NCBI GenBank assembly: GCA_001647635.1 | Contig: CP014761.1 | Location: forward strand, 3,410,001 to 3,474,000 | DNA length: 64,000 bases | Direction of reading: 5' to 3' | Origin: Leifsonia xyli | GTDB taxonomy: Bacteria > Actinomycetota > Actinomycetes > Actinomycetales > Microbacteriaceae | Shown here: positions 1 to 64,000 of the stretch, in pieces | Layout: each line of letters begins with the position of its first letter | Position numbering within the stretch: the stretch's first letter is position 1 | The notes under the pieces: model-generated | Database searches by the model: none | What the model was told of the DNA's origin: nothing | Seen by the model: only the letters and a program-made list of their open reading frames with translations | Translations under genes and position numbers: made by a program

Positions 1-27
1 GCGGCGGGCGAGCTGTTCCTCGACCAT
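1..27 (-). CDS. 5' fragment of a gene running off the left edge, possibly protein-L-isoaspartate O-methyltransferase
   Basis: Only nine codons are visible on the minus strand, starting from an ATG at 27 and reading MVEEQLARR. This resembles the N-terminal MVEEQ motif of protein-L-isoaspartate O-methyltransferases, and the open frame just upstream (ERAR) fits that family too, but the fragment is too short to be sure. It lies 37 bases downstream of the sugar kinase stop and on the same strand, so it could be the last gene of that operon or an unrelated gene. No good ribosome binding site is seen. Confidence 0.25.
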
Positions 28-64
28 CCGCGCGCGTTCGCCGGCGTAGTCGTACTCGATACGA

Positions 65-1066
65 CTAGTGAACCACCGCCGCGGGCCGCTCCGTCAGGGT
101 GCTCCTCGCGGTCTCGACCGCGTCGGCGGGCGCGCCCGCGGACTCGAGCGCGAGGAGGGCCGCACCCAGGATGGGCGCCGCCGTCACGAGCTCCGTCCGG
201 GCGAGAGGCGCGCGATCGGCGAGCAGCCGCTCCACCGTCCCGAGCAGGCGCTCGTCACGGCTGCCGATGACGCCGCCGCCGAGCACCACCGGCACAGCGC
301 GGTCGAGCAGGTCGAGACGCCGCAGGGTGGTGACCGCCATGGTCGCGATCTCCTCCGCCTGCTCGTCGATCAGCTCGGCGGCGATGACGTCGCCCTCCCG
401 CGCGCAGGCGAACACGACCGGCGACAGCCGTGACAGCTCGCTGCTCGCCAGCCGTCCGAAGTGGATGGCCTCGATCACGTCCTGCACGCTCGCCAGGCCC
501 AGGGCGGCGGGAACGGCCTCCGCCAGCACGGTCGGCTCGCCGCGCCCGTCGACCGCCCGCGCGGCGTACCAGAGGGCGCGCTCGCCGAGGTGCCAGCCGC
601 CGCCCCAGTCGCCCGAGATCGTGCCGAGCGAGGCGTAGCGGACGACCGCGCCGTCGGAGCGGACGCCGACGCAGTTGATGCCGGTGCCGCAGACCACGGC
701 CACCGCGTCCGGTTCGCCGGTGCCCGCGCGGAGCAGGGCGAACAGGTCGTTGTCGACCGTCGCGTCCGCCCAGGGCGTGCCGGCGATCCGCTCCCGGAAC
801 TCGGCGATCTCGGCAGGCAGGTCGAGACCGGAGAGGTAGAGGTTCGCGGCGGCGAGCGGCCGGGATCCGGTCCGGGCGAGCAGTTCGCCGACGAGGTCGC
901 CGACGAGCGCCACGGCTCCGTCCATCCCGAGCACGTGCGGGCTGGAGGTTCCGGCGCGCGCCTCGGCGAGCACCGTGCCGTCGAGCGCCAGGGCGACGGC
1001 GTCGGTCTTCGAGCCGCCGCCGTCGACCGCCACGACGATCGGGCCGGGCCTCCCGTCGCCGCTCAT
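65..1066 (-). CDS. BadF/BadG-type ATPase, probable N-acetylglucosamine/sugar kinase
   Basis: This 333-residue protein belongs to the BadF/BadG/BcrA/BcrD ATPase family, which includes N-acetylglucosamine kinases of the actin-like fold. The N-terminal phosphate-binding loop DGGGSKT is at residues 15-21, and the central motifs CGTGINCVG and GDWGGGWHLG are present. It should transfer phosphate from ATP to a sugar in the cytoplasm. The ATG overlaps the stop of the upstream glycosidase gene (ATGA, 1063-1066), so the two are translationally coupled. Its place after an ABC sugar importer and a GH4 glycosidase suggests it phosphorylates the imported sugar or disaccharide; the exact substrate is inference. 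Confidence 0.8.
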   Translation of the reverse strand: MSGDGRPGPIVVAVDGGGSKTDAVALALDGTVLAEARAGTSSPHVLGMDGAVALVGDLVGELLARTGSRPLAAANLYLSGLDLPAEIAEFRERIAGTPWADATVDNDLFALLRAGTGEPDAVAVVCGTGINCVGVRSDGAVVRYASLGTISGDWGGGWHLGERALWYAARAVDGRGEPTVLAEAVPAALGLASVQDVIEAIHFGRLASSELSRLSPVVFACAREGDVIAAELIDEQAEEIATMAVTTLRRLDLLDRAVPVVLGGGVIGSRDERLLGTVERLLADRAPLARTELVTAAPILGAALLALESAGAPADAVETARSTLTERPAAVVH

Positions 1067-2333
1067 CGTGCCCACGCCAGGTGGTCCCGGTTGTGCGAGA
1101 TCAGCAGGTCGGTGAGCTGCTCCGCCCGGTCGTACTGGCCGACGAGGGGATGGGCGAGCATCGCCCGCAGCACGCGGTCGCGTCCACCGTGCACGGCCGC
1201 CTCCAATGCGAGCCGCTCGTACCCGGCGACGTGCGCGATGAGGCCCGCGTGGTCGGCGGGCAGCTGCTCGACCGGCAGGGCCGTCACGCCGCGCGCATCC
1301 ACCGTCGCCGGCACCTCGATCACGTGGTCGTCGGGCAGGAAGGGCAGCGTCCCGTCGTTGCGGAGGTTCACGACCTGGACGTCGCCGCGGTCGCCGGTGA
1401 GCGACGCGATGAGGTCGACCGCGGCCTCCGAGTAGAAGGCGCCGCCGCGCTGGCCGAGCTGCTCGGGCTTGGTGTCGACGGACGGGTCCCCGTAGAGCTC
1501 CAGCAGCTCGCGCTCGACGCGCTGCACCGCCTCGGCGCGGGTCGGGGAGTCGAGCTGCTCGCGCAGCACCTCGTCGTGGGCGTAGTAGTATCGGAGGTAG
1601 TAGCTGGGCACGTCGCCGAGCAGCAGCAGCAGCGACGCGGGCAGCTCGATCTCCTCCGCCAGCTGCTCGAGCCGGGTGTCGAGGAGGCCGGGCAGCGCGT
1701 CCTGGGAGCCCGAGTCGTCGGTCACCAGGACCGACCGCTCCCACGTCAGGTGGTTGAGCCCGACGTGACCGAGCTGCACCTGCGAGGGCGCGACCCGAGC
1801 ATCCCGGCGAACCGGCGCTGGAACCCGATCGCGACGTTGCACAGCCCCACCGCGCGGTGCCCCTCCTGCAGCAGCGCCCGAGTGACGATTCCGACCGGGT
1901 TGGTGAAGTCGACGATCCACGCGTCCGGCTTCGCGTGCCGACGCACCTCCTCGGCGACGCGAAGCACCACCGGGACGGTGCGCAGCGCCTTGGCGAACCC
2001 GCCCGGTCCGGTCGTCTCCTGCCCGATGCAGCCGCATTCGTGGGGCCAGGTCTCGTCCCCGTGCCGTGCGGCCTGCCCGCCGACGCGGAGCTGGATGAGC
2101 ACGACGTCCGCATCCGCCACGCCTGCGACGAGGTCGGAGGTCGGCACGATGCGCCCGGGGTGGCCGGCGGCGCGGAACATCCGCTCGCTCATCCCGCCGA
2201 CCAGCCGCAGCCGGTCGGGGTCCGGATCGACCAGCCACAGCTCCTCGATCGGGAGCACGGAGCGCAGCCGGGCGAACCCGTCGATGAGCTCGGGGGTGTA
2301 GGTGGAGCCGCCTCCGACGACGGTGAGTTTCAC
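1063..2333 (-). pseudogene. GH4 family 6-phospho-beta-glucosidase, frameshifted
   Basis: Two overlapping frames together encode one glycoside hydrolase family 4 protein. The first frame (start GTG at 2333) carries the NAD-binding VGGGSTYTPELIDGF and the FTNPVG and GLCNVAIGF motifs, the Cys-Asn being the metal site of GH4 enzymes. The second frame continues from VAPSQVQLGHVGLNHLTW to the stop at 1063. The switch is at 1794-1796, where a run of three C (G on the coding strand) would restore the frame if it had four. Repaired, the protein would be about 423 residues, normal for the family. GH4 enzymes use NAD and Mn to cleave phosphorylated glycosides. It overlaps the kinase by ATGA and lies 4 bases after the permease. 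Either a true null allele or a homopolymer sequencing error. Confidence 0.8.
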
Positions 2334-2337
2334 GTGT

Positions 2338-3246
2338 CTATCCCTTCACGCCGGTGAGTGTGATGCCCTCGACGAAGACGCGTTGGGCGAAGAAGAAGAT
2401 CAGGACGACGGGCACGGTGACGAGCATCGTCATCGCCATCGTGAGCCCCCAGACGGTGCCGTGCACGCCGCGGAACGACGCGAGCCCGTAGGCGACCGGC
2501 CACGCGGCCGGGTTCTCGGACGTGTACAGCAGCGGTCCGTAGTAGTCGTTCCAGGAGGCGAAGAACAGGAAGATCGCGGTGGCCGCGATACCCGGCTTCG
2601 CCATCGGGATGACCACCCGCCAGAGCACCCCGAACTCGCCGTTGCCGTCGATGCGTGCGGCGTCCGAGTACTCGCTCGGGATCGTCAGGAAGAACTGCCG
2701 CAGCAGGAAGATCGAGAACGCGTCGCCGAGCAGGTTCGGCAGGATGAGCGGCCACAGCGTCCCGGTCAGGCCGAGCTGCGACCACATGACGTAGATCGGG
2801 ATGGCCGTCACCTGCGGCGGCAGCAGCATCGCGATGATGATCACCGTGAACAGCACACCTGACCCGCGGAAGCGGATCTTCGCGAGGGCGTAGGCGGCCG
2901 GGACGCTCGACACCAGCATGAACACCGTCGCGAGTACGGCGTACAGCGCCGAGTTGGCGAACCACTGCGCGAGCGGGACGGTCGTGAACACCTTCACGTA
3001 GTTGTCCCAGTGGAACGGCTGCGGCCACAGCGACGCCGTGAGCGTCTGCTCGCTCGACATCAGCGACGTCAGGAAGACGAACACGACCGGCGCGATGAAC
3101 AGCACCGCGAGCGCGACCAGCACCGTGTGCTCCGCGATCCAGCCCAGGATGCGGCGGGCGCGCATCGAGCGCGGTGTGGGGATGCGGCGGCCCGCCGGCG
3201 GGCGGCTGTTCGTCGTCGTGCCGGAGGAGAGGGTGGCGGAGGTCAT
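2338..3246 (-). CDS. ABC sugar transporter permease, MalG type
   Basis: This 302-residue inner-membrane protein has about six hydrophobic segments and the EAA-type loop SDAARIDGNGEFGVLWRVVIP, typical of the second permease of CUT1 carbohydrate ABC importers. It would form the membrane channel with the permease encoded just upstream; their genes overlap by ATGA (3243-3246), which fixes the start. No ATP-binding subunit gene is in this operon, so the importer probably borrows a shared MsiK/UgpC-like ATPase encoded elsewhere, as is common in actinobacteria. Confidence 0.9.
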   Translation of the reverse strand: MTSATLSSGTTTNSRPPAGRRIPTPRSMRARRILGWIAEHTVLVALAVLFIAPVVFVFLTSLMSSEQTLTASLWPQPFHWDNYVKVFTTVPLAQWFANSALYAVLATVFMLVSSVPAAYALAKIRFRGSGVLFTVIIIAMLLPPQVTAIPIYVMWSQLGLTGTLWPLILPNLLGDAFSIFLLRQFFLTIPSEYSDAARIDGNGEFGVLWRVVIPMAKPGIAATAIFLFFASWNDYYGPLLYTSENPAAWPVAYGLASFRGVHGTVWGLTMAMTMLVTVPVVLIFFFAQRVFVEGITLTGVKG

Positions 3247-4226
3247 TGCGCGCCTTCTGGGGTGAACGCCTTGAAGCGGCGGAGCAGCAGGACGAGGATC
3301 ACGGCCGCGACGACGAACAGCAGCACCGCGAGCGCCGAGGCGTAGCCGAGCTGGTAGGTGCCGAAGCCGCGGACGTAGAGCCACTGCGTGTAGGTCAGGA
3401 GCGAGCCGTCGGGGTAGCCGAGGTTGGTCGAGATGCCCTGGCCGACGACCGCCTTGCCCGACGCGACCGAGGACGCGACCGCCGCCTCCGTGAAGTACTG
3501 GATGGCCGCGATGACCCCGGTGACCGCCGCGAACAGCAGCACGGGTCCGATCGACGGGAGAGTCACGTAGCGCAGCTTCTGCAAGCCGCCCGCGCCGTCG
3601 AGCGACGCCGCCTCGTACTGCTCGCGCGGCACATCCAGCAGCGCGGCCAGGAAGATGATCATGACGTCGCCCATCACCCAGATGCCGAGCAGCACCAGCG
3701 ACGGCTTCGACCACGCGGGGTCGTTGAACCACAGCGGACCCTTGATGCCGAACCAGGCGAGCACCTGGTTGACCGGCCCCGTCCCCGGGTTGAACAGGAA
3801 CACGAACGCCACGACGCTCGCCACCGGCGGCACGAGGGCCGGCAGGTAGAACACCGTCCGCCAGAACCCGGAGGCGCGCCGCGCGCGGGCCAGCAGGCCG
3901 GCGATGAGCAGCGCGAACGCCGTCTTCACGGGCACCCAGATCACCACGAACCACAGCGTGTTGAGTGTCGCCAGCCACACGTTCGGGTCCCGCGTGAACA
4001 GGTACTCGTAGTTGCGGAAGCCGATCCACTGCGGAGCCGAGACCAGGTCGAAGCGCGTGAACGAGTAGTACACGGACGCGATCAGCGGGTAGACGAAGAA
4101 GATCAGCAGGCCGAGCAGCGCCGGGGCGAGCAGGGCGAGGGTCACGAGGTTGCGGCGGCGCCGGGCGGCGGAGCGCCGTGCGGGGCGGGCGGCGACCCGC
4201 CCCGCACGATCGAGGGTGGCGGTCAT
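3243..4226 (-). CDS. ABC sugar transporter permease, MalF type
   Basis: This 327-residue protein has an Arg-rich cytoplasmic N terminus, then six or so membrane segments beginning LVTLALLAPALLGLLIFFVYP, and the EAA-like loop EQYEAASLDGAGGLQKLRYV. It is the first permease of a CUT1-type sugar importer. The gene starts 10 bases after the binding-protein stop and overlaps the next permease by four bases, so the three are one operon. Confidence 0.9.
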   Translation of the reverse strand: MTATLDRAGRVAARPARRSAARRRRNLVTLALLAPALLGLLIFFVYPLIASVYYSFTRFDLVSAPQWIGFRNYEYLFTRDPNVWLATLNTLWFVVIWVPVKTAFALLIAGLLARARRASGFWRTVFYLPALVPPVASVVAFVFLFNPGTGPVNQVLAWFGIKGPLWFNDPAWSKPSLVLLGIWVMGDVMIIFLAALLDVPREQYEAASLDGAGGLQKLRYVTLPSIGPVLLFAAVTGVIAAIQYFTEAAVASSVASGKAVVGQGISTNLGYPDGSLLTYTQWLYVRGFGTYQLGYASALAVLLFVVAAVILVLLLRRFKAFTPEGAQ

Positions 4227-4236
4227 GAGGCTCGGC

Positions 4237-5568
4237 TCACGGTCCCGTGCTCAGCGAGAGCGCGTCGTCGATCTGCTTGTCGACCGCCTTCAGGCCCGCA
4301 TCCAGATCGCCGCCCTGGCTCTGGTACTTGTTCCAGTAGTCCTCGAACGACTGCTGGTACCCGGCGCCGAGCGGGCTCGGCGGCGTGGTCTGCACGTTCT
4401 TGTCCGCGGCGATATCGAGGAACGTCTTGAACTGCTCCGACACCTCCAGCTTCGGGCTGTTCAGCGCGTCCTTCGTGGTCGGCACGTTCTTCAGGCCGTT
4501 CGCGAGCTTCACGACAGCGTCGGTGTCCGTGGTGAGGTACTTGAGCAGCGCCCACGCGAGCTCGGGCTGCTTCGACCCCTTCGAGATGCCGATGATGTTG
4601 CCGGTGATGTAGCCGCCGCCGTACATGTCCGTGTGCTCGTCGGTGGTCGGGAAGGGCGCGGTGCCGTAGTTCAGCCCCTTCGCCTGGTCGTCGATGAACG
4701 CCGTGCGGTACTCGCCGTCGAGGTTCATCGCGACCTGGCCGGTCTGGAACGCGTTGTCGGCCGAGAACTCCTGTCCGAGTCCCGAGGTGAACGCGTTCAG
4801 CTTGTCCCAGCCGATCTTGTCGACGAAGCCCTTCTGCCAGGTCATGAGCTGCTTCCACCCCTCGCTGGAGCCGACCGCGCTCGTGCCGTCGGGCTTCAGC
4901 CACTCGGCGTCCGCGGCGGGGCCGTAGTGCGCGGCCGAGTTCTCGTACCAGCCCATCGTCGGATTGAAGCCGAGGGTCTTGATCGAGCCGTCCGGGTTGA
5001 GGGTCGTCAGCTTCTCGGCCATCGACTCCAGCTCGGTGAGCGTCTTCGGCGGTGCCGTGTAGCCGGCGGCCTGGAGCAGGTCCTTGTTGTAGTAGAGGCC
5101 GTAGACGTCGGCGAGCATCGGCATCGCGCAGCGGGTGCCCTTGTACTCGGTGTACGACTTCACGGTGTCGGAGAACTGGCTCAGGTCCACACCGTCGCGC
5201 TCGATCACCTTGTTGAGGCTCCGGAACGCGCCGTTCGAGCAGAAGTTGCCGACGATGTCGGTGGAGTACGAGAGGCCGACGTCGACCTTGCTGCCGGTGG
5301 CGATGGCCTTCTGCAGCTTCTCGTCGTCCTGGCCGGAGTGGACGTCGACCTTGATCTTCGGGTACTTCTTCTCGAAGTCGTCGACGACGGACTGGATGAC
5401 CTTCGCCTCGCGGTCGGAGAAGAAGTGCCAGAACGAGACGGTGCCGCTCAGGTCCTTCGGGGTGCTGTCGCTGAAGTTCGCGCCGCCGGAGCCTCCGGAG
5501 CAGCCGGAGAGGGCGAGCGCGGCGGCGGCGGTGATCGCGGCCGCGGCGACGAGATGACGGTGTTTCAC
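4237..5568 (-). CDS. Sugar ABC transporter substrate-binding lipoprotein
   Basis: This 443-residue extracellular binding protein belongs to solute-binding family 1. The start is GTG at 5568, preceded by GAGGGAG. The N terminus is a lipoprotein signal peptide (KHRHLVAAAAITAAAALALSGCSGG), with the lipobox Cys at about residue 25. The mature part begins GTVSFWHFFSDREAK, a familiar opening for sugar-binding proteins. It should capture an extracellular sugar and deliver it to the two downstream permeases. The leader between this gene and the ROK regulator carries a 15-base tandem repeat. Confidence 0.9.
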   Translation of the reverse strand: MKHRHLVAAAAITAAAALALSGCSGGSGGANFSDSTPKDLSGTVSFWHFFSDREAKVIQSVVDDFEKKYPKIKVDVHSGQDDEKLQKAIATGSKVDVGLSYSTDIVGNFCSNGAFRSLNKVIERDGVDLSQFSDTVKSYTEYKGTRCAMPMLADVYGLYYNKDLLQAAGYTAPPKTLTELESMAEKLTTLNPDGSIKTLGFNPTMGWYENSAAHYGPAADAEWLKPDGTSAVGSSEGWKQLMTWQKGFVDKIGWDKLNAFTSGLGQEFSADNAFQTGQVAMNLDGEYRTAFIDDQAKGLNYGTAPFPTTDEHTDMYGGGYITGNIIGISKGSKQPELAWALLKYLTTDTDAVVKLANGLKNVPTTKDALNSPKLEVSEQFKTFLDIAADKNVQTTPPSPLGAGYQQSFEDYWNKYQSQGGDLDAGLKAVDKQIDDALSLSTGP

Positions 5569-5592
5569 GGGTGGGGCTCCCTCACTGTTGGT

Positions 5593-5645
5593 GGTGCCGA
5601 ATGGTGCAGTGCCGGGTGGTGCGGTGCTGGATGGTGCGGTGCGGC
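5593..5645 (-). repeat. 15-base tandem repeat, about 3.3 copies, upstream of the sugar-binding protein gene
   Basis: On the minus strand the unit is GCACCGCACCAYCCR, repeated three times with few changes and followed by a partial GCACC. It fills most of the 82-base gap between the ROK regulator stop and the binding-protein GTG start, ending about 25 bases before the start. It could be a regulator-binding array, an expression-tuning leader or simple slippage. Confidence 0.8.
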
Positions 5646-5650
5646 GGTCG

Positions 5651-6769
5651 CTACGATGCGATCCGCGACACTTCGGCGAAGAGCGCGTCGCGCACGTCGC
5701 CGACGAGGTGCTCCCGGGCTCCGCGGAGCACGGGATGGGCGGCGACGCCGGTCGCGACGACGCTGCGGTCGCCCCAGGCGGGGCGGAGCTCGGCGGTGAC
5801 GAGCTCGGCGAGGCGCGGACCGCCGGCCAGGCCGGTCGCGCCGCCGAGCACGACGAGCTCGGGGTCGAGGAGGGCGAGCACGGGCACAACGCCCACGGCG
5901 ACGCGGCGGGCGAGCTCGCGGAGGAATGCGTCCCGGTCCGACCCGTGGCGCGCGGCGAGCCGGGCGACCGCCGGGCCTCCGATGAGGTCCTGCAGGTCGC
6001 GCGCGTCCGCATCCAGGTCGGCGGCGGAGCGGGGGATGGGCAGGTAGCCGATCTCGCCCGCGCCGCCCGACGCGCCGCGGTGGACGCTGCCGCCCTGGTC
6101 GACCGAGAGGCCGAGGCCCTCGTCGAGCCAGAGCAGGGCGAACCCGCCGGTGTCGCGGCCGGCGCCGTCGGTGCGCTCGGCGAGCGCCGCCAGGTTCACG
6201 TCGTTGTCGATGTGCACGGCGATGCCGAGCGCGTCGGACAGCCGGCGCCGGATGCCCTGCTTGGGCCAGCCGGGCAGCGTCTCGATGTAGGTGAGCTCGT
6301 CGGTGCGCGGGTCGAGCGCGCCCTGCACGCCGATGCAGACGGCGCCGACGCGCTGCGGGTCCGAGTCGGAGGCCGCGCACGCCGCGTCGATCGCGAGCCG
6401 GATGTCCTCCTCCGGTGTGCGCGCGGCGAGCGGGGTGACGGCGATCGGGCGCTCGGCGCCGGCCGCGTCCACCACAGTCGAGCGGATCGCCTCCGCGTCG
6501 ATGTCGATCGCGACGCCGAGCATCCGGTCGGTGCGCACGGCGTAGCTGGCGGCGTTGGGTCCGCGCCCGCCGGAGACTTCGCCGACGACGTGGATGAGGC
6601 CCGCCGTCTCGAGGCGGGCGACCATCTGGGCGGCGGTCGGCTTGGAGAGCCCGGAGAGCTCGCCGATGCGGGTGCGGGTGAGGACGCCGTGCTCGAGCAG
6701 CAGCGACAGCGCGGTGCGGTCGTTGGTCTCGCGCAGCCACCCGGGGGTGCCGCGTACCGGTCCGGCCAT
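5651..6769 (-). CDS. ROK family transcriptional regulator
   Basis: This ROK (repressor, ORF, kinase) protein of 372 residues has an N-terminal winged helix (LLLEHGVLTRTRIGELSGLSKPTAAQMVARLE) followed by a sugar-kinase-like domain with IDNDVNLAALAE and a GGATGL-type loop. It probably represses the downstream sugar operon until an inducer binds. Two ATGs are possible, at 6775 and 6769; I prefer 6769 because GAAGGG sits about 6 bases before it, whereas it abuts the upstream ATG. The promoter region just upstream carries palindromes that fit autoregulation. The zinc-binding Cys cluster found in many ROK proteins is not seen. Confidence 0.88.
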   Translation of the reverse strand: MAGPVRGTPGWLRETNDRTALSLLLEHGVLTRTRIGELSGLSKPTAAQMVARLETAGLIHVVGEVSGGRGPNAASYAVRTDRMLGVAIDIDAEAIRSTVVDAAGAERPIAVTPLAARTPEEDIRLAIDAACAASDSDPQRVGAVCIGVQGALDPRTDELTYIETLPGWPKQGIRRRLSDALGIAVHIDNDVNLAALAERTDGAGRDTGGFALLWLDEGLGLSVDQGGSVHRGASGGAGEIGYLPIPRSAADLDADARDLQDLIGGPAVARLAARHGSDRDAFLRELARRVAVGVVPVLALLDPELVVLGGATGLAGGPRLAELVTAELRPAWGDRSVVATGVAAHPVLRGAREHLVGDVRDALFAEVSRIAS

Positions 6770-6803
6770 CCTCATCCCTTCGTTGGAACGATCCTTGACC
6801 GTG

Positions 6804-6839
6804 AATGTATCAGGAAAGTTTCTTTATAGTAAAGCTCCT
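6804..6839 (-). promoter_or_regulatory. Promoter and candidate ROK operator of the GH4 sugar operon
   Basis: On the minus strand TTTACT (6833-6828) and TACATT (6809-6804) form a -35/-10 pair with an 18-base spacer. The same stretch holds two palindromes, CTTTA-TAG-TAAAG at 6822-6834 and GAAA-G-TTTC at 6814-6822. This is AT-rich DNA in a GC-rich genome and is the obvious site for the ROK protein to act. The operator assignment is inference. Confidence 0.6.
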
Positions 6840-6888
6840 GTTTCTTCCTTGGGATGGTGAAAAGTTCTGCGAGGGGATCGGTAGGCGA

Positions 6889-7896
6889 TCAGACGGACAC
6901 CGCGGCGAACGCGCGCGCGTGGTCGACCAGCCGGTCGAACGCGGCGTCCAGGTCCGGGTCGACCTTCTGGCGCTCGGCGTCGGCGAGGAACCACTCCACG
7001 ATCTCGCCGGCGCCGCGGGCGAAGGGCACCTTCGCCTGGAAGCCGGGCACGAGCGCCTTCACCTTGCTGTTGTCGAAGTGCATGGAGTGGGCCTTGTCCC
7101 CGAGCAGCCCGGGGCCGGCCTCCGGGATCACGGCGGCGATCGACTCGCTCGCGACGTGCACCAGCTCGGCCTCGACGCCGAGCGCCTCGGCGAGGTCGCA
7201 GTAGATCCGATCCCAGGTGGGCGCCTCGTCGCCGGTGATGTGGAAGCTGTCGCCCACCGCCTCCGGGCGGCCGAGCAGGCCCACGAACGCGACGGCGAAG
7301 TCGGTGTTGTGCGTGATCGTCCAGCGGCTGGTGCCGTCGCCGTGCACGACCACGGGGGCGCCGCGACGCATCCGCGCCAGGTCGGTCCAGTGCCCGGTCG
7401 TCGGGATCATCGTGCGGTCGTAGGTGTGGGAGGGGCGCACGATCGTGACCGGGAAGCCGCGGTCGCGGTACGCCTCCATCAGCAGGTCCTCGCACGCGAT
7501 CTTGTCGCGCGAGTACTGCCAGAACGGGTTGCGCAGGGGAGTGGACTCGGTGACCGGCACGCGCGACGGAGGCTTCTGATACGCCGACGCCGAGCTGATG
7601 AAGACGAACTGCCCCACCCGGCCCTCGAACAGCCCCAGGTCGGTCCGGATGTGCTCCGGGGTGAACGACAGGAACTCCGCCGCGACGTCGAAGCTGCGCT
7701 CGCCGAGGACGCGGTGGACGCTCTCCGGGTCGCGGACGTCGGCGTGCAGCACCTCCACGCCGTCCGGAAGCGGACGCGTCGAACTGTTGCCGCGGTTCAC
7801 CACCGTGACCTCGTGACCCTGCTCCAGCGCCTCCGCCACACAGGCCGAGCTGATGACGCCCGTGCCTCCGATGAAGAGTGTCCGTGTCGCTGCCAT
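6889..7896 (-). CDS. NAD-dependent epimerase/dehydratase family protein (extended SDR)
   Basis: This 335-residue protein is an extended short-chain dehydrogenase/reductase. The N-terminal nucleotide-binding motif is FIGGTGVISSACV, a GxxGxxS variant of the usual GxxGxxG. The segment FVFISSASAYQK and the YSRDKIACE stretch supply the Ser and Tyr-x-x-x-Lys catalytic residues. It resembles nucleotide-sugar epimerases or isoflavone-reductase-like enzymes; the substrate cannot be told. The ATG at 7896 is preferred over GTG at 7899 because GAAGGAG is 5 bases from the ATG. It lies just upstream of the ROK operon in the same direction, 113 bases away, and is probably transcribed separately from a TAGCCT -10 near 7942-7947. 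Confidence 0.8.
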   Translation of the reverse strand: MAATRTLFIGGTGVISSACVAEALEQGHEVTVVNRGNSSTRPLPDGVEVLHADVRDPESVHRVLGERSFDVAAEFLSFTPEHIRTDLGLFEGRVGQFVFISSASAYQKPPSRVPVTESTPLRNPFWQYSRDKIACEDLLMEAYRDRGFPVTIVRPSHTYDRTMIPTTGHWTDLARMRRGAPVVVHGDGTSRWTITHNTDFAVAFVGLLGRPEAVGDSFHITGDEAPTWDRIYCDLAEALGVEAELVHVASESIAAVIPEAGPGLLGDKAHSMHFDNSKVKALVPGFQAKVPFARGAGEIVEWFLADAERQKVDPDLDAAFDRLVDHARAFAAVSV

Positions 7897-8037
7897 CACC
7901 GCTCCTTCACCTTCCGGGAGGGACCTCCGCCCGAATGGCCAGGCTAGTCCCGGTTCACCGCGCGTGCGAGCCGGGTCGAACCCCGGGGCCGGCGCGCGTA
8001 CACTGCTCGGCGAATCGACCCGAGGAGTCCGCCGACC

Positions 8038-9276
8038 GTGTCCACCCTGCGCAGTTGGCCCGCCCTCGCCGTCGCCTGCTTCCTGGCTGTCGTCGTCGCC
8101 GTGGCGGTCACCGCCCTGCTCGCCCTCATCCTGCGGCTGATCGGCAGGCGGCGCGAGTGGCCGGCGCTGCTGATCCGCCGCTCCCGGCTGCCGTTCCGGC
8201 TGTTCCTGCTTGTCGTCGTCCTCTGGATCGCGGTGGCGGTGACCTTACCGCCCGACACGACGGAGGCGTGGCGCACCGGCATCCACCACGCGTTCCTCAT
8301 CCTCGCGATCGCGACCGGCACGTGGTTCGCCGCCGCGCTCGTCATCTTCGTCGAAGACCTCGGCCTCGCCCGCTACCGGCTCGACGTGCCCGACAACCGG
8401 TACGCGCGGCGCGTGCGCACGCAGGTGCTCATCCTGCGCCGGCTGACCGTGGTCGCGGCCGTCGTCATCGGGCTCGGCGCCATCCTGCTCACGTTCCCGG
8501 CCTTGCAGGCGGCCGGCGCAAGCCTGCTGGCCTCCGCCGGGATCATCGGCATCATCGCCGGTGTCGCGGCGCAGTCGAGCCTCGCCAATCTGTTCGCCGG
8601 CATCCAGCTCGCCTTCTCGGACGCCATCCGCATCGACGACGTCGTCGTGGTGGAGCAGCAGTGGGGCACGATCGAGGAGATCACCCTCACCTACGTCGTC
8701 GTGCACGTGTGGGACGACCGGCGGCTGGTGCTGCCATCGACCTACTTCACGACGAAGCCGTTCGAGAACTGGACGCGCCAGCACAGCGAGCTGCTGGGGT
8801 CCGTGGAGTTCGACCTCGACTGGCGCGTCTCGACCGGCGGGATGCGGGCCGAGCTCAACCGCGTCCTCGCCGGCACCGATCTCTGGGACCACCGCACCGG
8901 CATCCTCCAGGTGACGGACGCGGTGGGCGGCTTCGTGCGGGTCCGCGTCCTGGTGACCGCGAAGGACGCCCCGACGCTCTTCGACCTGCGCTGCCTCATC
9001 CGCGAGCGCCTCATCGACTGGATGCAGCGCTACTCGCCCGCCTCCCTTCCGCGGCAGCGCGTCGAGCTGGTGGAGAAGCCGGAGGCGCAGGAGCGGCCGC
9101 TGCGCGCCCGCAGCGAGGATGAGGGCCGGCTGTTCAGCGGCACGCCCGAGGGGGAGCAGCGGGCGCAGCAGTTCACCGACGCGATCCCCGTGATCCGGTC
9201 GACCGACGGCGAACCCGTCGCGGTCGACCCCGACGATATCCCGGACAGCGCGAGAGCACCGAAGGAGAACCGATGA
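8038..9276 (+). CDS. MscS family mechanosensitive ion channel
   Basis: This 412-residue membrane protein has four or five transmembrane segments, then the pore-lining helix ASLLASAGIIGIIAGVAAQSSLANLFAGIQL, a clear MscS signature rich in Ala and Gly, followed by the beta domain (IDDVVVVEQQWGTIEEITLTYVVV). It would act as a pressure-relief valve in the cytoplasmic membrane on hypo-osmotic shock. The C-terminal tail is charged. The start is GTG at 8038 with GAGGAG upstream, and its stop overlaps the next gene by ATGA. Confidence 0.9.
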   Translation: MSTLRSWPALAVACFLAVVVAVAVTALLALILRLIGRRREWPALLIRRSRLPFRLFLLVVVLWIAVAVTLPPDTTEAWRTGIHHAFLILAIATGTWFAAALVIFVEDLGLARYRLDVPDNRYARRVRTQVLILRRLTVVAAVVIGLGAILLTFPALQAAGASLLASAGIIGIIAGVAAQSSLANLFAGIQLAFSDAIRIDDVVVVEQQWGTIEEITLTYVVVHVWDDRRLVLPSTYFTTKPFENWTRQHSELLGSVEFDLDWRVSTGGMRAELNRVLAGTDLWDHRTGILQVTDAVGGFVRVRVLVTAKDAPTLFDLRCLIRERLIDWMQRYSPASLPRQRVELVEKPEAQERPLRARSEDEGRLFSGTPEGEQRAQQFTDAIPVIRSTDGEPVAVDPDDIPDSARAPKENR

Positions 9277-9737
9277 CCGCTCAGGACGACGCAACCGCCC
9301 CCGCCGACGGGCCCGACGAGGCCCACCGCCGCCCGCAGGGGCTCGACGACGCCACCGTGGAGGCGCTCGGCAAGCTGTCCGAGGCCCTCGAGGTGATGGA
9401 GCAGGCGCGCGGGTTCCTGTACGGCTTCCACCGTCTCACCGGCAAGGCCGACCTGACCCTCGGCGAGGCCGTCGAGGCGCTGCGGGACGCCGGCCACGCC
9501 GAGGTGGCCGACCGCATCGAGCGCGAGCTGGTGGGCCGCAACGTCATCGAGGGCCGCTGGACGTTCCAGATCGTCGAGGACTTCGACGACGGGTACTACG
9601 CCTTGTTCCGGTCGCTGGAGAAGGATGCGCGCGACCGTCTCGCGGGCGGCCGGCGCCACCTCTTCGAGGCCGAGATGAAGGAGGATCGCCGGACGCACGG
9701 CGAGCCGGGCCACGAGGCGCGACCCGCGGAGGGCTGA
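9273..9737 (+). CDS. Conserved hypothetical protein, coupled to the MscS gene
   Basis: This 154-residue soluble protein of unknown function overlaps the MscS stop (ATGA at 9273-9276), so it is co-translated with it. The middle is a predicted alpha-helical region (ATVEALGKLSEALEVMEQAR) followed by an acidic and aromatic segment (IVEDFDDGYYALFRSLE). The ends are charged and low in complexity. No signal peptide or membrane segment is seen. Similar short proteins occur in actinobacteria, but I do not recognise a function. Confidence 0.75.
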   Translation: MTAQDDATAPADGPDEAHRRPQGLDDATVEALGKLSEALEVMEQARGFLYGFHRLTGKADLTLGEAVEALRDAGHAEVADRIERELVGRNVIEGRWTFQIVEDFDDGYYALFRSLEKDARDRLAGGRRHLFEAEMKEDRRTHGEPGHEARPAEG

Positions 9738-9768
9738 GTCCGTCGGAGTTCTGCCGACATTCCGCGCG

Positions 9769-9801
9769 AATCTCCGTCCCCACCGCGGCCGGTCGGAGAT
9801 T
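9769..9801. terminator. Hairpin downstream of the MscS pair
   Basis: An 8-base inverted repeat, AATCTCCG (9769-9776) and CGGAGATT (9794-9801), lies about 30 bases after the stop at 9737. It has no U-run on the plus strand beyond TTTC, so termination is only likely. Confidence 0.4.
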
Positions 9802-9904
9802 TCGGGGCGACTTTCCGAGTTTCCACATCTTCGCCGCTGGGCGGGTAATCCACAGATCGCCTCTCCAGTCCCTCTCGTGGGCCGAGGTCCCGCAGGCTGG
9901 ATTC

Positions 9905-10396
9905 ATGATCGACGAACGGATGCTGCACCGACGGGGCGGTCTCGCCACCGCGCTGCAACTGCGCGCTGCGGGCGCGTCCGCCGAGGAGTTGACGGCCGCG
10001 GTGCGCGAAAACCGGCTCCATCGGCTTCGTCGAGGCGTCTACACTCTGCCGACGGCGTCGTCCGATGCGGTGAAGGCCGTCCTGGCGGGCGGCCGACTCT
10101 CCTGTGTATCGGCCCCGACGAGGAGACCGCCGTGGCCGTGTTCGACACGGCGATCAGCGCGGGTCTCGTCGCCCCTCCGACGCTGCGGCGTCTGCTCGAA
10201 CGCGAGCCCCTTCGGGTTCGGGCACTCGGCGCCCTCGCGCGGCCGGGATCGGACTCGGGCGTCGAATCGATCGTCCGCCAGCGGTTGGAGTCGCTGGGGA
10301 CGAGCGCGCATGCGGGTGTCCGCAGCGCAGGTGCGTGACGAATGGCCGATCGTGCTCCGCCGCCTCGAGCGGACCCTTGCTCACACGGCGGCCTGA
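9905..10396 (+). pseudogene. Degraded AbiEi-type/DUF559 protein gene with two internal deletions
   Basis: The first 67 codons encode a winged-helix domain like that of AbiEi-family antitoxin proteins (MIDERMLHRRGGLATALQL ... RLHRLRRGVYTLP). At about 10105 the homology shifts to another frame (IGPDEETAVAVFDTAISAGL ... GVESIVRQRLESLGTSAHAGV), and at about 10318 it returns to the first frame for the C-terminal QVRDEWPIVLRRLERTLA. The intact family runs near 300 residues with a DUF559 endonuclease-like C-terminal domain; here the linker and the nuclease core are missing. The reading frame as it stands would give 163 residues, nonsense in the middle. It is a remnant, not a working gene. Confidence 0.7.
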
Positions 10397-10397
10397 A

Positions 10398-11123
10398 TCA
10401 GGCCACCGACTCCGCGGCCGCGACGATCGCGCCGACCGCGACATCCGGCGCGGACAGCATCGAGACGTGACTGGACGGCGTCTCGACGATGGTCGCGTCG
10501 GCGCGCTCCGCCATCCGGCGCTGCAACGCGGGCGGGATCACCTTGTCCTCGGTGCCGACGACCGCCCACACCGGGCGCTCGCGCCAGGCCGGAGCCGGGG
10601 CGGGCGTGGTGTTCGCGGCGAGGGCGATGGGACGCTGTCCCGCGACGATCTGGTCGCGCGCCTCCACCTCGAGGTCCTGCGCGAACGACGCGTGCACGGT
10701 GGCCGGCTTGAGGAAGACGTCGGGGTTGCCCTCCGCGGCGCCCGGAATCCCGATCAGGTCGAACACGGTCGACGGGTCGGGCACGTCGAACACCGAGCCG
10801 GAGCCGCCGAGCAGGCTGAACACCGTCTCGCCCTCGTCGGGCAGGAACGCGTCGACGTAGACGAGCGCGCGCACGTCGCCGCCGCCCGCCCCTCCGGCGC
10901 TGATCACCGCGCCGCCGTACGAGTGCCCGACCAGGACGACGGGCCCCTCGGTGCGCTGCTGCAGGAACGCGGCGATGTACGCCCCGTCGTCGGCGGCGTT
11001 GCGGAGCAGGTTCGGCGGCGCGAGCACCGTGAAGCCCCGGTCGCGGAGGTCGGTGATGACCGGGTTCCAGCTGGACGCGTCCGCCCACGCTCCGTGGACG
11101 AGGACGATGGTGGGGAGTGCCAT
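10398..11123 (-). CDS. Alpha/beta fold hydrolase (esterase-like)
   Basis: This 241-residue cytoplasmic protein has an alpha/beta hydrolase fold. The oxyanion region is LVHGAWADASSW at residues 7-18, the nucleophile Ser lies in GHSYGG, the acid is probably in VGTEDKVIPP, and the His is in SSHVSMLSAP near the C terminus. It resembles plant salicylate-esterase-like and EstC-type hydrolases common in actinobacteria. The substrate is unknown. It is convergent with the decayed gene, whose stop is one base away, and divergent from msrB. Confidence 0.88.
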   Translation of the reverse strand: MALPTIVLVHGAWADASSWNPVITDLRDRGFTVLAPPNLLRNAADDGAYIAAFLQQRTEGPVVLVGHSYGGAVISAGGAGGGDVRALVYVDAFLPDEGETVFSLLGGSGSVFDVPDPSTVFDLIGIPGAAEGNPDVFLKPATVHASFAQDLEVEARDQIVAGQRPIALAANTTPAPAPAWRERPVWAVVGTEDKVIPPALQRRMAERADATIVETPSSHVSMLSAPDVAVGAIVAAAESVA

Positions 11124-11318
11124 GGAGGTTCCTTCGCTCAGTGCTGTGAACGGGTGGGATGACGCTCTCGGAACGGCGCCAGGCTAGGGCCCGCCCGCCC
11201 CGCGCGTCTACCCCTCGCGCACTCGGTGAACTCACAGGAACGGCGGGACCAACTGGGCGGGCAGTCGTGTTCCATCTACTGACGGCGTCGCAGCCAGCAC
11301 GCCGCGCAAGGAGGAAAC

Positions 11319-11768
11319 GTGACACAGGACTACCGCAAGAGCCCGGAGGCCGTGAGCCGGCTGACGCCGCAGCAGTACGCGGTCACCCAGGAGGCCGCCA
11401 CGGAGCCGGCGTTCCGCAACAAGTATTGGGACAACCATGACGAGGGTCTCTACGTCGACATCGTGTCGGGTGAGCCGCTCTTCGCGTCCGTGAACAAGTA
11501 CGACAGCCGCTCCGGATGGCCGAGCTTCACCGTCCCGGTCGAGCCCGCCAACATCGTCGAGAAGACCGACCGCACGTACGGGATGATCCGCACCGAGGTC
11601 CGCTCCGCGCACGGTGACAGTCACCTCGGCCACCTGTTCGACGACGGTCCCGCCGAGGCGGGCGGGCTGCGCTACTGCATCAACTCCGCGGCCATGCGCT
11701 TCATCCCGCTCGACGAGCTCGACGAGGCCGGCTACGGCCAGTACACCCATCTTTTCGAGAACAAGTAA
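11319..11768 (+). CDS. msrB: Peptide-methionine (R)-S-oxide reductase MsrB
   Basis: This 149-residue enzyme reduces the R form of methionine sulfoxide in proteins. The family motifs [20 protein letters not shown] and the catalytic [11 protein letters not shown] are present. The two CxxC pairs that bind zinc in many MsrB proteins are absent (VDIVSG and HGDS stand in their places), so this is the zinc-free form. The start is GTG at 11319 behind a strong AAGGAGG. msrA follows after 14 bases and the pair likely forms one operon for repair of oxidised methionine. Confidence 0.95.
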
Positions 11769-11782
11769 CGAAGGACACGAAT

Positions 11783-12292
11783 ATGACTGAGAAGGCCATC
11801 CTCGCCGGAGGTTGTTTCTGGGGCATGCAGGACCTCATCCGCAAGCTCCCCGGAGTGACCGACACCCGCGTCGGCTACACCGGCGGTGACGTCCCGAACG
11901 CCACCTACCGCAACCACGGCACCCACGCCGAGGCGATCGAGATCGAGTACGACCCGGAGAAGACCAGCTACCGCGACCTTCTCGAGTTCTTCTTCCAGAT
12001 CCACGACCCGTCGACGAAGAACCGCCAGGGCAACGACATCGGCACCAGCTACCGCTCCGCGATCTTCTACGAGGACGACGAGCAGCGCCGGATCGCCGAG
12101 GACACCATCGCCGACGTGGACGCCTCCGGCCTCTGGCCGGGCAAGGTCGTCACCGAGGTGACCGCGGCCGGCCCGTTCTGGGAGGCCGAGCCGGAGCACC
12201 AGGACTACCTGGAGCGCATCCCGTGGGGCTACACGTGCCACTTCGTGCGCCCGGGCTGGAAGCTGCCGAAGCGCGAGTCCGCCGCGAGCTGA
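11783..12292 (+). CDS. msrA: Peptide-methionine (S)-S-oxide reductase MsrA
   Basis: This 169-residue enzyme reduces the S form of methionine sulfoxide. The catalytic motif GGCFWGMQ is at residues 9-16, with Cys11 as nucleophile, and the YRSAIFY and [16 protein letters not shown] motifs follow. The later Cys may act as the recycling residue. It lies 14 bases after msrB and shares its transcript; a strong hairpin follows at 12328. Confidence 0.95.
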
Positions 12293-12327
12293 TCCTCGCC
12301 GCTCCAGCCTCACCGGCGATTCACAGT

Positions 12328-12366
12328 GAGCGCCGCCTCCCGGAAGCTGTCCGGGAGGCGGCGCTC
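12328..12366. terminator. Perfect 17-bp hairpin after msrA
   Basis: Arms at 12328-12344 and 12350-12366 pair over all 17 bases around a loop of AGCTG. There is no U-run, as is frequent for actinobacterial terminators. The right arm ends 17 bases before the GTG of the next gene and just before its -10, so the hairpin separates the two transcripts. Confidence 0.75.
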
Positions 12367-12371
12367 GCTGC

Positions 12372-12377
12372 GATACT
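12372..12377 (+). promoter_or_regulatory. Candidate -10 element of a leaderless transcript
   Basis: GATACT lies 6 bases before the GTG of the ABC ATPase at 12384, so transcription would begin at or next to the start codon. No ribosome binding site is visible. Confidence 0.45.
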
Positions 12378-12383
12378 GACGCG

Positions 12384-13256
12384 GTGACCACTGAATCCGC
12401 CGTCTCGGTCCGCGGGCTGACGAAGGCGTACGGCGCCGTCGAGGCGGTGCGCGGCATCGACTTCGACATCGCGCGCGGCGAGACCTTCGCGCTCCTCGGG
12501 CCGAACGGCGCGGGCAAGAGCACCACCATCGAGATCCTCGAGGGCTACCGCGACCGCACCTCGGGCGATGTGTCCGTCCTCGGCGTGGACCCGGCGACCG
12601 GCGGCACCGCCTGGAAGGCGCGGCTCGGGATGGTGCTGCAGACGAGCGCCGAGGCGGCGAACGTCAGCGTGCGCGAGCAGCTCACCCATTTCGCCCGCTT
12701 CTACCCGTCGCCGCGGGACGTGGAGGAGGTCATCGCCGCCGTCGGCCTCACCGAGAAGGCCAAGACCCGCGTGCGCAACCTCTCCGGCGGCCAGCGGCGG
12801 CGACTGGATGTGGCGCTCGGCGTCATCGGACGCCCCGAACTGCTCTTCCTCGACGAGCCGACCACCGGCTTCGACCCGGAGGCGCGGCGGCAGTTCTGGG
12901 AGCTGATCCGGCAGCTCAAGCGCGAGGGCACGACCATCCTGCTCACCACCCACTACCTCGACGAGGCCGCGCAGCTCAGTGACCGCGCCGCCGTCATCGC
13001 CGCCGGGCGACTCGTCGCCATGGGCCCGGTCGGCGAGCTGGGCGGAGGCGCAGCGCGCATCCCGATCGTGCGCTGGCGCGACCAGGCGGGCGCTCTGCAG
13101 TCCGAGCGCAGCGACCGTCCCGCCTCCCTGGTGGCACGACTGGTCGGGGAGGCCGACGGCGAGCCCCGGGACCTGGAGGTCATCCGGCCCAGCCTCGAGG
13201 ACATCTACCTCGACCTGGTCCGCGAGGCCGAGGCTCCCGCCGGGGTCGGCTCGTGA
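12384..13256 (+). CDS. ABC exporter ATP-binding protein
   Basis: This 290-residue ATPase belongs to the DrrA/CcmA-like group that powers ABC-2 exporters. The Walker A motif is GPNGAGKSTT, the signature LSGGQRRRLDVALG, the Walker B LLFLDEPTTGFD, and the switch His lies in LLTTHYLDEA. The start is GTG at 12384. The permease follows with a GTGA overlap, so the two make one exporter for a drug, lipid or polysaccharide that cannot be named from sequence. Confidence 0.92.
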   Translation: MTTESAVSVRGLTKAYGAVEAVRGIDFDIARGETFALLGPNGAGKSTTIEILEGYRDRTSGDVSVLGVDPATGGTAWKARLGMVLQTSAEAANVSVREQLTHFARFYPSPRDVEEVIAAVGLTEKAKTRVRNLSGGQRRRLDVALGVIGRPELLFLDEPTTGFDPEARRQFWELIRQLKREGTTILLTTHYLDEAAQLSDRAAVIAAGRLVAMGPVGELGGGAARIPIVRWRDQAGALQSERSDRPASLVARLVGEADGEPRDLEVIRPSLEDIYLDLVREAEAPAGVGS

Positions 13257-14065
13257 GCGCCGCGTCCCTCGGCCTCGAGCGCGCCCGTTACGAGACCCTG
13301 GTCTACTTCCGTCAGCCGGACACCATCTTCTTCACCTTCCTCTTCCCGGTCGTCATGCTCGGGATCTTCTCGGTCGCGTTCCAGGGCCTCGGCAACGTCG
13401 GGGCGAACCCGGACGGCACCGGCGGCATCAGCCGCGCCGCGTACTACCTGCCCGGGATGATCGCCGCCGGAATCCTGCTGTCGGGCGTGCAGAACCTCGC
13501 CGTCGACATCGCGGGCGAGAAGAGCGACGGGACGCTGAAGCGCCTGGGCGGGACCCCGCTGCCGGTGCTGTCGTACTTCACCGGCAAGATGGGCCAGGTG
13601 CTCGCGACGAGCGTGCTGCAGATCGCCCTGCTCCTCGCCGTCGCCCGGCTGGCGTTCGGGGTCGCCCTCCCCACCGAACCCGACCTCTGGCTGCGTTTCG
13701 CCTGGATCTACCTGCTCGGGATCGTGACCTCGGCGGTCCTCGGGATCGCGCTGTCGTCCGTGCCGCGCACGGGCCGGAGCGCGACGGCGGTGATCATCCC
13801 GATCGTGCTCATCCTGCAGTTCATCTCGGGCGTCTACATCCCGTTCGACGTGCTGCCCGCCTGGCTGCAGAACGTCGCGTCGATCTTCCCGCTGAAGTGG
13901 ATCGCGCAGGGGATGCGCAGCGTGTTCCTGCCCGACAGCTTCGCGTCGTCCGAGCCGAGCGGCGGGTGGCAGCTGGGCTGGATCGCCGTCGTGCTGTCGA
14001 TCTGGCTGGTCGTCGGGTTGGTCGGCTGCCGTCTCACCTTCCGCTGGGTGCGCCGAAACGGCTGA
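13253..14065 (+). CDS. ABC-2 type exporter permease
   Basis: This 270-residue membrane protein has six hydrophobic segments, with the first cytoplasmic coupling region RYETLVYFRQPDTIFFTFLFPV and the conserved ABC-2 stretch FISGVYIPFDVLPAWLQNVASIFPLKW. It is the channel partner of the ATPase just upstream. The start GTG overlaps the upstream stop by GTGA. Confidence 0.92.
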   Translation: MSAASLGLERARYETLVYFRQPDTIFFTFLFPVVMLGIFSVAFQGLGNVGANPDGTGGISRAAYYLPGMIAAGILLSGVQNLAVDIAGEKSDGTLKRLGGTPLPVLSYFTGKMGQVLATSVLQIALLLAVARLAFGVALPTEPDLWLRFAWIYLLGIVTSAVLGIALSSVPRTGRSATAVIIPIVLILQFISGVYIPFDVLPAWLQNVASIFPLKWIAQGMRSVFLPDSFASSEPSGGWQLGWIAVVLSIWLVVGLVGCRLTFRWVRRNG

Positions 14066-14074
14066 GGCGTCCCC

Positions 14075-14102
14075 GGAGGGTCAGCGCCGGAGGGTCAGCG
14101 CC
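14075..14102. repeat. 14-base tandem duplication at the 3' end of rlmC
   Basis: GGAGGGTCAGCGCC occurs twice in direct succession (14075-14088 and 14089-14102). The second copy holds the rlmC stop codon on the minus strand, so the duplication adds a second potential stop just downstream. Confidence 0.85.
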
Positions 14103-15219
14103 GCTCCAGCAGCACCGCGACCTCCATGTGCCCGGTCTGCGGGAACATGTCGAGCACGCGCCCGGCGCGGATGCGGTACGACGGCATCCGGGCGAGGTCC
14201 GTCGCGAGGCTCTTCGGGTTGCAGCTCGAATAGACGACGCTCGGCACGCGCGAGTCCTCCAGCCACCCGGACAGCTCGGCCCCGATCCCGCGACGCGGCG
14301 GATTCACGATGACCAGCTCCGGCGCCGCGGCCGCGCCGAGGGCGAACGCGGTCGCGTCGCCCGCCCGGAACGCCACCTGCGGGAGCCCCGCCGCGGAGGC
14401 GCTGGCCCGCGCGCTGCGGACCGCCTCGCGGCTGGTCTCGACGCCGACCACGCGGCGGCCCGGTGCGGCGACGTGCAGGGCGAACCCGCCGACGCCGCAG
14501 TACAGGTCCCACACGGACGCGGGGGAGACCTCGTCGACCCACGCCGCGACCTGCGCATAGAGCTCGGTCGCGACGGCGGTGTTCGTCTGGAAGAAGCTCT
14601 GCGGTCGCAGGCGCAGCGACACCGGACCCATCCGCATCGGCAGCGCGGACTCGCGGGTGAGCACCACATCCGTCTCTCCCTCGACGACCGCCTTGTGCTC
14701 CGGCTGGAGGTTGACCGTCACCACCCGCGCGGCGGGCAGCTCGGCGAGCAGCCGGTCCAGGCCCGCGCGCACGCGCGCCACTGTCGCGTCGGTCCGCGCG
14801 ACGAACCGCACCATCAGCTCGCCGTCGGGGGATTCGGTGACGAGCACGTACTTCAGCTCGCCGCGGCGGTCGGGGACGCTGTACGGCTCGAGCCGCTGTC
14901 GCCCGATGAACCGCGCCAGCACCGGCAGCGCGGCGCGGATGCCGGGCGCGCAGATCCCGCACTCCCGCAGGTCGACTCCGCGTCCGGCCTCGTCGAGGAT
15001 GCCGATGGTGGGCGCGTCGGCCGTGCCGCCGATGACCATCTTCGCCTTGTTCCGGTAGCCGGATTCGGCGCTCGCCACCGGAGGCAGCCACGACGCGTCG
15101 CCGAACGGCGCGAGCAGGTCGCGCGCGAGCCGCTCCTTGGCCTCCAGTTGCTCGCTGTACGGCGTGCCCATCAGCGTGCACGAGCGGCACACGCCGGCGT
15201 CGAAGTACGAACAGTCCAT
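14095..15219 (-). CDS. rlmC: 23S rRNA (uracil-747-C5)-methyltransferase-like RlmC/RlmD family
   Basis: This 374-residue RNA methyltransferase has N-terminal Cys residues (Cys3, Cys11, Cys14 and the ECGIC pair at about 87-90) that match the iron-sulfur cluster of RlmC/RlmD enzymes. The C-terminal S-adenosylmethionine domain carries DLYCGVGGFALHVA, the NPPRRGIG motif, and the catalytic SSCNPKSLATDL. It should methylate a uridine in 23S rRNA; the length and lack of a TRAM domain favour RlmC. The start ATG at 15219 is 13 bases after the GH3 stop, on the same strand, so it may be read through from that operon. Confidence 0.85.
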   Translation of the reverse strand: MDCSYFDAGVCRSCTLMGTPYSEQLEAKERLARDLLAPFGDASWLPPVASAESGYRNKAKMVIGGTADAPTIGILDEAGRGVDLRECGICAPGIRAALPVLARFIGRQRLEPYSVPDRRGELKYVLVTESPDGELMVRFVARTDATVARVRAGLDRLLAELPAARVVTVNLQPEHKAVVEGETDVVLTRESALPMRMGPVSLRLRPQSFFQTNTAVATELYAQVAAWVDEVSPASVWDLYCGVGGFALHVAAPGRRVVGVETSREAVRSARASASAAGLPQVAFRAGDATAFALGAAAAPELVIVNPPRRGIGAELSGWLEDSRVPSVVYSSCNPKSLATDLARMPSYRIRAGRVLDMFPQTGHMEVAVLLERR

Positions 15220-15232
15220 CCCGCGCCCGATT

Positions 15233-17521
15233 CTACGGCGCGACCACCTCGAAGCCCGCCGAGAGCAGGTCGGCCTCCCGCGACGACGGGCCGACGAGCA
15301 GCTCGAAGGCGCCCGGTTCGACCACGCGCACGCCGTCGGCGTCGACGATGGTGCAGTCCGCGACCGGCAGGTGGATGCGCACCCGCGTTGACGCGCCCGG
15401 CGCCAGGTCGACCTGCCGGTACGCCTTCAGCTCCCGGTCGGTCCAGCTGACGCTGGTCACCGCATCCCGCACGTACACCTGGACGGTCTCGCGGACGGGT
15501 CGGGCGCCGGTGTTGCGGACGGTCACCGACGCCACGATCTCGTCGTCGACGCCGAGCAGGGTCCGATCGAGCGCCAGGTCCTCGTACTCGACGGTCGTGT
15601 ACGACAGGCCCTCGCCGAACGCCCAGGCCGGCCGCTGGGTGAGGTCGGCGTAGCGGTCGCCGTGCTGTCCGCGGAGCTGGTTGTAGTACGTCGGCTGCTG
15701 GCCGACGTGCCGCGCGAACGAGATCGGCAGGCGACCGGAGGGCTCGATGCGGCCCGCAAGCAGCTCGGCGATCGCCTGGCCGCCCCGCATCCCGGGGTTC
15801 GCCGCCCACACGACGGCCGCGGCACGTCCGAGCGACGCCGGCAGGACCAGCGGCTTGGAGGCGAGCAGCACCACGACGACCGGCTTCCCGGTGGCGATCA
15901 CCGCGTCGAGCAGCGCGTTCTGGCCGCCGATCAGTTCGAGCGTCGCGGTCGAGCGGCCCTCTCCGACCAGCTCGATGCGGTCGCCGACCACGGCGACGAC
16001 GACATCGGACGCGGTGGCGGCGGCCACGGCCTCGTCGATCTGGCGCTGATCGGGCGGACTGGGCACGACCACCGGCGGCCGCGGCTGGCCGTCCGGGAAG
16101 GTCGCTCCGCGGGGGTCCTCCTCGAGCGTGAGGATGTCGGCCCCGCGGGCGTGGACGACGTCCCAGCCGTCGATCGCGCGCAGGCCGTCGAGCACGGTCG
16201 TGATCATCTCGCGCGGCTGGCCGTCGAGCCAGCCCGCCTGGCCGGAGCCGCCGGCCCAGTCGCCGAGCTGGGTCTGGGCGTCGTGCGCGAGCGGCCCGAC
16301 GAGCGCGACGCGGAGCGGTGCGGCGACAGCAGTTCCCGAAGCCGGAAGCGGCAGCGTCCCGTCGTTCTCGAGCAGCACCAGCGAGCGGCGCGCGATCTCG
16401 AGGTTGAGCTCCGCGTGCGCCGCGCTGCCGACGACCTCGTCGAGCGTCGGGGACGGGAGGCGCGGGTCCTCGAACAGACCCAGGTCGAACTTCAGCGTCA
16501 GGATGCGCGCGACGGCCGTGTCGAAGGCGTCCTCCGCGAGCAGCCCGCGCGAGACGGCCTCCAGCGCGCCCTCGAAGAACAGCGGCGTGGTCATCACCAT
16601 GTCGTTGCCCGCACGGACGGCGGCGGCCGCCGCGTGCGCGTAGTCCGGCTGCACCTTCTGCTCCCAGACCATGCGGCCGACGTTGTCCCAGTCCGTGATG
16701 AGGGTGCCGGTGTACCCCCACTCGCCGCGGAGCACGTCGCTGAGCAGCCAGTCGTTCACGGTGATCGGGACGCCGTCCGTGCTCTGGTAGCCGAGCATGA
16801 AGGTGCGGCACCCCTCGCGGGCGACCCGCTCGAACGGCGGCAGGAACCAGCTGCGCAGCTTGCGCCGCGACAGGTCCGCCTCGCTCGCGTCGCGTCCGCC
16901 CTGGGTCTCCGAATACCCGGCGAAGTGCTTCGCCGTCGCGAGGATGGCGGACGGGTCGTCGAGCCCGGTCCCCTGGTAGCCGCGCACCATCGCGCTCGCC
17001 AGTTCTCCGATGAGGAACGGGTCCTCGCCGAAGGTCTCGCTGATCCGGCCCCAGCGCAGGTCGCGGGCGATGCACAGCACGGGGGAGAAGGTCCAGTGCA
17101 CGCCGGTCGCGGCGACCTCCTCCGCGCTGGCGCGGGCGACCCGCTCGATCAGTTCCGCATCCCACGACGCGGCCATCCCGAGCTGGGTGGGGTAGATCGT
17201 GGCCCCCGGCCAGAACGAGTGCCCGTGGATGCAGTCCTCGCCCACCAGCAGCGGGATCCGCAGCCGGGTCTGCGCCGTCAACCGATTGGCCTCGAGGATG
17301 CGCTCCGGCGACGTGTGCAGGATGGACCCGACGTTGCGTCGCAGGATGTGGTCGGTCAGGTCGTCGCGGGCGTCCAGCTGCAGCATCTGCCCGACCTTCT
17401 CCTCGAGCGTCATGCGCCCGAGCAGGTCGTCGACGCGCTCGGCGGTCGTCAGCGTGGGGTCGAGGTAGGGGAGGGTCTCCTTCGCGGGTCCGGTAATGGT
17501 GTCGGGGAGGGTCGATGTCAT
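15233..17521 (-). CDS. Glycoside hydrolase family 3 beta-glucosidase
   Basis: This 762-residue protein has the three-domain GH3 layout: an N-terminal TIM barrel (to about residue 330), a middle alpha/beta sandwich (from about LRVALVGPLAHDA), and a C-terminal fibronectin-III-like domain (ASVTVRNTGARPVRETVQVYV). The catalytic nucleophile is Asp277 in LITDWDNV, and the KHF motif is at residues 198-200. No signal peptide is seen, so it acts in the cytoplasm on imported beta-glycosides. The ATG overlaps the stop of the transporter permease (ATGA at 17518-17521), tying it to the importer operon. Confidence 0.93.
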   Translation of the reverse strand: MTSTLPDTITGPAKETLPYLDPTLTTAERVDDLLGRMTLEEKVGQMLQLDARDDLTDHILRRNVGSILHTSPERILEANRLTAQTRLRIPLLVGEDCIHGHSFWPGATIYPTQLGMAASWDAELIERVARASAEEVAATGVHWTFSPVLCIARDLRWGRISETFGEDPFLIGELASAMVRGYQGTGLDDPSAILATAKHFAGYSETQGGRDASEADLSRRKLRSWFLPPFERVAREGCRTFMLGYQSTDGVPITVNDWLLSDVLRGEWGYTGTLITDWDNVGRMVWEQKVQPDYAHAAAAAVRAGNDMVMTTPLFFEGALEAVSRGLLAEDAFDTAVARILTLKFDLGLFEDPRLPSPTLDEVVGSAAHAELNLEIARRSLVLLENDGTLPLPASGTAVAAPLRVALVGPLAHDAQTQLGDWAGGSGQAGWLDGQPREMITTVLDGLRAIDGWDVVHARGADILTLEEDPRGATFPDGQPRPPVVVPSPPDQRQIDEAVAAATASDVVVAVVGDRIELVGEGRSTATLELIGGQNALLDAVIATGKPVVVVLLASKPLVLPASLGRAAAVVWAANPGMRGGQAIAELLAGRIEPSGRLPISFARHVGQQPTYYNQLRGQHGDRYADLTQRPAWAFGEGLSYTTVEYEDLALDRTLLGVDDEIVASVTVRNTGARPVRETVQVYVRDAVTSVSWTDRELKAYRQVDLAPGASTRVRIHLPVADCTIVDADGVRVVEPGAFELLVGPSSREADLLSAGFEVVAP

Positions 17522-18525
17522 GAAGTGGGACTTTCCGGTGCGTCGGTGCGGACCTGGGTGACGGCGGCGTTGATGTTCATGCCCTTGCGCTTCATCGCGC
17601 GGGCGCGCTCGCCGGCCGACCGCAGGCGCGGGTTGACGTACTCGTCGATGCCGAAGTTGATGAGGGCGAGCGCCACGCCGAGGAGGGCGATGCAGAGCCC
17701 GGCGGGGACGTACCACCACCAGTAGTCGGGGAACGCGTTGTTCTGCTGCGCCCAGAACAGGATGGTCCCCCAGTTGAGGTTCGACACCGGGATCACGCCG
17801 ATGAACGCGAGCGTGGTGAGTCCGAGCACGGCGGCCGTCATCGTGCCGACGAAGCTGGAGGCGATGATCGCGAGCAGGTTCGGCAGCATCTCCACCAGGA
17901 TGATGCGGTGCAGCGGCTCGCCGTTGGCGCGCGCGGCCTGGATGAAGTCGCGGTTCCGCAGCGACATGGTCTGCGCGCGCAGGACGCGGGCGCCCCACGC
18001 CCATCCGGTCAGCCCGAGTACCGCGGCGATGAGCGCGAGCGGCGGGTCGTCGAACTGCGACGCGACGATGATCATCAGCGGGAGGCCGGGGATGACGAGG
18101 AACACGTTGGACAGCGCCGACAGCGACTCGCTCTTCCAGCCGCGGAGGTAGCCCGCGGTCACACCGACGACGATCGCCACGACGGTCGCCATGATCGTCG
18201 CGAGGAAGCCGACCACGAGCACGCCGCGGGTGCCGTAGACGAGCTGGCTGAACACGTCCTGCCCGATGTGGGTAGTGCCGAGGAGGTGCTTGAAGGACGG
18301 CGGCTGCAGCGTCTCGTCGAGGTGCTGCGCATTCGGGTCGTACGGTGCGATCAGCGGGGCGAAGATCGCGACGAGCGCGAACACGCCCAGGATGATCAGG
18401 CCGGTAGCCGACTTCCGGTTGCTGAACATGGCCAGCGAGCCCTTGAGCTGCGACCAGAAGGTCGTCCGGGCGGGCGCCGCCTTCGGCGCGACGGCCTTCA
18501 GGTGGTACGTGGAGGGGGTCGTCAT
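17518..18525 (-). CDS. Peptide/oligosaccharide ABC transporter permease, DppC type
   Basis: This 335-residue permease has the DppC-type N terminus (ATGLIILGVFALVAIFAPLIAPYDPNAQH), about six membrane segments, and the coupling loop RDFIQAARANGEPLHRIILVEMLPN. It pairs with the DppB-like permease encoded 2 bases upstream. Its stop overlaps the GH3 start, which argues that the transported substrate is a beta-linked oligosaccharide rather than a peptide. Confidence 0.92.
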   Translation of the reverse strand: MTTPSTYHLKAVAPKAAPARTTFWSQLKGSLAMFSNRKSATGLIILGVFALVAIFAPLIAPYDPNAQHLDETLQPPSFKHLLGTTHIGQDVFSQLVYGTRGVLVVGFLATIMATVVAIVVGVTAGYLRGWKSESLSALSNVFLVIPGLPLMIIVASQFDDPPLALIAAVLGLTGWAWGARVLRAQTMSLRNRDFIQAARANGEPLHRIILVEMLPNLLAIIASSFVGTMTAAVLGLTTLAFIGVIPVSNLNWGTILFWAQQNNAFPDYWWWYVPAGLCIALLGVALALINFGIDEYVNPRLRSAGERARAMKRKGMNINAAVTQVRTDAPESPTS

Positions 18526-18527
18526 GG

Positions 18528-19601
18528 TCAGGCCTCCGTCTGACGGGTGCGCGGGTCAAGGATGGCGTAGGCGATGTCCGCGATGATGTTCGCGATCAGC
18601 ACCGCGAGCACGAGGACGAGGAAGATGCCCTGCATCAGCGCGTAGTCCTTGGCGTTGGTGGCGTTGAGCAGCAGCAGGCCGATGCCGGGGTAGGAGAACA
18701 CCATCTCCATCACGATCGTGCCGCTCACGATGAAGCCGATGGCCAGGGCGAAGCTCTGGATCTGCGGGAGCACCGCGTTGCGGGCGGCGTACCGCCAGAG
18801 CACGCGGCGATTCGGCATGCCCTTCGCCTGCGCGACGGTGATGTAGTCCTCGTCGAGCACGGTCAGCATCATGTTGCGCATGCCGAGCACCCAGCCGCCC
18901 AGCGAGACCACGATGATCGTGAACATCGGGAGCGCGGCGTGCGAGATCACCTGGCCGATGAACTCCCCGTTCCAGCCGGGCTCGACGCCGAGTTCGTAGG
19001 CGTGCCCGGCCGGGAACCAGCCGAGGGTCGTGGAGAAGATGGCGATGAAGATCAGGCCGAGCCAGAAGTACGGCACGGTGCCGAGGAACGTGGTGGCCGG
19101 GATGAACAGGTCCAGCCGGCTTCCGCGCTTCCAGCCGATGACGGCTCCGAGGCTGGTTCCGACGAGGAACGAGATCACCGTGGCGAAGCCGACCAGCCCC
19201 AGCGTCCAGGGAAGGGCGGAGGCGATCGCGTCGCCCACGGGCGCCATGCCGGTGGAGATGGACACGCCGAGGTTGCCGTGGAGCAGCATGTTCCAGTAGT
19301 CCACGTACTGCTGCCAGAGCGGGACGGACTTGTCGAGACCGAACATGAGCCGCAGCGCCTTCTCGGCCTCGGGCGTCAGCTGGCCCTGGCTGCGCGCCAT
19401 GTACGAGTCGACGGCGTCGCCCTTCATCAGGCGCGGCAGGAAGAAGTTGATCGTGATCGCGGCCCAGAGGGTGAACGCGTAGAAGGCCACGCGGCCGCCG
19501 ATGAAGCGCCACGGGATGCGGGCGCGGCCCCGCTCGGCGCGGGTGGCGGTCGTGCCGACCAGCGTCGGGTCGATCGGGGGCGACGTCGTCTCGGCGCTCA
19601 C
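18528..19601 (-). CDS. Peptide/oligosaccharide ABC transporter permease, DppB type
   Basis: This 357-residue permease carries the DppB-type first segment (FYAFTLWAAITINFFLPRLMKGD) and the coupling loop DEDYITVAQAKGMPNRRVLWRYAARNAVLPQ. It forms the membrane pore with the DppC-type partner. The start is GTG at 19601 in a GTGA overlap with the upstream ATPase gene. Confidence 0.92.
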   Translation of the reverse strand: MSAETTSPPIDPTLVGTTATRAERGRARIPWRFIGGRVAFYAFTLWAAITINFFLPRLMKGDAVDSYMARSQGQLTPEAEKALRLMFGLDKSVPLWQQYVDYWNMLLHGNLGVSISTGMAPVGDAIASALPWTLGLVGFATVISFLVGTSLGAVIGWKRGSRLDLFIPATTFLGTVPYFWLGLIFIAIFSTTLGWFPAGHAYELGVEPGWNGEFIGQVISHAALPMFTIIVVSLGGWVLGMRNMMLTVLDEDYITVAQAKGMPNRRVLWRYAARNAVLPQIQSFALAIGFIVSGTIVMEMVFSYPGIGLLLLNATNAKDYALMQGIFLVLVLAVLIANIIADIAYAILDPRTRQTEA

Positions 19602-20410
19602 AGCGCACCTCCTGAGGTCTGGGCGGTCAGCGTCCCGAAGTGCTCCTCCGGGTCGGGGGATGCGGCGCGGAGCTCGCGCGCGTACGGGTCCTGCGGGCGG
19701 AGGATGACGTCATCGGCCGTGCCGTGCTCGACGATCACGCCCTGGTTGAGCACGATGATCTCGTCGCTGAAGTGCCGCGCGGTGGCGAGGTCGTGGGTGA
19801 TGTAGAGCACCCCGAGCCCCTCCTCGCGCTGCAGGTCGGCGAGCAGGTTCAGCACCCCGAGGCGCAGCGACACGTCGAGCATCGACACCGGCTCGTCCGC
19901 GACCAGGAGGGCGGGACGGGACGCGAGGGCGCGGGCGATGGCGACGCGCTGGCGCTGACCGCCGGACAGCTCGTGGGGGCGGCGGTCGATCACCGCGTCG
20001 GCATCCAGCTGGACGCGCTGCAGCAGGCGCCGCACCTCGTCGTCCACCTGGGCGCGCGGCACCACGCGGTCGAGCCGGAGCGGCCGCTCGATGTGGTGCC
20101 GGATCGAGTGCGAGGGGTTCAGCGAGGCGAACGGATCCTGGAAGACCATCCGCAGCTGCTGCCGGTAGCGGCGCAGCTTCTTGCCGGAGCGCGGGACGGG
20201 CGCGCCGTCGAGCAGCACCTCGCCGCTGGTCGGGGTCTCCAGTTGGGTGAGGATCTTGGCGATCGTGGACTTGCCGCTCCCCGACTGGCCGACCAGGCCG
20301 ATCGTCTGCCGAGGGCCGAGCGTGAAGCTGACGTCGTCGAGCGCCTTCAGCTGGCCGGAGCCGCGGACGTTGTAGATCTTGGTGACGTTCTTGAACTCGA
20401 GCGTCGTCAT
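19598..20410 (-). CDS. Oligosaccharide/peptide ABC transporter ATP-binding protein, DppF type
   Basis: This 270-residue ATPase has Walker A GQSGSGKST, signature LSGGQRQRVAIARAL and Walker B LLVADEPVSMLD. The FVxDP-like VFQDPFASLNP and a shortened C terminus fit the OppF/DppF position. It overlaps the DppD-type ATPase by ATGA and the permease by GTGA, so all transporter subunits are translated in tandem. Confidence 0.92.
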   Translation of the reverse strand: MTTLEFKNVTKIYNVRGSGQLKALDDVSFTLGPRQTIGLVGQSGSGKSTIAKILTQLETPTSGEVLLDGAPVPRSGKKLRRYRQQLRMVFQDPFASLNPSHSIRHHIERPLRLDRVVPRAQVDDEVRRLLQRVQLDADAVIDRRPHELSGGQRQRVAIARALASRPALLVADEPVSMLDVSLRLGVLNLLADLQREEGLGVLYITHDLATARHFSDEIIVLNQGVIVEHGTADDVILRPQDPYARELRAASPDPEEHFGTLTAQTSGGAL

Positions 20411-21231
20411 CGGACCACCACTCCTCTCTCGCCGGTGAGCCGCGGGAACGACCGCAGCAGCGTGCGGGTGTAGTCGTGCTGCGGGTTCGTCCAGATCTGC
20501 TCGGCGGTCGCGAGCTCGACGATCTCGCCCTCCCGCATGATCGCGATCCGGTCGCTGATCTCCAGCAGCAGCGGGAGGTCGTGCGTGATGAAGACGACGG
20601 AGAACCCGAAGTCGTGGCGGAGCTGCGAGATCTGCTTGAGGATCTCGCGCTGCACGAGCACGTCGAGGGCCGTGGTCGGCTCGTCCATCACCATCAGCTG
20701 CGGGCGCAGGGCGAGAGCCATGGCGATCATGACGCGCTGGCGCATGCCGCCGGAGAGCTCGTGCGGGTAGGACTTGATCCGCTGGCCGCCGACCTTCACG
20801 ATCTCGAGGAGTTCGATGACGGCCGCGCGGCGCTCCTTCCGGCTCATCCGCGGGCGGTGCACGCGGAACACGTCGTCGAGCTGGGAGCCGATCGTCGCGA
20901 CCGGGTTGAGGGCGTTCATCGCGCCCTGGAAGACCATCGAGACCTTGTCCCAGCGGAAGCGGCGCATCTGCTCCGCGTCGAGGGCGTCGATCGCGATGTC
21001 CTCGCCGCTCTCGTCGTGGAAGACGACGCTGCCGCTGGTGATGACCGCGGGCGGCTTGAGGAGGCGCTGCACGCCGTAGGCGAGGGTGGTCTTGCCGCAG
21101 CCGCTTTCGCCGGCGAGGCCGACGATCTCGCCGCGTTTGATGTCGAGGGTGACGTTCTTGACCGCCGCAACCGGCGGGTCCACGTCGTACACGACCGAGA
21201 AGTCGCGTACGGAGAGAAGGGAGTCTGTCAT
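20407..21231 (-). CDS. Oligosaccharide/peptide ABC transporter ATP-binding protein, DppD type
   Basis: This 274-residue ATPase has Walker A GESGCGKTT, signature LSGGMRQRVMIAMALA and Walker B LMVMDEPTTALD, with the VFQGAMNALNPV motif of OppD/DppD proteins. I start it at ATG 21231 (MTDSLLSVRD), the usual beginning of the domain, rather than an upstream ATG whose 20 extra residues are not family-like. It is the first ATPase of the operon, 82 bases after the binding-protein gene. Confidence 0.9.
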   Translation of the reverse strand: MTDSLLSVRDFSVVYDVDPPVAAVKNVTLDIKRGEIVGLAGESGCGKTTLAYGVQRLLKPPAVITSGSVVFHDESGEDIAIDALDAEQMRRFRWDKVSMVFQGAMNALNPVATIGSQLDDVFRVHRPRMSRKERRAAVIELLEIVKVGGQRIKSYPHELSGGMRQRVMIAMALALRPQLMVMDEPTTALDVLVQREILKQISQLRHDFGFSVVFITHDLPLLLEISDRIAIMREGEIVELATAEQIWTNPQHDYTRTLLRSFPRLTGERGVVVR

Positions 21232-21313
21232 GGAGGTGTCGCTTTCCTGCTGTCCGCGGAGGGTCCGGGGCGGGTGCGGCCGGGGGAGCCGCACCCGCCT
21301 CGGATGTCGGTGA

Positions 21314-22993
21314 CTACTTGCCTGCGGGCTTCAGGTTCATCAGCACCTGGACGGCCGACGGCTGGGTCGGGTCGGCGGTCGCGTACTGGTCCTTCTCGCT
21401 GGGCCAGCCGGTGAACTTCCGGGTGTTGTACTGGGCCAGCTGCGGGTGGGTGCCGATCGCGATGGCCGGGACGTCCTCCACGAAGATCTTCTGCAGCTTC
21501 TCGAGGGCGGCGGTGCGGGCGCTGTCATCGGACGCCTGGGCGTACTCCTTCAGCAGGGCCGTGGCCTCCGGGTTGCTGTAGCGACCGAAGTTGTCCGAGA
21601 CCTTCCCGTCGGCGGCCTGGTCGAGGTAGCTCGAGTTCATGACGTCGTCGTAGATGTGCCACGGGTTCGAGCCGGAGCCGGTCCAGTGCAGGGCGGCGTC
21701 GAAGTTGCCGGACGCCATGTTGGCGAACCAGGTGTCCGCGTCCGGGGTCGCGACCTTCGCGTCGGCGCCGAGCGTGCTCTTGATCTGCGTCGCGGCGAGC
21801 TGGATGCCCGTCACGTAGTCGTTCCAGCCCTGCGGGTCCTGCAGGGTGAACGAGACAGGGGAGCCCTTCGGGTCGATCAGGGCGCCGTCCTTCCAGGTGT
21901 AACCGGCGTCGGAGAGGACCTTCTTGGCGCCGTCGACGTCGATCTTGAAGGTCTTGTCCTTGTACTCGTCGGCGATGTACTGGTCGCCGGTCGGCTGCGG
22001 GATGCCCGTCACGTTGGTCAGCTCCGGGCCGGCGTTGCTGCGCGCCTTCTCGGCGTGCGCCTTGCGATCGACGACCATGTTGACCGCCTGGCGGAATGCG
22101 ACGTCGTTGAACGGCGCCTTGGTCGTGTTGACGACGATCATGTCCGGGCTGAGGACGTTGGCGCCCCAGAACACGTTGTGCTTCGGGTCCTTGTCGACGT
22201 AGTTCTTCTGGTAGTCCGTGATGAAGATCTGCGCCCAGTCGGTCTCGCCGCTCTGCAGCGCGCGGAGGAGGCCGGTGTTGTCGTTGTACTCGAGGTACTT
22301 CAGCTCGCCGACGGGGACGGTGCCCTTCCAGTAGTCGGTCCGCGCCTTGAGCACCACGCCCTGCGACGAGAAGCTCTTGACCGTGTAAGGGCCGGTTCCG
22401 ACCGCGTTCTTGACCGCGTCCTTCGTCGGGTCGGCGATGTCCTTCCACTGGTGCTCGGGGACGATCGCGACCTGGAGCACATCGCCCTGCTTGACGAACT
22501 TGGACTCGCTGAACTTCAGGACCACGTTGTCGCCGTCCTTCTGGACGTCGCTGAGCTTGAGGCCGCCGAGGTCGAGAGCCGGGGTGTTCTTGATCAGGTT
22601 GAAGGTGAAGACGATGTCGTCGGCGGTGAACGGCTTGCCGTCGTTCCACTTGACGCCCTTGCGCGGGGTGACCGTGAGCTGCGTGTAGTCGGAGTTCCAC
22701 TCGACCTTCGAGGCGAGCCACGGGGTGGTCTCGTTCTTGCCGACCGGGTTCACGATCGCGAGGGGCTCGTAGATCATCCGGTCGTAGCCGAGCGACATGC
22801 CGGATCCGGTGGTGATGAACGGGTTGTTGATCTGCGTCGCCAGGATGGCCGCGCCGTCCGGCTTCGCCACGGTGAGCGATCCGCCGGTCGAGCTGCTGGT
22901 GCCGTTCGAGCCGTTCGACGAGCAGCCGGTGAGCGCCATCGCGCCGATGGCGGCGACCGCGGATGCCGTGACCAAGTACTTCCTAAGCCTCAT
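21314..22993 (-). CDS. Solute-binding family 5 lipoprotein of the oligosaccharide importer
   Basis: This 559-residue extracellular protein begins with a lipoprotein signal peptide and lipobox LTGC, Cys23 being the lipid site. The mature protein has the SBP_bac_5 features, including the segment GVKWNDGKPFTADDIVFTFNLI. Family 5 proteins bind peptides, but several take cellulose- or xylan-derived oligosaccharides, and the GH3 enzyme in this operon supports a sugar ligand here. The gene is first in the operon and divergent from a TetR regulator, with operator-like repeats in the shared 156-base region. Confidence 0.9.
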   Translation of the reverse strand: MRLRKYLVTASAVAAIGAMALTGCSSNGSNGTSSSTGGSLTVAKPDGAAILATQINNPFITTGSGMSLGYDRMIYEPLAIVNPVGKNETTPWLASKVEWNSDYTQLTVTPRKGVKWNDGKPFTADDIVFTFNLIKNTPALDLGGLKLSDVQKDGDNVVLKFSESKFVKQGDVLQVAIVPEHQWKDIADPTKDAVKNAVGTGPYTVKSFSSQGVVLKARTDYWKGTVPVGELKYLEYNDNTGLLRALQSGETDWAQIFITDYQKNYVDKDPKHNVFWGANVLSPDMIVVNTTKAPFNDVAFRQAVNMVVDRKAHAEKARSNAGPELTNVTGIPQPTGDQYIADEYKDKTFKIDVDGAKKVLSDAGYTWKDGALIDPKGSPVSFTLQDPQGWNDYVTGIQLAATQIKSTLGADAKVATPDADTWFANMASGNFDAALHWTGSGSNPWHIYDDVMNSSYLDQAADGKVSDNFGRYSNPEATALLKEYAQASDDSARTAALEKLQKIFVEDVPAIAIGTHPQLAQYNTRKFTGWPSEKDQYATADPTQPSAVQVLMNLKPAGK

Positions 22994-23010
22994 TGCTTCT
23001 CCTTCGTGGT

Positions 23011-23029
23011 GGACACGTCCGTTGTGTCC
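23011..23029 (-). other. Small inverted repeat in the leader of the binding-protein gene
   Basis: GGACAC (23011-23016) and GTGTCC (23024-23029) would form a six-pair hairpin about 18 bases before the start codon, close to the ribosome binding site CGAAGGAGAAGC. Its role is unknown. Confidence 0.4.
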
Positions 23030-23056
23030 GGGTGGTGCTGCGGAATGATTGCTTGC

Positions 23057-23104
23057 TTACTGGTCAGAAAGTAACCAAGTTGGAGTGAGGTTACTGGCTG
23101 GTAA
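23057..23104. promoter_or_regulatory. Two candidate TetR operator sites between divergent promoters
   Basis: Two imperfect palindromes with the same outer halves, TTAC-N10-GTAA at 23057-23074 and TTAC-N6-GTAA at 23091-23104, lie 34 bases apart in the intergenic region shared by the importer operon and the TetR gene. TTGGAG (23080s) and a TAAGCT-like -10 could serve the TetR gene. The arrangement suggests the TetR protein controls both directions. Confidence 0.55.
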
Positions 23105-23149
23105 GCTCGCACGCAACCGCACCAGGAAGAAAGCACGACGGAAGGTCCC

Positions 23150-23791
23150 ATGAGCAGCGGCACCGCCCATCCGCGCCCCGCGACGGAGCGCAAGCGCACG
23201 GAGATCCTGCGGGCTGCGATCGAGACCTTCGGGACGAAGGGCTCGGTGAACGGGACGCTCAACGACGTCGCCGAGCAGGTCGGCATCACCCACGCCGGCG
23301 TGCTCCACCACTTCGGGTCGAAGCAGAACCTGTTGCTCGAGATGCTCGAGTTCCGCGATCGCGACGACGTCGCGCACCTCGCCTCGCGCCGCATCCCCGA
23401 CGGGCCGGCGCTCTTCGCCCATCTCGTCGCCACGGCTCAGCGCAACGCCCAGCGCGAAGGGATCGTGCAGGTCTACACCGTGCTCTCGGCCGAGTCGGTG
23501 ACCGACGAGCACCCCGCGAAGTCGTTCTTCGAGGAGCGGTATCGCACCCTCCGCGGCGAGGTCGCCGACGCCTTCCGCGCGCTCTGCGCCCAGGAAGGTG
23601 TGACGGAACCCGAGACGATCGCGAAGGCCTCGGCGTCCATCCTCGCGGTCATGGACGGGCTGCAGCTGCAGTGGCTGCTCGAGCCGGACGCGGTCGACCT
23701 GGCCGAGGCGAGCGCCTTCGCCATCGAGGCGATCGTGGACGGCGTGCTGCGACCGGCGCCGCCGGTGTCGTCGTACCTTCGCGAGGAGTGA
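23150..23791 (+). CDS. TetR family transcriptional regulator of the GH3 operon
   Basis: This 213-residue regulator has an N-terminal TetR helix-turn-helix (ILRAAIETFGTKGSVNGTLNDVAEQVGITHAGVLHHFGSKQNLLLEML, with the recognition helix around THAGVLHHF). The C-terminal ligand domain is all-helical and resembles those of TetR proteins beside glycosidase operons. It is divergent from the importer operon and presumably represses it. A small hairpin follows its stop. Confidence 0.9.
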   Translation: MSSGTAHPRPATERKRTEILRAAIETFGTKGSVNGTLNDVAEQVGITHAGVLHHFGSKQNLLLEMLEFRDRDDVAHLASRRIPDGPALFAHLVATAQRNAQREGIVQVYTVLSAESVTDEHPAKSFFEERYRTLRGEVADAFRALCAQEGVTEPETIAKASASILAVMDGLQLQWLLEPDAVDLAEASAFAIEAIVDGVLRPAPPVSSYLREE

Positions 23792-23806
23792 CCTGGTACC
23801 ACCAGG
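23792..23806. terminator. Short hairpin between the TetR gene and tRNA-Arg
   Basis: CCTGGT and ACCAGG pair around ACC directly after the TetR stop. On the minus strand it follows the tRNA 3' end by about 10 bases and is preceded by TTTCTCCC, so it may end both transcripts. Confidence 0.4.
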
Positions 23807-23816
23807 GGAGAAAGGG

Positions 23817-23889
23817 TGCCCCCAGTAGGATTTGAACCTACGGCCTTCTGCTCCGGAGGCAGACGCTCTATCCCCTGAGCTATGGGGGC
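23817..23889 (-). tRNA. tRNA-Arg (anticodon CCG)
   Basis: The minus strand reads GCCCCCA at the 5' end (23889) and TGGGGGC plus discriminator A at the 3' end (23817), giving a 7-bp acceptor stem. The D arm GCTCAGGGGATAGAGC, anticodon loop CTCCGGA and T arm GTAGGTTCAAATCCTAC all fold. Anticodon CCG decodes CGG arginine. The CCA end is not encoded in full (CCC follows the discriminator). A TAGCCT -10 lies just upstream. It sits about 0.8 kb from argS, as in other actinobacteria. Confidence 0.95.
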
Positions 23890-23938
23890 CAGGGTGCGCA
23901 ACCAGGCTAGCATCCCCGGGGCGCCGCCCGTGACAGGG

Positions 23939-24559
23939 TCAGGACGCGGGGACGTTCCCCAGGACGCTCTGCATCAGGGGCGCCGCGTCGCCCGGCTCGA
24001 AGAACGACGTCGACTCGGCGACGATCCAGTACGAGCCGCGGAAGATCTGCACCTGACCCGCCTCGCCCGGCTTGAAGTAGCCCTCGACGGTCGGCGGCGT
24101 GCCGTAGGTGGGCACGGGCTTCGCGGTGGTGATCGCCGTGTTCTTGAGGCTCTCCATCACGTCCGACGGGGGCTTCGCCACCGCGATCTGGATGACGTCG
24201 CCGCTGGTCTGGTTCAGGTACGCGCACGCGACGCCCTGCCAGTCGGTGATCTTCTTCTCGAGCGAGCCGTCCTTCGGCGCGTAGTCCGGATCCGGTCCGA
24301 AGTTGGGGTTGAACGCGTACAGCTGGTCGGCGGTGAGGACCTGGTCGCAGGTGAGCCCGACCGGGGTCGGCGGGGCCGTCGGGGTGACGACGGGGAGCGG
24401 CACGTCGGAGGGCTTCCCGGTCGCGCTCGCGCTCGCGGTGTGCGAGGGGGTGGCGGCCGGCGTCGCGCTGGGGGCGCACCCGGCGAGGAGGGCTGCGGCG
24501 GCCAGACCGGCCGCTGCCGTCGCGGCGAGAAGAGCGAAGCGGCGGGTGGTGAGTGTCAT
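23939..24559 (-). CDS. Putative lipoprotein of unknown function
   Basis: This 206-residue protein has a lipoprotein signal peptide with lipobox LLAGC (Cys28), then a Thr/Pro/Ala-rich linker to about residue 65, and a compact domain beginning [15 protein letters not shown]. Two Cys in that domain (LTCDQ and ACAYL) could form a disulfide. It resembles small surface lipoproteins of actinobacteria with no named function. It is divergent from argS. Confidence 0.8.
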
Positions 24560-24676
24560 GCGGCGACTCGTCTTTCTGCTCGGCGCGCGCCGTGCGGGGA
24601 CGCGCGTCGCGACGACCCTATCAATTCAGGCAGTGCCCCTTCCGACCGCGCGCGGGAGGCGCGCCCGCACGCCCGG

Positions 24677-24682
24677 TAGAAT
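24677..24682 (+). promoter_or_regulatory. Candidate -10 element for argS
   Basis: TAGAAT lies 8 bases before the argS ATG at 24691, which would give a leaderless or nearly leaderless message. No clear ribosome binding site lies between them. Confidence 0.45.
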
Positions 24683-24690
24683 CGATCCTC

Positions 24691-26388
24691 ATGACTCCCG
24701 CTGACCTCTCCGCCGCCCTCCTCGACATCGTGACGACGGTGGTCGAGCAGCGACGAGAGGCCGGCGCCGACATCCCTCAGCTCACCCTGACCGTCGACGA
24801 CGTGCCGCTGGAGCGCCCGAAGAACCGCGACCACGGTGACTGGGCCTCGAACGTCGCGATGCGCCTCGCGAAGAAGGTCGGCGCGAACCCGCGCGAGCTC
24901 GCCGAGCAGATCGCGACCGCGGCCGCCGGCATCGACGGCGTCGCGTCCGCCGAGGTGGCGGGACCGGGCTTCATCAACTTCCGCCTCGAGGCTGCCGCTG
25001 CCGGCCAACTGGCGCAGACCATCGTCGAGGCGGGCGAGGCGTACGGCCGCGGGGACGTCTACGACGGTCTGACCGTCAACCTGGAGTTCGTCTCCGCCAA
25101 CCCCACCGGCCCCGTGCACATGGGCGGCGCCCGCTGGGCCGCCGTCGGCGACAGCCTGGCGCGCATCCTGCAGGCCGAGGGCGCGGACGTGACCCGCGAG
25201 TACTACTTCAACGACCACGGCTCGCAGATCGACCGATTCGCCCGGAGCCTCCTCGCGGCCTACCTCGGCGAGCCGACGCCGGAGGACGGCTACGGCGGCG
25301 CGTACATCGGCGAGATCGCCGACCGAGTGGTGGCGGAGTCGCAGGCCCAGGGCACCGACCTCTCCGCCCTCCCGCGCGAGCAGCAGCAGGAGGTGTTCCG
25401 CTCCATCGGCACGCAGCTGATGTTCGAGGAGATCAAGCAGCGCCTCCACTCGTTCGGCGTCGACTTCGACGTCTACTTCCACGAGGACTCGCTGCACGAG
25501 TCCGGCGCGGTCGAGCGGGCCATCGAGCGCCTGCGCGAGCAGGGTCACATCTTCGAGGCGGACGGCGCGATCTGGCTGCGCACGACGACGTTCGGCGACG
25601 ACCGCGACCGCGTCGTCATCCGCTCCAACGGCGAGCCGGCCTACATCTCGGGCGACCTCGGCTACTACCTCGACAAGCGCGAGCGCGGCTTCGAGCAGAA
25701 CATCATCATGCTGGGCGCCGACCACCACGGGTACATCGGCCGGATGATGGCGATGGTCGAGGCGTTCGGCGACGTCCCGAACGTCAACCTGCAGATCCTG
25801 ATCGGTCAGCTCGTCAACCTGGTGAAGGACGGCGAGCCGGTCCGCATGTCCAAGCGGGCAGGAACCATCGTGACGCTCGACGACCTGGTGGACGCCGTGG
25901 GCGTCGACGCCGCGCGCTACGCGCTGGTCCGCTCGTCCACCGACTCGCAGCTCGACATCGACCTCGACCTGCTCGCCAAGCGCAGCAACGAGAACCCCGT
26001 CTACTACGTGCAGTACGCGCACGCCCGCACCCGGTCGGTCGCGGCGAACGCCGAGAAGGCGGGGGTCGACCACAGCGCATTCGCGCCCGAGTTGCTCACG
26101 CACGAGACCGAGTCGGCGCTGCTGGGCGGTCTGCAGGAGTTCCCGCGCATCGTCGCCCAGGCGGCCGAGCTGCGCGAGCCGCACCGCGTCGCCCGCTACA
26201 TCGAGGAGCTCGCCGGGCTGTACCACGCCTGGTACGCGGTCCGCGACGGCTCGACCCGCGTGCTCCCGCACGGCGAGGAGCCGGTCACCGACCTGCACCG
26301 CACCCGCCTCTGGCTGAACGATGCGACCGGCCAGGTCATCCGCAACGGTCTCGGGCTGCTGGGGGTTTCGGCGCCCGACCGCATGTAA
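24691..26388 (+). CDS. argS: Arginine--tRNA ligase
   Basis: This 565-residue class I synthetase charges tRNA-Arg. The N-terminal Add-1 domain is followed by the HIGH-like motif [12 protein letters not shown], a KMSK-like RMSKRAG, and a C-terminal DALR anticodon-binding domain that ends in [11 protein letters not shown]. The start is ATG at 24691 ([14 protein letters not shown]). It begins the conserved argS-lysA-hom-thrC-thrB-rho block, and a tRNA-Arg gene lies nearby. A DUF2993 gene follows 9 bases later. Confidence 0.97.
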
Positions 26389-26397
26389 GGGGGACGC

Positions 26398-27192
26398 ATG
26401 AGCGACAACACCACGCAGGTGCTGCCCGGCGCCGAGACGCCCGCGCGCCGTCGTCGGCCGCGCGGGCTGAAGCTGCTGCTCGGGATCGGGATACCGGTCG
26501 TCGTCATCGTGGTGCTCCTCGTGATCGCCGACTTCGCGGTGCGCGCCTACGCCGAGCAGCGGGTGTCCGATGAGATCGAGAAGAGCCTGCCGTCCGACAT
26601 CCAGGGCCAGGTGCACACGCACATCGGCGGCTTCTCGGTCATCCAGCAGTACCTGTCCGGGACGTTCCAGCGGGTCGAGCTGGATGCGCCGCAGGTCGTG
26701 GTGAAGGGCGCGCCGCTCAGCGCGAAGGTCGTCGCGACGGGCGTCCCCGCGGACTTTTCGAAGCCCATCGCGGATGCGACCGGGACGCTGTCCATCAGCC
26801 AGGCGTCGCTCAACAAGCTGGTGCAAATCCCCGGCGCGACGGGCGACATCACGCTGAACGACGGGACGATCGGCTACGACGGCACGATCGACCTGCTCGG
26901 GCTGCCCGTCGGCTACACCGTGACCGCGACGCCGAAGGCCGCGGGCGACCAGGTGCTCCTCACCGCCGACAAGGCGTCGCTCAAGACCGGTGCGGGCAAC
27001 GTCAACCTCGACCGCCTGCTGCAGTCGCTGACCTCGCAGGGGCCGTTCCCGGTCTGCGCCGCGCAGTACCTGCCGGAGGGCGTGAAGGTCTCCGACATCG
27101 CAGTGACGCCCGGTCACGCGACGGTGACGCTCACCGCCTCCGGCTTCGTGCTCGACGAGAAGTTCTTGAACAGCAAGGGCAGCTGCTCCTGA
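26398..27192 (+). CDS. LmeA-like (DUF2993) membrane-anchored phospholipid-binding protein
   Basis: This 264-residue protein has one N-terminal membrane segment (LLLGIGIPVVVIVVLLVIADFAV, about residues 23-45) followed by an extracytoplasmic DUF2993 domain with the typical FSVIQQYLSGTFQRVELDAP. In mycobacteria the family member LmeA binds phosphatidylinositides and helps mannan elongation of lipomannan; the same role here is only a guess. It follows argS by 9 bases and is probably co-transcribed. Confidence 0.8.
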   Translation: MSDNTTQVLPGAETPARRRRPRGLKLLLGIGIPVVVIVVLLVIADFAVRAYAEQRVSDEIEKSLPSDIQGQVHTHIGGFSVIQQYLSGTFQRVELDAPQVVVKGAPLSAKVVATGVPADFSKPIADATGTLSISQASLNKLVQIPGATGDITLNDGTIGYDGTIDLLGLPVGYTVTATPKAAGDQVLLTADKASLKTGAGNVNLDRLLQSLTSQGPFPVCAAQYLPEGVKVSDIAVTPGHATVTLTASGFVLDEKFLNSKGSCS

Positions 27193-27202
27193 GGGAGCCT
27201 GC

Positions 27203-27454
27203 TCAGGTGCGCGGGCGCAGCGAGATGAGGCGTCCGGCCGCCTTCAGCATCCAGGCGAGGGAGGCGACCGTCGTGGCGGCGTCCACGCCGTGCGCGGCGG
27301 GCCGCACCACCAGGCGGTAGGCGCCGGGACCGTCGGAGGGCGCATCCACCGGCTGGATGCTCATCGCCGGTCGCCCGGTCACGGCGCGGGCGTACGAGGA
27401 GAGCTGGCGGTGCGTGCATCCGTGCACGCGGAGGTCGTAGGTGAAGGTGTCCAT
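27203..27454 (-). CDS. Small conserved hypothetical protein
   Basis: This 83-residue protein starts at ATG 27454 (MDTFTYDLRVHGCTHRQLSSYARA). A longer reading from further upstream would add 28 residues with no family character. It has one internal Cys and an amphipathic C-terminal helix ending LISLRPRT. No function is recognised. It lies between two plus-strand operons, convergent with DUF2993 and divergent from lysA. Confidence 0.55.
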   Translation of the reverse strand: MDTFTYDLRVHGCTHRQLSSYARAVTGRPAMSIQPVDAPSDGPGAYRLVVRPAAHGVDAATTVASLAWMLKAAGRLISLRPRT

Positions 27455-27609
27455 ACCCCTAAAGACCCGGCCGGGTGGGTTCGTAACACGCACCAAGGGC
27501 CCTGTTCCGCCCCGATAGACTTCGAGAGCACTCTCCATCCGGCTTCAGGGGCCAATCCGGGTCCGCTCGCCTAGGAGGCCCCCACTCGTCGCCGCCCGTG
27601 AGGATCCCT

Positions 27610-29067
27610 ATGGCCGTCTCCGCCGCTGCCCCCAACCCGCTCGCCCCGCCGTGGCTGCACCTCCCCGCCGACGCTAACGCCCTCGCGCCCGGTCTGTGGT
27701 CGCGCACCGTCGCCCGTGACGGCGGCGTGCTGACCGTCGGCGGCGTCGCCGCCACCGAGCTGGCCGAGCGCTTCGGCACACCGCTCTACGTCATCGACGA
27801 GGCCGACGCCCGCTCGCGCGCCGCCGAGGTGCGCCGCGCCTTCGACGACGCGTTCGGCGAGGTCGGCACCGCCGCGAAGGTCTACTACGCGGGCAAGGCC
27901 TTCCTGAGCGTCGAGGTCGCCCGGTGGATGGATGCCGCGGGCCTCTTCATCGACGTGTGCAGCGGCGGGGAGCTCGCCGTCGCCCTGGCCGCCGGCGTCG
28001 ACCCGGAGCGCCTCGGCTTCCACGGCAACAACAAGTCGCTCGCCGAGATCGATCGCGCCGTCGAGATCGGGATCGGCGCGATCGTCATCGACAGCCTGCA
28101 GGAGATCGACCGCGTCGCCGAGGCGGCGGCGCGCCACGGCGTGCGGCAGAGCGTCCGCCTGCGGGTGAACAGCGGTGTGCACGCGCACACCCACGCGTTC
28201 CTGGCGACGGCGCACGAGGACCAGAAGTTCGGCATCGGGCTGGAGGCGGCCGTGGATGCGGTGTCGCGCATCCGCTCGCACGACTCGCTCGTCTTCAAGG
28301 GACTGCATTGCCACATCGGCTCGCAGATCTTCGGCGCGGACGGCTTCGCCGAGTCCGCCGCCCGCCTCCTCACCCTGCACCGGCAGCTGCTCGAAGGCGG
28401 CGACGTGCCCGAGCTCAACCTCGGCGGCGGCTTCGGCATCGCCTACACGTCCGCCGACGATCCGGCGCCGATCGACGAGCTGGCGCGGCGGATCGCCGAG
28501 ACGGTGGCCGCCGGATGCGCGGAGCTCGACATCCCGCTCCCGGTGGTCGCGTTCGAGCCCGGCCGGTCGATCATCGGCACCGCCGGCCTCACGCTCTACA
28601 CGGTCGGGACGACGAAGGATGTCCCGGTCGCCTTCCAGGACGACGGCGAGTCCGCCCTCCGGCGCTACGTCAGCGTCGACGGCGGGATGAGCGACAACGC
28701 CCGCCCCGCGCTGTACGAGGCCGACTACTCGGCCCGCCTCGCCAACCGCGTCTCTTCAGTCCCGCCGGCGCTCGTCCGGGTCGCGGGCAAGCACTGCGAG
28801 AGCGGGGACATCGTGGTGGACGCCGAGTACCTCCCGGGCGACGTCGCACCGGGCGACCTCCTCGCCGTCCCCGCGACCGGTGCCTACTGCTTCGCCCTGT
28901 CGAGCAACTACAACTATCTCGGGCGCCCGCCCGTCGTCGCCGTGCGCGACGGCGACGCCCGCGTCATCGTCCGTGGCGAGACGATCGACGACCTGCTGGC
29001 GCGGGACGCCGCATACGATGTCGCCGCCGCCCGCACCACCGCGACGAAGGAGCGCAACCAGGCATGA
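27610..29067 (+). CDS. lysA: Diaminopimelate decarboxylase
   Basis: This 485-residue PLP enzyme removes CO2 from meso-diaminopimelate to make lysine. The PLP Lys is in KVYYAGKAF, followed by the HGNNKS, HCHIGSQI and GGGFGI motifs, and the partner catalytic Cys is in GKHCESGD. I choose ATG 27610 because GTGAGGAT lies six bases before it; a GTG at 27598 would add four residues but its AGGAGG is too far. It is followed by hom with an ATGA overlap, so lysine and threonine genes share a transcript. No leader-peptide attenuator is visible upstream. Confidence 0.95.
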   Translation: MAVSAAAPNPLAPPWLHLPADANALAPGLWSRTVARDGGVLTVGGVAATELAERFGTPLYVIDEADARSRAAEVRRAFDDAFGEVGTAAKVYYAGKAFLSVEVARWMDAAGLFIDVCSGGELAVALAAGVDPERLGFHGNNKSLAEIDRAVEIGIGAIVIDSLQEIDRVAEAAARHGVRQSVRLRVNSGVHAHTHAFLATAHEDQKFGIGLEAAVDAVSRIRSHDSLVFKGLHCHIGSQIFGADGFAESAARLLTLHRQLLEGGDVPELNLGGGFGIAYTSADDPAPIDELARRIAETVAAGCAELDIPLPVVAFEPGRSIIGTAGLTLYTVGTTKDVPVAFQDDGESALRRYVSVDGGMSDNARPALYEADYSARLANRVSSVPPALVRVAGKHCESGDIVVDAEYLPGDVAPGDLLAVPATGAYCFALSSNYNYLGRPPVVAVRDGDARVIVRGETIDDLLARDAAYDVAAARTTATKERNQA

Positions 29068-30437
29068 TCGAGTACCGCAACCTCCGTGTCGCCCTGCTCG
29101 GGGCCGGCTCCGTCGGCTCGCAGGTGGCCCGTCTGCTGCTGGAGCAGGGGGACGAGTTCGCCTCCCGCATCGGCGCCCGCCTCGAACTGGTGGGCATCGC
29201 CGTCCGCGACGTGGACGCGCCGCGCGACGTCGACCTCCCGCGCCACCTGTTCACGACCGACGCCAGCTCGCTCATCCTGGGCGCCGACATCGTCGTGGAG
29301 CTGATGGGCGGCGTCGAGCCGGCCCGCGGCTACGTGCTCGAGGCGCTCAACTCCGGCGCCGACGTCATCACCGCGAACAAGGCGCTGCTGGCGACCCACG
29401 GCCCCGAGCTGTTCGAAGCGGCCGAGCAGGTCGGCGCGCAGCTCTACTACGAGGCGGCCGTCGCCGGGGCGATCCCGATCATCCGTCCCCTGCGCGACAG
29501 CCTCGCCGGCGACCGGATCAACCGCATCCTCGGCATCGTGAACGGCACGACCAACTTCATCCTCGACCGCATGGATGTGGTGGGCGAGACCCTGCAGGAC
29601 GCCCTGGCGACCGCCGGCGAGCGCGGCTACGCCGAGGCCGACCCGACCGCCGACATCGGCGGCTACGACGCGGCGCAGAAGGCGGCCATCCTGGCGAGCC
29701 TCGCCTTCCACACCACCGTCCCGCTCGACCGCGTCTACCGCGAGGGCATCACCAGCATCACCAAGCAGCAGGTGGATGCGGCGCGCGAGGCGAACGCGGT
29801 CATCAAGCTGCTGGCCATCTGCGAGCGCATGACCGACCCGGAGACGGGGGAGGAGGGCGTCTCGGCCCGCGTCTACCCGGCGCTGATCAGCCGCGACCAC
29901 CCGCTCGCCGCCGTGCACGGCGCGCACAACGCCGTCTTCGTGCAGTCCGCCGCCGCGGGCGACCTCATGTTCTACGGCGCAGGCGCCGGCGGCGTCGAGA
30001 CCGCCTCCGCTGTGCTCGGCGATGTCGTGTCCGCGGCCCGCCGTCACGTCGTCGGCGGCCCGGGCGTCGCCGAGTCGACGCACGCCGGCATCCCGGTCCT
30101 CGACATCGGGCGCGTCGTCACCCGCTACCAGATCACCCTCGATGTGGCGGACCAGCCGGGCGTCCTCGCCGCGGTCGCGCGCATCCTGAGCGACGGCGGC
30201 GTCAGCGTCGAGACCGTGCAACAGTCTGTGCCGAGCCTGACCGGGCCCGTCGTCATCGCGGGTAACGCGGGAGGCGAGCCGGGCTCGCCGATTCACGGCG
30301 GCGGGACGGCCACCGCTACCCTGGTCATCGGAACCCACGAAGCCGAGGAGGCCGCGCTCGCGGCCACCGTCGAGGCGCTCGCAGCGAGCGACGTCGTGGT
30401 CGCCATCTCTTCCGTTCTCCGAGTCGAAGGATCGTAA
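29064..30437 (+). CDS. hom: Homoserine dehydrogenase
   Basis: This 457-residue enzyme reduces aspartate semialdehyde to homoserine. It has the N-terminal Rossmann motif LGAGSVGSQV, the active-site region NGTTNFILDRM and AGERGYAEADPTADIGGYDAAQK, and a C-terminal ACT domain (ITLDVADQPGVLAAVARIL) that senses threonine in homologues. The ATG overlaps the lysA stop; the stop shares one base with the thrC start. Confidence 0.96.
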   Translation: MIEYRNLRVALLGAGSVGSQVARLLLEQGDEFASRIGARLELVGIAVRDVDAPRDVDLPRHLFTTDASSLILGADIVVELMGGVEPARGYVLEALNSGADVITANKALLATHGPELFEAAEQVGAQLYYEAAVAGAIPIIRPLRDSLAGDRINRILGIVNGTTNFILDRMDVVGETLQDALATAGERGYAEADPTADIGGYDAAQKAAILASLAFHTTVPLDRVYREGITSITKQQVDAAREANAVIKLLAICERMTDPETGEEGVSARVYPALISRDHPLAAVHGAHNAVFVQSAAAGDLMFYGAGAGGVETASAVLGDVVSAARRHVVGGPGVAESTHAGIPVLDIGRVVTRYQITLDVADQPGVLAAVARILSDGGVSVETVQQSVPSLTGPVVIAGNAGGEPGSPIHGGGTATATLVIGTHEAEEAALAATVEALAASDVVVAISSVLRVEGS

Positions 30438-31561
30438 TGCCCCAGCCGAAGGCCTACAGTCGTCAGTGGCGAGGCGTCCTCCGCGAGTACGCGGACCGCC
30501 TGAACATCTCCGACGCCACTCCGATCGTCACGCTCGGCGAGGGCGGCACGCCGCTCATCCCGGCTCCGGCGCTGTCTGCGCGCACCGGCGCCGACGTGTA
30601 CGTGAAGTTCGAGGGCATGAACCCGACCGGGTCGTTCAAGGACCGCGGCATGACCATGGCCATCTCGAAGGCCGTCGAGCACGGCGCGAAGGCCGTCATC
30701 TGCGCCTCCACCGGCAACACCTCGGCCTCGGCCGCCGCGTACGCGACGCACGCCGGCATCCAGTCCGTCGTGCTCGTGCCGGAGGGCAAGATCGCGATGG
30801 GCAAGCTCAGCCAGGCGATCGCTCACAACGCCCAGCTGCTGCAGGTGCAGGGCAACTTCGACGACTGCCTCGACATCGCGCGCGAGCTTGCGACCAACTA
30901 CCCGGTGCACCTGGTCAACTCCGTCAACCCGGACCGCATCGAGGGCCAGAAGACCGCCGCCTTCGAGGTCGTGGAGGCGCTCGGCGACGCGCCCGACTTC
31001 CACCTCGTCCCGGTCGGGAACGCCGGCAACTACACCGCCTACCACCGCGGCTACACCGAGGAGCTGCAGCGCGGCGAGTCGACGAAGCTGCCGCGGATGT
31101 TCGGCTTCCAGGCCGCGGGCAGCGCGCCGATCGTGCTCGGCCACGCCGTGAAGGAGCCCGACACCATCGCGACCGCGATCCGCATCGGCAACCCGGCCTC
31201 GTGGGAGCTCGCGCTCAACGCGCGCGACGACAGCGACGGCTGGTTCGGCGCGATCGACGACGCCAAGATCCTCGAGGCGCACCGCATCCTGTCCGCCGAG
31301 GTCGGCATCTTCGTCGAGCCGGCCTCCGCGATCAGCGTCGCGGGCCTGCTCGAGCGCGCTGAGGCGGGCGTCATCCCCGCCGGCGCGACCGTCGTGCTGA
31401 CCGTGACCGGCCACGGCCTGAAGGACCCGCAGTGGGCCCTCCGCACCGCCGACGGCTCCGACGTGCAGCCGACCGTGGTGCCGGTGGACACGACGGCGAT
31501 CGCCGACGTGCTCGGCCTGCAGGCCAGCGGCGCCACCTCGAACGCCGAGGCGAACGCGTGA
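30437..31561 (+). CDS. thrC: Threonine synthase
   Basis: This 374-residue PLP enzyme converts O-phosphohomoserine to threonine. The PLP Lys is in NPTGSFKDRGM and the phosphate-binding loop region is STGNTSASAAAYA, with VGNAGNY later. The length fits the short actinobacterial form. The ATG at 30437 shares a base with the hom stop (TAATG), and thrB follows with a GTGA overlap. Confidence 0.96.
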   Translation: MPQPKAYSRQWRGVLREYADRLNISDATPIVTLGEGGTPLIPAPALSARTGADVYVKFEGMNPTGSFKDRGMTMAISKAVEHGAKAVICASTGNTSASAAAYATHAGIQSVVLVPEGKIAMGKLSQAIAHNAQLLQVQGNFDDCLDIARELATNYPVHLVNSVNPDRIEGQKTAAFEVVEALGDAPDFHLVPVGNAGNYTAYHRGYTEELQRGESTKLPRMFGFQAAGSAPIVLGHAVKEPDTIATAIRIGNPASWELALNARDDSDGWFGAIDDAKILEAHRILSAEVGIFVEPASAISVAGLLERAEAGVIPAGATVVLTVTGHGLKDPQWALRTADGSDVQPTVVPVDTTAIADVLGLQASGATSNAEANA

Positions 31562-32514
31562 CGTCGCCCGACCTGCGCGGCCGCACGGTCGTCGTCAAGG
31601 TCCCCGCCACCAGCGCGAACCTCGGCCCGGGCTTCGACACGCTCGGCCTCGCGCTCGCGCTGTACGACGAGCTCGAGGTGTCCGTCCGCGACGAGCCCGG
31701 CGCGACCGTCGAGGTCACCGGCGTCGGCGAGGGCGAGGTCGCGACCGACGAGGGCAACCTCGTGGTCCGCGCCATCGCGCACACCTTCGAGGCGGTCGGC
31801 GTGCCGCTGCCCGGCCTGAACCTGCGGGCGCGCAACAGCATCCCGCACGGCCGGGGGATGGGCTCCTCCGGCGCCGCGATCGTCTCCGGCATCATGGCGG
31901 CCAAGGGGCTGCTCGAGGGCGTCGTCGACCTCGACGCGCAGCAGCTGCTGGCGCTGGCGAACGACATGGAGGGCCACCCCGACAACGTCGCGCCCGCCCT
32001 GTTCGGCGGCCTGACCATCGCGTGGGTGACTCCCGAGGGCCCGCGTTTCAAGAAGCTGATCGTCCACCGCGGCGTCTCGCCGCTCGTGCTGGTGCCCGAA
32101 CACGTCATGTCCACCGCCCTCGCGCGCAGCCTGCAGCCGCAGTCCGTCCCGCACGAGGATGCCGTGTTCAACGTCTCCCGCTCCGCGCTGCTGGTCGCGG
32201 CACTCATCCAGAGCCCCGAGCTGCTGCACGCGGCGACCGAGGACAAGCTCCACCAGAGCTACCGCGCCTCGGCCATGCCGGAGACCGACCGGCTGATCAC
32301 GCTGCTGCGCGACAACGGCTTCGCCGCCGTCGTCTCGGGTGCGGGGCCGTCCATCCTCGTGCTCGGCAGCGACCCGAGCCAGCGGCTCGCGGCCGCGAAG
32401 CTGGTCGAAGAGGCCGCGCAGACCCGCTGGCAGCCGCTGATGCTCGCCGTCGACTTCAAGGGCGCCACGGTCGTGCGCACCGAGTCGGCCCGGGCGGACA
32501 CACCGGCGGCCTAG
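31558..32514 (+). CDS. thrB: Homoserine kinase
   Basis: This 318-residue GHMP kinase phosphorylates homoserine. The motif PATSANLGPGFDTLGLAL is near the N terminus, the ATP loop is IPHGRGMGSSGAA, and the third motif is VSGAGPSILVL. The GTG at 31558 overlaps the thrC stop. It is the last gene of the lysA-hom-thrC-thrB operon; rho follows after a 253-base leader. Confidence 0.96.
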   Translation: MTSPDLRGRTVVVKVPATSANLGPGFDTLGLALALYDELEVSVRDEPGATVEVTGVGEGEVATDEGNLVVRAIAHTFEAVGVPLPGLNLRARNSIPHGRGMGSSGAAIVSGIMAAKGLLEGVVDLDAQQLLALANDMEGHPDNVAPALFGGLTIAWVTPEGPRFKKLIVHRGVSPLVLVPEHVMSTALARSLQPQSVPHEDAVFNVSRSALLVAALIQSPELLHAATEDKLHQSYRASAMPETDRLITLLRDNGFAAVVSGAGPSILVLGSDPSQRLAAAKLVEEAAQTRWQPLMLAVDFKGATVVRTESARADTPAA

Positions 32515-32767
32515 CGTCCGGAGCGCCCGTCCCGAGGTGGTAAACTGCACTCGCACCCGTGAAGAACCCGCGTCACGAGCGAATCCAGCTTCCGGGTGAT
32601 CTCCTAGCAATCATGCCGTCACTCCTGCCTGCCCTTCAGGTCCTCCTCTCGCGAGAACCGAAGAGGGCGACGTAGCGCGGATCAGAACGCAGCACGTTCC
32701 GGCAGTTCATGTGACGAAGCTTCACAGACGGCGCGCAAGGGCGCGCCGGGGGAAAGGATCCTCTTCC
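32515..32767 (+). promoter_or_regulatory. Long leader of rho
   Basis: No gene is seen in these 253 bases. TAAACT at 32541-32546 is a candidate -10, giving a leader of roughly 215 bases. Near the end an 8-bp hairpin (32729-32736 and 32741-32748, loop AAGG) sits just before the ribosome binding site GGGGAAAGGA. Long leaders that allow Rho to control its own synthesis are known in other bacteria; the same here is inference. Confidence 0.5.
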
Positions 32768-34966
32768 GTGACTGATGTCGAACTCCACGCCGGGGGCGTG
32801 GACACCAGCGACCTGACCTCGCTCAAGGTGGCGGAGCTGCAGGCTCTCGCCGCCGAGCTCGGGCTCCAGGGCGCAGGCCGGCTCCGCAAGGGCGAGCTGG
32901 TCGAGGCGATCGCCGCTGCACGCGCAGCGGGCGCTCCGGCCGACTCCGCCGAGCCGGCCCTGATCGAGACCACCGAGGTCGACGCGGCGCCCGCCGCGGC
33001 CTCGCAGGTCCTCACCGAGCCTCTCATCGCCGAGCCGCTCATCGCCGAGCCGGCCGGCGCCGAGCGCGTCGAGCCCACCGTGGGCGACCCGGTGCTGCCG
33101 CCGGCCGATGCCGCGCAGAGCGCCGAGGCCCCGACGGGCGACCAGGCCGGCTCCGAGCCGCGCCGCCGCGGCTCGCGTCGCGTGACCAGCCCCGACGGCA
33201 CCGGCATCGCGGCGCCCGTCGCGACCGGCTCGCACGTCAACTCCGGCGCCACCGGCGTCGACTCGCTCATCCCCGATGTGGATGCGCTGCTCGACTCCGC
33301 GCTCGCCTCCCGCGAGCAGGCCCGCGGCCAGCAGAACGGCCAGAACGCCCAGAACGGCGAGCAGGGCCAGGGCGGCGGACGCCGTCGCCGTGGCCGTGGC
33401 GGCCAGAACGGCGAGCAGGGCGGCCAGGAGCAGCAGAACGGCCAGCAGGGCCAGGACGCCGCGCAGGCGCAGGGCGAGCAGGCCGACCAGCAGGCCGACC
33501 AGGCCGACGGCCAGAACGAGCAGCAGGGCTCCGGCCGCAACCGCCGCAACCGCAACCGCAACAAGAACAACCAGCAGCAGAACGAGCAGGGCCAGCAGAA
33601 TCAGCAGGGCCAGCCGAAGGACCTGCAGCAGGGTGGCCAGGGCCAGCAGAACCGGGGCCAGAACGCCCAGACCCAGCAGAGCGACGCCGAGGGCGAGCGC
33701 GGCGGCCGCTACCGCGACCGCAACCGCAAGCGTCGCGGCGGCGTCGGCGGCGATGAGTTCGAGCCGGAGCTGACCGAGGACGACGTCCTCATCCCCGTCG
33801 CGGGCATCCTCGACGTGCTCGACAACTACGCGTTCGTCCGCACCACCGGCTACCTGCCGGGCGCGAGCGACGTGTACGTCTCGCTGGGCCAGGTCAAGAA
33901 GTACAACCTGCGCAAGGGCGACGCCGTGGTCGGCGCCATCCGCCAGCCGCGCGACAACGAGAACAACAGCCGCCAGAAGTACAACGCGCTGGTCAAGGTC
34001 GACTCCATCAACGGGCAGACCCCGGAGGAGGCCGCGGCCCGCGTCGAGTTCGGCAAGCTGACGCCGCTGTACCCGCAGGAGCGCCTGCGCCTCGAGACCG
34101 AGCCCAGCAAGGTGACCCAGCGGATCATCGACCTGGTCGCCCCGATCGGCAAGGGCCAGCGCGGCCTCATCGTCGCGCCGCCGAAGGCCGGCAAGACCAT
34201 CGTGATGCAGCAGATTGCCAACGCGATCACCGCAAACAACCCCGAGGTTCACCTCATGGTGGTGCTGGTGGACGAGCGCCCAGAAGAGGTCACCGACATG
34301 CAGCGCACGGTGAAGGGCGAGGTCATCGCCTCGACCTTCGACCGTCCCGCCGAGGACCACACCACCGTCGCCGAGCTCGCCATCGAGCGCGCGAAGCGCC
34401 TGGTGGAGCTGGGCCACGACGTGGTCGTGCTGCTCGACTCCATCACCCGACTGGGCCGTGCGTACAACCTGACCGCTCCGGCGTCGGGCCGCATCCTCTC
34501 CGGTGGTGTGGACGCGTCGGCGCTGTACCCGCCGAAGCGCTTCTTCGGCGCCGCGCGCAACATCGAGCACGGCGGCTCGCTGACCATCCTCGCCTCGGCG
34601 CTGGTGGAGACCGGCTCCAAGATGGACGAGGTCATCTTCGAGGAGTTCAAGGGCACCGGCAACATGGAGCTCCGCCTGTCGCGCCAGCTGGCCGACAAGC
34701 GCATCTTCCCGGCCGTCGACGTCAACGCCTCCGGCACCCGCCGCGAGGAGATGCTGATGGGCCAGGACGAGGTCAAGATCACCTGGAAGCTGCGCCGCGC
34801 CCTCGCTGGGCTCGACCAGCAGCAGGCGCTCGAGATCGTCCTCGGCCGCCTCAAGGAGACCTCGAGCAACGTCGAGTTCCTGATGCAGGTGCAGAAGTCG
34901 ATGCCGCAGCCGACCAACGGCCACGGCAACGCGCACTCGCACGGTCACGAGAACGACCACCGCTAG
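32768..34966 (+). CDS. rho: Transcription termination factor Rho
   Basis: This 732-residue hexameric RNA helicase ends transcription. The N-terminal SAP-like domain ([18 protein letters not shown]) is followed by a long disordered insertion, about residues 180-325, rich in Gln, Asn, Gly and Arg (repeats such as [15 protein letters not shown]). Then come the RNA-binding cold-shock domain ([22 protein letters not shown]) and the ATPase core with Walker A APPKAGKT near residue 470 and [12 protein letters not shown] start at GTG 32768 behind AAAGGA rather than at GTG 32711. Large N-terminal insertions are known in actinobacterial Rho; this one is very Q/N rich. Confidence 0.95.
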
Positions 34967-34975
34967 CTGCGATCA

Positions 34976-35020
34976 GCGCCCGTCCGCCCTGCCACGCGCA
35001 GGGTGGGCGGGCGCTTCGTC
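34976..35020 (+). terminator. Terminator after rho
   Basis: Arms at 34976-34992 and 34998-35014 pair over 17 bases with two imperfect positions around a CACGC loop, followed by TTCGTCGTT. It separates rho from prfA, whose start is 37 bases further on. Confidence 0.75.
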
Positions 35021-35056
35021 GTTCCCCGGCCTCCCCTCGGCAGAAAGAAGACCCCC

Positions 35057-36133
35057 ATGTTCGAATCGGTGAACACGCTCATCGCCGAGCACGACGACCT
35101 GCAGCGCCAGCTGTCCGACCCCGACCTGCACAGCGATCCGGTGCGCTCCAAGAAGGTGAACCGGCGCTACGCCGAGCTGTCGCGCATCGTCGCGGCCTAC
35201 AACGAGTGGAAGCAGCTGACGGACGACCTGGAGGCCGCCCGCGAGCTGGCCGCCGAGGACGCCGCGTTCGCCGAGGAGATCCCGGGCCTGGAGGCGAGCC
35301 TCGCGGAGTCGTCCGAGAAGCTGCGCCGTCTGCTCATCCCGCGCGACCCCAACGACAGCCGCGACGTCATCATGGAGATCAAGATGGGCGAGGGCGGCGC
35401 CGAGTCCGCGCTGTTCGCCGGCGACCTGCTGCGCATGTACCTCCACTACGCCGACTCGCGCCGCTGGAAGGCCGAGATCATCGAGCAGACCTCGAGCGAC
35501 CTGGGCGGCATCAAGGACGTGCAGGTCGCCTTCAAGGGCGGCTCCAGCGACCCGGCCGAGGGCGTCTGGGCGCACCTCAAGTACGAGGGCGGCGTGCACC
35601 GCGTGCAGCGCGTGCCGGCCACCGAGTCGCAGGGCCGCATCCACACCTCCGCCGCCGGCGTGCTCGTCTTCCCGGAGGTGGACGAGCCGGAGGAGGTCGA
35701 GATCAACCCGAACGACCTCAAGATCGACGTGTTCCGGTCGTCCGGCCCCGGAGGGCAGTCGGTCAACACGACCGACTCGGCGGTGCGCATCACGCACGTC
35801 CCGACCGGCATCGTCGTGTCGATGCAGAACGAGAAGAGCCAGTTGCAGAACCGCGAGGCGGCGATGCGCGTGCTGCGCGCCCGCCTGCTCGCGCGGCAGC
35901 AGGAGGAGGCGGACGCCGAGGCGGCCGAGTTCCGCAAGGGCCAGATCCGCACCATGGACCGCTCGGAGCGCATCCGCACCTACAACTTCCCCGAGAACCG
36001 CATCGCGGACCACCGCACCGGCTACAAGGCCTACAACCTCGACGCCGTCATGAACGGAGCCCTGGACCCCGTCATCGACAGCAACATCGAGGCCGACGAG
36101 GAGGCCCGCCTCGCCGATCTCGGCCAGGAGTAG
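35057..36133 (+). CDS. prfA: Peptide chain release factor 1
   Basis: This 358-residue factor ends translation at UAA and UAG. The catalytic GGQ is in [16 protein letters not shown], and the codon-reading region lies around residues 180-195 with [10 protein letters not shown]. The start is ATG at 35057 behind GAAAGAAG. In many actinobacteria rpmE lies between rho and prfA and prmC follows prfA on the same strand; here rpmE is absent from the gap and prmC is convergent. Confidence 0.97.
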
Positions 36134-36144
36134 CCCGCCGGCCG

Positions 36145-37029
36145 TCAGCGGAGTGCCGTGGTGGCGCGGTCGCGGGTGGTGAGGTCGCGGTGCGTGGCGG
36201 CCGCGCGCCAGCCGTCGGCGGTCAGGAGGTCGCGGATCGCGGCGCCCTGCAGCTCCCCGTGCTCCAGCACGAGGGTGCCGCCGGGGTGGAGCAGGCGCCG
36301 GGCCACGCGGGAGATCGTGCGCACCACATCCAGTCCGTCCGGGCCGCCGTAGAGGGCCGCGTGCGGGTCGTGGAGGCGCACCTCGGGGTCGCGGGGGATG
36401 GCGTCGTCGGGCACGTACGGCGGGTTCGAGATCACGACGTCGACCGTCCCGTCGAGCTGCGGCAGGGCGTCGGCGAGGTCGATGAACACCGGCGTCAGAT
36501 TCGCCGCGCCCACCTCGTCGATGTTGCGACGCGCCCAGATGAACGCCTCGGGGGAGTTCTCGACCGCGTAGACGCGGGCGTGCGGCACCTCGGTGGCGAG
36601 CGCCAGCGCGATCGCTCCGCTGCCCGTCCCCAGGTCGACCGCGACCGGCTCCGGCGACGGAACGGCACGCAGCGCGTCGATCGCGAACTGCGCCACCTGC
36701 TCCGTCTCCGGGCGCGGGACGAACACCCCCGGCCCGACATTCAGCTCCAGCGACCGGAACGGCGCCCGGCCGGTGATGTGCTGCAGGGGCTCCCGCGCCG
36801 CGCGGCGCTCGACCAGCTCGCGCAGGCGGGCAGCGTCGTCGTCGGACACCTCCGCATCCATCACCACCAGCGCCTGGACGCGACCGCGGCTCTCGCCGAG
36901 CACGTGGCCGATCAGCAGCTCCGCATCCACCTGGGGGTCCGGCACACCGGCGCGCGCGAGCACGGCGGCGGTCTCGTCGCGGAGGGCGCGGGCGGAGCGG
37001 GCGGCCGGGGAGGCGGGTTCGGGATTCAT
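36145..37029 (-). CDS. prmC: Release factor glutamine methyltransferase
   Basis: This 294-residue enzyme methylates the GGQ Gln of release factors. It has the SAM motif [14 protein letters not shown] and the family-defining NPPYVP motif in [15 protein letters not shown]. The N-terminal helical domain is of normal size. It modifies the product of prfA next door, but the gene is on the opposite strand with only 11 bases between the two stops, unlike the usual tandem order. Confidence 0.95.
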
Positions 37030-37079
37030 CGCCGAACGAGCCTACCCGTCACAGTCGTTCCCTGTTGGCGCGTGACGTC

Positions 37080-37085
37080 TAGAGT
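37080..37085 (+). promoter_or_regulatory. Candidate -10 element for cysK
   Basis: TAGAGT lies 43 bases before the cysK start, with an AAGGAAGAGG ribosome binding site between. It lies in the 99-base region divergent from prmC. Confidence 0.4.
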
Positions 37086-37128
37086 GGTGACGCGATCCCA
37101 TCCGCCACCTCGACCAAGGAAGAGGCCC

Positions 37129-38067
<939 letters not shown>

Positions 38068-38072
38068 CCGGG

Positions 38073-38642
38073 GTGCCGATCTTCCGGGCGCGCGAGGACA
38101 TCCGCAACGCCCGCCGTCACGACCCGGCGGCGCGCGGCGATGCCGAGGTCGCCGTCGTCTACTCCGGCCTGCACGCCGTCTGGTCCTACCGGGTCGCGCA
38201 CCGGCTGTGGCAGGCCGGTCTGCGCATGCCGGCGCGCATCCTGTCCCAGCTGACGCGGTTCCTGACGGGCATCGAGATCCACCCCGGTGCGCGCATCGGG
38301 CGGCGCTTCTTCATCGACCACGGAATGGGCGTGGTGATCGGCGAGACGACGTGGATCGGCGACGACGTGATGCTGTACCACGCCGTCACCCTAGGCGGCC
38401 GGGGGAGCGGGCACGGCAAACGCCACCCGACCATCGAGGACGGCGTCATCGTCGGCGCCGGCGCGAAGGTGCTCGGCTCGATCACGATCGGCGCGCACTC
38501 CGTGATCGGCGCGAACGCCGTCGTCACGCGCGACGCCCCCGCCGACTCGCTCCTCGTCGGGGTCCCCGCGCATCCGCGCCCGCGCTCCGGCCACGAGCAG
38601 ATCGCCGGCGACGACTGGATCGACCCCGCCATCTACATCTAG
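38073..38642 (+). CDS. cysE: Serine O-acetyltransferase
   Basis: This 189-residue enzyme acetylates serine for CysK. It has the left-handed beta-helix of hexapeptide repeats and the motif [24 protein letters not shown] with the catalytic His and Asp. It is shorter than the E. coli enzyme, lacking much of the N-terminal helical part, as in many Gram-positives. The start is GTG at 38073. Its stop TAG overlaps the natural stop of the convergent TetR gene in the sequence CTAG. Confidence 0.92.
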
Positions 38643-39585
38643 CGGGAGGCGCGGTCGGACTCACGGGCGGCGCGCTCGGCGGCGCGGGCGATCGCCTCGC
38701 GCTCGCGCTTGCGGGCCTCGCGGAGCTTGGACTCGGCCTCGCGGCGCGCCTTGGCGGCCTCGCGGACGGCCTTGTCGCGCGGGCGGACTCGGGGCGGGGG
38801 ACCGGCGCGATCGTGGCGCCCTCGCCGCGTGCGGCGACGTAGCGCTCGATGCCGTCCAGGATGCGCTCCAGGCCGAAGGCGAAGTCGTCCAGGTCGTCGC
38901 CCTCCGCGTCCGCGTAGGTGCCGGATGCTACCAGCGGCGCGAGGTCGGGGAACCGCTCCGGCGTGACCAGCTCCGCGAGCGCGGACGTGAACGCCTCGCC
39001 GTTCGCCGGCGGCCCGTCCGTCTGGCGCGACCGGCTCACATCCCGTTCCACGACGCCCACCGCCCGCGCGTACGACGACAGCAGCAGCGCGGTCGACATC
39101 TTCTCGGCGTCGGTCAGCGGCAACGTCCGCATCTCGCGCAGTCCCCAGTCGAGCACCGCGAGGTTGTTCGGCATGAGCGGGATGCCGCTGATCGGGATGT
39201 CGGGGAACCACGGGTGCTCGCGCATCACGTCGATCGTCGCCATCGACCACCGCCGAAGGCCCTCGCGCCAGTCGTGGTCGGGAGCGCCGCCGGCGAGTGT
39301 CTCGTCCGGTGGGATGGGGACGGCGCACACCGCGTCCTGCATCAGTGCCAGCACGTCGTCCTTGCTGGTCACGTACCGGTACAGCGACATGGTCGTGAAG
39401 CCCAGCTCGCTCGCTATTCGGCTCATGGACACGGCCCCGAGTCCCTCGGCGTCGGCCAGCTCGATCGCGGTGTCGACGATGCGCTCGACGCTCAGCTCGC
39501 GTTTGGGTCCGCGCTGCGGGCGCTCGGCGACGCCCCAGCTCAGCGCGACGGCGCGGGGGAGCACGTCCTCGACGTCGTCGGCCAT
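38524..39585 (-). CDS. TetR family regulator of the adjacent exporter, probable C-terminal frameshift
   Basis: The protein reads 353 residues as it stands. The N-terminal helix-turn-helix ([44 protein letters not shown]) and the TetR_C-type ligand domain are intact to about residue 265. The last 85 residues are an Arg/Pro/Ser-rich tail that overlaps cysE by 119 bases. A different frame gives a more natural charged helical tail ([20 protein letters not shown]) that ends at 38639, exactly at the cysE stop. One missing base in the G5 run at 38796-38800 would explain this. It is divergent from a DrrAB-like exporter and likely represses it. Confidence 0.75.
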
Positions 39586-39600
39586 CGCACCACCTTCCTG

Positions 39601-39660
39601 TTGACACCCATCCTAGAACTGTGTATCACTTAAACAACCGTATGCGGCATAAACAGTTTA
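39601..39660 (+). promoter_or_regulatory. Promoter and candidate TetR operator for the DrrAB-like exporter
   Basis: TTGACA (39601-39606) and TATCAC (39624-39629) form a consensus-like pair with a 17-base spacer, one of the best promoters in the window. Downstream are two perfect 11-base palindromes, TATGC-G-GCATA (39641-39651) and TAAAC-A-GTTTA (39650-39660), with TAAACA repeated at 39631-39636. They lie over the likely transcript start, where a repressor would block it. Confidence 0.65.
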
Positions 39661-39684
39661 CGCGACACACAGAGAGGGATCACC

Positions 39685-40587
39685 ATGAACCGACCCGCGA
39701 TCGAGGTCACGGGGGTGCGCAAGTCCTACGGCGCGCAGACGGTGCTCGACGGCATCGACCTGCGCGTTCCGGCGGGCAGCGTGTTCGCCCTGCTGGGGCC
39801 GAACGGAGCGGGCAAGACCACGCTCATCACCATCCTGTCCACGCTGGTGCGCCCGGATGCGGGACGCGTCGTCATCGAGGGCCACGACCTGGAGACGGAC
39901 GCGGAGGGCATCCGCCGCGTCATCAGCGTCACCGGCCAGGCGGCCGCGGTGGACGGCGTGCTCACCGGCGAGGAGAACCTGCGCATGATGGCCAGGCTGT
40001 CCGGAGCGACGCCCGCCGAGGCCAAGGTTCGAGCCGCCGAGCTGATCGAGCGCTTCGACCTCCGGGCCGCCGCCCGCAGGCGCGTCTCCACCTACTCCGG
40101 CGGGATGCGGCGGCGGCTCGACCTGGCGCTCAGCCTCGTCGCGACCCCGCCCGTCATCTTCCTGGACGAGCCGACCACCGGCCTCGACACCCGCAGCCGG
40201 CAGACGCTGTGGGACATCATCCTCAACCTGGCCCGCCGCGGGACCACGATCCTGCTGACGACGCAGTACCTCGAGGAGGCCGACCAGCTGGCCGACCGCA
40301 TCGCGGTGCTCGACCACGGCATGATCGTCGCCGAGGGCACCGCCGCCGAGCTGAAGGCGCGGGTCGGCGGCGAGGTCGTCGAGCTGCGGGATGCGCGCGG
40401 CGAGCTCGTGCGCGAACTCCCCACCGACGGGACCGTGGAGGCGCTCCGCACCGCGATCGACCAGCTCGACGCCCTCGGGATCGCGGACGGCACGATCGGC
40501 ATCCGCAAGCCGTCGCTCGACGACGCGTTCCTCGCCCTGACGGGGCAGTCCACAGCAGCACCCACCGACGAGGAGGCCGTCCGATGA
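39685..40587 (+). CDS. DrrA-like ABC exporter ATP-binding protein
   Basis: This 300-residue ATPase has Walker A GPNGAGKTT, signature YSGGMRRRLDLALSL and Walker B VIFLDEPTTGLD, plus the C-terminal domain typical of daunorubicin-resistance DrrA proteins (IGIRKPSLDDAFLALTGQ). It should drive drug or lipid export through the permease encoded next, whose gene overlaps by ATGA. The TetR regulator next door suggests inducible resistance. Confidence 0.92.
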   Translation: MNRPAIEVTGVRKSYGAQTVLDGIDLRVPAGSVFALLGPNGAGKTTLITILSTLVRPDAGRVVIEGHDLETDAEGIRRVISVTGQAAAVDGVLTGEENLRMMARLSGATPAEAKVRAAELIERFDLRAAARRRVSTYSGGMRRRLDLALSLVATPPVIFLDEPTTGLDTRSRQTLWDIILNLARRGTTILLTTQYLEEADQLADRIAVLDHGMIVAEGTAAELKARVGGEVVELRDARGELVRELPTDGTVEALRTAIDQLDALGIADGTIGIRKPSLDDAFLALTGQSTAAPTDEEAVR

Positions 40588-41381
40588 CCACCGCGACCCT
40601 CACCACCCGCCCCGAGCGCGCCGTCGCGCCGCTCACCAGCGCCCGCGTCTTCGTGGGCCGCAGCATCCGTCACTCGCTCCGCGACGTGGAGGCGCTGACG
40701 ATGGCGATCGTCCTGCCCGTCATGCTCATGCTCCTGTTCACCTTCGTGTTCGGGGGAGCGCTGGATCGCGACGGCGGCTACGTGCAGTACGTGGTACCGG
40801 GCATCATCCTGCTCTGCGCGGGCTTCGGCGCCTCCAGCACGGCCGTCGACGTCGCGCAGGACATGAGCGACGGCATCGTGGACCGGTTCCGCACCATGCC
40901 GCTGCGCTCGCGCGGCGTCGTGACCGGCCACGTCGTCGCCAGCCTGCTGCGCAACCTCTTCGCGACCGGTGTCGTGATCGGGGTCGCCCTGCTGGTCGGT
41001 TTCCGTCCCACCGCGAACGCGCTGCAGTGGATCGGCGCCCTCGGCGTCGTGGCCCTCTTCATCCTCGCCATCACCTGGCTCTACGCCGGGATCGGCCTCG
41101 CGGCGAAGAGCCCGACCGCGGCGAGCGGCTACGGCTTCGCGCTGCTGTTCCTGCCCTACCTGTCGAGCGCGTTCGTCCCCACGGACACGATGCCGACCTG
41201 GCTGCAGTGGATCGCCGAGAACCAGCCGATCACGCCGATCATCGAGACGATCCGCGCGTTCCTGTTCGGACGCGACCCGGGCAGCGACCTGTGGTGGGCG
41301 CTCGGCTGGTGCGCGCTCATCATCGTCGGCGCCTACGTCTGGGCCGCCTGGCTGTTCCGCCGCTCGGCGGCCCGGCGCTAG
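40584..41381 (+). CDS. DrrB-like ABC-2 exporter permease
   Basis: This 265-residue membrane protein has about six hydrophobic segments, beginning AIVLPVMLMLLFTFVFGGAL, and the coupling region DMSDGIVDRFRTMPLRSRGVV typical of DrrB permeases, with LPYLSSAFVPTDTMPTWLQW near the end. The ATG at 40584 overlaps the ATPase stop. Confidence 0.92.
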   Translation: MTTATLTTRPERAVAPLTSARVFVGRSIRHSLRDVEALTMAIVLPVMLMLLFTFVFGGALDRDGGYVQYVVPGIILLCAGFGASSTAVDVAQDMSDGIVDRFRTMPLRSRGVVTGHVVASLLRNLFATGVVIGVALLVGFRPTANALQWIGALGVVALFILAITWLYAGIGLAAKSPTAASGYGFALLFLPYLSSAFVPTDTMPTWLQWIAENQPITPIIETIRAFLFGRDPGSDLWWALGWCALIIVGAYVWAAWLFRRSAARR

Positions 41382-41393
41382 CCGACAGCGGGG

Positions 41394-42026
41394 TCAGCGG
41401 TCGCGGGAGGCGAAGGCGCGGATCGCCTCCCGCAGGCCGTCGGTGTCGAACGAGCCGTCCTCGCGCTTGACGAAGTGGTACGCCTGCATCCCGCACTCGC
41501 GGGCGCCTTCGACGTTCGCGATCGAGTCGTCGAACAGGATCGCGTTCTCCGGCTCCACCCCGAACCGCCCGAGCGCCCGCGTGTAGATGCGGCGCTCGGG
41601 CTTCCGGGCGCCCAGCACCGCCGACACCAGGTCGTTGCCGCCGAGGACGTCGACGATCTCGGGGGTCAGCACCGGGAGCGAATCCTTGAACGGGATGGGG
41701 TTGTTCGAGAGCAGCGACACGGTCCCGAGCTCCGCGGCCTCGTGCAGCGCCTCGATGGCGCCCGGGATCGGTGTCATCGCGGCCTTCCGCGCCTCCTGCC
41801 ACTCCTCGAGCGTCAGCCGGGCGCCCGTCACCTCGGCGAACGCGGCCAGGTACTCCTCGCTGGTGGAGTACTCGCCGATCTCGGCCGCTCGCTCGAAACC
41901 GCCGGCCCACCAGGAGGAGGCGAGCCGGTACTGGCTCACACCTCCCAGCTCAGCGAGCTTCGGGAGCCGCTTGTGGAAGTCGTAGTCGTAGAGCGTCTTG
42001 TCGCAGTCGAAGAAGTAGACGTCCAT
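41394..42026 (-). CDS. HAD family hydrolase
   Basis: This 210-residue phosphatase of the haloacid dehalogenase superfamily has motif I FFDCDKTL (Asp7 and Asp9), motif II SLLSNNP, the Lys in GARKPE and motif IV LFDDSIANVEGA. The cap is the small helical C1 type. It most likely removes phosphate from a small metabolite in the cytoplasm; the substrate is not apparent. A GATACT -10 lies 7 bases before its ATG. It is divergent from tsaC and convergent with the exporter. Confidence 0.88.
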   Translation of the reverse strand: MDVYFFDCDKTLYDYDFHKRLPKLAELGGVSQYRLASSWWAGGFERAAEIGEYSTSEEYLAAFAEVTGARLTLEEWQEARKAAMTPIPGAIEALHEAAELGTVSLLSNNPIPFKDSLPVLTPEIVDVLGGNDLVSAVLGARKPERRIYTRALGRFGVEPENAILFDDSIANVEGARECGMQAYHFVKREDGSFDTDGLREAIRAFASRDR

Positions 42027-42086
42027 CGACTCCAGTATCGTCCTCCCAGTCTGGGCGTCGTCCCCCCGGCTATCATTGACCCCGTC

Positions 42087-42788
42087 ATGGCAACCATCTA
42101 CGACTGCTCGGTCGACTCCGAGCTGCTCACCGGCATGCGTCTCGCCCGGGCGGCGATCGGGCGCGGCGAACTCGTCGTCATCCCCACCGACACGGTGTAC
42201 GGCGTCGCCGCCGACGCCTTCAGCCCTGCGGCCGTCCAGCGTCTCCTCGACGCGAAGGGACGCGGCCGCCAGTCGCCCCCGCCCGTGCTCGTCCCCGGCA
42301 TCCCCACCCTGGCCGCTCTCGCCGAGCGGGTGCCTGACGAGGTCGATGCGCTCGTCAAGGCGTTCTGGCCGGGTGGCCTCACCATCGTGCTGCCCGCCTC
42401 CCCGTCGCTGGTCTGGGATCTCGGCGAGACCAAGGGCACCGTCGCGCTCCGCATGCCCGACAACACCATCGCGCTCGAGCTGCTGTCCGAGACGGGCCCG
42501 CTCGCCGTCTCGTCGGCGAACAAGACCGGCCTTCCCGCCGCCCGCACCGCTGCGGAGGCCGAGGCGATGCTCGGCGACTCCATCTCGGTCTACCTCGACG
42601 GGGGAGAGGCCGGCGACAACTACGAGCGCGTCGAGGGCAAGGACAGCTCCTCGACCATCGTGGACGCCACCGCGCTGGCGTCGGGCTCGGGGGTCTGCGC
42701 ATCCTCCGCCACGGCGTCATCTCGGTCGAGCAGCTGCGGGAGGTCGTCGGCGACGTCCTCGCCGTCCCCTCGGACGCCTGACCCGTGA
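42087..42788 (+). CDS. tsaC: L-threonylcarbamoyladenylate synthase, with C-terminal frameshift
   Basis: This enzyme makes threonylcarbamoyl-AMP for the t6A modification of tRNA. The catalytic core is intact (VIPTDTVYGVAADAF, KGRGRQSPPPVLV, FWPGGLTIVLP, SSANKTGLPA). As read it has 233 residues, but after ASGSG the frame shifts to a Ser-rich nonsense tail. Adding one G to the run at 42689-42693 restores LRILRHGVISVEQLREVVG and a stop at 42781, three bases before the wecA start. The start is ATG at 42087, with TATCAT 10 bases upstream. The lost tail is outside the core fold. Confidence 0.88.
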   Translation: MATIYDCSVDSELLTGMRLARAAIGRGELVVIPTDTVYGVAADAFSPAAVQRLLDAKGRGRQSPPPVLVPGIPTLAALAERVPDEVDALVKAFWPGGLTIVLPASPSLVWDLGETKGTVALRMPDNTIALELLSETGPLAVSSANKTGLPAARTAAEAEAMLGDSISVYLDGGEAGDNYERVEGKDSSSTIVDATALASGSGVCASSATASSRSSSCGRSSATSSPSPRTPDP

Positions 42789-44032
42789 CCCTCCTCCTCG
42801 CGCTCGCCCTGATCTCGGCCGTCATCACGTTCGGGATGTCGTTCGTCGTCTACAAGCTGGCGATGCGCTTCAAGCTCTACCCGAAGATCCGTGCACGGGA
42901 TGTGCACACGCGTCCCACGCCCCGGCTCGGCGGCGTGGCGATGTTCCTCGGCATCCTCGTGGCGTTCGGCGTCTCGTGGCTGCTGTCGAGCCAGTTCGGC
43001 GTGCTGTCGCTGATCTTCTCGGATCAGGGGCCGATCCTCGCCATCCTGGGCGCCTCGCTGCTCATCGTGGTGCTCGGCGTCGCCGACGACCTCTGGGACC
43101 TCGACTGGATGACCAAGCTCGCCGGTCAGTTCGTGGCCGCAGGGCTCGTGGCCTGGCTGGGCGTGCAGATCTACTCGCTGCCGATCGGCGGCCTGACGGT
43201 GGGCTCGCCGGTGATGTCGATCATCATCACCCTCTTCGCGATCGTGCTGGTGATGAACGCCATCAACTTCATCGACGGGCTGGACGGCCTGGTCGCCGGG
43301 GTCGCGCTGATCGCCAACGGCACGTTCCTCGTCTACACGTACCTCCTGCAGCGCGAGATCAGCCCGCAGAACTACTTCAGCCTGGCCGGCGTGATCGCCG
43401 CGATCCTGGTCGGCGCTTGCGCCGGGTTCCTGCCGCTCAACTGGCACCCCGCGAAGATGTTCATGGGGGATGCGGGAGCGCTCCTCATCGGCCTGCTCAT
43501 GGCGACCTCGGCCATCTCTGTCACCGGCACGATCAATCCGGAGGCGCTGCAGACGCTGGGCAAGTCGTCCCTGGTGCCCGCGTTCATCCCGGTCATCCTG
43601 CCCTTCGCCGTCCTGGTCGTGCCGCTGCTCGACTTCGGGCTCGCGGTCATCCGCCGCCTGCGGGCGGGCAAGTCGCCGTTCAGCGCCGACCGCAAGCATC
43701 TGCACCACCGCCTGCTCGACATGGGCCACACGCATCTGCACGCCGTGCTCATCTTCTACGCGTGGACCGCCGTGCTGTCGATCGGCTGCCTGCTGTTCTT
43801 CTTCGACCCGTACTGGATGGCGATCGTGTTCGTCGCCATCGGCCTGGTCGTCTGCACCGCTTTCACGCTCGCGCCGCTCAGCCGCCGCAAGGCCAACGAG
43901 GCCGTCGCCGAGCTCGCCCCCGCGGGCAGCGTCGAGGCCGCCGTGACGGCGCGCTTCGACCAGCTCGACGCCGCGAGCGAGCGCCCGGCCTCCGAATCCC
44001 TCAGCCCGACCCTCACAGAGGAGACCCGATGA
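42785..44032 (+). CDS. wecA: Undecaprenyl-phosphate N-acetylglucosaminyl 1-phosphate transferase (WecA/TagO type)
   Basis: This 415-residue polytopic membrane enzyme has about eleven hydrophobic segments. The conserved cytoplasmic motifs are VADDLWDLDWMTK, NAINFIDGLDGL and KHLHHRLLDMGHTH, all typical of the MraY/WecA/TagO family. It links a sugar phosphate to undecaprenyl phosphate to begin teichoic-acid or other cell-envelope polymer synthesis. The C terminus is a soluble tail of about 60 residues. The GTG at 42785 lies 3 bases after the natural tsaC stop, and the next gene overlaps by ATGA. Confidence 0.92.
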   Translation: MTLLLALALISAVITFGMSFVVYKLAMRFKLYPKIRARDVHTRPTPRLGGVAMFLGILVAFGVSWLLSSQFGVLSLIFSDQGPILAILGASLLIVVLGVADDLWDLDWMTKLAGQFVAAGLVAWLGVQIYSLPIGGLTVGSPVMSIIITLFAIVLVMNAINFIDGLDGLVAGVALIANGTFLVYTYLLQREISPQNYFSLAGVIAAILVGACAGFLPLNWHPAKMFMGDAGALLIGLLMATSAISVTGTINPEALQTLGKSSLVPAFIPVILPFAVLVVPLLDFGLAVIRRLRAGKSPFSADRKHLHHRLLDMGHTHLHAVLIFYAWTAVLSIGCLLFFFDPYWMAIVFVAIGLVVCTAFTLAPLSRRKANEAVAELAPAGSVEAAVTARFDQLDAASERPASESLSPTLTEETR

Positions 44033-44523
44033 CCGACCACCCGGACGGCACCCCCGCCCCCCGGCCGGCCCAGCCCGCCGCCCAGCCCACCTCGACGCCG
44101 GTACTGCGCGACGTCCTCAAGTACGGGCTCATCCTCGCCGGCGCGATCGCCATCGTCGGGATGCTGCTCGGCGGTCTGTTCGCGGGCTGGATCGGCGTCA
44201 CCAGCGCCCTGATCGGCACGGCGATGGCCGCGGTGTTCCTCTCGATCACCGCGCTGAGCATCCTGATCGCCAACCGGTTCATCGGCTCCGACCTCTTCGT
44301 GGGCCTGTTCTTCGGCATCGTGCTGGGCGGCTGGATCCTGAAGTTCGTGCTGTTCCTGGTGCTCGCGATCCTGCTGCGGGACCAGCCCTGGATCAACCCG
44401 GTCGTGCTGTTCCTGAGCCTCATCGCGGGCGTGATCGGATCGCTCGTGGTGGACATGATCGTGGTCTTCCGGTCGCGCGTCCCCTACGCCAGCGACGTCA
44501 CCCTTCCGGGTGAGAAGCGCTGA
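44029..44523 (+). CDS. AtpI-like small membrane protein upstream of the ATP synthase operon
   Basis: This 164-residue protein has a Pro/Ala-rich cytoplasmic N terminus and four hydrophobic segments from residue 28 on. Its position directly before atpB, after wecA, is that of the AtpI-like/Rv1303-type protein of other actinobacteria, which may help assemble the ATP synthase ring. Sequence similarity alone is weak, so the role rests on synteny. It overlaps the wecA stop by ATGA. Confidence 0.65.
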   Translation: MTDHPDGTPAPRPAQPAAQPTSTPVLRDVLKYGLILAGAIAIVGMLLGGLFAGWIGVTSALIGTAMAAVFLSITALSILIANRFIGSDLFVGLFFGIVLGGWILKFVLFLVLAILLRDQPWINPVVLFLSLIAGVIGSLVVDMIVVFRSRVPYASDVTLPGEKR

Positions 44524-44550
44524 CCCGTTTCTGATTCGTTATGGACTGAA

Positions 44551-44565
44551 AACTCTTGTAGAGTT
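44551..44565. promoter_or_regulatory. Palindrome in the atp operon leader
   Basis: AACTCT-TGT-AGAGTT is a perfect 15-base palindrome in an AT-rich stretch 28 bases after the AtpI-like stop and about 130 bases before atpB. It could be an operator or part of the atp promoter; TATCAG follows directly and could be a -10. Confidence 0.45.
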
Positions 44566-44649
44566 ATCAGTGATCCCCCACCCGTTCGCGCGAAGAAACC
44601 CGTAGTGCGAGTAGTGCCGGGTTCCCCACCGTTCGTCGTCGCGAGAGCC

Positions 44650-44679
44650 ATGAGCTCGACGCCCCGAAACAGGAGATAG
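44650..44679 (+). other. Possible nine-codon upstream reading frame before atpB
   Basis: ATG at 44650 opens a frame for MSSTPRNRR that stops at TAG 44677-44679, inside the atpB ribosome-binding region. If translated it would couple to atpB. It has only a weak ribosome binding site of its own. Confidence 0.3.
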
Positions 44680-44681
44680 CG

Positions 44682-45494
44682 CTGTTAGCTAACGCTGTGA
44701 ACCTGCTGGTCCAGGCCGCAAGCTCCGATGATGGAAGCTTCCAGGGTCCCTCGATCAACGAGTTCTTCCCCCCGACCCTGTTCACCATCGGTGGCCTCGA
44801 GTTCAACCGCATCATCGTCGTGCGCCTCCTGGCGACGATCGCGCTCCTCCTGATCTTCTGGCTCGGCACGCGCCGCATGAAGCTCATCCCGGGCCGCTTC
44901 CAGTCGGTCGTCGAGATGGGCCTCGACTTCGTCCGCGTCAACATCGCGGAAGACCTGCTGGGCAAGAAGGACGGCCGCCGGTTCCTGCCGCTGCTGACCA
45001 CGATCTTCTTCATGATCCTGTTCTTCAACCTGACAGGCATCATCCCGTTCCTCAACATCGCGGGAACCTCCGTGATCGCGGTCCCGCTGCTGCTGGCGAT
45101 CGTCGCGTACATCGCGTTCATCTACGCGGGCATCAAGAAGAGCCCGAAGAACTTCTTCAAGAACTCGCTCTTCCCGCCCGGCGTGCCGTGGCCGCTGTAC
45201 ATCATCGTGACACCGATCGAGTTCGTCTCGACCTTCATCCTGCGTCCGATCACGCTGACCCTCCGACTGCTGATGAACATGGTCGTCGGGCACCTCCTGC
45301 TGGTGCTCTTCTTCACCGCGACGACGTTCTTCTTCTTCCAGGCCGGCGGCCTGTGGGCGCTGTTCGGCATCGGCACCTTCGCCTTCGGGTTCGTCTTCAC
45401 GCTCTTCGAGATCCTGGTCGCAGTCCTGCAGGCCTACGTCTTCGCACTGCTCACCGCTGTCTACATCCAGCTGGCAGTCGCCGAGGAACACTAA
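44682..45494 (+). CDS. atpB: ATP synthase F0 subunit a
   Basis: This membrane subunit forms the proton half-channels. The essential Arg lies in LRPITLTLRLLMNMVVGH. From the GTG at 44697 the protein has 265 residues, but AGGAGA at 44671-44676 is 20 bases from that codon. A CTG at 44682, in frame and 5 bases from the ribosome binding site, would give 270 residues (MLANAVNLLVQ). I use the CTG as the more likely start, with the GTG as the conservative alternative. It is the first gene of atpBEFHAGDC. Confidence 0.85.
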   Translation: MLANAVNLLVQAASSDDGSFQGPSINEFFPPTLFTIGGLEFNRIIVVRLLATIALLLIFWLGTRRMKLIPGRFQSVVEMGLDFVRVNIAEDLLGKKDGRRFLPLLTTIFFMILFFNLTGIIPFLNIAGTSVIAVPLLLAIVAYIAFIYAGIKKSPKNFFKNSLFPPGVPWPLYIIVTPIEFVSTFILRPITLTLRLLMNMVVGHLLLVLFFTATTFFFFQAGGLWALFGIGTFAFGFVFTLFEILVAVLQAYVFALLTAVYIQLAVAEEH

Positions 45495-45767
<273 letters not shown>

Positions 45768-45799
45768 GTCCTCTTTTCTCACTCAGTAAAGGAGGAACC

Positions 45800-46357
45800 A
45801 TGCTCAAAGGTGTGGTGATCGCCGCCGAGGAGGCGCAGCACAATCCACTCATCCCCGAGTGGCCCGACATCATCGGTGCGCTGATCTGCTTCATCATCAT
45901 CCTGTTCTTCTTCTGGAAGCTCGTGCTTCCGCGCATGAAGAAGCTGCTGGATGAGCGCGCCGAAGCGATCGAGGGCAACATCGAGAAGGCCGACGAAGCA
46001 CAGCGCAAGGCCGAGGCCCTGCTGGAGGAGTACACCGCCCAGCTCGCCGAGGCACGCGCTGAGGCCGGCAAGATTCGCGAGACTGCGCGCGCTGACGGTC
46101 AGAAGATCGTCGCCGAGGCCCGCGAGACCGCGACGGCCGAGGCCGCCCGCGTGACCGCACAGGCCCAGGCGCAGCTCGAGGCGGAGCGCCAGACGGCGCT
46201 CGTGCAGCTGCGCGGCGAGGTCGGCTCGCTCGCGATCGACCTCGCGTCGACCGTCGTGCGCGAGTCGCTCGACGAGGACAAGCGCGCTCAGGCGATCGTG
46301 GACCGCTTCCTGGCGGACCTCGAGGCCGACGAGCAGAAGGCAGGATCGGGCAACTGA
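45800..46357 (+). CDS. atpF: ATP synthase F0 subunit b
   Basis: This 185-residue stator subunit has one N-terminal membrane helix (IIGALICFIIILFFFWKLVLP) and a long Ala/Glu/Arg-rich coiled coil that reaches up to F1. The ribosome binding site AAAGGAGGAA is strong. Its stop overlaps the atpH start (TGATG). Confidence 0.96.
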   Translation: MLKGVVIAAEEAQHNPLIPEWPDIIGALICFIIILFFFWKLVLPRMKKLLDERAEAIEGNIEKADEAQRKAEALLEEYTAQLAEARAEAGKIRETARADGQKIVAEARETATAEAARVTAQAQAQLEAERQTALVQLRGEVGSLAIDLASTVVRESLDEDKRAQAIVDRFLADLEADEQKAGSGN

Positions 46358-47148
46358 TGGGAAGCGCCACCAGAGAAGCATTGGCCCGGTCCGTGTCGGC
46401 TCTCGCCGACCTGGGATCCAAGGCCGATCTGGCGACGGCCGAGGACCTGTTCGCCGCAGGACGAGTCGTCGCCGACTCCGCCCAGCTCCGAGCGGTCCTC
46501 AGCGACCCCACGGCCGACGCGACGGGCAAGGCGGCGCTCGTGAAGCGCGTCTTCGCCTCGCTGTCGGAGCCGGCTGTCACGCTGCTCGGCGTCGTCGTCG
46601 CGCAGCGCTGGTCGTCGCACGACGACCTCCTCGCGGCCATCGAAGAGCTGGGGATCCGGGCGATCGCCGCCTCGGCGCCGCGGAACGTCGATGTCGTGGC
46701 GGAGCTGTTCACCTTCGGAGGCGCCGTGACCTCCGACGCGCAGCTCGAGCTCGCGCTCCGCAGCAAGCTGGCCGACAGCGACGCCAAGGTCGCCCTGGTC
46801 GAGCGTCTGCTGGGCGGACGGGCGTCGAAGGAGACCCTCGCCGTCGTGCGGCAGCTCGTCGAGCAGCCCCGCGGCCGCAGCATCCGGGAGTCGCTCCGTT
46901 CGGCCGCGCGCATCGTCGCGGCCCAGGAGGGGCTGACCATCGCGACGGTCTACGCCGCGTCCCCGCTTCCCGAGGCCCAGGCCGAGCGCCTGCGCTCGGT
47001 GCTCAGCGCCACCTATGGCGACCTGAAGATCAACCAGGTCGTCGACCCCTCGATCATCGGCGGATTGCGCGTACAGATCGGTGACGACGTCATCGACGGA
47101 AGCATCGCATCGCGTCTGGCCGAACTCCGGCTTCAGCTGGCGGGCTGA
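46357..47148 (+). CDS. atpH: ATP synthase F1 subunit delta
   Basis: This 263-residue subunit joins the stator to F1. The C-terminal half ([30 protein letters not shown] and [26 protein letters not shown]) is the typical delta domain. It is longer than the E. coli protein by about 85 residues, as in other actinobacteria. The ATG shares a base with the atpF stop. Confidence 0.95.
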
Positions 47149-47170
47149 CCGCCTCAAGATAGGAATCACA

Positions 47171-48808
47171 ATGGCAGACATCCAGATCAGCCCCGACGAG
47201 ATCCGCGACGCGCTCAAGGACTTCGTCAACAGCTACGAGCCCACCGGCGCCGAGGCGACCGAGATCGGCCACGTCCTGGACGCCTCCGACGGCATCGCGC
47301 ACGTCGAGGGCCTCCCGAGCGTCATGGCGAACGAGCTCATCCGCTTCTCGGACGGCACGCTCGGCCTCGCGCAGAACCTCGATGAGAACGAGGTCGGCGT
47401 CGTCGTCCTCGGCGAGTTCGACGACATCGTCGAGGGCATGGAGGTGACCCGCACCGGCGAGGTCCTCTCCGTCCCGGTCGGCGACGGCTACCTCGGCCGC
47501 GTCGTGGACCCGCTGGGCAACCCGATCGACGGCCTCGGCGAGATCGCCAGCGAGGGCCGCCGCGAGCTCGAGCTCCAGGCCCCCGGCGTCATGCAGCGCA
47601 AGTCGGTGCACGAGCCGCTCCAGACCGGCATCAAGGCGATTGACGCCATGATCCCCGTCGGCCGCGGCCAGCGCCAGCTCATCATCGGCGACCGCCAGAC
47701 CGGTAAGACGGCCATCGCGATCGACACGATCATCAACCAGAAGGCCAACTGGGAGTCGGGCGACGAGAACAAGCAGGTCCGCTGCATCTACGTCGCGATC
47801 GGCCAGAAGGGCTCGACCATCGCCTCGGTGAAGGGCGCGCTCGAGGACGCCGGCGCGATGGAGTACACCACCATCGTCGCCGCCCCGGCCTCCGACCCGG
47901 CCGGCTTCAAGTACCTCGCCCCCTACACCGGCTCCGCCATCGGCCAGCACTGGATGTACGGCGGCAAGCACGTCCTCATCGTCTTCGACGACCTGTCCAA
48001 GCAGGCCGAGGCGTACCGCGCCGTGTCGCTCCTCCTCCGCCGTCCGCCGGGACGCGAGGCCTACCCGGGCGACGTCTTCTACCTGCACTCCCGCCTGCTG
48101 GAGCGCTGCGCCAAGCTCTCCGACGAGCTGGGCGCCGGGTCGATGACCGGTCTGCCGATCATCGAGACCAAGGCGAACGACGTCTCCGCGTACATCCCGA
48201 CCAACGTGATCTCGATCACCGACGGCCAGATCTTCCTCCAGTCCGACCTCTTCAACGCCAACCAGCGTCCCGCTGTCGACGTCGGCATCTCGGTCTCCCG
48301 AGTCGGCGGCGACGCGCAGGTGAAGTCGATCAAGAAGGTCTCCGGCACCCTCAAGCTCGAGCTCGCGCAGTACCGCTCCCTCGAGGCGTTCGCGATGTTC
48401 GCGTCCGACCTCGACGCGGCCAGCCGTCGTCAGCTCGCCCGTGGCGCGCGCCTCACCGAGCTGCTCAAGCAGCCGCAGTACTCGCCGTACCCGGTGGAGG
48501 AGCAGGTCGTCTCGATCTGGGCCGGCACCAACGGCAAGCTCGACGAGGTCGCGGTGGAGGACGTCCTGCGCTTCGAGTCGGAGCTCCTGGACCACCTGCG
48601 CCGCAACACCGACATCCTCACGACGCTGCGCGAGACCAACGTCCTCGACGACGACACGGTCGCGAAGCTCGACTCCGAGGTGGACGCGTTCAAGCTCGAG
48701 TTCCAGACCGGCGAGGGCAAGCCGCTGGCCTCGGTCGGACGCGAGGAGTTCGAGGCCATCGACGAGGGCGACGTCGACCAGGAGCGCATCGTCAAGGCCA
48801 AGCGCTGA
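47171..48808 (+). CDS. atpA: ATP synthase F1 subunit alpha
   Basis: This 545-residue non-catalytic nucleotide-binding subunit has the P-loop GDRQTGKTA and the signature [14 protein letters not shown]. The start is ATG at 47171 with AGGAAT upstream, 22 bases after atpH. Together with beta it forms the F1 hexamer. Confidence 0.98.
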
Positions 48809-48843
48809 GCGCGGCCGGACGATACTAGGTACTTAGGAGACAC

Positions 48844-51229
<2,386 letters not shown>

Positions 51230-51231
51230 TC

Positions 51232-51492
51232 ATGGCTGTCCTCAACGTGAGCGTCGTCGCCGCCGACCACGAGGTGTGGTCGGGCGAGGCGAGCATGGTC
51301 GTCGCACGGACCGTGGAGGGGCAGATCGGTATCCTGCCCGGCCACGAGCCGCTGCTCGCCATCCTCGCCGAGGGCGAGGTGCGCGTCACCCTGAACGGGG
51401 GAGAGTCGGTCACGGCGAACGCCGATGACGGCTTCCTCTCCGTCGAGAACAACACGGTCACGATCGTGGCCCGTCAGGCCGAGCTGGTCTGA
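51232..51492 (+). CDS. atpC: ATP synthase F1 subunit epsilon
   Basis: This 86-residue subunit holds only the N-terminal beta-sandwich (LNVSVVAADHEVWSGEASMVV and GQIGILPGHEPLLAIL) and lacks the C-terminal two-helix inhibitory hairpin of the E. coli protein, a shortening frequent in actinobacteria. The ATG at 51232 is preferred. It is the last gene of the atp operon. Confidence 0.95.
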   Translation: MAVLNVSVVAADHEVWSGEASMVVARTVEGQIGILPGHEPLLAILAEGEVRVTLNGGESVTANADDGFLSVENNTVTIVARQAELV

Positions 51493-51493
51493 C

Positions 51494-52051
51494 ATGGCTG
51501 AACCGGGAGCCCCGCTGGAGCGCCAGTTCGGAGACGTCCGCGTCCCGATGCTGGTGGCGATGGCGGGGCTTCCCGGTTCCGGCAAGTCCACCATCGCGGA
51601 GATCCTGGCCGGCCGCCTCGGCGCCACGGTGATCTCGGTGGACCCGATCGAGGCCTCGATCCTCCGCGCGGGGATCGAGTCGGACCAGCCGACCGGGCTC
51701 GCTGCCTATCTCGTCGCCGAGACGATGGCGGAGCAGGTGCTGCTCTCCGGCCACTCGGTCGTCGTGGACGCCGTCAACGCGGTGGAGCCGGCGCGCTTGC
51801 AGTGGCGCGACCTGGCGGAGCGGTGCGATGTGAAGCTCCGGGTCGTCGAGACGGTGTGCTCCGACCCCGAGCTGCACGAGGAGCGGTTGTCCAAGCGCTC
51901 GCCATTGGTCGCGGCGTACGCCGTCGAGCAGAGCACCGACGAGTACGACGAGTGGAGGGGCGCCTGCGGCTCCCTCCCGCGCGTCACCCTCGACACTTCC
52001 CTCCCGCTGGGCGAGAACGTGGAAGCCGCCCTGGACTTCGTGGCTGGCTGA
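51494..52051 (+). CDS. AAA/zeta-toxin-like P-loop kinase or ATPase
   Basis: This 185-residue protein has the Walker A GLPGSGKST at residues 26-34 and an Asp in VISVDPIEA as in small kinases of the AAA_33 group. The segment VVVDAVNAVEPAR is a typical Walker B for these proteins, and ERLSKRSP may hold the lid Arg. It probably phosphorylates a small molecule or nucleoside; the substrate is unknown. It begins one base after atpC stops and is followed by yaaA after one base, so it may be transcribed with the atp operon. Confidence 0.8.
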   Translation: MAEPGAPLERQFGDVRVPMLVAMAGLPGSGKSTIAEILAGRLGATVISVDPIEASILRAGIESDQPTGLAAYLVAETMAEQVLLSGHSVVVDAVNAVEPARLQWRDLAERCDVKLRVVETVCSDPELHEERLSKRSPLVAAYAVEQSTDEYDEWRGACGSLPRVTLDTSLPLGENVEAALDFVAG

Positions 52052-52052
52052 G

Positions 52053-52862
52053 GTGCTGATCCTGCTTCCGCCCTCGGAGACCAAGAGGGACGGGGGAGCG
52101 GGGTCGCCGCTCGCCCTCGAGCGCCTGCGCTTCCCTGTGCTGAACCCGGTCCGCCGTGATGTGCTGGACGCGCTGGCGGAGCTGTCAGCGGACCACGACG
52201 CGTCGGTGAAAGCCCTCAAACTCGGCCCCAAGCAGGCCGGCGAGGTGGAGCGGAACCGGGCCGTCCCGAGCGCGCCGACATTGCGCGCGCTCGAGCGGTA
52301 TACCGGCGTGCTCTACGACGCGCTGGATGCAGGCTCGCTGAGCGACGCCGAGTGGGAGGTCGCGGCGGAGTCGGTGGCGGTGCAGTCGGCGCTGCTCGGT
52401 CTCGTGGGGGCCGCGGATCCCATCCCGGCGTACCGGCTGTCGTTCGACTCGCGACTCGGGACGAAGCGCGGCGCGGCCTCGCTGAAGAAGCGCTGGGCCG
52501 CCGCCGGTGCCGCTGCACTGGCCGAGCGCGACGGCCTCCTGCTCGATCTGCGGTCGGAGGGGTATGCGGCGCTGGCGCCGCTGCCGGAGCGCGACGGCGC
52601 CCACTACGTCCGCGTGCTGGCTCGCGGGGACGACGGCCAGGTGCGCGCGCTGAACCACTTCAACAAGCAGGCCAAGGGGCTGCTGACCCGGGCCCTCATC
52701 GAGGCGGGAGCGGGTTTCGGCTCCACCGGCGAGCTGCTCGACTGGGCCGCGGCGGAGGGTTACGAACTGCGGCTCGCGGACGACGGATCCGGCGATCTGC
52801 TGCTTGTCGTGCCCGAGGTGAGGGGCGTTCCCGGGCGTCTCATGGCGGCCCTCCGAGCCTGA
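52053..52862 (+). CDS. yaaA: YaaA family (UPF0246) peroxide stress protein
   Basis: This 269-residue protein matches the YaaA/DUF328 family by its opening LILLPPSETKR and the later RLSFDSRLGTKRGAASLKKRW and NHFNKQAKGLLTRAL. In E. coli YaaA lowers free iron and limits DNA damage under peroxide stress. The start is GTG at 52053. It is the end of the atp-linked cluster. Confidence 0.88.
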   Translation: MLILLPPSETKRDGGAGSPLALERLRFPVLNPVRRDVLDALAELSADHDASVKALKLGPKQAGEVERNRAVPSAPTLRALERYTGVLYDALDAGSLSDAEWEVAAESVAVQSALLGLVGAADPIPAYRLSFDSRLGTKRGAASLKKRWAAAGAAALAERDGLLLDLRSEGYAALAPLPERDGAHYVRVLARGDDGQVRALNHFNKQAKGLLTRALIEAGAGFGSTGELLDWAAAEGYELRLADDGSGDLLLVVPEVRGVPGRLMAALRA

Positions 52863-53156
52863 TCGGAAACCCTGCGACTCACCTCGAATTCACAGTGGTG
52901 CAGTACTGAAAAGTGAGATAAGCTCACGACCAAGAGAGAGGATCACTGATCCGAGGCGTAGGCGCGCACGTGTGCAGACCTTACGACCTCAACAAGTCGG
53001 GCCGATGTGCGGAGGCCGACGCGTCATCCCCATGCGTCGTTTTCCTGTCGGAGTGTGAGGCACCAAGAATCCGCCTGCGGTCGGGCACGAGCGGTATCGC
53101 CCTCACCAGCGAGAATCCGGCGGTGGAGTCCTCCGCCGTCGGCCCGACTCTCTCGG
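52863..53156. other. Intergenic stretch with no confident gene
   Basis: These 294 bases lie between the convergent yaaA and tag genes. They are visibly lower in GC at the left side. Small inverted repeats occur (GTGAG-ATAAG-CTCAC at about 52912-52926; GGATC-ACT-GATCC at 52942-52954; GGCGG...CCGCC near 53118-53138). A GTG frame of 82 codons from 52970 has no family character and runs into tag antisense. It could hold terminators or a small RNA, but none is proved. Confidence 0.4.
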
Positions 53157-53807
53157 TTACTCGCTCGCGCGGAAGCACCCTTCGAAGTGGTCGTCGACCA
53201 TCCCAGTGGACTGCATGAGCGCATACATGGTGGTCGGTCCGACGAAGCGGAAGCCCCGCCGCCGGAGCTCCTTGCTCATCGCCGTGGACTCCGGCGTGAC
53301 CGCGGGGATCTCGCCCCACGACGTCGGCCGCCGACCCTCACGCGGCTCGGGCGCGAAGGACCACATCAGCTCCTCCAGCGGAAGATCGAGCGCGAGCACC
53401 GCCCGGGCATTGGCGATGGTCGCCTCGATCTTGCCCCGGTGCCGGATGATGCGCGCATCCTGCAGCAGCCGCTCGACGTCGGACTCGCTCATGGCGGCGA
53501 CCCTCTCGGGCTCGAAGTTCAGGAAGTCCTCGCGGAACGCCGGACGCCGGCGCAGAATGGTGATCCACGAGAGACCGGCCTGGAACCCCTCGAGGCACAG
53601 CTTCTCGTAGAGGGCGCGCGGATCGTGCTGCGGGCGCCCCCACTCCTCGTCGTGGTAACGCTGGTACTCCGGGTCGCTCGCCGCCCAGGAGCAGCGCGCG
53701 AGACCGTCGTCACCGACCACGACGGCGGCGCGCTGCGGCGCCTCCGTGGCCGTGGCGGCAGTGGCAGGGGCGGCGGGGGAGGCGGCTTCGTCGGTCGATG
53801 CGCTCAT
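53157..53807 (-). CDS. tag: DNA-3-methyladenine glycosylase I
   Basis: This 216-residue base-excision enzyme removes 3-methyladenine from DNA. After a 35-residue Ala/Thr-rich N terminus come RCSWAASDPEYQRYHDEEWGRP, the catalytic-region LCLEGFQAGLSWITILRRR, and the C-terminal STGMVDDHFEGCF with the zinc His and Cys. Together with RCSW these supply the Tag zinc snap. The ATG at 53807 overlaps the ogt stop, so the two repair genes are one operon. Confidence 0.93.
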   Translation of the reverse strand: MSASTDEAASPAAPATAATATEAPQRAAVVVGDDGLARCSWAASDPEYQRYHDEEWGRPQHDPRALYEKLCLEGFQAGLSWITILRRRPAFREDFLNFEPERVAAMSESDVERLLQDARIIRHRGKIEATIANARAVLALDLPLEELMWSFAPEPREGRRPTSWGEIPAVTPESTAMSKELRRRGFRFVGPTTMYALMQSTGMVDDHFEGCFRASE

Positions 53808-54301
53808 GCGGCCAGCAGGATCCCCTCGTGCTCGAGCAGCCAGAGCTTGGTGGGGATGCCGTCGCCTCCGCTGTAACCGGTGACGCGCCCGCTCGAGGAC
53901 AGCACGCGGTGGCAGCCGACGATGATCGGCACCGGGTTGGCGCCGACCGCGCCTCCGATGGCCCGGCCGTAGCCGGCATGGCCGAGCGACGCGCCCAGTT
54001 CGCCGTACGAGACGAAGGTGCCGAACTCGAGCGCGGCGAGCTGCTCCCACACCGCCTGGCGGAACGGCGTCCCCTGCAGTCGCACGGGTACGTCGAAGCT
54101 GCGGCGCGAGCCGTCGAAGTACTCGGCCAGCTGCGCCGCCGCGTCGTCGAGCACGGCCGTGCTGCGTTCGGGGTGCTCCTCGAGCGGCAACCGGCCGGCG
54201 CGCTCGATGGAGAGCGACGTCACGGCGGTGCCGTCGCTGGTGAGTTCGAGCCTCCCGATGGGGCTCGGCGTGCGAAGGAGGTAGGCGAAGGAACTGCTCA
54301 T
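53804..54301 (-). CDS. ogt: Methylated-DNA--protein-cysteine methyltransferase
   Basis: This 165-residue protein removes methyl groups from O6-methylguanine by suicide transfer to its Cys. The helix-turn-helix region is FRQAVWEQLAALEFGTFVSYGEL and the active site is VPIIVGCHRVLSSSG. The residue before CHRV is Gly, where most homologues have Pro. It is the first gene of ogt-tag. A TAGAGT -10 lies 6 bases before the ATG, so the mRNA is probably leaderless. Confidence 0.93.
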   Translation of the reverse strand: MSSSFAYLLRTPSPIGRLELTSDGTAVTSLSIERAGRLPLEEHPERSTAVLDDAAAQLAEYFDGSRRSFDVPVRLQGTPFRQAVWEQLAALEFGTFVSYGELGASLGHAGYGRAIGGAVGANPVPIIVGCHRVLSSSGRVTGYSGGDGIPTKLWLLEHEGILLAA

Positions 54302-54307
54302 GGGTCG

Positions 54308-54313
54308 ACTCTA
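54308..54313 (-). promoter_or_regulatory. Candidate -10 element of a leaderless ogt-tag message
   Basis: TAGAGT (read 54313 to 54308) is followed by six bases and the ogt ATG at 54301. No ribosome binding site is present. Confidence 0.5.
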
Positions 54314-54421
54314 GAGCGCACCGCCGACGCGCACTCGCGAGAATCGGACATGGGGGATAACTCGCGAACATCGCTCCCTGTGGACAGTTTCCGCCCGCCG
54401 ATCCGGTGTCCGTCGCGTGCC

Positions 54422-54427
54422 TAGACT
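54422..54427 (+). promoter_or_regulatory. Candidate -10 element of a leaderless aldo/keto reductase message
   Basis: TAGACT is followed by CGGAGC and the ATG at 54434. The six-base spacing matches ogt and the YCII gene. Confidence 0.5.
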
Positions 54428-54433
54428 CGGAGC

Positions 54434-55402
54434 ATGGCGAACATCGAATACCGCACCCTCGGCCGCTCAGGACTCGTCGTCTCGACCATCGGGCTCGGCT
54501 GCAACAACTTCGGCCGCAAAGACACCCTGACCGAGACGCAGGAGGGCACGGACGCGGTCATCGGCGCCGCGATCGACGCCGGCGTGACGCTGTTCGACAC
54601 CGCCGACATCTACGGCGCCAGGCGGGGCCTCTCGGAGACGCTGATGGGCAACGCGCTTCAGGGCAAGCGCGACCGCATCGTCCTGGCGACCAAGTTCGGC
54701 ATGGACATGGCCGGCGTCAACGGCCCCGACTGGGACGCCCGCGCCTCCCGCCGCTACATCCGCCTGGCGGTCGAGAGCTCGCTCCGCCGGTTGCAGACGG
54801 ACTGGATCGACCTCTACCAGCTGCACCGGCCGGACGGCATCACGCCGATCGAGGAGACGCTGGCGACGCTGGACGACCTCATCCGCGAGGGCAAGATCCG
54901 CTACATCGGCCACTCCAACCTCGCCGGCTGGGAGATCGCGGAGGCGGAGTTCACCGCCGAGCTGAACCGCCACCCGAAGTTCGTCTCGGCCCAGAACGAG
55001 TACAGCCTGCTCGCGCGCGATGCGGAGCGCGAAGTGCTGCCTGCGGTGAACCGCTACGGTCTCGGCTTCCTGCCGTACTTCCCGCTCTACAACGGGCTCT
55101 TCACGGGCAAGTTCACGCGCGAGGGCGGCCCGGCCGACAGCCGCATCATGAACCTGCGCAAGCACCTGCTCGACAACGCGCCGTGGGACCGCATGGACCG
55201 CTTCCAGGCCTTCTGCGACGAGCGCGGCGTGACGATGCTCGAGGCGACGTTCGCCTGGCTGCTGGCGCAGCCGGGGCTGACCAGCGTGATCGCCGGCGCG
55301 ACCAAGCCGGAGCAGATCGTGGCGAACGCCGAGGCGGCGACCGCGTGGACCCCGTCGCCGGAGGACGTCGCCGCGATCTCGCAGATCTTCGCCGTCGACT
55401 GA
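54434..55402 (+). CDS. Aldo/keto reductase
   Basis: This 322-residue NADPH-dependent oxidoreductase has the TIM-barrel motifs FDTADIYGARRGLSE (catalytic Asp and Tyr), the Lys in LATKFGMDMAG, and His in YQLHRPD. The NADP-binding part is near VIAGATKPEQI. It reduces aldehydes or ketones; the substrate is unknown. A pair with the ogt-tag operon is divergent, with 132 bases between. Confidence 0.92.
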   Translation: MANIEYRTLGRSGLVVSTIGLGCNNFGRKDTLTETQEGTDAVIGAAIDAGVTLFDTADIYGARRGLSETLMGNALQGKRDRIVLATKFGMDMAGVNGPDWDARASRRYIRLAVESSLRRLQTDWIDLYQLHRPDGITPIEETLATLDDLIREGKIRYIGHSNLAGWEIAEAEFTAELNRHPKFVSAQNEYSLLARDAEREVLPAVNRYGLGFLPYFPLYNGLFTGKFTREGGPADSRIMNLRKHLLDNAPWDRMDRFQAFCDERGVTMLEATFAWLLAQPGLTSVIAGATKPEQIVANAEAATAWTPSPEDVAAISQIFAVD

Positions 55403-55421
55403 GCGCGGAGAGGCTCGCCGA

Positions 55422-56213
55422 TCACGGCTCCTTCAGCCGCGAGGCGAAGGCGCGGACGCACCAGAAGAGCCCGTAGGCGATCAGCCCGAGGGCGATGAGG
55501 ATGAGCAGGAAGACGCCGAACGGCACCTTCGTCAGCGCCTTGAGGCTCCCGTCGAGGCCGCTGGCCTTGCTCGGGTCGGAGGTGACGGCGCCGAAGACGA
55601 CGAGGCCGCCGACGATGATGAGGGCGATGCCCTTGGCGACGTAGCCGACACGGCCCAGTGTCGTGGTGATGTAGGCCCATCGGTTCGGCGGGAGGCGCAG
55701 GTCCCGCTCGAAGCGGTGAGTCACGCCGTTCACGATGAACACCGCTCCGACGACGGCGATGACCACGCCGATCGCCGCGAGCAGGAAGACGCCGCCCGGC
55801 ATGGCCAGCAGCTTGGCGGAGGTCGACTTCTCGGAGGAGGACGAGTTGCTCCGTCCGCCGAGGGCGATCGAGACCGTGATCACGGCGAGGGCCGCGTAGA
55901 CGACGCACTTCACGACTTCGGTGAGCCTCTGGCCGGCCCCGTGGGCGGTGATGGCCTGCAGGATCTGCCACAGCGACAGGAAGATCAGCCCGACGACCAC
56001 CGCCCAGAGGACGAAGAGACCGCCGGGAACGGCCGCCACGGCCTGGAGCGCACCCGACTGGTCGGCATTGCCGCCAGAGCCGAACGCGACCGCCAGCGCG
56101 ATGATCCCGATCAGGATGTGCAGGATGCCGATGGCGAAGAGCCCCACGCGCGCCAGCACGCGCACGGCGGGCTGACGCTCGACGCGGGCGGCCGCTCGGG
56201 TAGGGGACGTCAT
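55422..56213 (-). CDS. DUF1206 family membrane protein
   Basis: This 263-residue protein has six hydrophobic helices arranged as three repeats of two, beginning VGLFAIGILHILIGIIALAVAF, VVKCVVYAALAVITVSIAL and LGRVGYVAKGIALIIVGGLVVF. The repeated motif near ARVG/VVKCVVYA/GRVGYVAKG is the hallmark of DUF1206. No function is known. It is divergent from nusA, in the place where rimP lies in many bacteria. A TACCGT -10 lies about 6 bases before the ATG. Confidence 0.85.
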   Translation of the reverse strand: MTSPTRAAARVERQPAVRVLARVGLFAIGILHILIGIIALAVAFGSGGNADQSGALQAVAAVPGGLFVLWAVVVGLIFLSLWQILQAITAHGAGQRLTEVVKCVVYAALAVITVSIALGGRSNSSSSEKSTSAKLLAMPGGVFLLAAIGVVIAVVGAVFIVNGVTHRFERDLRLPPNRWAYITTTLGRVGYVAKGIALIIVGGLVVFGAVTSDPSKASGLDGSLKALTKVPFGVFLLILIALGLIAYGLFWCVRAFASRLKEP

Positions 56214-56321
56214 GGTGTGCACGGTACCCGGCTCACACGGCTTCCGGAATCTCGGGTACCCTGGAGGACTGAGTCCGCCGCGCCATCGCGCGGCGGCGAG
56301 ATCTGAATAGAGGAGGCCGGC

Positions 56322-57329
56322 ATGGACATCGACCTCAGCGTCTTGCGTCTCATGGAGCGCGAGAAGGAGATCCCGTTCGACGAGCTGGTGCAGATCATCG
56401 AACAGGCCATCCTGACCGCCTATCTGAAGCACACCAACCAGGCCGACCACCGGCACGGTCACAGCGACCAGCCGCCGGCCGCGCGCGTGCACCTCGACCG
56501 CAAGACCGGGCATGTCACCGTCTACGTGCCCGAGCGCGACGAGGAGGGCAACGTCATCGGCGAGGCCGAGGACAGCCCGAGCGACTTCGGCCGCATCGCC
56601 GCCTTCGCGGCCAAGCAGGTCATCAACCAGCGTCTGCGTGACATCGCCGACGACGCGGTGCTGGGCGAGTTCCGGGGCCGCGAGGGGGACATCGTCGCCG
56701 GTGTCATCCAGCAGGGCCCGAACCCGCGGATGATCCACATCGACCTCGGCACGGTGGAGGCCATCCTCCCGCCCGAGGAGCAGGTGCCGGGCGAGGAGTA
56801 CACGCACGGCTCGCGCATCCGCGTCTACGTCACGAGCGTGACGAAGGGACCGAAGGGCCCGTCGATCACGGTGTCGCGCACGCATCCGGCGCTCGTCCGC
56901 AAGCTGTTCGCGCTCGAGGTCCCGGAGATCGCGAGCGGCGTTGTCGAGATCGTCTCGCTGGCCCGCGAGGCCGGACACCGTACGAAGATCGCCGTGCGCG
57001 CGACCGAGCCGGGCGTGAACGCCAAGGGCGCCTGCATCGGCGAGCTCGGGCAGCGCGTCCGGGCGGTCACAGCGGAGCTGAACAACGAGAAGATCGACAT
57101 CGTCGACTACTCGCCCGACCTCGCGACCTTCGTGTCGAGTGCGCTGAGCCCGGCAAAGGTCACCAGCGCTTTCGTGATCGACGAGTCGCTGAAGGCCGTT
57201 CGGGCGCTCGTGCCCGACTACCAGCTGTCGCTCGCGATCGGCAAGGAGGGCCAGAACGCCCGCCTCGCCGCGAAGCTGACGGGCGCGAAAATCGACATCC
57301 AGCCCGATTCGATCCTCGACCGCGACTGA
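56322..57329 (+). CDS. nusA: Transcription termination/antitermination protein NusA
   Basis: This 335-residue RNA polymerase-binding protein has the N-terminal domain (LSVLRLMEREKEIPFDELVQ), an S1 domain (GDIVAGVIQQGPNPRMIHIDLG), and two KH domains (GACIGELGQRVRAV; SLAIGKEGQNARLAAKLTGAKIDI). It lacks the C-terminal repeats of E. coli NusA, as is normal for actinobacteria. The start is ATG at 56322 behind AGAGGAGG. Its last twelve codons, including the stop, are repeated 108 bases downstream. Confidence 0.97.
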   Translation: MDIDLSVLRLMEREKEIPFDELVQIIEQAILTAYLKHTNQADHRHGHSDQPPAARVHLDRKTGHVTVYVPERDEEGNVIGEAEDSPSDFGRIAAFAAKQVINQRLRDIADDAVLGEFRGREGDIVAGVIQQGPNPRMIHIDLGTVEAILPPEEQVPGEEYTHGSRIRVYVTSVTKGPKGPSITVSRTHPALVRKLFALEVPEIASGVVEIVSLAREAGHRTKIAVRATEPGVNAKGACIGELGQRVRAVTAELNNEKIDIVDYSPDLATFVSSALSPAKVTSAFVIDESLKAVRALVPDYQLSLAIGKEGQNARLAAKLTGAKIDIQPDSILDRD

Positions 57330-57349
57330 TCGATGTCGATCTTCGCGCC
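57282..57349. repeat. 18-bp inverted repeat spanning the nusA stop
   Basis: Bases 57282-57299 (inside nusA) and 57332-57349 (after the stop) are reverse complements with a single mismatch. The downstream arm is an inverted copy of coding sequence. The 32-base loop holds the rest of nusA. Confidence 0.9.
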
Positions 57350-57439
57350 GTGCCGACGCGGCGGAGCCGTGGCGCCACGGTTGCCGCAGGCACCCAAGCA
57401 CAGCATCCAGCCCGATTCGATCCTCGACCGCGACTGATC
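57296..57439 (+). repeat. 36-bp perfect direct repeat of the nusA 3' end
   Basis: Bases 57296-57331 (the last codons of nusA with TGATC) recur exactly at 57404-57439, a start-to-start distance of 108. Between them lie the inverted arm and a palindrome. The second copy is not in a gene. It looks like a scar of a rearrangement. Confidence 0.95.
57350..57393. repeat. Nested GC-rich palindrome after nusA
   Basis: GTGCC...GGCAC, GCGGC...GCCGC and the perfect CCGTGGC/GCCACGG (57367-57380) pair in order around a single centre, giving 17 pairs interrupted by small bulges. It would serve as a terminator for nusA or may be a mobile palindromic unit. Confidence 0.8.
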
Positions 57440-57452
57440 CGCTGCGGCTGAC

Positions 57453-57466
57453 GCGCGGCGCCGCGC
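57453..57466. terminator. Perfect 14-base palindrome before the cell-wall-binding gene stop
   Basis: GCGCGGCGCCGCGC lies 8 bases beyond the stop of the minus-strand gene (57474). It is self-complementary and could help end transcription from either side, but it has no loop or U-run. Confidence 0.3.
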
Positions 57467-57473
57467 CGGCGGC

Positions 57474-59921
57474 CTACTTCACGTAGGCCGCCAGCGCCGT
57501 CTGCACGCCGTCGCCGATCACGTTCTCGCCTCCCACGAGGGCGATGTGTCCCGGTCCGATCCGGTTCAGCTGCGCCCCGACGCTGGGCGGCACGGAACCG
57601 GCGAGCGTCAGGAGGAGCGGCGCTCCGCTCTTCCCGGCGGCGGCCGACGCCGACAGCGCGTCGGGGAAGTCGACCCCCGAGGACACGAACGCCGACGACG
57701 TGCCCGCGGCGAAGGCGGCAGCGGCGGCGGCGCTGGTCTCGAACCGGTCGGAGCCGCTCACCCGGGTGACCGATCCTGTCGTGTACGCCTTGAGACCGGC
57801 TAGCACCGCATCCGACACCGCCGCCGGGCCTCCGACGACCACGATCGACTTCGGCGCGAGCCGTTTCAGCTCCGTGGCGATGGGCGTCGGAACCCACGAC
57901 TGGGTGGTCAGCAGCAGCGACGCCCCCGGCGTGCGGGCGGCCAGGGCTCCTGCCGACAGCGCATCCGGGAACGACTCGCCCGACACCAGGTAGGCGACAT
58001 CCGCACCGACGGTGGCGGTGGCCCGCGAGAGGGCCGCGCTGGTCTCGTACCGGTCGCCTCCCGAGACCCGCGTGACCGTTCCGGTCGTGAAGCCCTTCAG
58101 CTGCGTGACCACGCTCTCGGCGACGCTGTTCGCCCCGCCGAGCACCACGATCTTGCCGGGATGGAGGCGCTGCAGCTCCGTCTGCACGGCCGCAGGGATC
58201 GCAGTCGGCTGCACGAGCAGCATGGGTCCGCCTGCACGCGCGGCCGCCGCCGAGCCGGACAGCGCATCCGGGAACTGCAGCCCCGAAGCGATGTAGGCGA
58301 CCGGCGCGTTCGCCGGGAAGGAGGCCGCCGACACTGCGGCACTGGTGGCGAACCGGTCGTCGCCGGCCACTCGTCCGACCTTCTGCGCGCTGGCCGGGAG
58401 TGAGTAGGCGCGCAGCTTGCCGCCGCCGTCGGTGAAGTACAGCGCGCCGTTGACGACGATCGGGCTCTGCCAGTGCAGCCCGCTCGCCCCGGCCGACGCG
58501 TCCGTCCACAGCTGCGCGCCGGTCGCCGGGTTCAGCGCCCGGACGCCGTTGCGCGACAGGTAGAACAGCACTCCGCCCGCGATCACCGGCGTCGTTCCCG
58601 CGACGGTCTGCGACCAGACCGGCGTGAGCGAGGGGTTCCCGGCGCTCGCGGTCAGCTTCAGCGCCGAGATGCCGCTGTTGTTGGCGATGAAGACCCACGA
58701 GGCGCCCGAACCGTCCACCCAGTCGGCCGGCTGGGTGAGCACCTGGCCTCCTTGCGGGACGGCGATGTTCTGCAACTCGCCGCCAACGGGGCCGGCGTGA
58801 CCCGAGCCGTTCAGGTTCGCGGTGTTCAGCAGGCGGATGCGGGAATCCTTGCCGCTCTGCACGGCGAGGTGGGTGTAGTTCGAGCCGGCCGGCGGCGCAA
58901 CGACCTGCGGCGCGGTGCTGCCGAGGTCGAGGTCCTGCTGGTTCAGCTGCGTGTAGTTCGACGGGGTGTAGCTGTCGACCGGGCCGCCGCCCGATCCGGT
59001 GCCGTCGGGGTTGATGGCGAGCACCGTGTCGCCCCAGTTCCGGGAGCCGTCGAACACCGAGTTGCCGGTGGAGAACAGGATCCGCTGCGTGCCGGGATCC
59101 CACACCACGCTCGGGCGCGCCCACACCGCCGACTGCACGTTCGCGCATCCGCCCGCGGCGAGGTGGCCGGTGTTGTCGCTGCAGAGGGAGTTGAAGACCC
59201 GCTGGGACCCGCTGGCCAGGTCGATGGTGGTGACGTGGCCCTGGTAGTCGCCCCGGTCGCCGGGATAGCCGCCGTTGGAGACGTACAGATAGGTGTGGCC
59301 GCCGGTGGTCACGATCGTCAGCGCCGGCGAGCTCTTCTCGTCGTACGGCTTGACGGTCGCCACCTGCGGCCAGCCGCCGCCGATGGTCTCCGCGCCCGAG
59401 CCCGTCGCGTACTTGTGCACCTTGCCGTCGAGTCCGTAGCTGTACACGAAGGCGCCGCTCGGGTCGACGGCGGGGGAGGAGGTGGTGTAGCAGGTGGTCG
59501 AGCCGTTGTTGATCTTGCACGATCCCGGACCGTTCTGATGCGCCCACACCTCCGCGCCGGTGCGGGCGTCGGTGGCGGTGATCCAGCCGTCCTTCGTGGT
59601 CGTGAAGAGCAGGTCGCGCGTCCCTCCCGCCGTCTGGACGACCGGCTGTTCGACGGGCGGGCCGTCCGACACGCCGCGGAGCGTCGCCGTGAACAGCGGC
59701 GTCAGGCCGCCGACGGTCGACGGAATGATCTGCGTCTCCGCGGCGTTGACACCGTAGTGCGAGGGCCCGTTCCCGAACTGGCTCCACGCGACGGGCGCCG
59801 CCTCGGCTGGTGCGACCGCCGGCTGCACGACCGCGAGAGCGGTGGCGGCCAGCGCCGCGGCCAGGGTGAGGTGGAGCAGGCGTCGTCCTGCGGGATGCGC
59901 GTCGTCGCGATGAGTGGTCAT
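57474..59921 (-). CDS. Secreted beta-propeller protein with three cell-wall-binding repeats
   Basis: This 815-residue protein has a signal peptide (LLHLTLAAALAATALAVVQPAVAPAEA, cleaved near residue 43), then a PQQ-like beta-propeller of about 480 residues with repeated blades (DARTGAEVWAHQN; NPATGAQLWTDAS). The last 290 residues are three CWB2 (cell wall binding repeat 2) units starting VGRVAGDDRFATSAAVS, VTRVSGGDRYETSAALS and VTRVSGSDRFETSAAAA. CWB2 domains attach proteins to wall polymers in Gram-positives. Two nearby Cys pairs in the propeller may be disulfides. It lies between nusA and ylxR, on the other strand. The ligand is unknown. A GGAGGGACC ribosome binding site precedes the ATG. 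Confidence 0.9.
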   Translation of the reverse strand: MTTHRDDAHPAGRRLLHLTLAAALAATALAVVQPAVAPAEAAPVAWSQFGNGPSHYGVNAAETQIIPSTVGGLTPLFTATLRGVSDGPPVEQPVVQTAGGTRDLLFTTTKDGWITATDARTGAEVWAHQNGPGSCKINNGSTTCYTTSSPAVDPSGAFVYSYGLDGKVHKYATGSGAETIGGGWPQVATVKPYDEKSSPALTIVTTGGHTYLYVSNGGYPGDRGDYQGHVTTIDLASGSQRVFNSLCSDNTGHLAAGGCANVQSAVWARPSVVWDPGTQRILFSTGNSVFDGSRNWGDTVLAINPDGTGSGGGPVDSYTPSNYTQLNQQDLDLGSTAPQVVAPPAGSNYTHLAVQSGKDSRIRLLNTANLNGSGHAGPVGGELQNIAVPQGGQVLTQPADWVDGSGASWVFIANNSGISALKLTASAGNPSLTPVWSQTVAGTTPVIAGGVLFYLSRNGVRALNPATGAQLWTDASAGASGLHWQSPIVVNGALYFTDGGGKLRAYSLPASAQKVGRVAGDDRFATSAAVSAASFPANAPVAYIASGLQFPDALSGSAAAARAGGPMLLVQPTAIPAAVQTELQRLHPGKIVVLGGANSVAESVVTQLKGFTTGTVTRVSGGDRYETSAALSRATATVGADVAYLVSGESFPDALSAGALAARTPGASLLLTTQSWVPTPIATELKRLAPKSIVVVGGPAAVSDAVLAGLKAYTTGSVTRVSGSDRFETSAAAAAAFAAGTSSAFVSSGVDFPDALSASAAAGKSGAPLLLTLAGSVPPSVGAQLNRIGPGHIALVGGENVIGDGVQTALAAYVK

Positions 59922-59999
59922 GGTCCCTCCCTGTGCGAGTCTCCCCCGAGAGGGGGACACCTGCCAGTCCTCCACACGGCGGACAGGGCGGGGGACGAC

Positions 60000-60005
60000 T
60001 AGCCT
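60000..60005 (+). promoter_or_regulatory. Candidate -10 element for ylxR-infB
   Basis: TAGCCT lies 53 bases before the ylxR start. Because ylxR-infB is cut off from nusA by an opposed gene and hairpins, it needs a promoter of its own, and this is the best candidate. No good -35 is seen. Confidence 0.4.
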
Positions 60006-60058
60006 GGAACGGGCGGCCGGCGCCGCCAGGTTCGGCGCAGCGCGCCGGGAGGAGTAAG

Positions 60059-60310
60059 ATGGAACCCGTCAGAACGTGCGTCGGATGCCGTTCTCGCGCT
60101 CCCCGATCCTCTCTTCTGAGGGTCGTCGTCCAGGAATCGGAACTCGTGGCGGACCCGTCCGCCACCCGGCCGGGGCGGGGCGCGTGGCTTCATCCGACAG
60201 CCGAGTGCTTCGACCTCGCGGTCAAGCGCCGGGCCTTCGGCCGGGCGCTCCGCGTAGAAGGAGCCCTCGACACCGCGGCCATCCGGTCGCAATTCATTAG
60301 AACAGGCTGA
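60059..60310 (+). CDS. ylxR: YlxR family RNA-binding protein
   Basis: This 83-residue protein has the YlxR (DUF448) motif EPVRTCVGCRSRAPRSSLLRVV and the RPGRGAWLHPTAECFDLAVKRRAF region. Homologues bind RNA (recently shown to regulate RNase P in some firmicutes). The start is ATG at 60059 behind GGGAGGAGTAAG. It usually lies between nusA and infB; here infB follows after 104 bases. Confidence 0.93.
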   Translation: MEPVRTCVGCRSRAPRSSLLRVVVQESELVADPSATRPGRGAWLHPTAECFDLAVKRRAFGRALRVEGALDTAAIRSQFIRTG

Positions 60311-60381
60311 AGAAGTTGACTTCACATGAGTGACAACCGATGAGCGGCTCGAAATGAGTACCGTCCGCTACTAACGCCTGC

Positions 60382-60410
60382 CCTGTCCGGGGTAGGCCCC
60401 CAGACAGGAG
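60382..60410 (+). promoter_or_regulatory. Hairpin covering the infB ribosome binding site
   Basis: CCTGTC (60382-60387) pairs with GACAGG (60403-60408), extended by GGGG/CCCC inside. The right arm contains the AGGAG that binds the ribosome, 4 bases before the GTG start. Folding would reduce infB translation. Confidence 0.6.
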
Positions 60411-60414
60411 AATT

Positions 60415-63192
60415 GTGGCTGCAAAACCACGCGTACACGAGGTCGCGAGCGAACTCGGCGTCGACAGCAAGGTCGCGCTCGCGAAGCTCAAGGAGATGGG
60501 CGAGTTCGTCAAGGGACCGTCCTCGAGCATCGAGCCTCCGGTAGCACGCAAGCTGCGTGCCGCCCTCGAGGCCGAGGGTGCGAAGCCGTCCGCCGACAAG
60601 GCGACCGCTTCCGCCCCCAAGGCGCCGTCGCAGGCGCCGCGTCCGGCGGCACCGCGTCCGCCGCAGGCGTCCGGATCGTCCGACGCATCCACCGCCGCCG
60701 GCCCCAAGCCGTCGGCCCCGATGTCGGTCGCCGAGCGTCAGGCCGCGGCTGAGAAGGCTGCCGCCGAGAAGGCGGCCGAGAAGGCCGCGGAGACCTCCGC
60801 CCCGAGCTCGTCGAGCCAGGGCAAGCCGTCCACGCCCGACACCGCGAAGCCCGCGGGGCCGCGCCCCGGCGCCGGCAGCATCCCGCGTCCGAGCGCTCCG
60901 CGCCCGGGCAACAACCCCTACTCGAGCAACCAGGGCATGGGCCAGCGCCCGCCGCGTCCGGGCAACAACCCGTTCTCGTCGTCGCAGGGCATGGGCCAGC
61001 GTCCCTCGCCCGGCAACATCCCGCGTCCGACCCCGCCGCGCCCCGGCTCGCCGCGCGTCGGCGCGCCCGGCCAGGGCGGCGGCAACCGTCCCGGTCGTCC
61101 GGGCGGTGGCGGCGGCGGTCGTCCCGGCTTCCAGCAGCGTCCCGGCAGCGGTGGCGGTGCAGGTGCGGGGGCCGGTGGCGGCTTCCAGCGGCCCGGCGGC
61201 GGCTTCGGCGGCCCGCGCCCGGGTGGCGGCGGCGGTCGTGGCCGTGGTCCCGGCGGCGGTACCGCCGGTGCGTTCGGTCGCGGTGGCGGCAAGAGCAAGG
61301 CACGCAAGTCGAAGCGCGCGAAGCGCCAGGAATTCGAGATGCGGGAGGCCCCGTCGCTGGGCGGCGTGACCGTACCCCGCGGCAACGGCGACACGGTCAT
61401 CCGGCTGCGTCGTGGCTCCTCGATCTCCGACTTCGCCGACAAGATCGACGCGAACCCCGCGTCGCTGGTCACCGTCCTCTTCCACCTGGGCGAGATGGCG
61501 ACCGCGACCGAGTCGCTCGACGAGGCCACCTTCGAGGTGCTCGGCGATGAGCTGGGCTACAAGATCCAGGTCGTCTCGCCCGAGGACGAGGACAAGGAGC
61601 TCCTGGAGGGCTTCGACATCGACCTCGACGCCGAGCTGGAGGGCGAGTCCGACGAGGACCTCGAGATCCGTCCGCCGGTCGTCACCGTCATGGGTCACGT
61701 CGACCACGGTAAGACCCGACTGCTCGACGCCATCCGCAACGCGAACGTCGTCGCGGGCGAGGCCGGCGGCATCACCCAGCACATCGGTGCGTACCAGGTG
61801 TGGACGGAGCACGACGGCATCGAGCGTGCCATCACCTTCATCGACACCCCGGGTCACGAGGCGTTCACCGCCATGCGTGCCCGTGGTGCGCAGGTCACGG
61901 ACATCGCGATCCTCGTGGTCGCGGCGGACGACGGCATCATGCCGCAGACCATCGAGGCGCTGAACCACGCCCAGGCGGCCGGCGTCCCGATCGTGGTCGC
62001 GGTGAACAAGATCGACAAGCCCGATGCCAACCCGGCGAAGGTGCGTCAGCAGCTCACCGAGTTCGGTCTGGTGGCGGAGGAGTACGGCGGCGACGTCCTG
62101 TTCGTCGACGTCTCGGCCCGCAACAACATCGGCATCGACGACCTGCTCGACGCGGTGCTGCTCACCGCAGACGCCGGTCTCGACCTCCGTGCGAACCCCA
62201 ACAAGGACGCACGTGGTGTCGCGATCGAGGCGAAGCTCGACAAGGGCCGCGGCGCCGTGGCGACCGTGCTCATCCAGTCCGGAACACTCCGGGTGGGCGA
62301 CGCTATCGTGGCCGGCACTGCTTACGGCCGTGTGCGTGCGATGGCCGACGAGAACGGCGACCCGGTCTTCGAGGCCGCCCCGGCTCGTCCGGTCCAGGTG
62401 CAGGGTCTCTCCAGCGTCCCGCGCGCCGGTGACACCTTCCTCGTCACCGAGGAGGACCGCACCGCGCGTCAGATCGCCGAGAAGCGCGAGGCCGCCGAGC
62501 GCAACGCGCAGCTGGCGAAGGCCCGCAAGCGCATCTCGCTCGAGGACTTCACCCGCGCTCTGGAAGAAGGCAAGGTCGAGGCGCTCAACCTCATCATCAA
62601 GGGCGACGTGTCCGGTGCCGTGGAGGCGCTGGAGGAGTCGCTCATGAAGATCGACGTCGACGAGTCGGTGAGCCTGCGCATCCTGCACCGCGGTGTGGGT
62701 GCGATCACCGAGTCGGACATCGACCTGGCGACCATCGACAACGCGATCGTGATCGGCTTCAACGTCCGCCCGGACGTGAAGGCGCGCGAGCGTGCTGCCC
62801 GCGAGGGTGTGGATGTCCGCTTCTACTCGGTCATCTACAACGCCATCGAGGACATTGAGAACTCGCTGAAGGGCATGCTCAAGCCCGAGTTCGAAGAGGT
62901 CCAGTCGGGTGTCGCCGAGATCCGCGAGGTGTTCCGCTCCTCGAAGTTCGGCAACATCGCCGGTGTCATCGTCCGGTCCGGAACGATCACTCGCAACGCC
63001 AAGGCGCGCGTCATCCGCGACGGCGTCGTGGTGGGGGACAACCTCGCCATCGAGTCGCTGCGCCGGTTCAAGGACGACGTCACGGAGGTCCGTACGGACT
63101 TCGAGGCCGGTATCGGCCTCGGCAAGTACAACGACATCCAGATCGGTGACGAGATCGAGACCACGGAGCTTCGCGAGAAGCCTCGCGTGTAG
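60415..63192 (+). CDS. infB: Translation initiation factor IF-2
   Basis: This 925-residue GTPase brings initiator tRNA to the ribosome. The N-terminal IF2N domain ([26 protein letters not shown]) is followed by a long Pro/Gly/Arg-rich disordered region to about residue 295, a second IF2N-like domain, the G domain with GHVDHGKT near residue 426, DTPGHEAF and NKID, and the C-terminal C1/C2 domains. The start is GTG at 60415. The G/P-rich linker is typical of actinobacteria. Confidence 0.97.
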
Positions 63193-63198
63193 TCGCGA

Positions 63199-63232
63199 AC
63201 GATGGCCGGTGGCTGACGCCACCGGCCATCGT
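63199..63232 (+). terminator. Perfect 15-bp hairpin between infB and rbfA
   Basis: Arms at 63199-63213 and 63218-63232 pair completely around TGAC, 7 bases after the infB stop. There is no U-run. It ends 18 bases before the rbfA start and may partly terminate or process the transcript. Confidence 0.65.
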
Positions 63233-63250
63233 GCTTGAAGGGAGAGAATC

Positions 63251-63697
63251 ATGGCCGATCCGGCACGCGCGAGGAAGCTCGCGGACAGGATCAAGGAGAT
63301 CATCGCCAAGCGGCTCGACCGCGGCCTGCGCGACCCGCGCCTGGGCTTCGTGACCATCACGGACGTCCAGGTGACCGGCGACCTGCAGCACGCGACCGTG
63401 TTCTACACGGTGTACGGCACCGAGCAGGAGCGCGAGGACTCGGCGGCGGCGCTCAAGGCGGCGACCGGGATGCTGCGCAGCGAGGTGGGCAAGAACATCA
63501 CCGCGCGGCTGACGCCGACGCTGGAGTTCCAGCTCGACGCCATCCCCGAGAACGCAGCCCACATCGAGGACCTGCTGCGGGAAGCGCGCGAGCGCGACAC
63601 CACGGTCGCGGGCCTCGCGGCGGGCGCGAGCTACGCCGGCGACGAGGATCCGTACGTCAAGCCGCGTGAGTACGACGAGGACGCCGAGGAGGAGTGA
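63251..63697 (+). CDS. rbfA: Ribosome-binding factor A
   Basis: This 148-residue KH-like protein matures the 30S subunit. The motifs KEIIAKRLDRGLRDPRLGFVTITDV and GMLRSEVGKNITARLTPTLEFQLD are typical. The C terminus is acidic. A GAAGGGAGAG ribosome binding site precedes the ATG at 63251. It follows infB in the usual order, after the hairpin. Confidence 0.95.
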   Translation: MADPARARKLADRIKEIIAKRLDRGLRDPRLGFVTITDVQVTGDLQHATVFYTVYGTEQEREDSAAALKAATGMLRSEVGKNITARLTPTLEFQLDAIPENAAHIEDLLREARERDTTVAGLAAGASYAGDEDPYVKPREYDEDAEEE

Positions 63698-63723
63698 CCT
63701 CCCGCCCGGGTCGGGGTCGGTCC

Positions 63724-63729
63724 TAGGCT
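63724..63729 (+). promoter_or_regulatory. Candidate -10 element of a leaderless YCII message
   Basis: TAGGCT is followed by GACGGC and the ATG at 63736, the same six-base spacing as for ogt and the aldo/keto reductase. Confidence 0.5.
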
Positions 63730-63735
63730 GACGGC

Positions 63736-64000
63736 ATGTTCGCCGTCTCGTTCTACGACCCCGATCCGGATGCCTCACCCGAGCGCTTCCAGCGCATCGC
63801 CGAGGCGTACCCGCGACATCGCGCCTACCTCGACGAGTTCGCGAAGAGCGGCGATGTGCTGATGATCGGCACCTTCGGCGAGCCGATGACCCAGGGGTCG
63901 ATGGCGATCTTCCGTTCGCGCGAGGCCGCCGAGCGATTCCGCGACAGCGACCCGTTCGTCACCGAGGGGCTCGTGTACCGGTCCCGCATCCTCGACTGGG
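63736..64000 (+). CDS. YCII-related domain protein, cut by the right edge
   Basis: Eighty-eight residues are visible (MFAVSFYDPDPDASPERFQRIAEAYPRHR...), with the YciI-like features LDEFAKSGDVLMIGTFGEP, REAAERFRDSDPFV and EGLVYRSRILDW near the C terminus. The family has about 95-100 residues, so nearly the whole protein is seen. YCII proteins are small ferredoxin-like proteins, often of unknown role; the His-Asp pair proposed as catalytic in YciI may correspond to His28 and Asp80, though this is uncertain. Confidence 0.75.
   Translation, partial: MFAVSFYDPDPDASPERFQRIAEAYPRHRAYLDEFAKSGDVLMIGTFGEPMTQGSMAIFRSREAAERFRDSDPFVTEGLVYRSRILDW

Follow-up and report, generated by a model that had tools for sequence, protein, structure and literature searches.

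A patchily distributed, probably old hairpin cassette with copies of the gene end lies behind nusA in Leifsonia and other Microbacteriaceae

Results

The nusA 3′ end is followed by a short composite insert

In the window, by which we mean the whole 64,000-nucleotide stretch of the Leifsonia xyli contig CP014761.1 that was analysed, the nusA gene (328 bits against the NusA model TIGR01953, cut-off 253; stop codon TGA at 57327 to 57329) is followed by an insert of ~110 bp that holds no integrase or other recombinase gene. Read from the stop codon, the insert runs from an inverted arm through a hairpin and a linker to the directly repeated nusA tail (Table 1), and we hereafter refer to it as the cassette. 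An earlier note on this DNA had described an exact 36-base recurrence 108 bases downstream, and this repeat is indeed exact (36/36 bases, spacing 108), except that the repeated unit is made of the last 34 nucleotides of nusA plus TC, rather than of 36 nucleotides of the gene. The inverted copy directly after the stop was likewise found as described, at 17/18 bases with a G/A difference as the sole mismatch, and so was the palindrome, which forms 17 nested pairs in the RNA fold (z = −2.5). One of the two origins that had been proposed, in which a palindromic element inserted beside a duplicated gene end, fits this anatomy.

Table 1. Features of the nusA end and of the cassette in the window.
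Feature	Position	Strand	Basis
nusA, host gene	56322..57329	+	Match to TIGR01953; Pfam NusA_N and KH_5
nusA coding stretch, source of the inverted arm	57282..57299	+	Inverted repeat, 17/18
Tail copy 1, final 34 nt of nusA including the stop codon, plus TC	57296..57331	+	Direct repeat, 36/36
Inverted arm, reverse complement of the nusA end	57332..57349	+	Repeat, 17/18; arms track their own nusA elsewhere
Leifsonia-type hairpin, 39 nt, 13 pairs, covarying	57345..57383	+	Covariance-model match, E = 3.7e-9, to a model that includes the window sequence itself; covariation
Nested 17-pair palindrome, alternative fold	57350..57393	+	RNA fold; without covariation in six Leifsonia
Linker, variable end before the second tail	57394..57403	+	Conservation lower than that of the hairpin
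Tail copy 2, direct repeat of tail copy 1	57404..57439	+	Direct repeat; copies track their own nusA in other species

Beyond the cassette, an antisense gene with CWB2 cell-wall-binding and PQQ repeats (57474 to 59975, minus strand) lies between nusA and ylxR, which is followed by infB, and this gene interrupts the usual nusA-ylxR-infB order. Genes of this kind are found at the same position in G008, G011, G014, G041, G070, and G144, with or without the cassette.

As a control within the window, we scored 39 long open reading frames, chosen by length and not by annotation; nusA is missing from this set, evidently because of a longer antisense reading frame. The best tail-copy score among the 39 was 14, versus 34 for nusA. 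Inverted-copy scores did not exceed 12, except for one reading frame (6195 to 6771, minus strand) with an inverted copy directly downstream of its 3′ end, whose score of 16 equals that of nusA. The inverted arm alone is therefore not unique in the window, but the combination of arm and direct copy is. Elsewhere in the window, imperfect short direct repeats with CAG- and GGC-rich triplets were seen inside a long open reading frame (33329 to 33701). The search for other copies that the earlier note had proposed returned nothing further in the own genome beyond the locus and the nusA tail (next best match E = 0.1, 17 to 33 nt), placing the cassette at a single site, in contrast to REP or MITE elements with their many copies per genome, and it did return cassettes behind nusA in related genomes.

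The cassette recurs behind nusA across Microbacteriaceae

The arm-plus-hairpin part occurs behind nusA in 8 of 28 Leifsonia genomes, intact in six (G000, G002, G006, G009, G024, and G040), diverged in G011, and truncated in G022, while six further genomes matched through the nusA tail alone. A pattern scan of genome contigs gave 18 matches, 11 of them at chance sites away from nusA and seven at nusA ends, namely in L. aquatica H1aii, L. poae, L. shinshuensis DP-L11, Leifsonia sp. Root227 and TF02-11, an uncultured Leifsonia MAG, and a Herbiconiux MAG. In a wider survey of nusA ends, the inverted arm scored at least 17 in 19 of 153 loci, a set that includes five loci from other families, against a shuffled maximum of 16, and the direct copy scored at least 18 in 17 of 152 loci (L248, a tandem array of another kind, included), with all others at 15 or below. 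L071 stands in for L018, whose contig starts inside nusA; a first survey had scored 86 of 87 loci.

Besides Leifsonia, an arm and/or a tail copy was found in at least nine Microbacteriaceae genera (g23, g24, g27, g44, g49, g51, g58, g78, and g99), to one of which the Herbiconiux MAG may belong. The arm scored just 13 to 15 in g58 and g99, with a tail copy at 25 to 29. Tandem units are present in G070, G149, G323, and G355, and partial ones in G084 and G770. Two neighboring observations concern nusA ends of other shape: by eye, the inverted arm contains the stop codon of nusA in g69 (L192) and g72 (L149 and L186), so that the NusA C terminus is a few residues shorter than in Leifsonia, and the nusA 3′ end of L248 (G109) carries several tandem copies of the nusA tail with a short spacer and without a hairpin. 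Among 376 genomes sampled from the order, three weak matches were obtained in addition to the window, and the stretches fetched around them held no nusA. As found here, the cassette is restricted to Microbacteriaceae and to the 3′ side of nusA.

Bearers do not form one group in the nusA tree, although support is good for only 8 of its 26 inner branches. An assembly artefact is ruled out by the recurrence of the arrangement in many independent genomes. The cassette is not a one-off event: the recent single event envisaged in the earlier note is at odds with its presence in 8 of 28 Leifsonia genomes and at least nine other genera and with a hairpin pairing kept by compensatory change, and the opposite case raised there, conservation across the whole family, does not apply either, as presence is patchy.

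Presence is patchy, and the hairpin changes more slowly than the linker

In both Leifsonia and g51, the cassette is missing from more than half of the species, and 6 of 16 genomes of g51 carry the hairpin. The same genus offers clean empty and filled sites. In G768 and G771, which are 95% and 94% identical to the bearer G416 over a 344-base nusA query, the stop codon is directly followed by TCGC, and in G416, the cassette and the second tail come first and TCGC follows. Remnants of the cassette are seen in G774, G144, G205, and G022. Patchiness and remnants together indicate that any benefit would be weak.

Where the cassette is present, its parts differ in their rate of change. Among the six g51 bearers, the hairpin is 97.5% identical and the linker 67%, and among six Leifsonia the values are 94% and 82%. 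The slower change marks the hairpin as constrained, and the element has probably not arrived freshly. The pair G000 and G002 is identical over arm and palindrome (62/62 bases), with 69 of 304 third positions of nusA differing at codons for the same residue; a recent transfer was not concluded from this identity, given six differences among the ten linker bases that follow the palindrome.

Arm and direct copy follow the nusA of their own host

Both copies match the host nusA down to synonymous codons. The arms scored 534 against their own nusA, above a maximum of 479 in 5000 permutations (28 loci), and the distal part of the direct copies scored 418, above a maximum of 320 in 5000 permutations (20 loci), where both sets were selected as cassette bearers and relatedness between the loci was ignored. 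This behavior is well illustrated by genus g78: in G308 and G268, nusA reads GCC AAA ATT GAT ATC and faces an exactly complementary 17-nt arm, whereas in G221 nusA reads GCG AAA ATC GAC ATC and the arm is different yet equally exact, in an element that is otherwise shared. In the same genus, the arm is decayed in G169 and lacking in G104. In g78 as in the permutation test, the arm thus follows its source through multi-base changes, as template switching would have it. All 20 direct copies begin at ATYCAGCC of nusA.

In view of this tracking, arm and direct copy have probably been recopied from nusA. For the distal part of the direct copy, which has no pairing partner, selection for pairing cannot explain the tracking, and copying from nusA does. 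For the arm, the stem comprises 563 Watson-Crick pairs, 10 G-U, 5 A-C, and 14 other mismatches, and the want of a clear G-U excess among the mismatches gives no clear sign of RNA selection on it. Template switching, the other origin put forward in the earlier note, is a good explanation for the making or renewal of the arm, which follows the nusA codons of each species, although not in the form of a recent single event. The window is the exception to the rule: its own nusA has changed from AAG to AAA, a synonymous change, and the arm still fits the older base. Since all 17 other legible Leifsonia nusA tails read AAG at this codon, the A in the window is derived, which settles the G/A difference in favor of a change in nusA rather than of a variant source for the copy.

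The hairpin covaries and points to an RNA

Upon aligning first 12 and then 17 loci, we found 193 of 195 cells of the 13-pair hairpin paired, with two mismatch positions, a count that is flattered by the omission of L151, whose inner part misfits, and by the five added loci, whose discovery relied on a model of that structure; 12 of 13 candidate stretches had entered the first alignment. Both-sided changes occur at 7 of the 13 pairs, and slid controls reached at most 57.4% paired. One pair, for example, is U-A in most Leifsonia, A-U in g44, the Herbiconiux MAG, g24, and G430, G-C in g51 and G011, and U-G in G323. The 17-pair palindrome, in contrast to this 13-pair fold that covaries across genera, showed no covariation in six Leifsonia and was rejected as the conserved fold.

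Read on the nusA-sense strand, ten hairpin cells are G-U and none is A-C, with seven of the ten at a single pair, partly shared by descent, and perhaps five independent origins. G-U without A-C points to the nusA-sense strand as the structured strand, a conclusion that is supported, not proven. With the sense strand structured, the hairpin would probably act at the RNA level, at the 3′ end of the nusA transcript.

A covariance model of the Leifsonia-type hairpin, which shares just its first five bases with the nusA arm, matched 16 of 398 family genomes at E ≤ 0.01 under stricter filters that lose weak matches. Twelve genomes lay below E = 1e-3, and all 12 matches were at the nusA end; seven of these genomes had supplied the model, and five (G207, G257, G392, G416, and G430) are independent of it. 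The remaining four matches (E = 0.003 to 0.006) are at about chance level and without nusA in the fetched stretch. On this comparative evidence, the predicted Leifsonia-type hairpin is shown to be kept as a structure in six genera. In the same 398 genomes, the model found no match to the cassettes of g49, g58, g78, and g99, whose hairpins look different, which argues against a single hairpin family; all cassettes may or may not share one origin. No Rfam family scored above its cut-off (best, MIR6440 with 23.3 bits against 95), and no terminator-like site with a U-tract was found in 57200 to 57560.

Discussion

What explanation fits the cassette best

We tentatively favor, at somewhat short of even probability, a hairpin cassette that is old, dispensable, and transcribed and whose nusA copies renew themselves. 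The simplest route of renewal for the arm would be template switching within the inverted repeat during replication; recombination or slippage between direct repeats might give rise to the direct copy and the tandem units. Direct repeats of ~34 bp would also permit the loss of the cassette without a scar, which would explain its patchy presence. At the level of the message, the hairpin could stabilise or process the 3′ end of the nusA transcript. Two partners are conceivable for the arm: the nusA coding end, with which it could pair across the stop codon, and the direct copy, which could compete for it. In the RNA folds for the window (z = −2.5) and for G002 (z = −4.5), the coding end is the partner of the arm, and the stem encloses the stop codon. 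Template switching is described as making and repairing RNA hairpins (PMC8794818) and as acting on inverted-repeat arms in yeast genes (PMC8604942).

Rather unlikely, but worth setting beside it, is a tiny mobile element, selfish and site-specific, that would home to the nusA 3′ end, keep the gene whole through duplication of its ~34-nt tail, and spread between species with enzymes supplied in trans. Patchy presence along with a constrained hairpin, the single target site, the constant ATYCAGCC start of 20/20 direct copies, the clean filled and empty sites, and the tandem units all speak for mobility. So does the second tail of G006, G430, and G255, which resembles the tail of relatives. The polarity that seemed strong from these three genomes is, however, unsupported by a count over 18 bearers, from which L134, L239, L241, L203, L278, and L283 were omitted: six had identical tails; compared by mean, the second tail was closer to relatives in five and the first in six, with one tie, and compared by best relative, the second was closer in six and the first in three, with three ties. 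Inspection by eye of nine loci in which nusA and ylxR lie far apart revealed no recombinase, and the drifted linkers speak against a fresh arrival. Phage records and viral contigs were blank, and the plasmid search gave one 26-base match at E = 0.1, so that a phage or plasmid source was rejected, which leaves the mobile element without a source in any of the three. A bolder version, to which we give the same doubtful standing, is a hitherto undescribed kind of selfish nucleic acid reduced to a minimum: a ~40-nt hairpin, devoid of genes, that would home to the nusA 3′ end and copy the host gene end both ways on arrival, so that the gene stays intact, its guide-like arm being thereby fitted to each new host species.

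A functionless scar of template switching and duplication behind nusA, which extends the idea of the earlier note to repeated independent events, strikes us as distinctly unlikely for the cassette as a whole. Switch-and-return copying does yield inverted and direct copies of local sequence, the hairpins differ between genera, and the hairpin stem of g49 resembles the nusA tail by eye; yet a neutral scar would hardly keep a Leifsonia-type hairpin in common across six genera, with compensatory changes and a slower rate than the linker. For the genera with other hairpins, a neutral scar may suffice. Remnant attachment sites of an element integrated at the nusA 3′ end are very improbable. A direct repeat of the gene end is the mark of 3′-end integration, and the nusA tail may bear a likeness to a tRNA T-arm; against this, no integrase was seen, and many species, with their comparably short spacing, would each have had to undergo an identical deletion. 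No full element between two nusA tails was seen in the genomes examined. A small protein of 34 residues that ends in the NusA C terminus, open and in frame by eye in G000, G002, G006, G009, G024, and G070, is scarcely credible and was rejected, as several genera have lost the start codon or the frame: G050 and G308 have no start codon in the arm, and G011 and G416 are out of frame with the tail copy.

Comparison with known systems

We found no description of a nusA-end cassette in the literature, which is weak evidence of novelty given that most subscription journals were outside the coverage. The cassette also contributes a structured element to the end of the nusA message, and none of the Rfam families fitted it.

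Several known systems share part of its anatomy. Intrinsic terminators and stabilising 3′ stem-loops are GC-rich hairpins directly after a stop codon, as is the hairpin of the cassette, which, unlike intrinsic terminators, has no U-tract, carries copies of the gene end, and is patchy. REP, MITE, and enterobacterial RU sequences are short, non-coding, hairpin-forming, intergenic palindromic repeats, and the cassette is likewise short, non-coding, hairpin-forming, and intergenic; it differs in occupying one place per genome, always at nusA, and in having arms copied from the host gene. Elements integrated at gene 3′ ends duplicate a core, so that the gene end appears as a direct repeat and the gene stays intact, and they can occur in tandem units. 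The cassette resembles them in the direct repeat of the gene end around an insert (36/36 in the window; empty and filled sites in g51), in the intact gene, and in the tandem units, whereas its size of ~110 bp, the lack of an integrase, the additional inverted copy, and the restriction to one host gene set it apart. If mobile, it would rank among the smallest site-specific elements.

The likeness to template-switch hairpins and quasipalindrome correction extends to the pattern of change. There, as set out in PMC8794818 and PMC8604942, a reverse-complement copy adjoins its source, the arms change in concert over several bases, and the 3′ arm follows the 5′ arm. To this the nusA cassette adds a second, direct copy of the gene end, one arm that codes for protein, and recurrence behind one gene in many genera. 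It thereby offers a natural and repeated test of whether paired arms track each other by selection or by replication copying, a question that the authors of the template-switch work leave partly open (PMC8794818).
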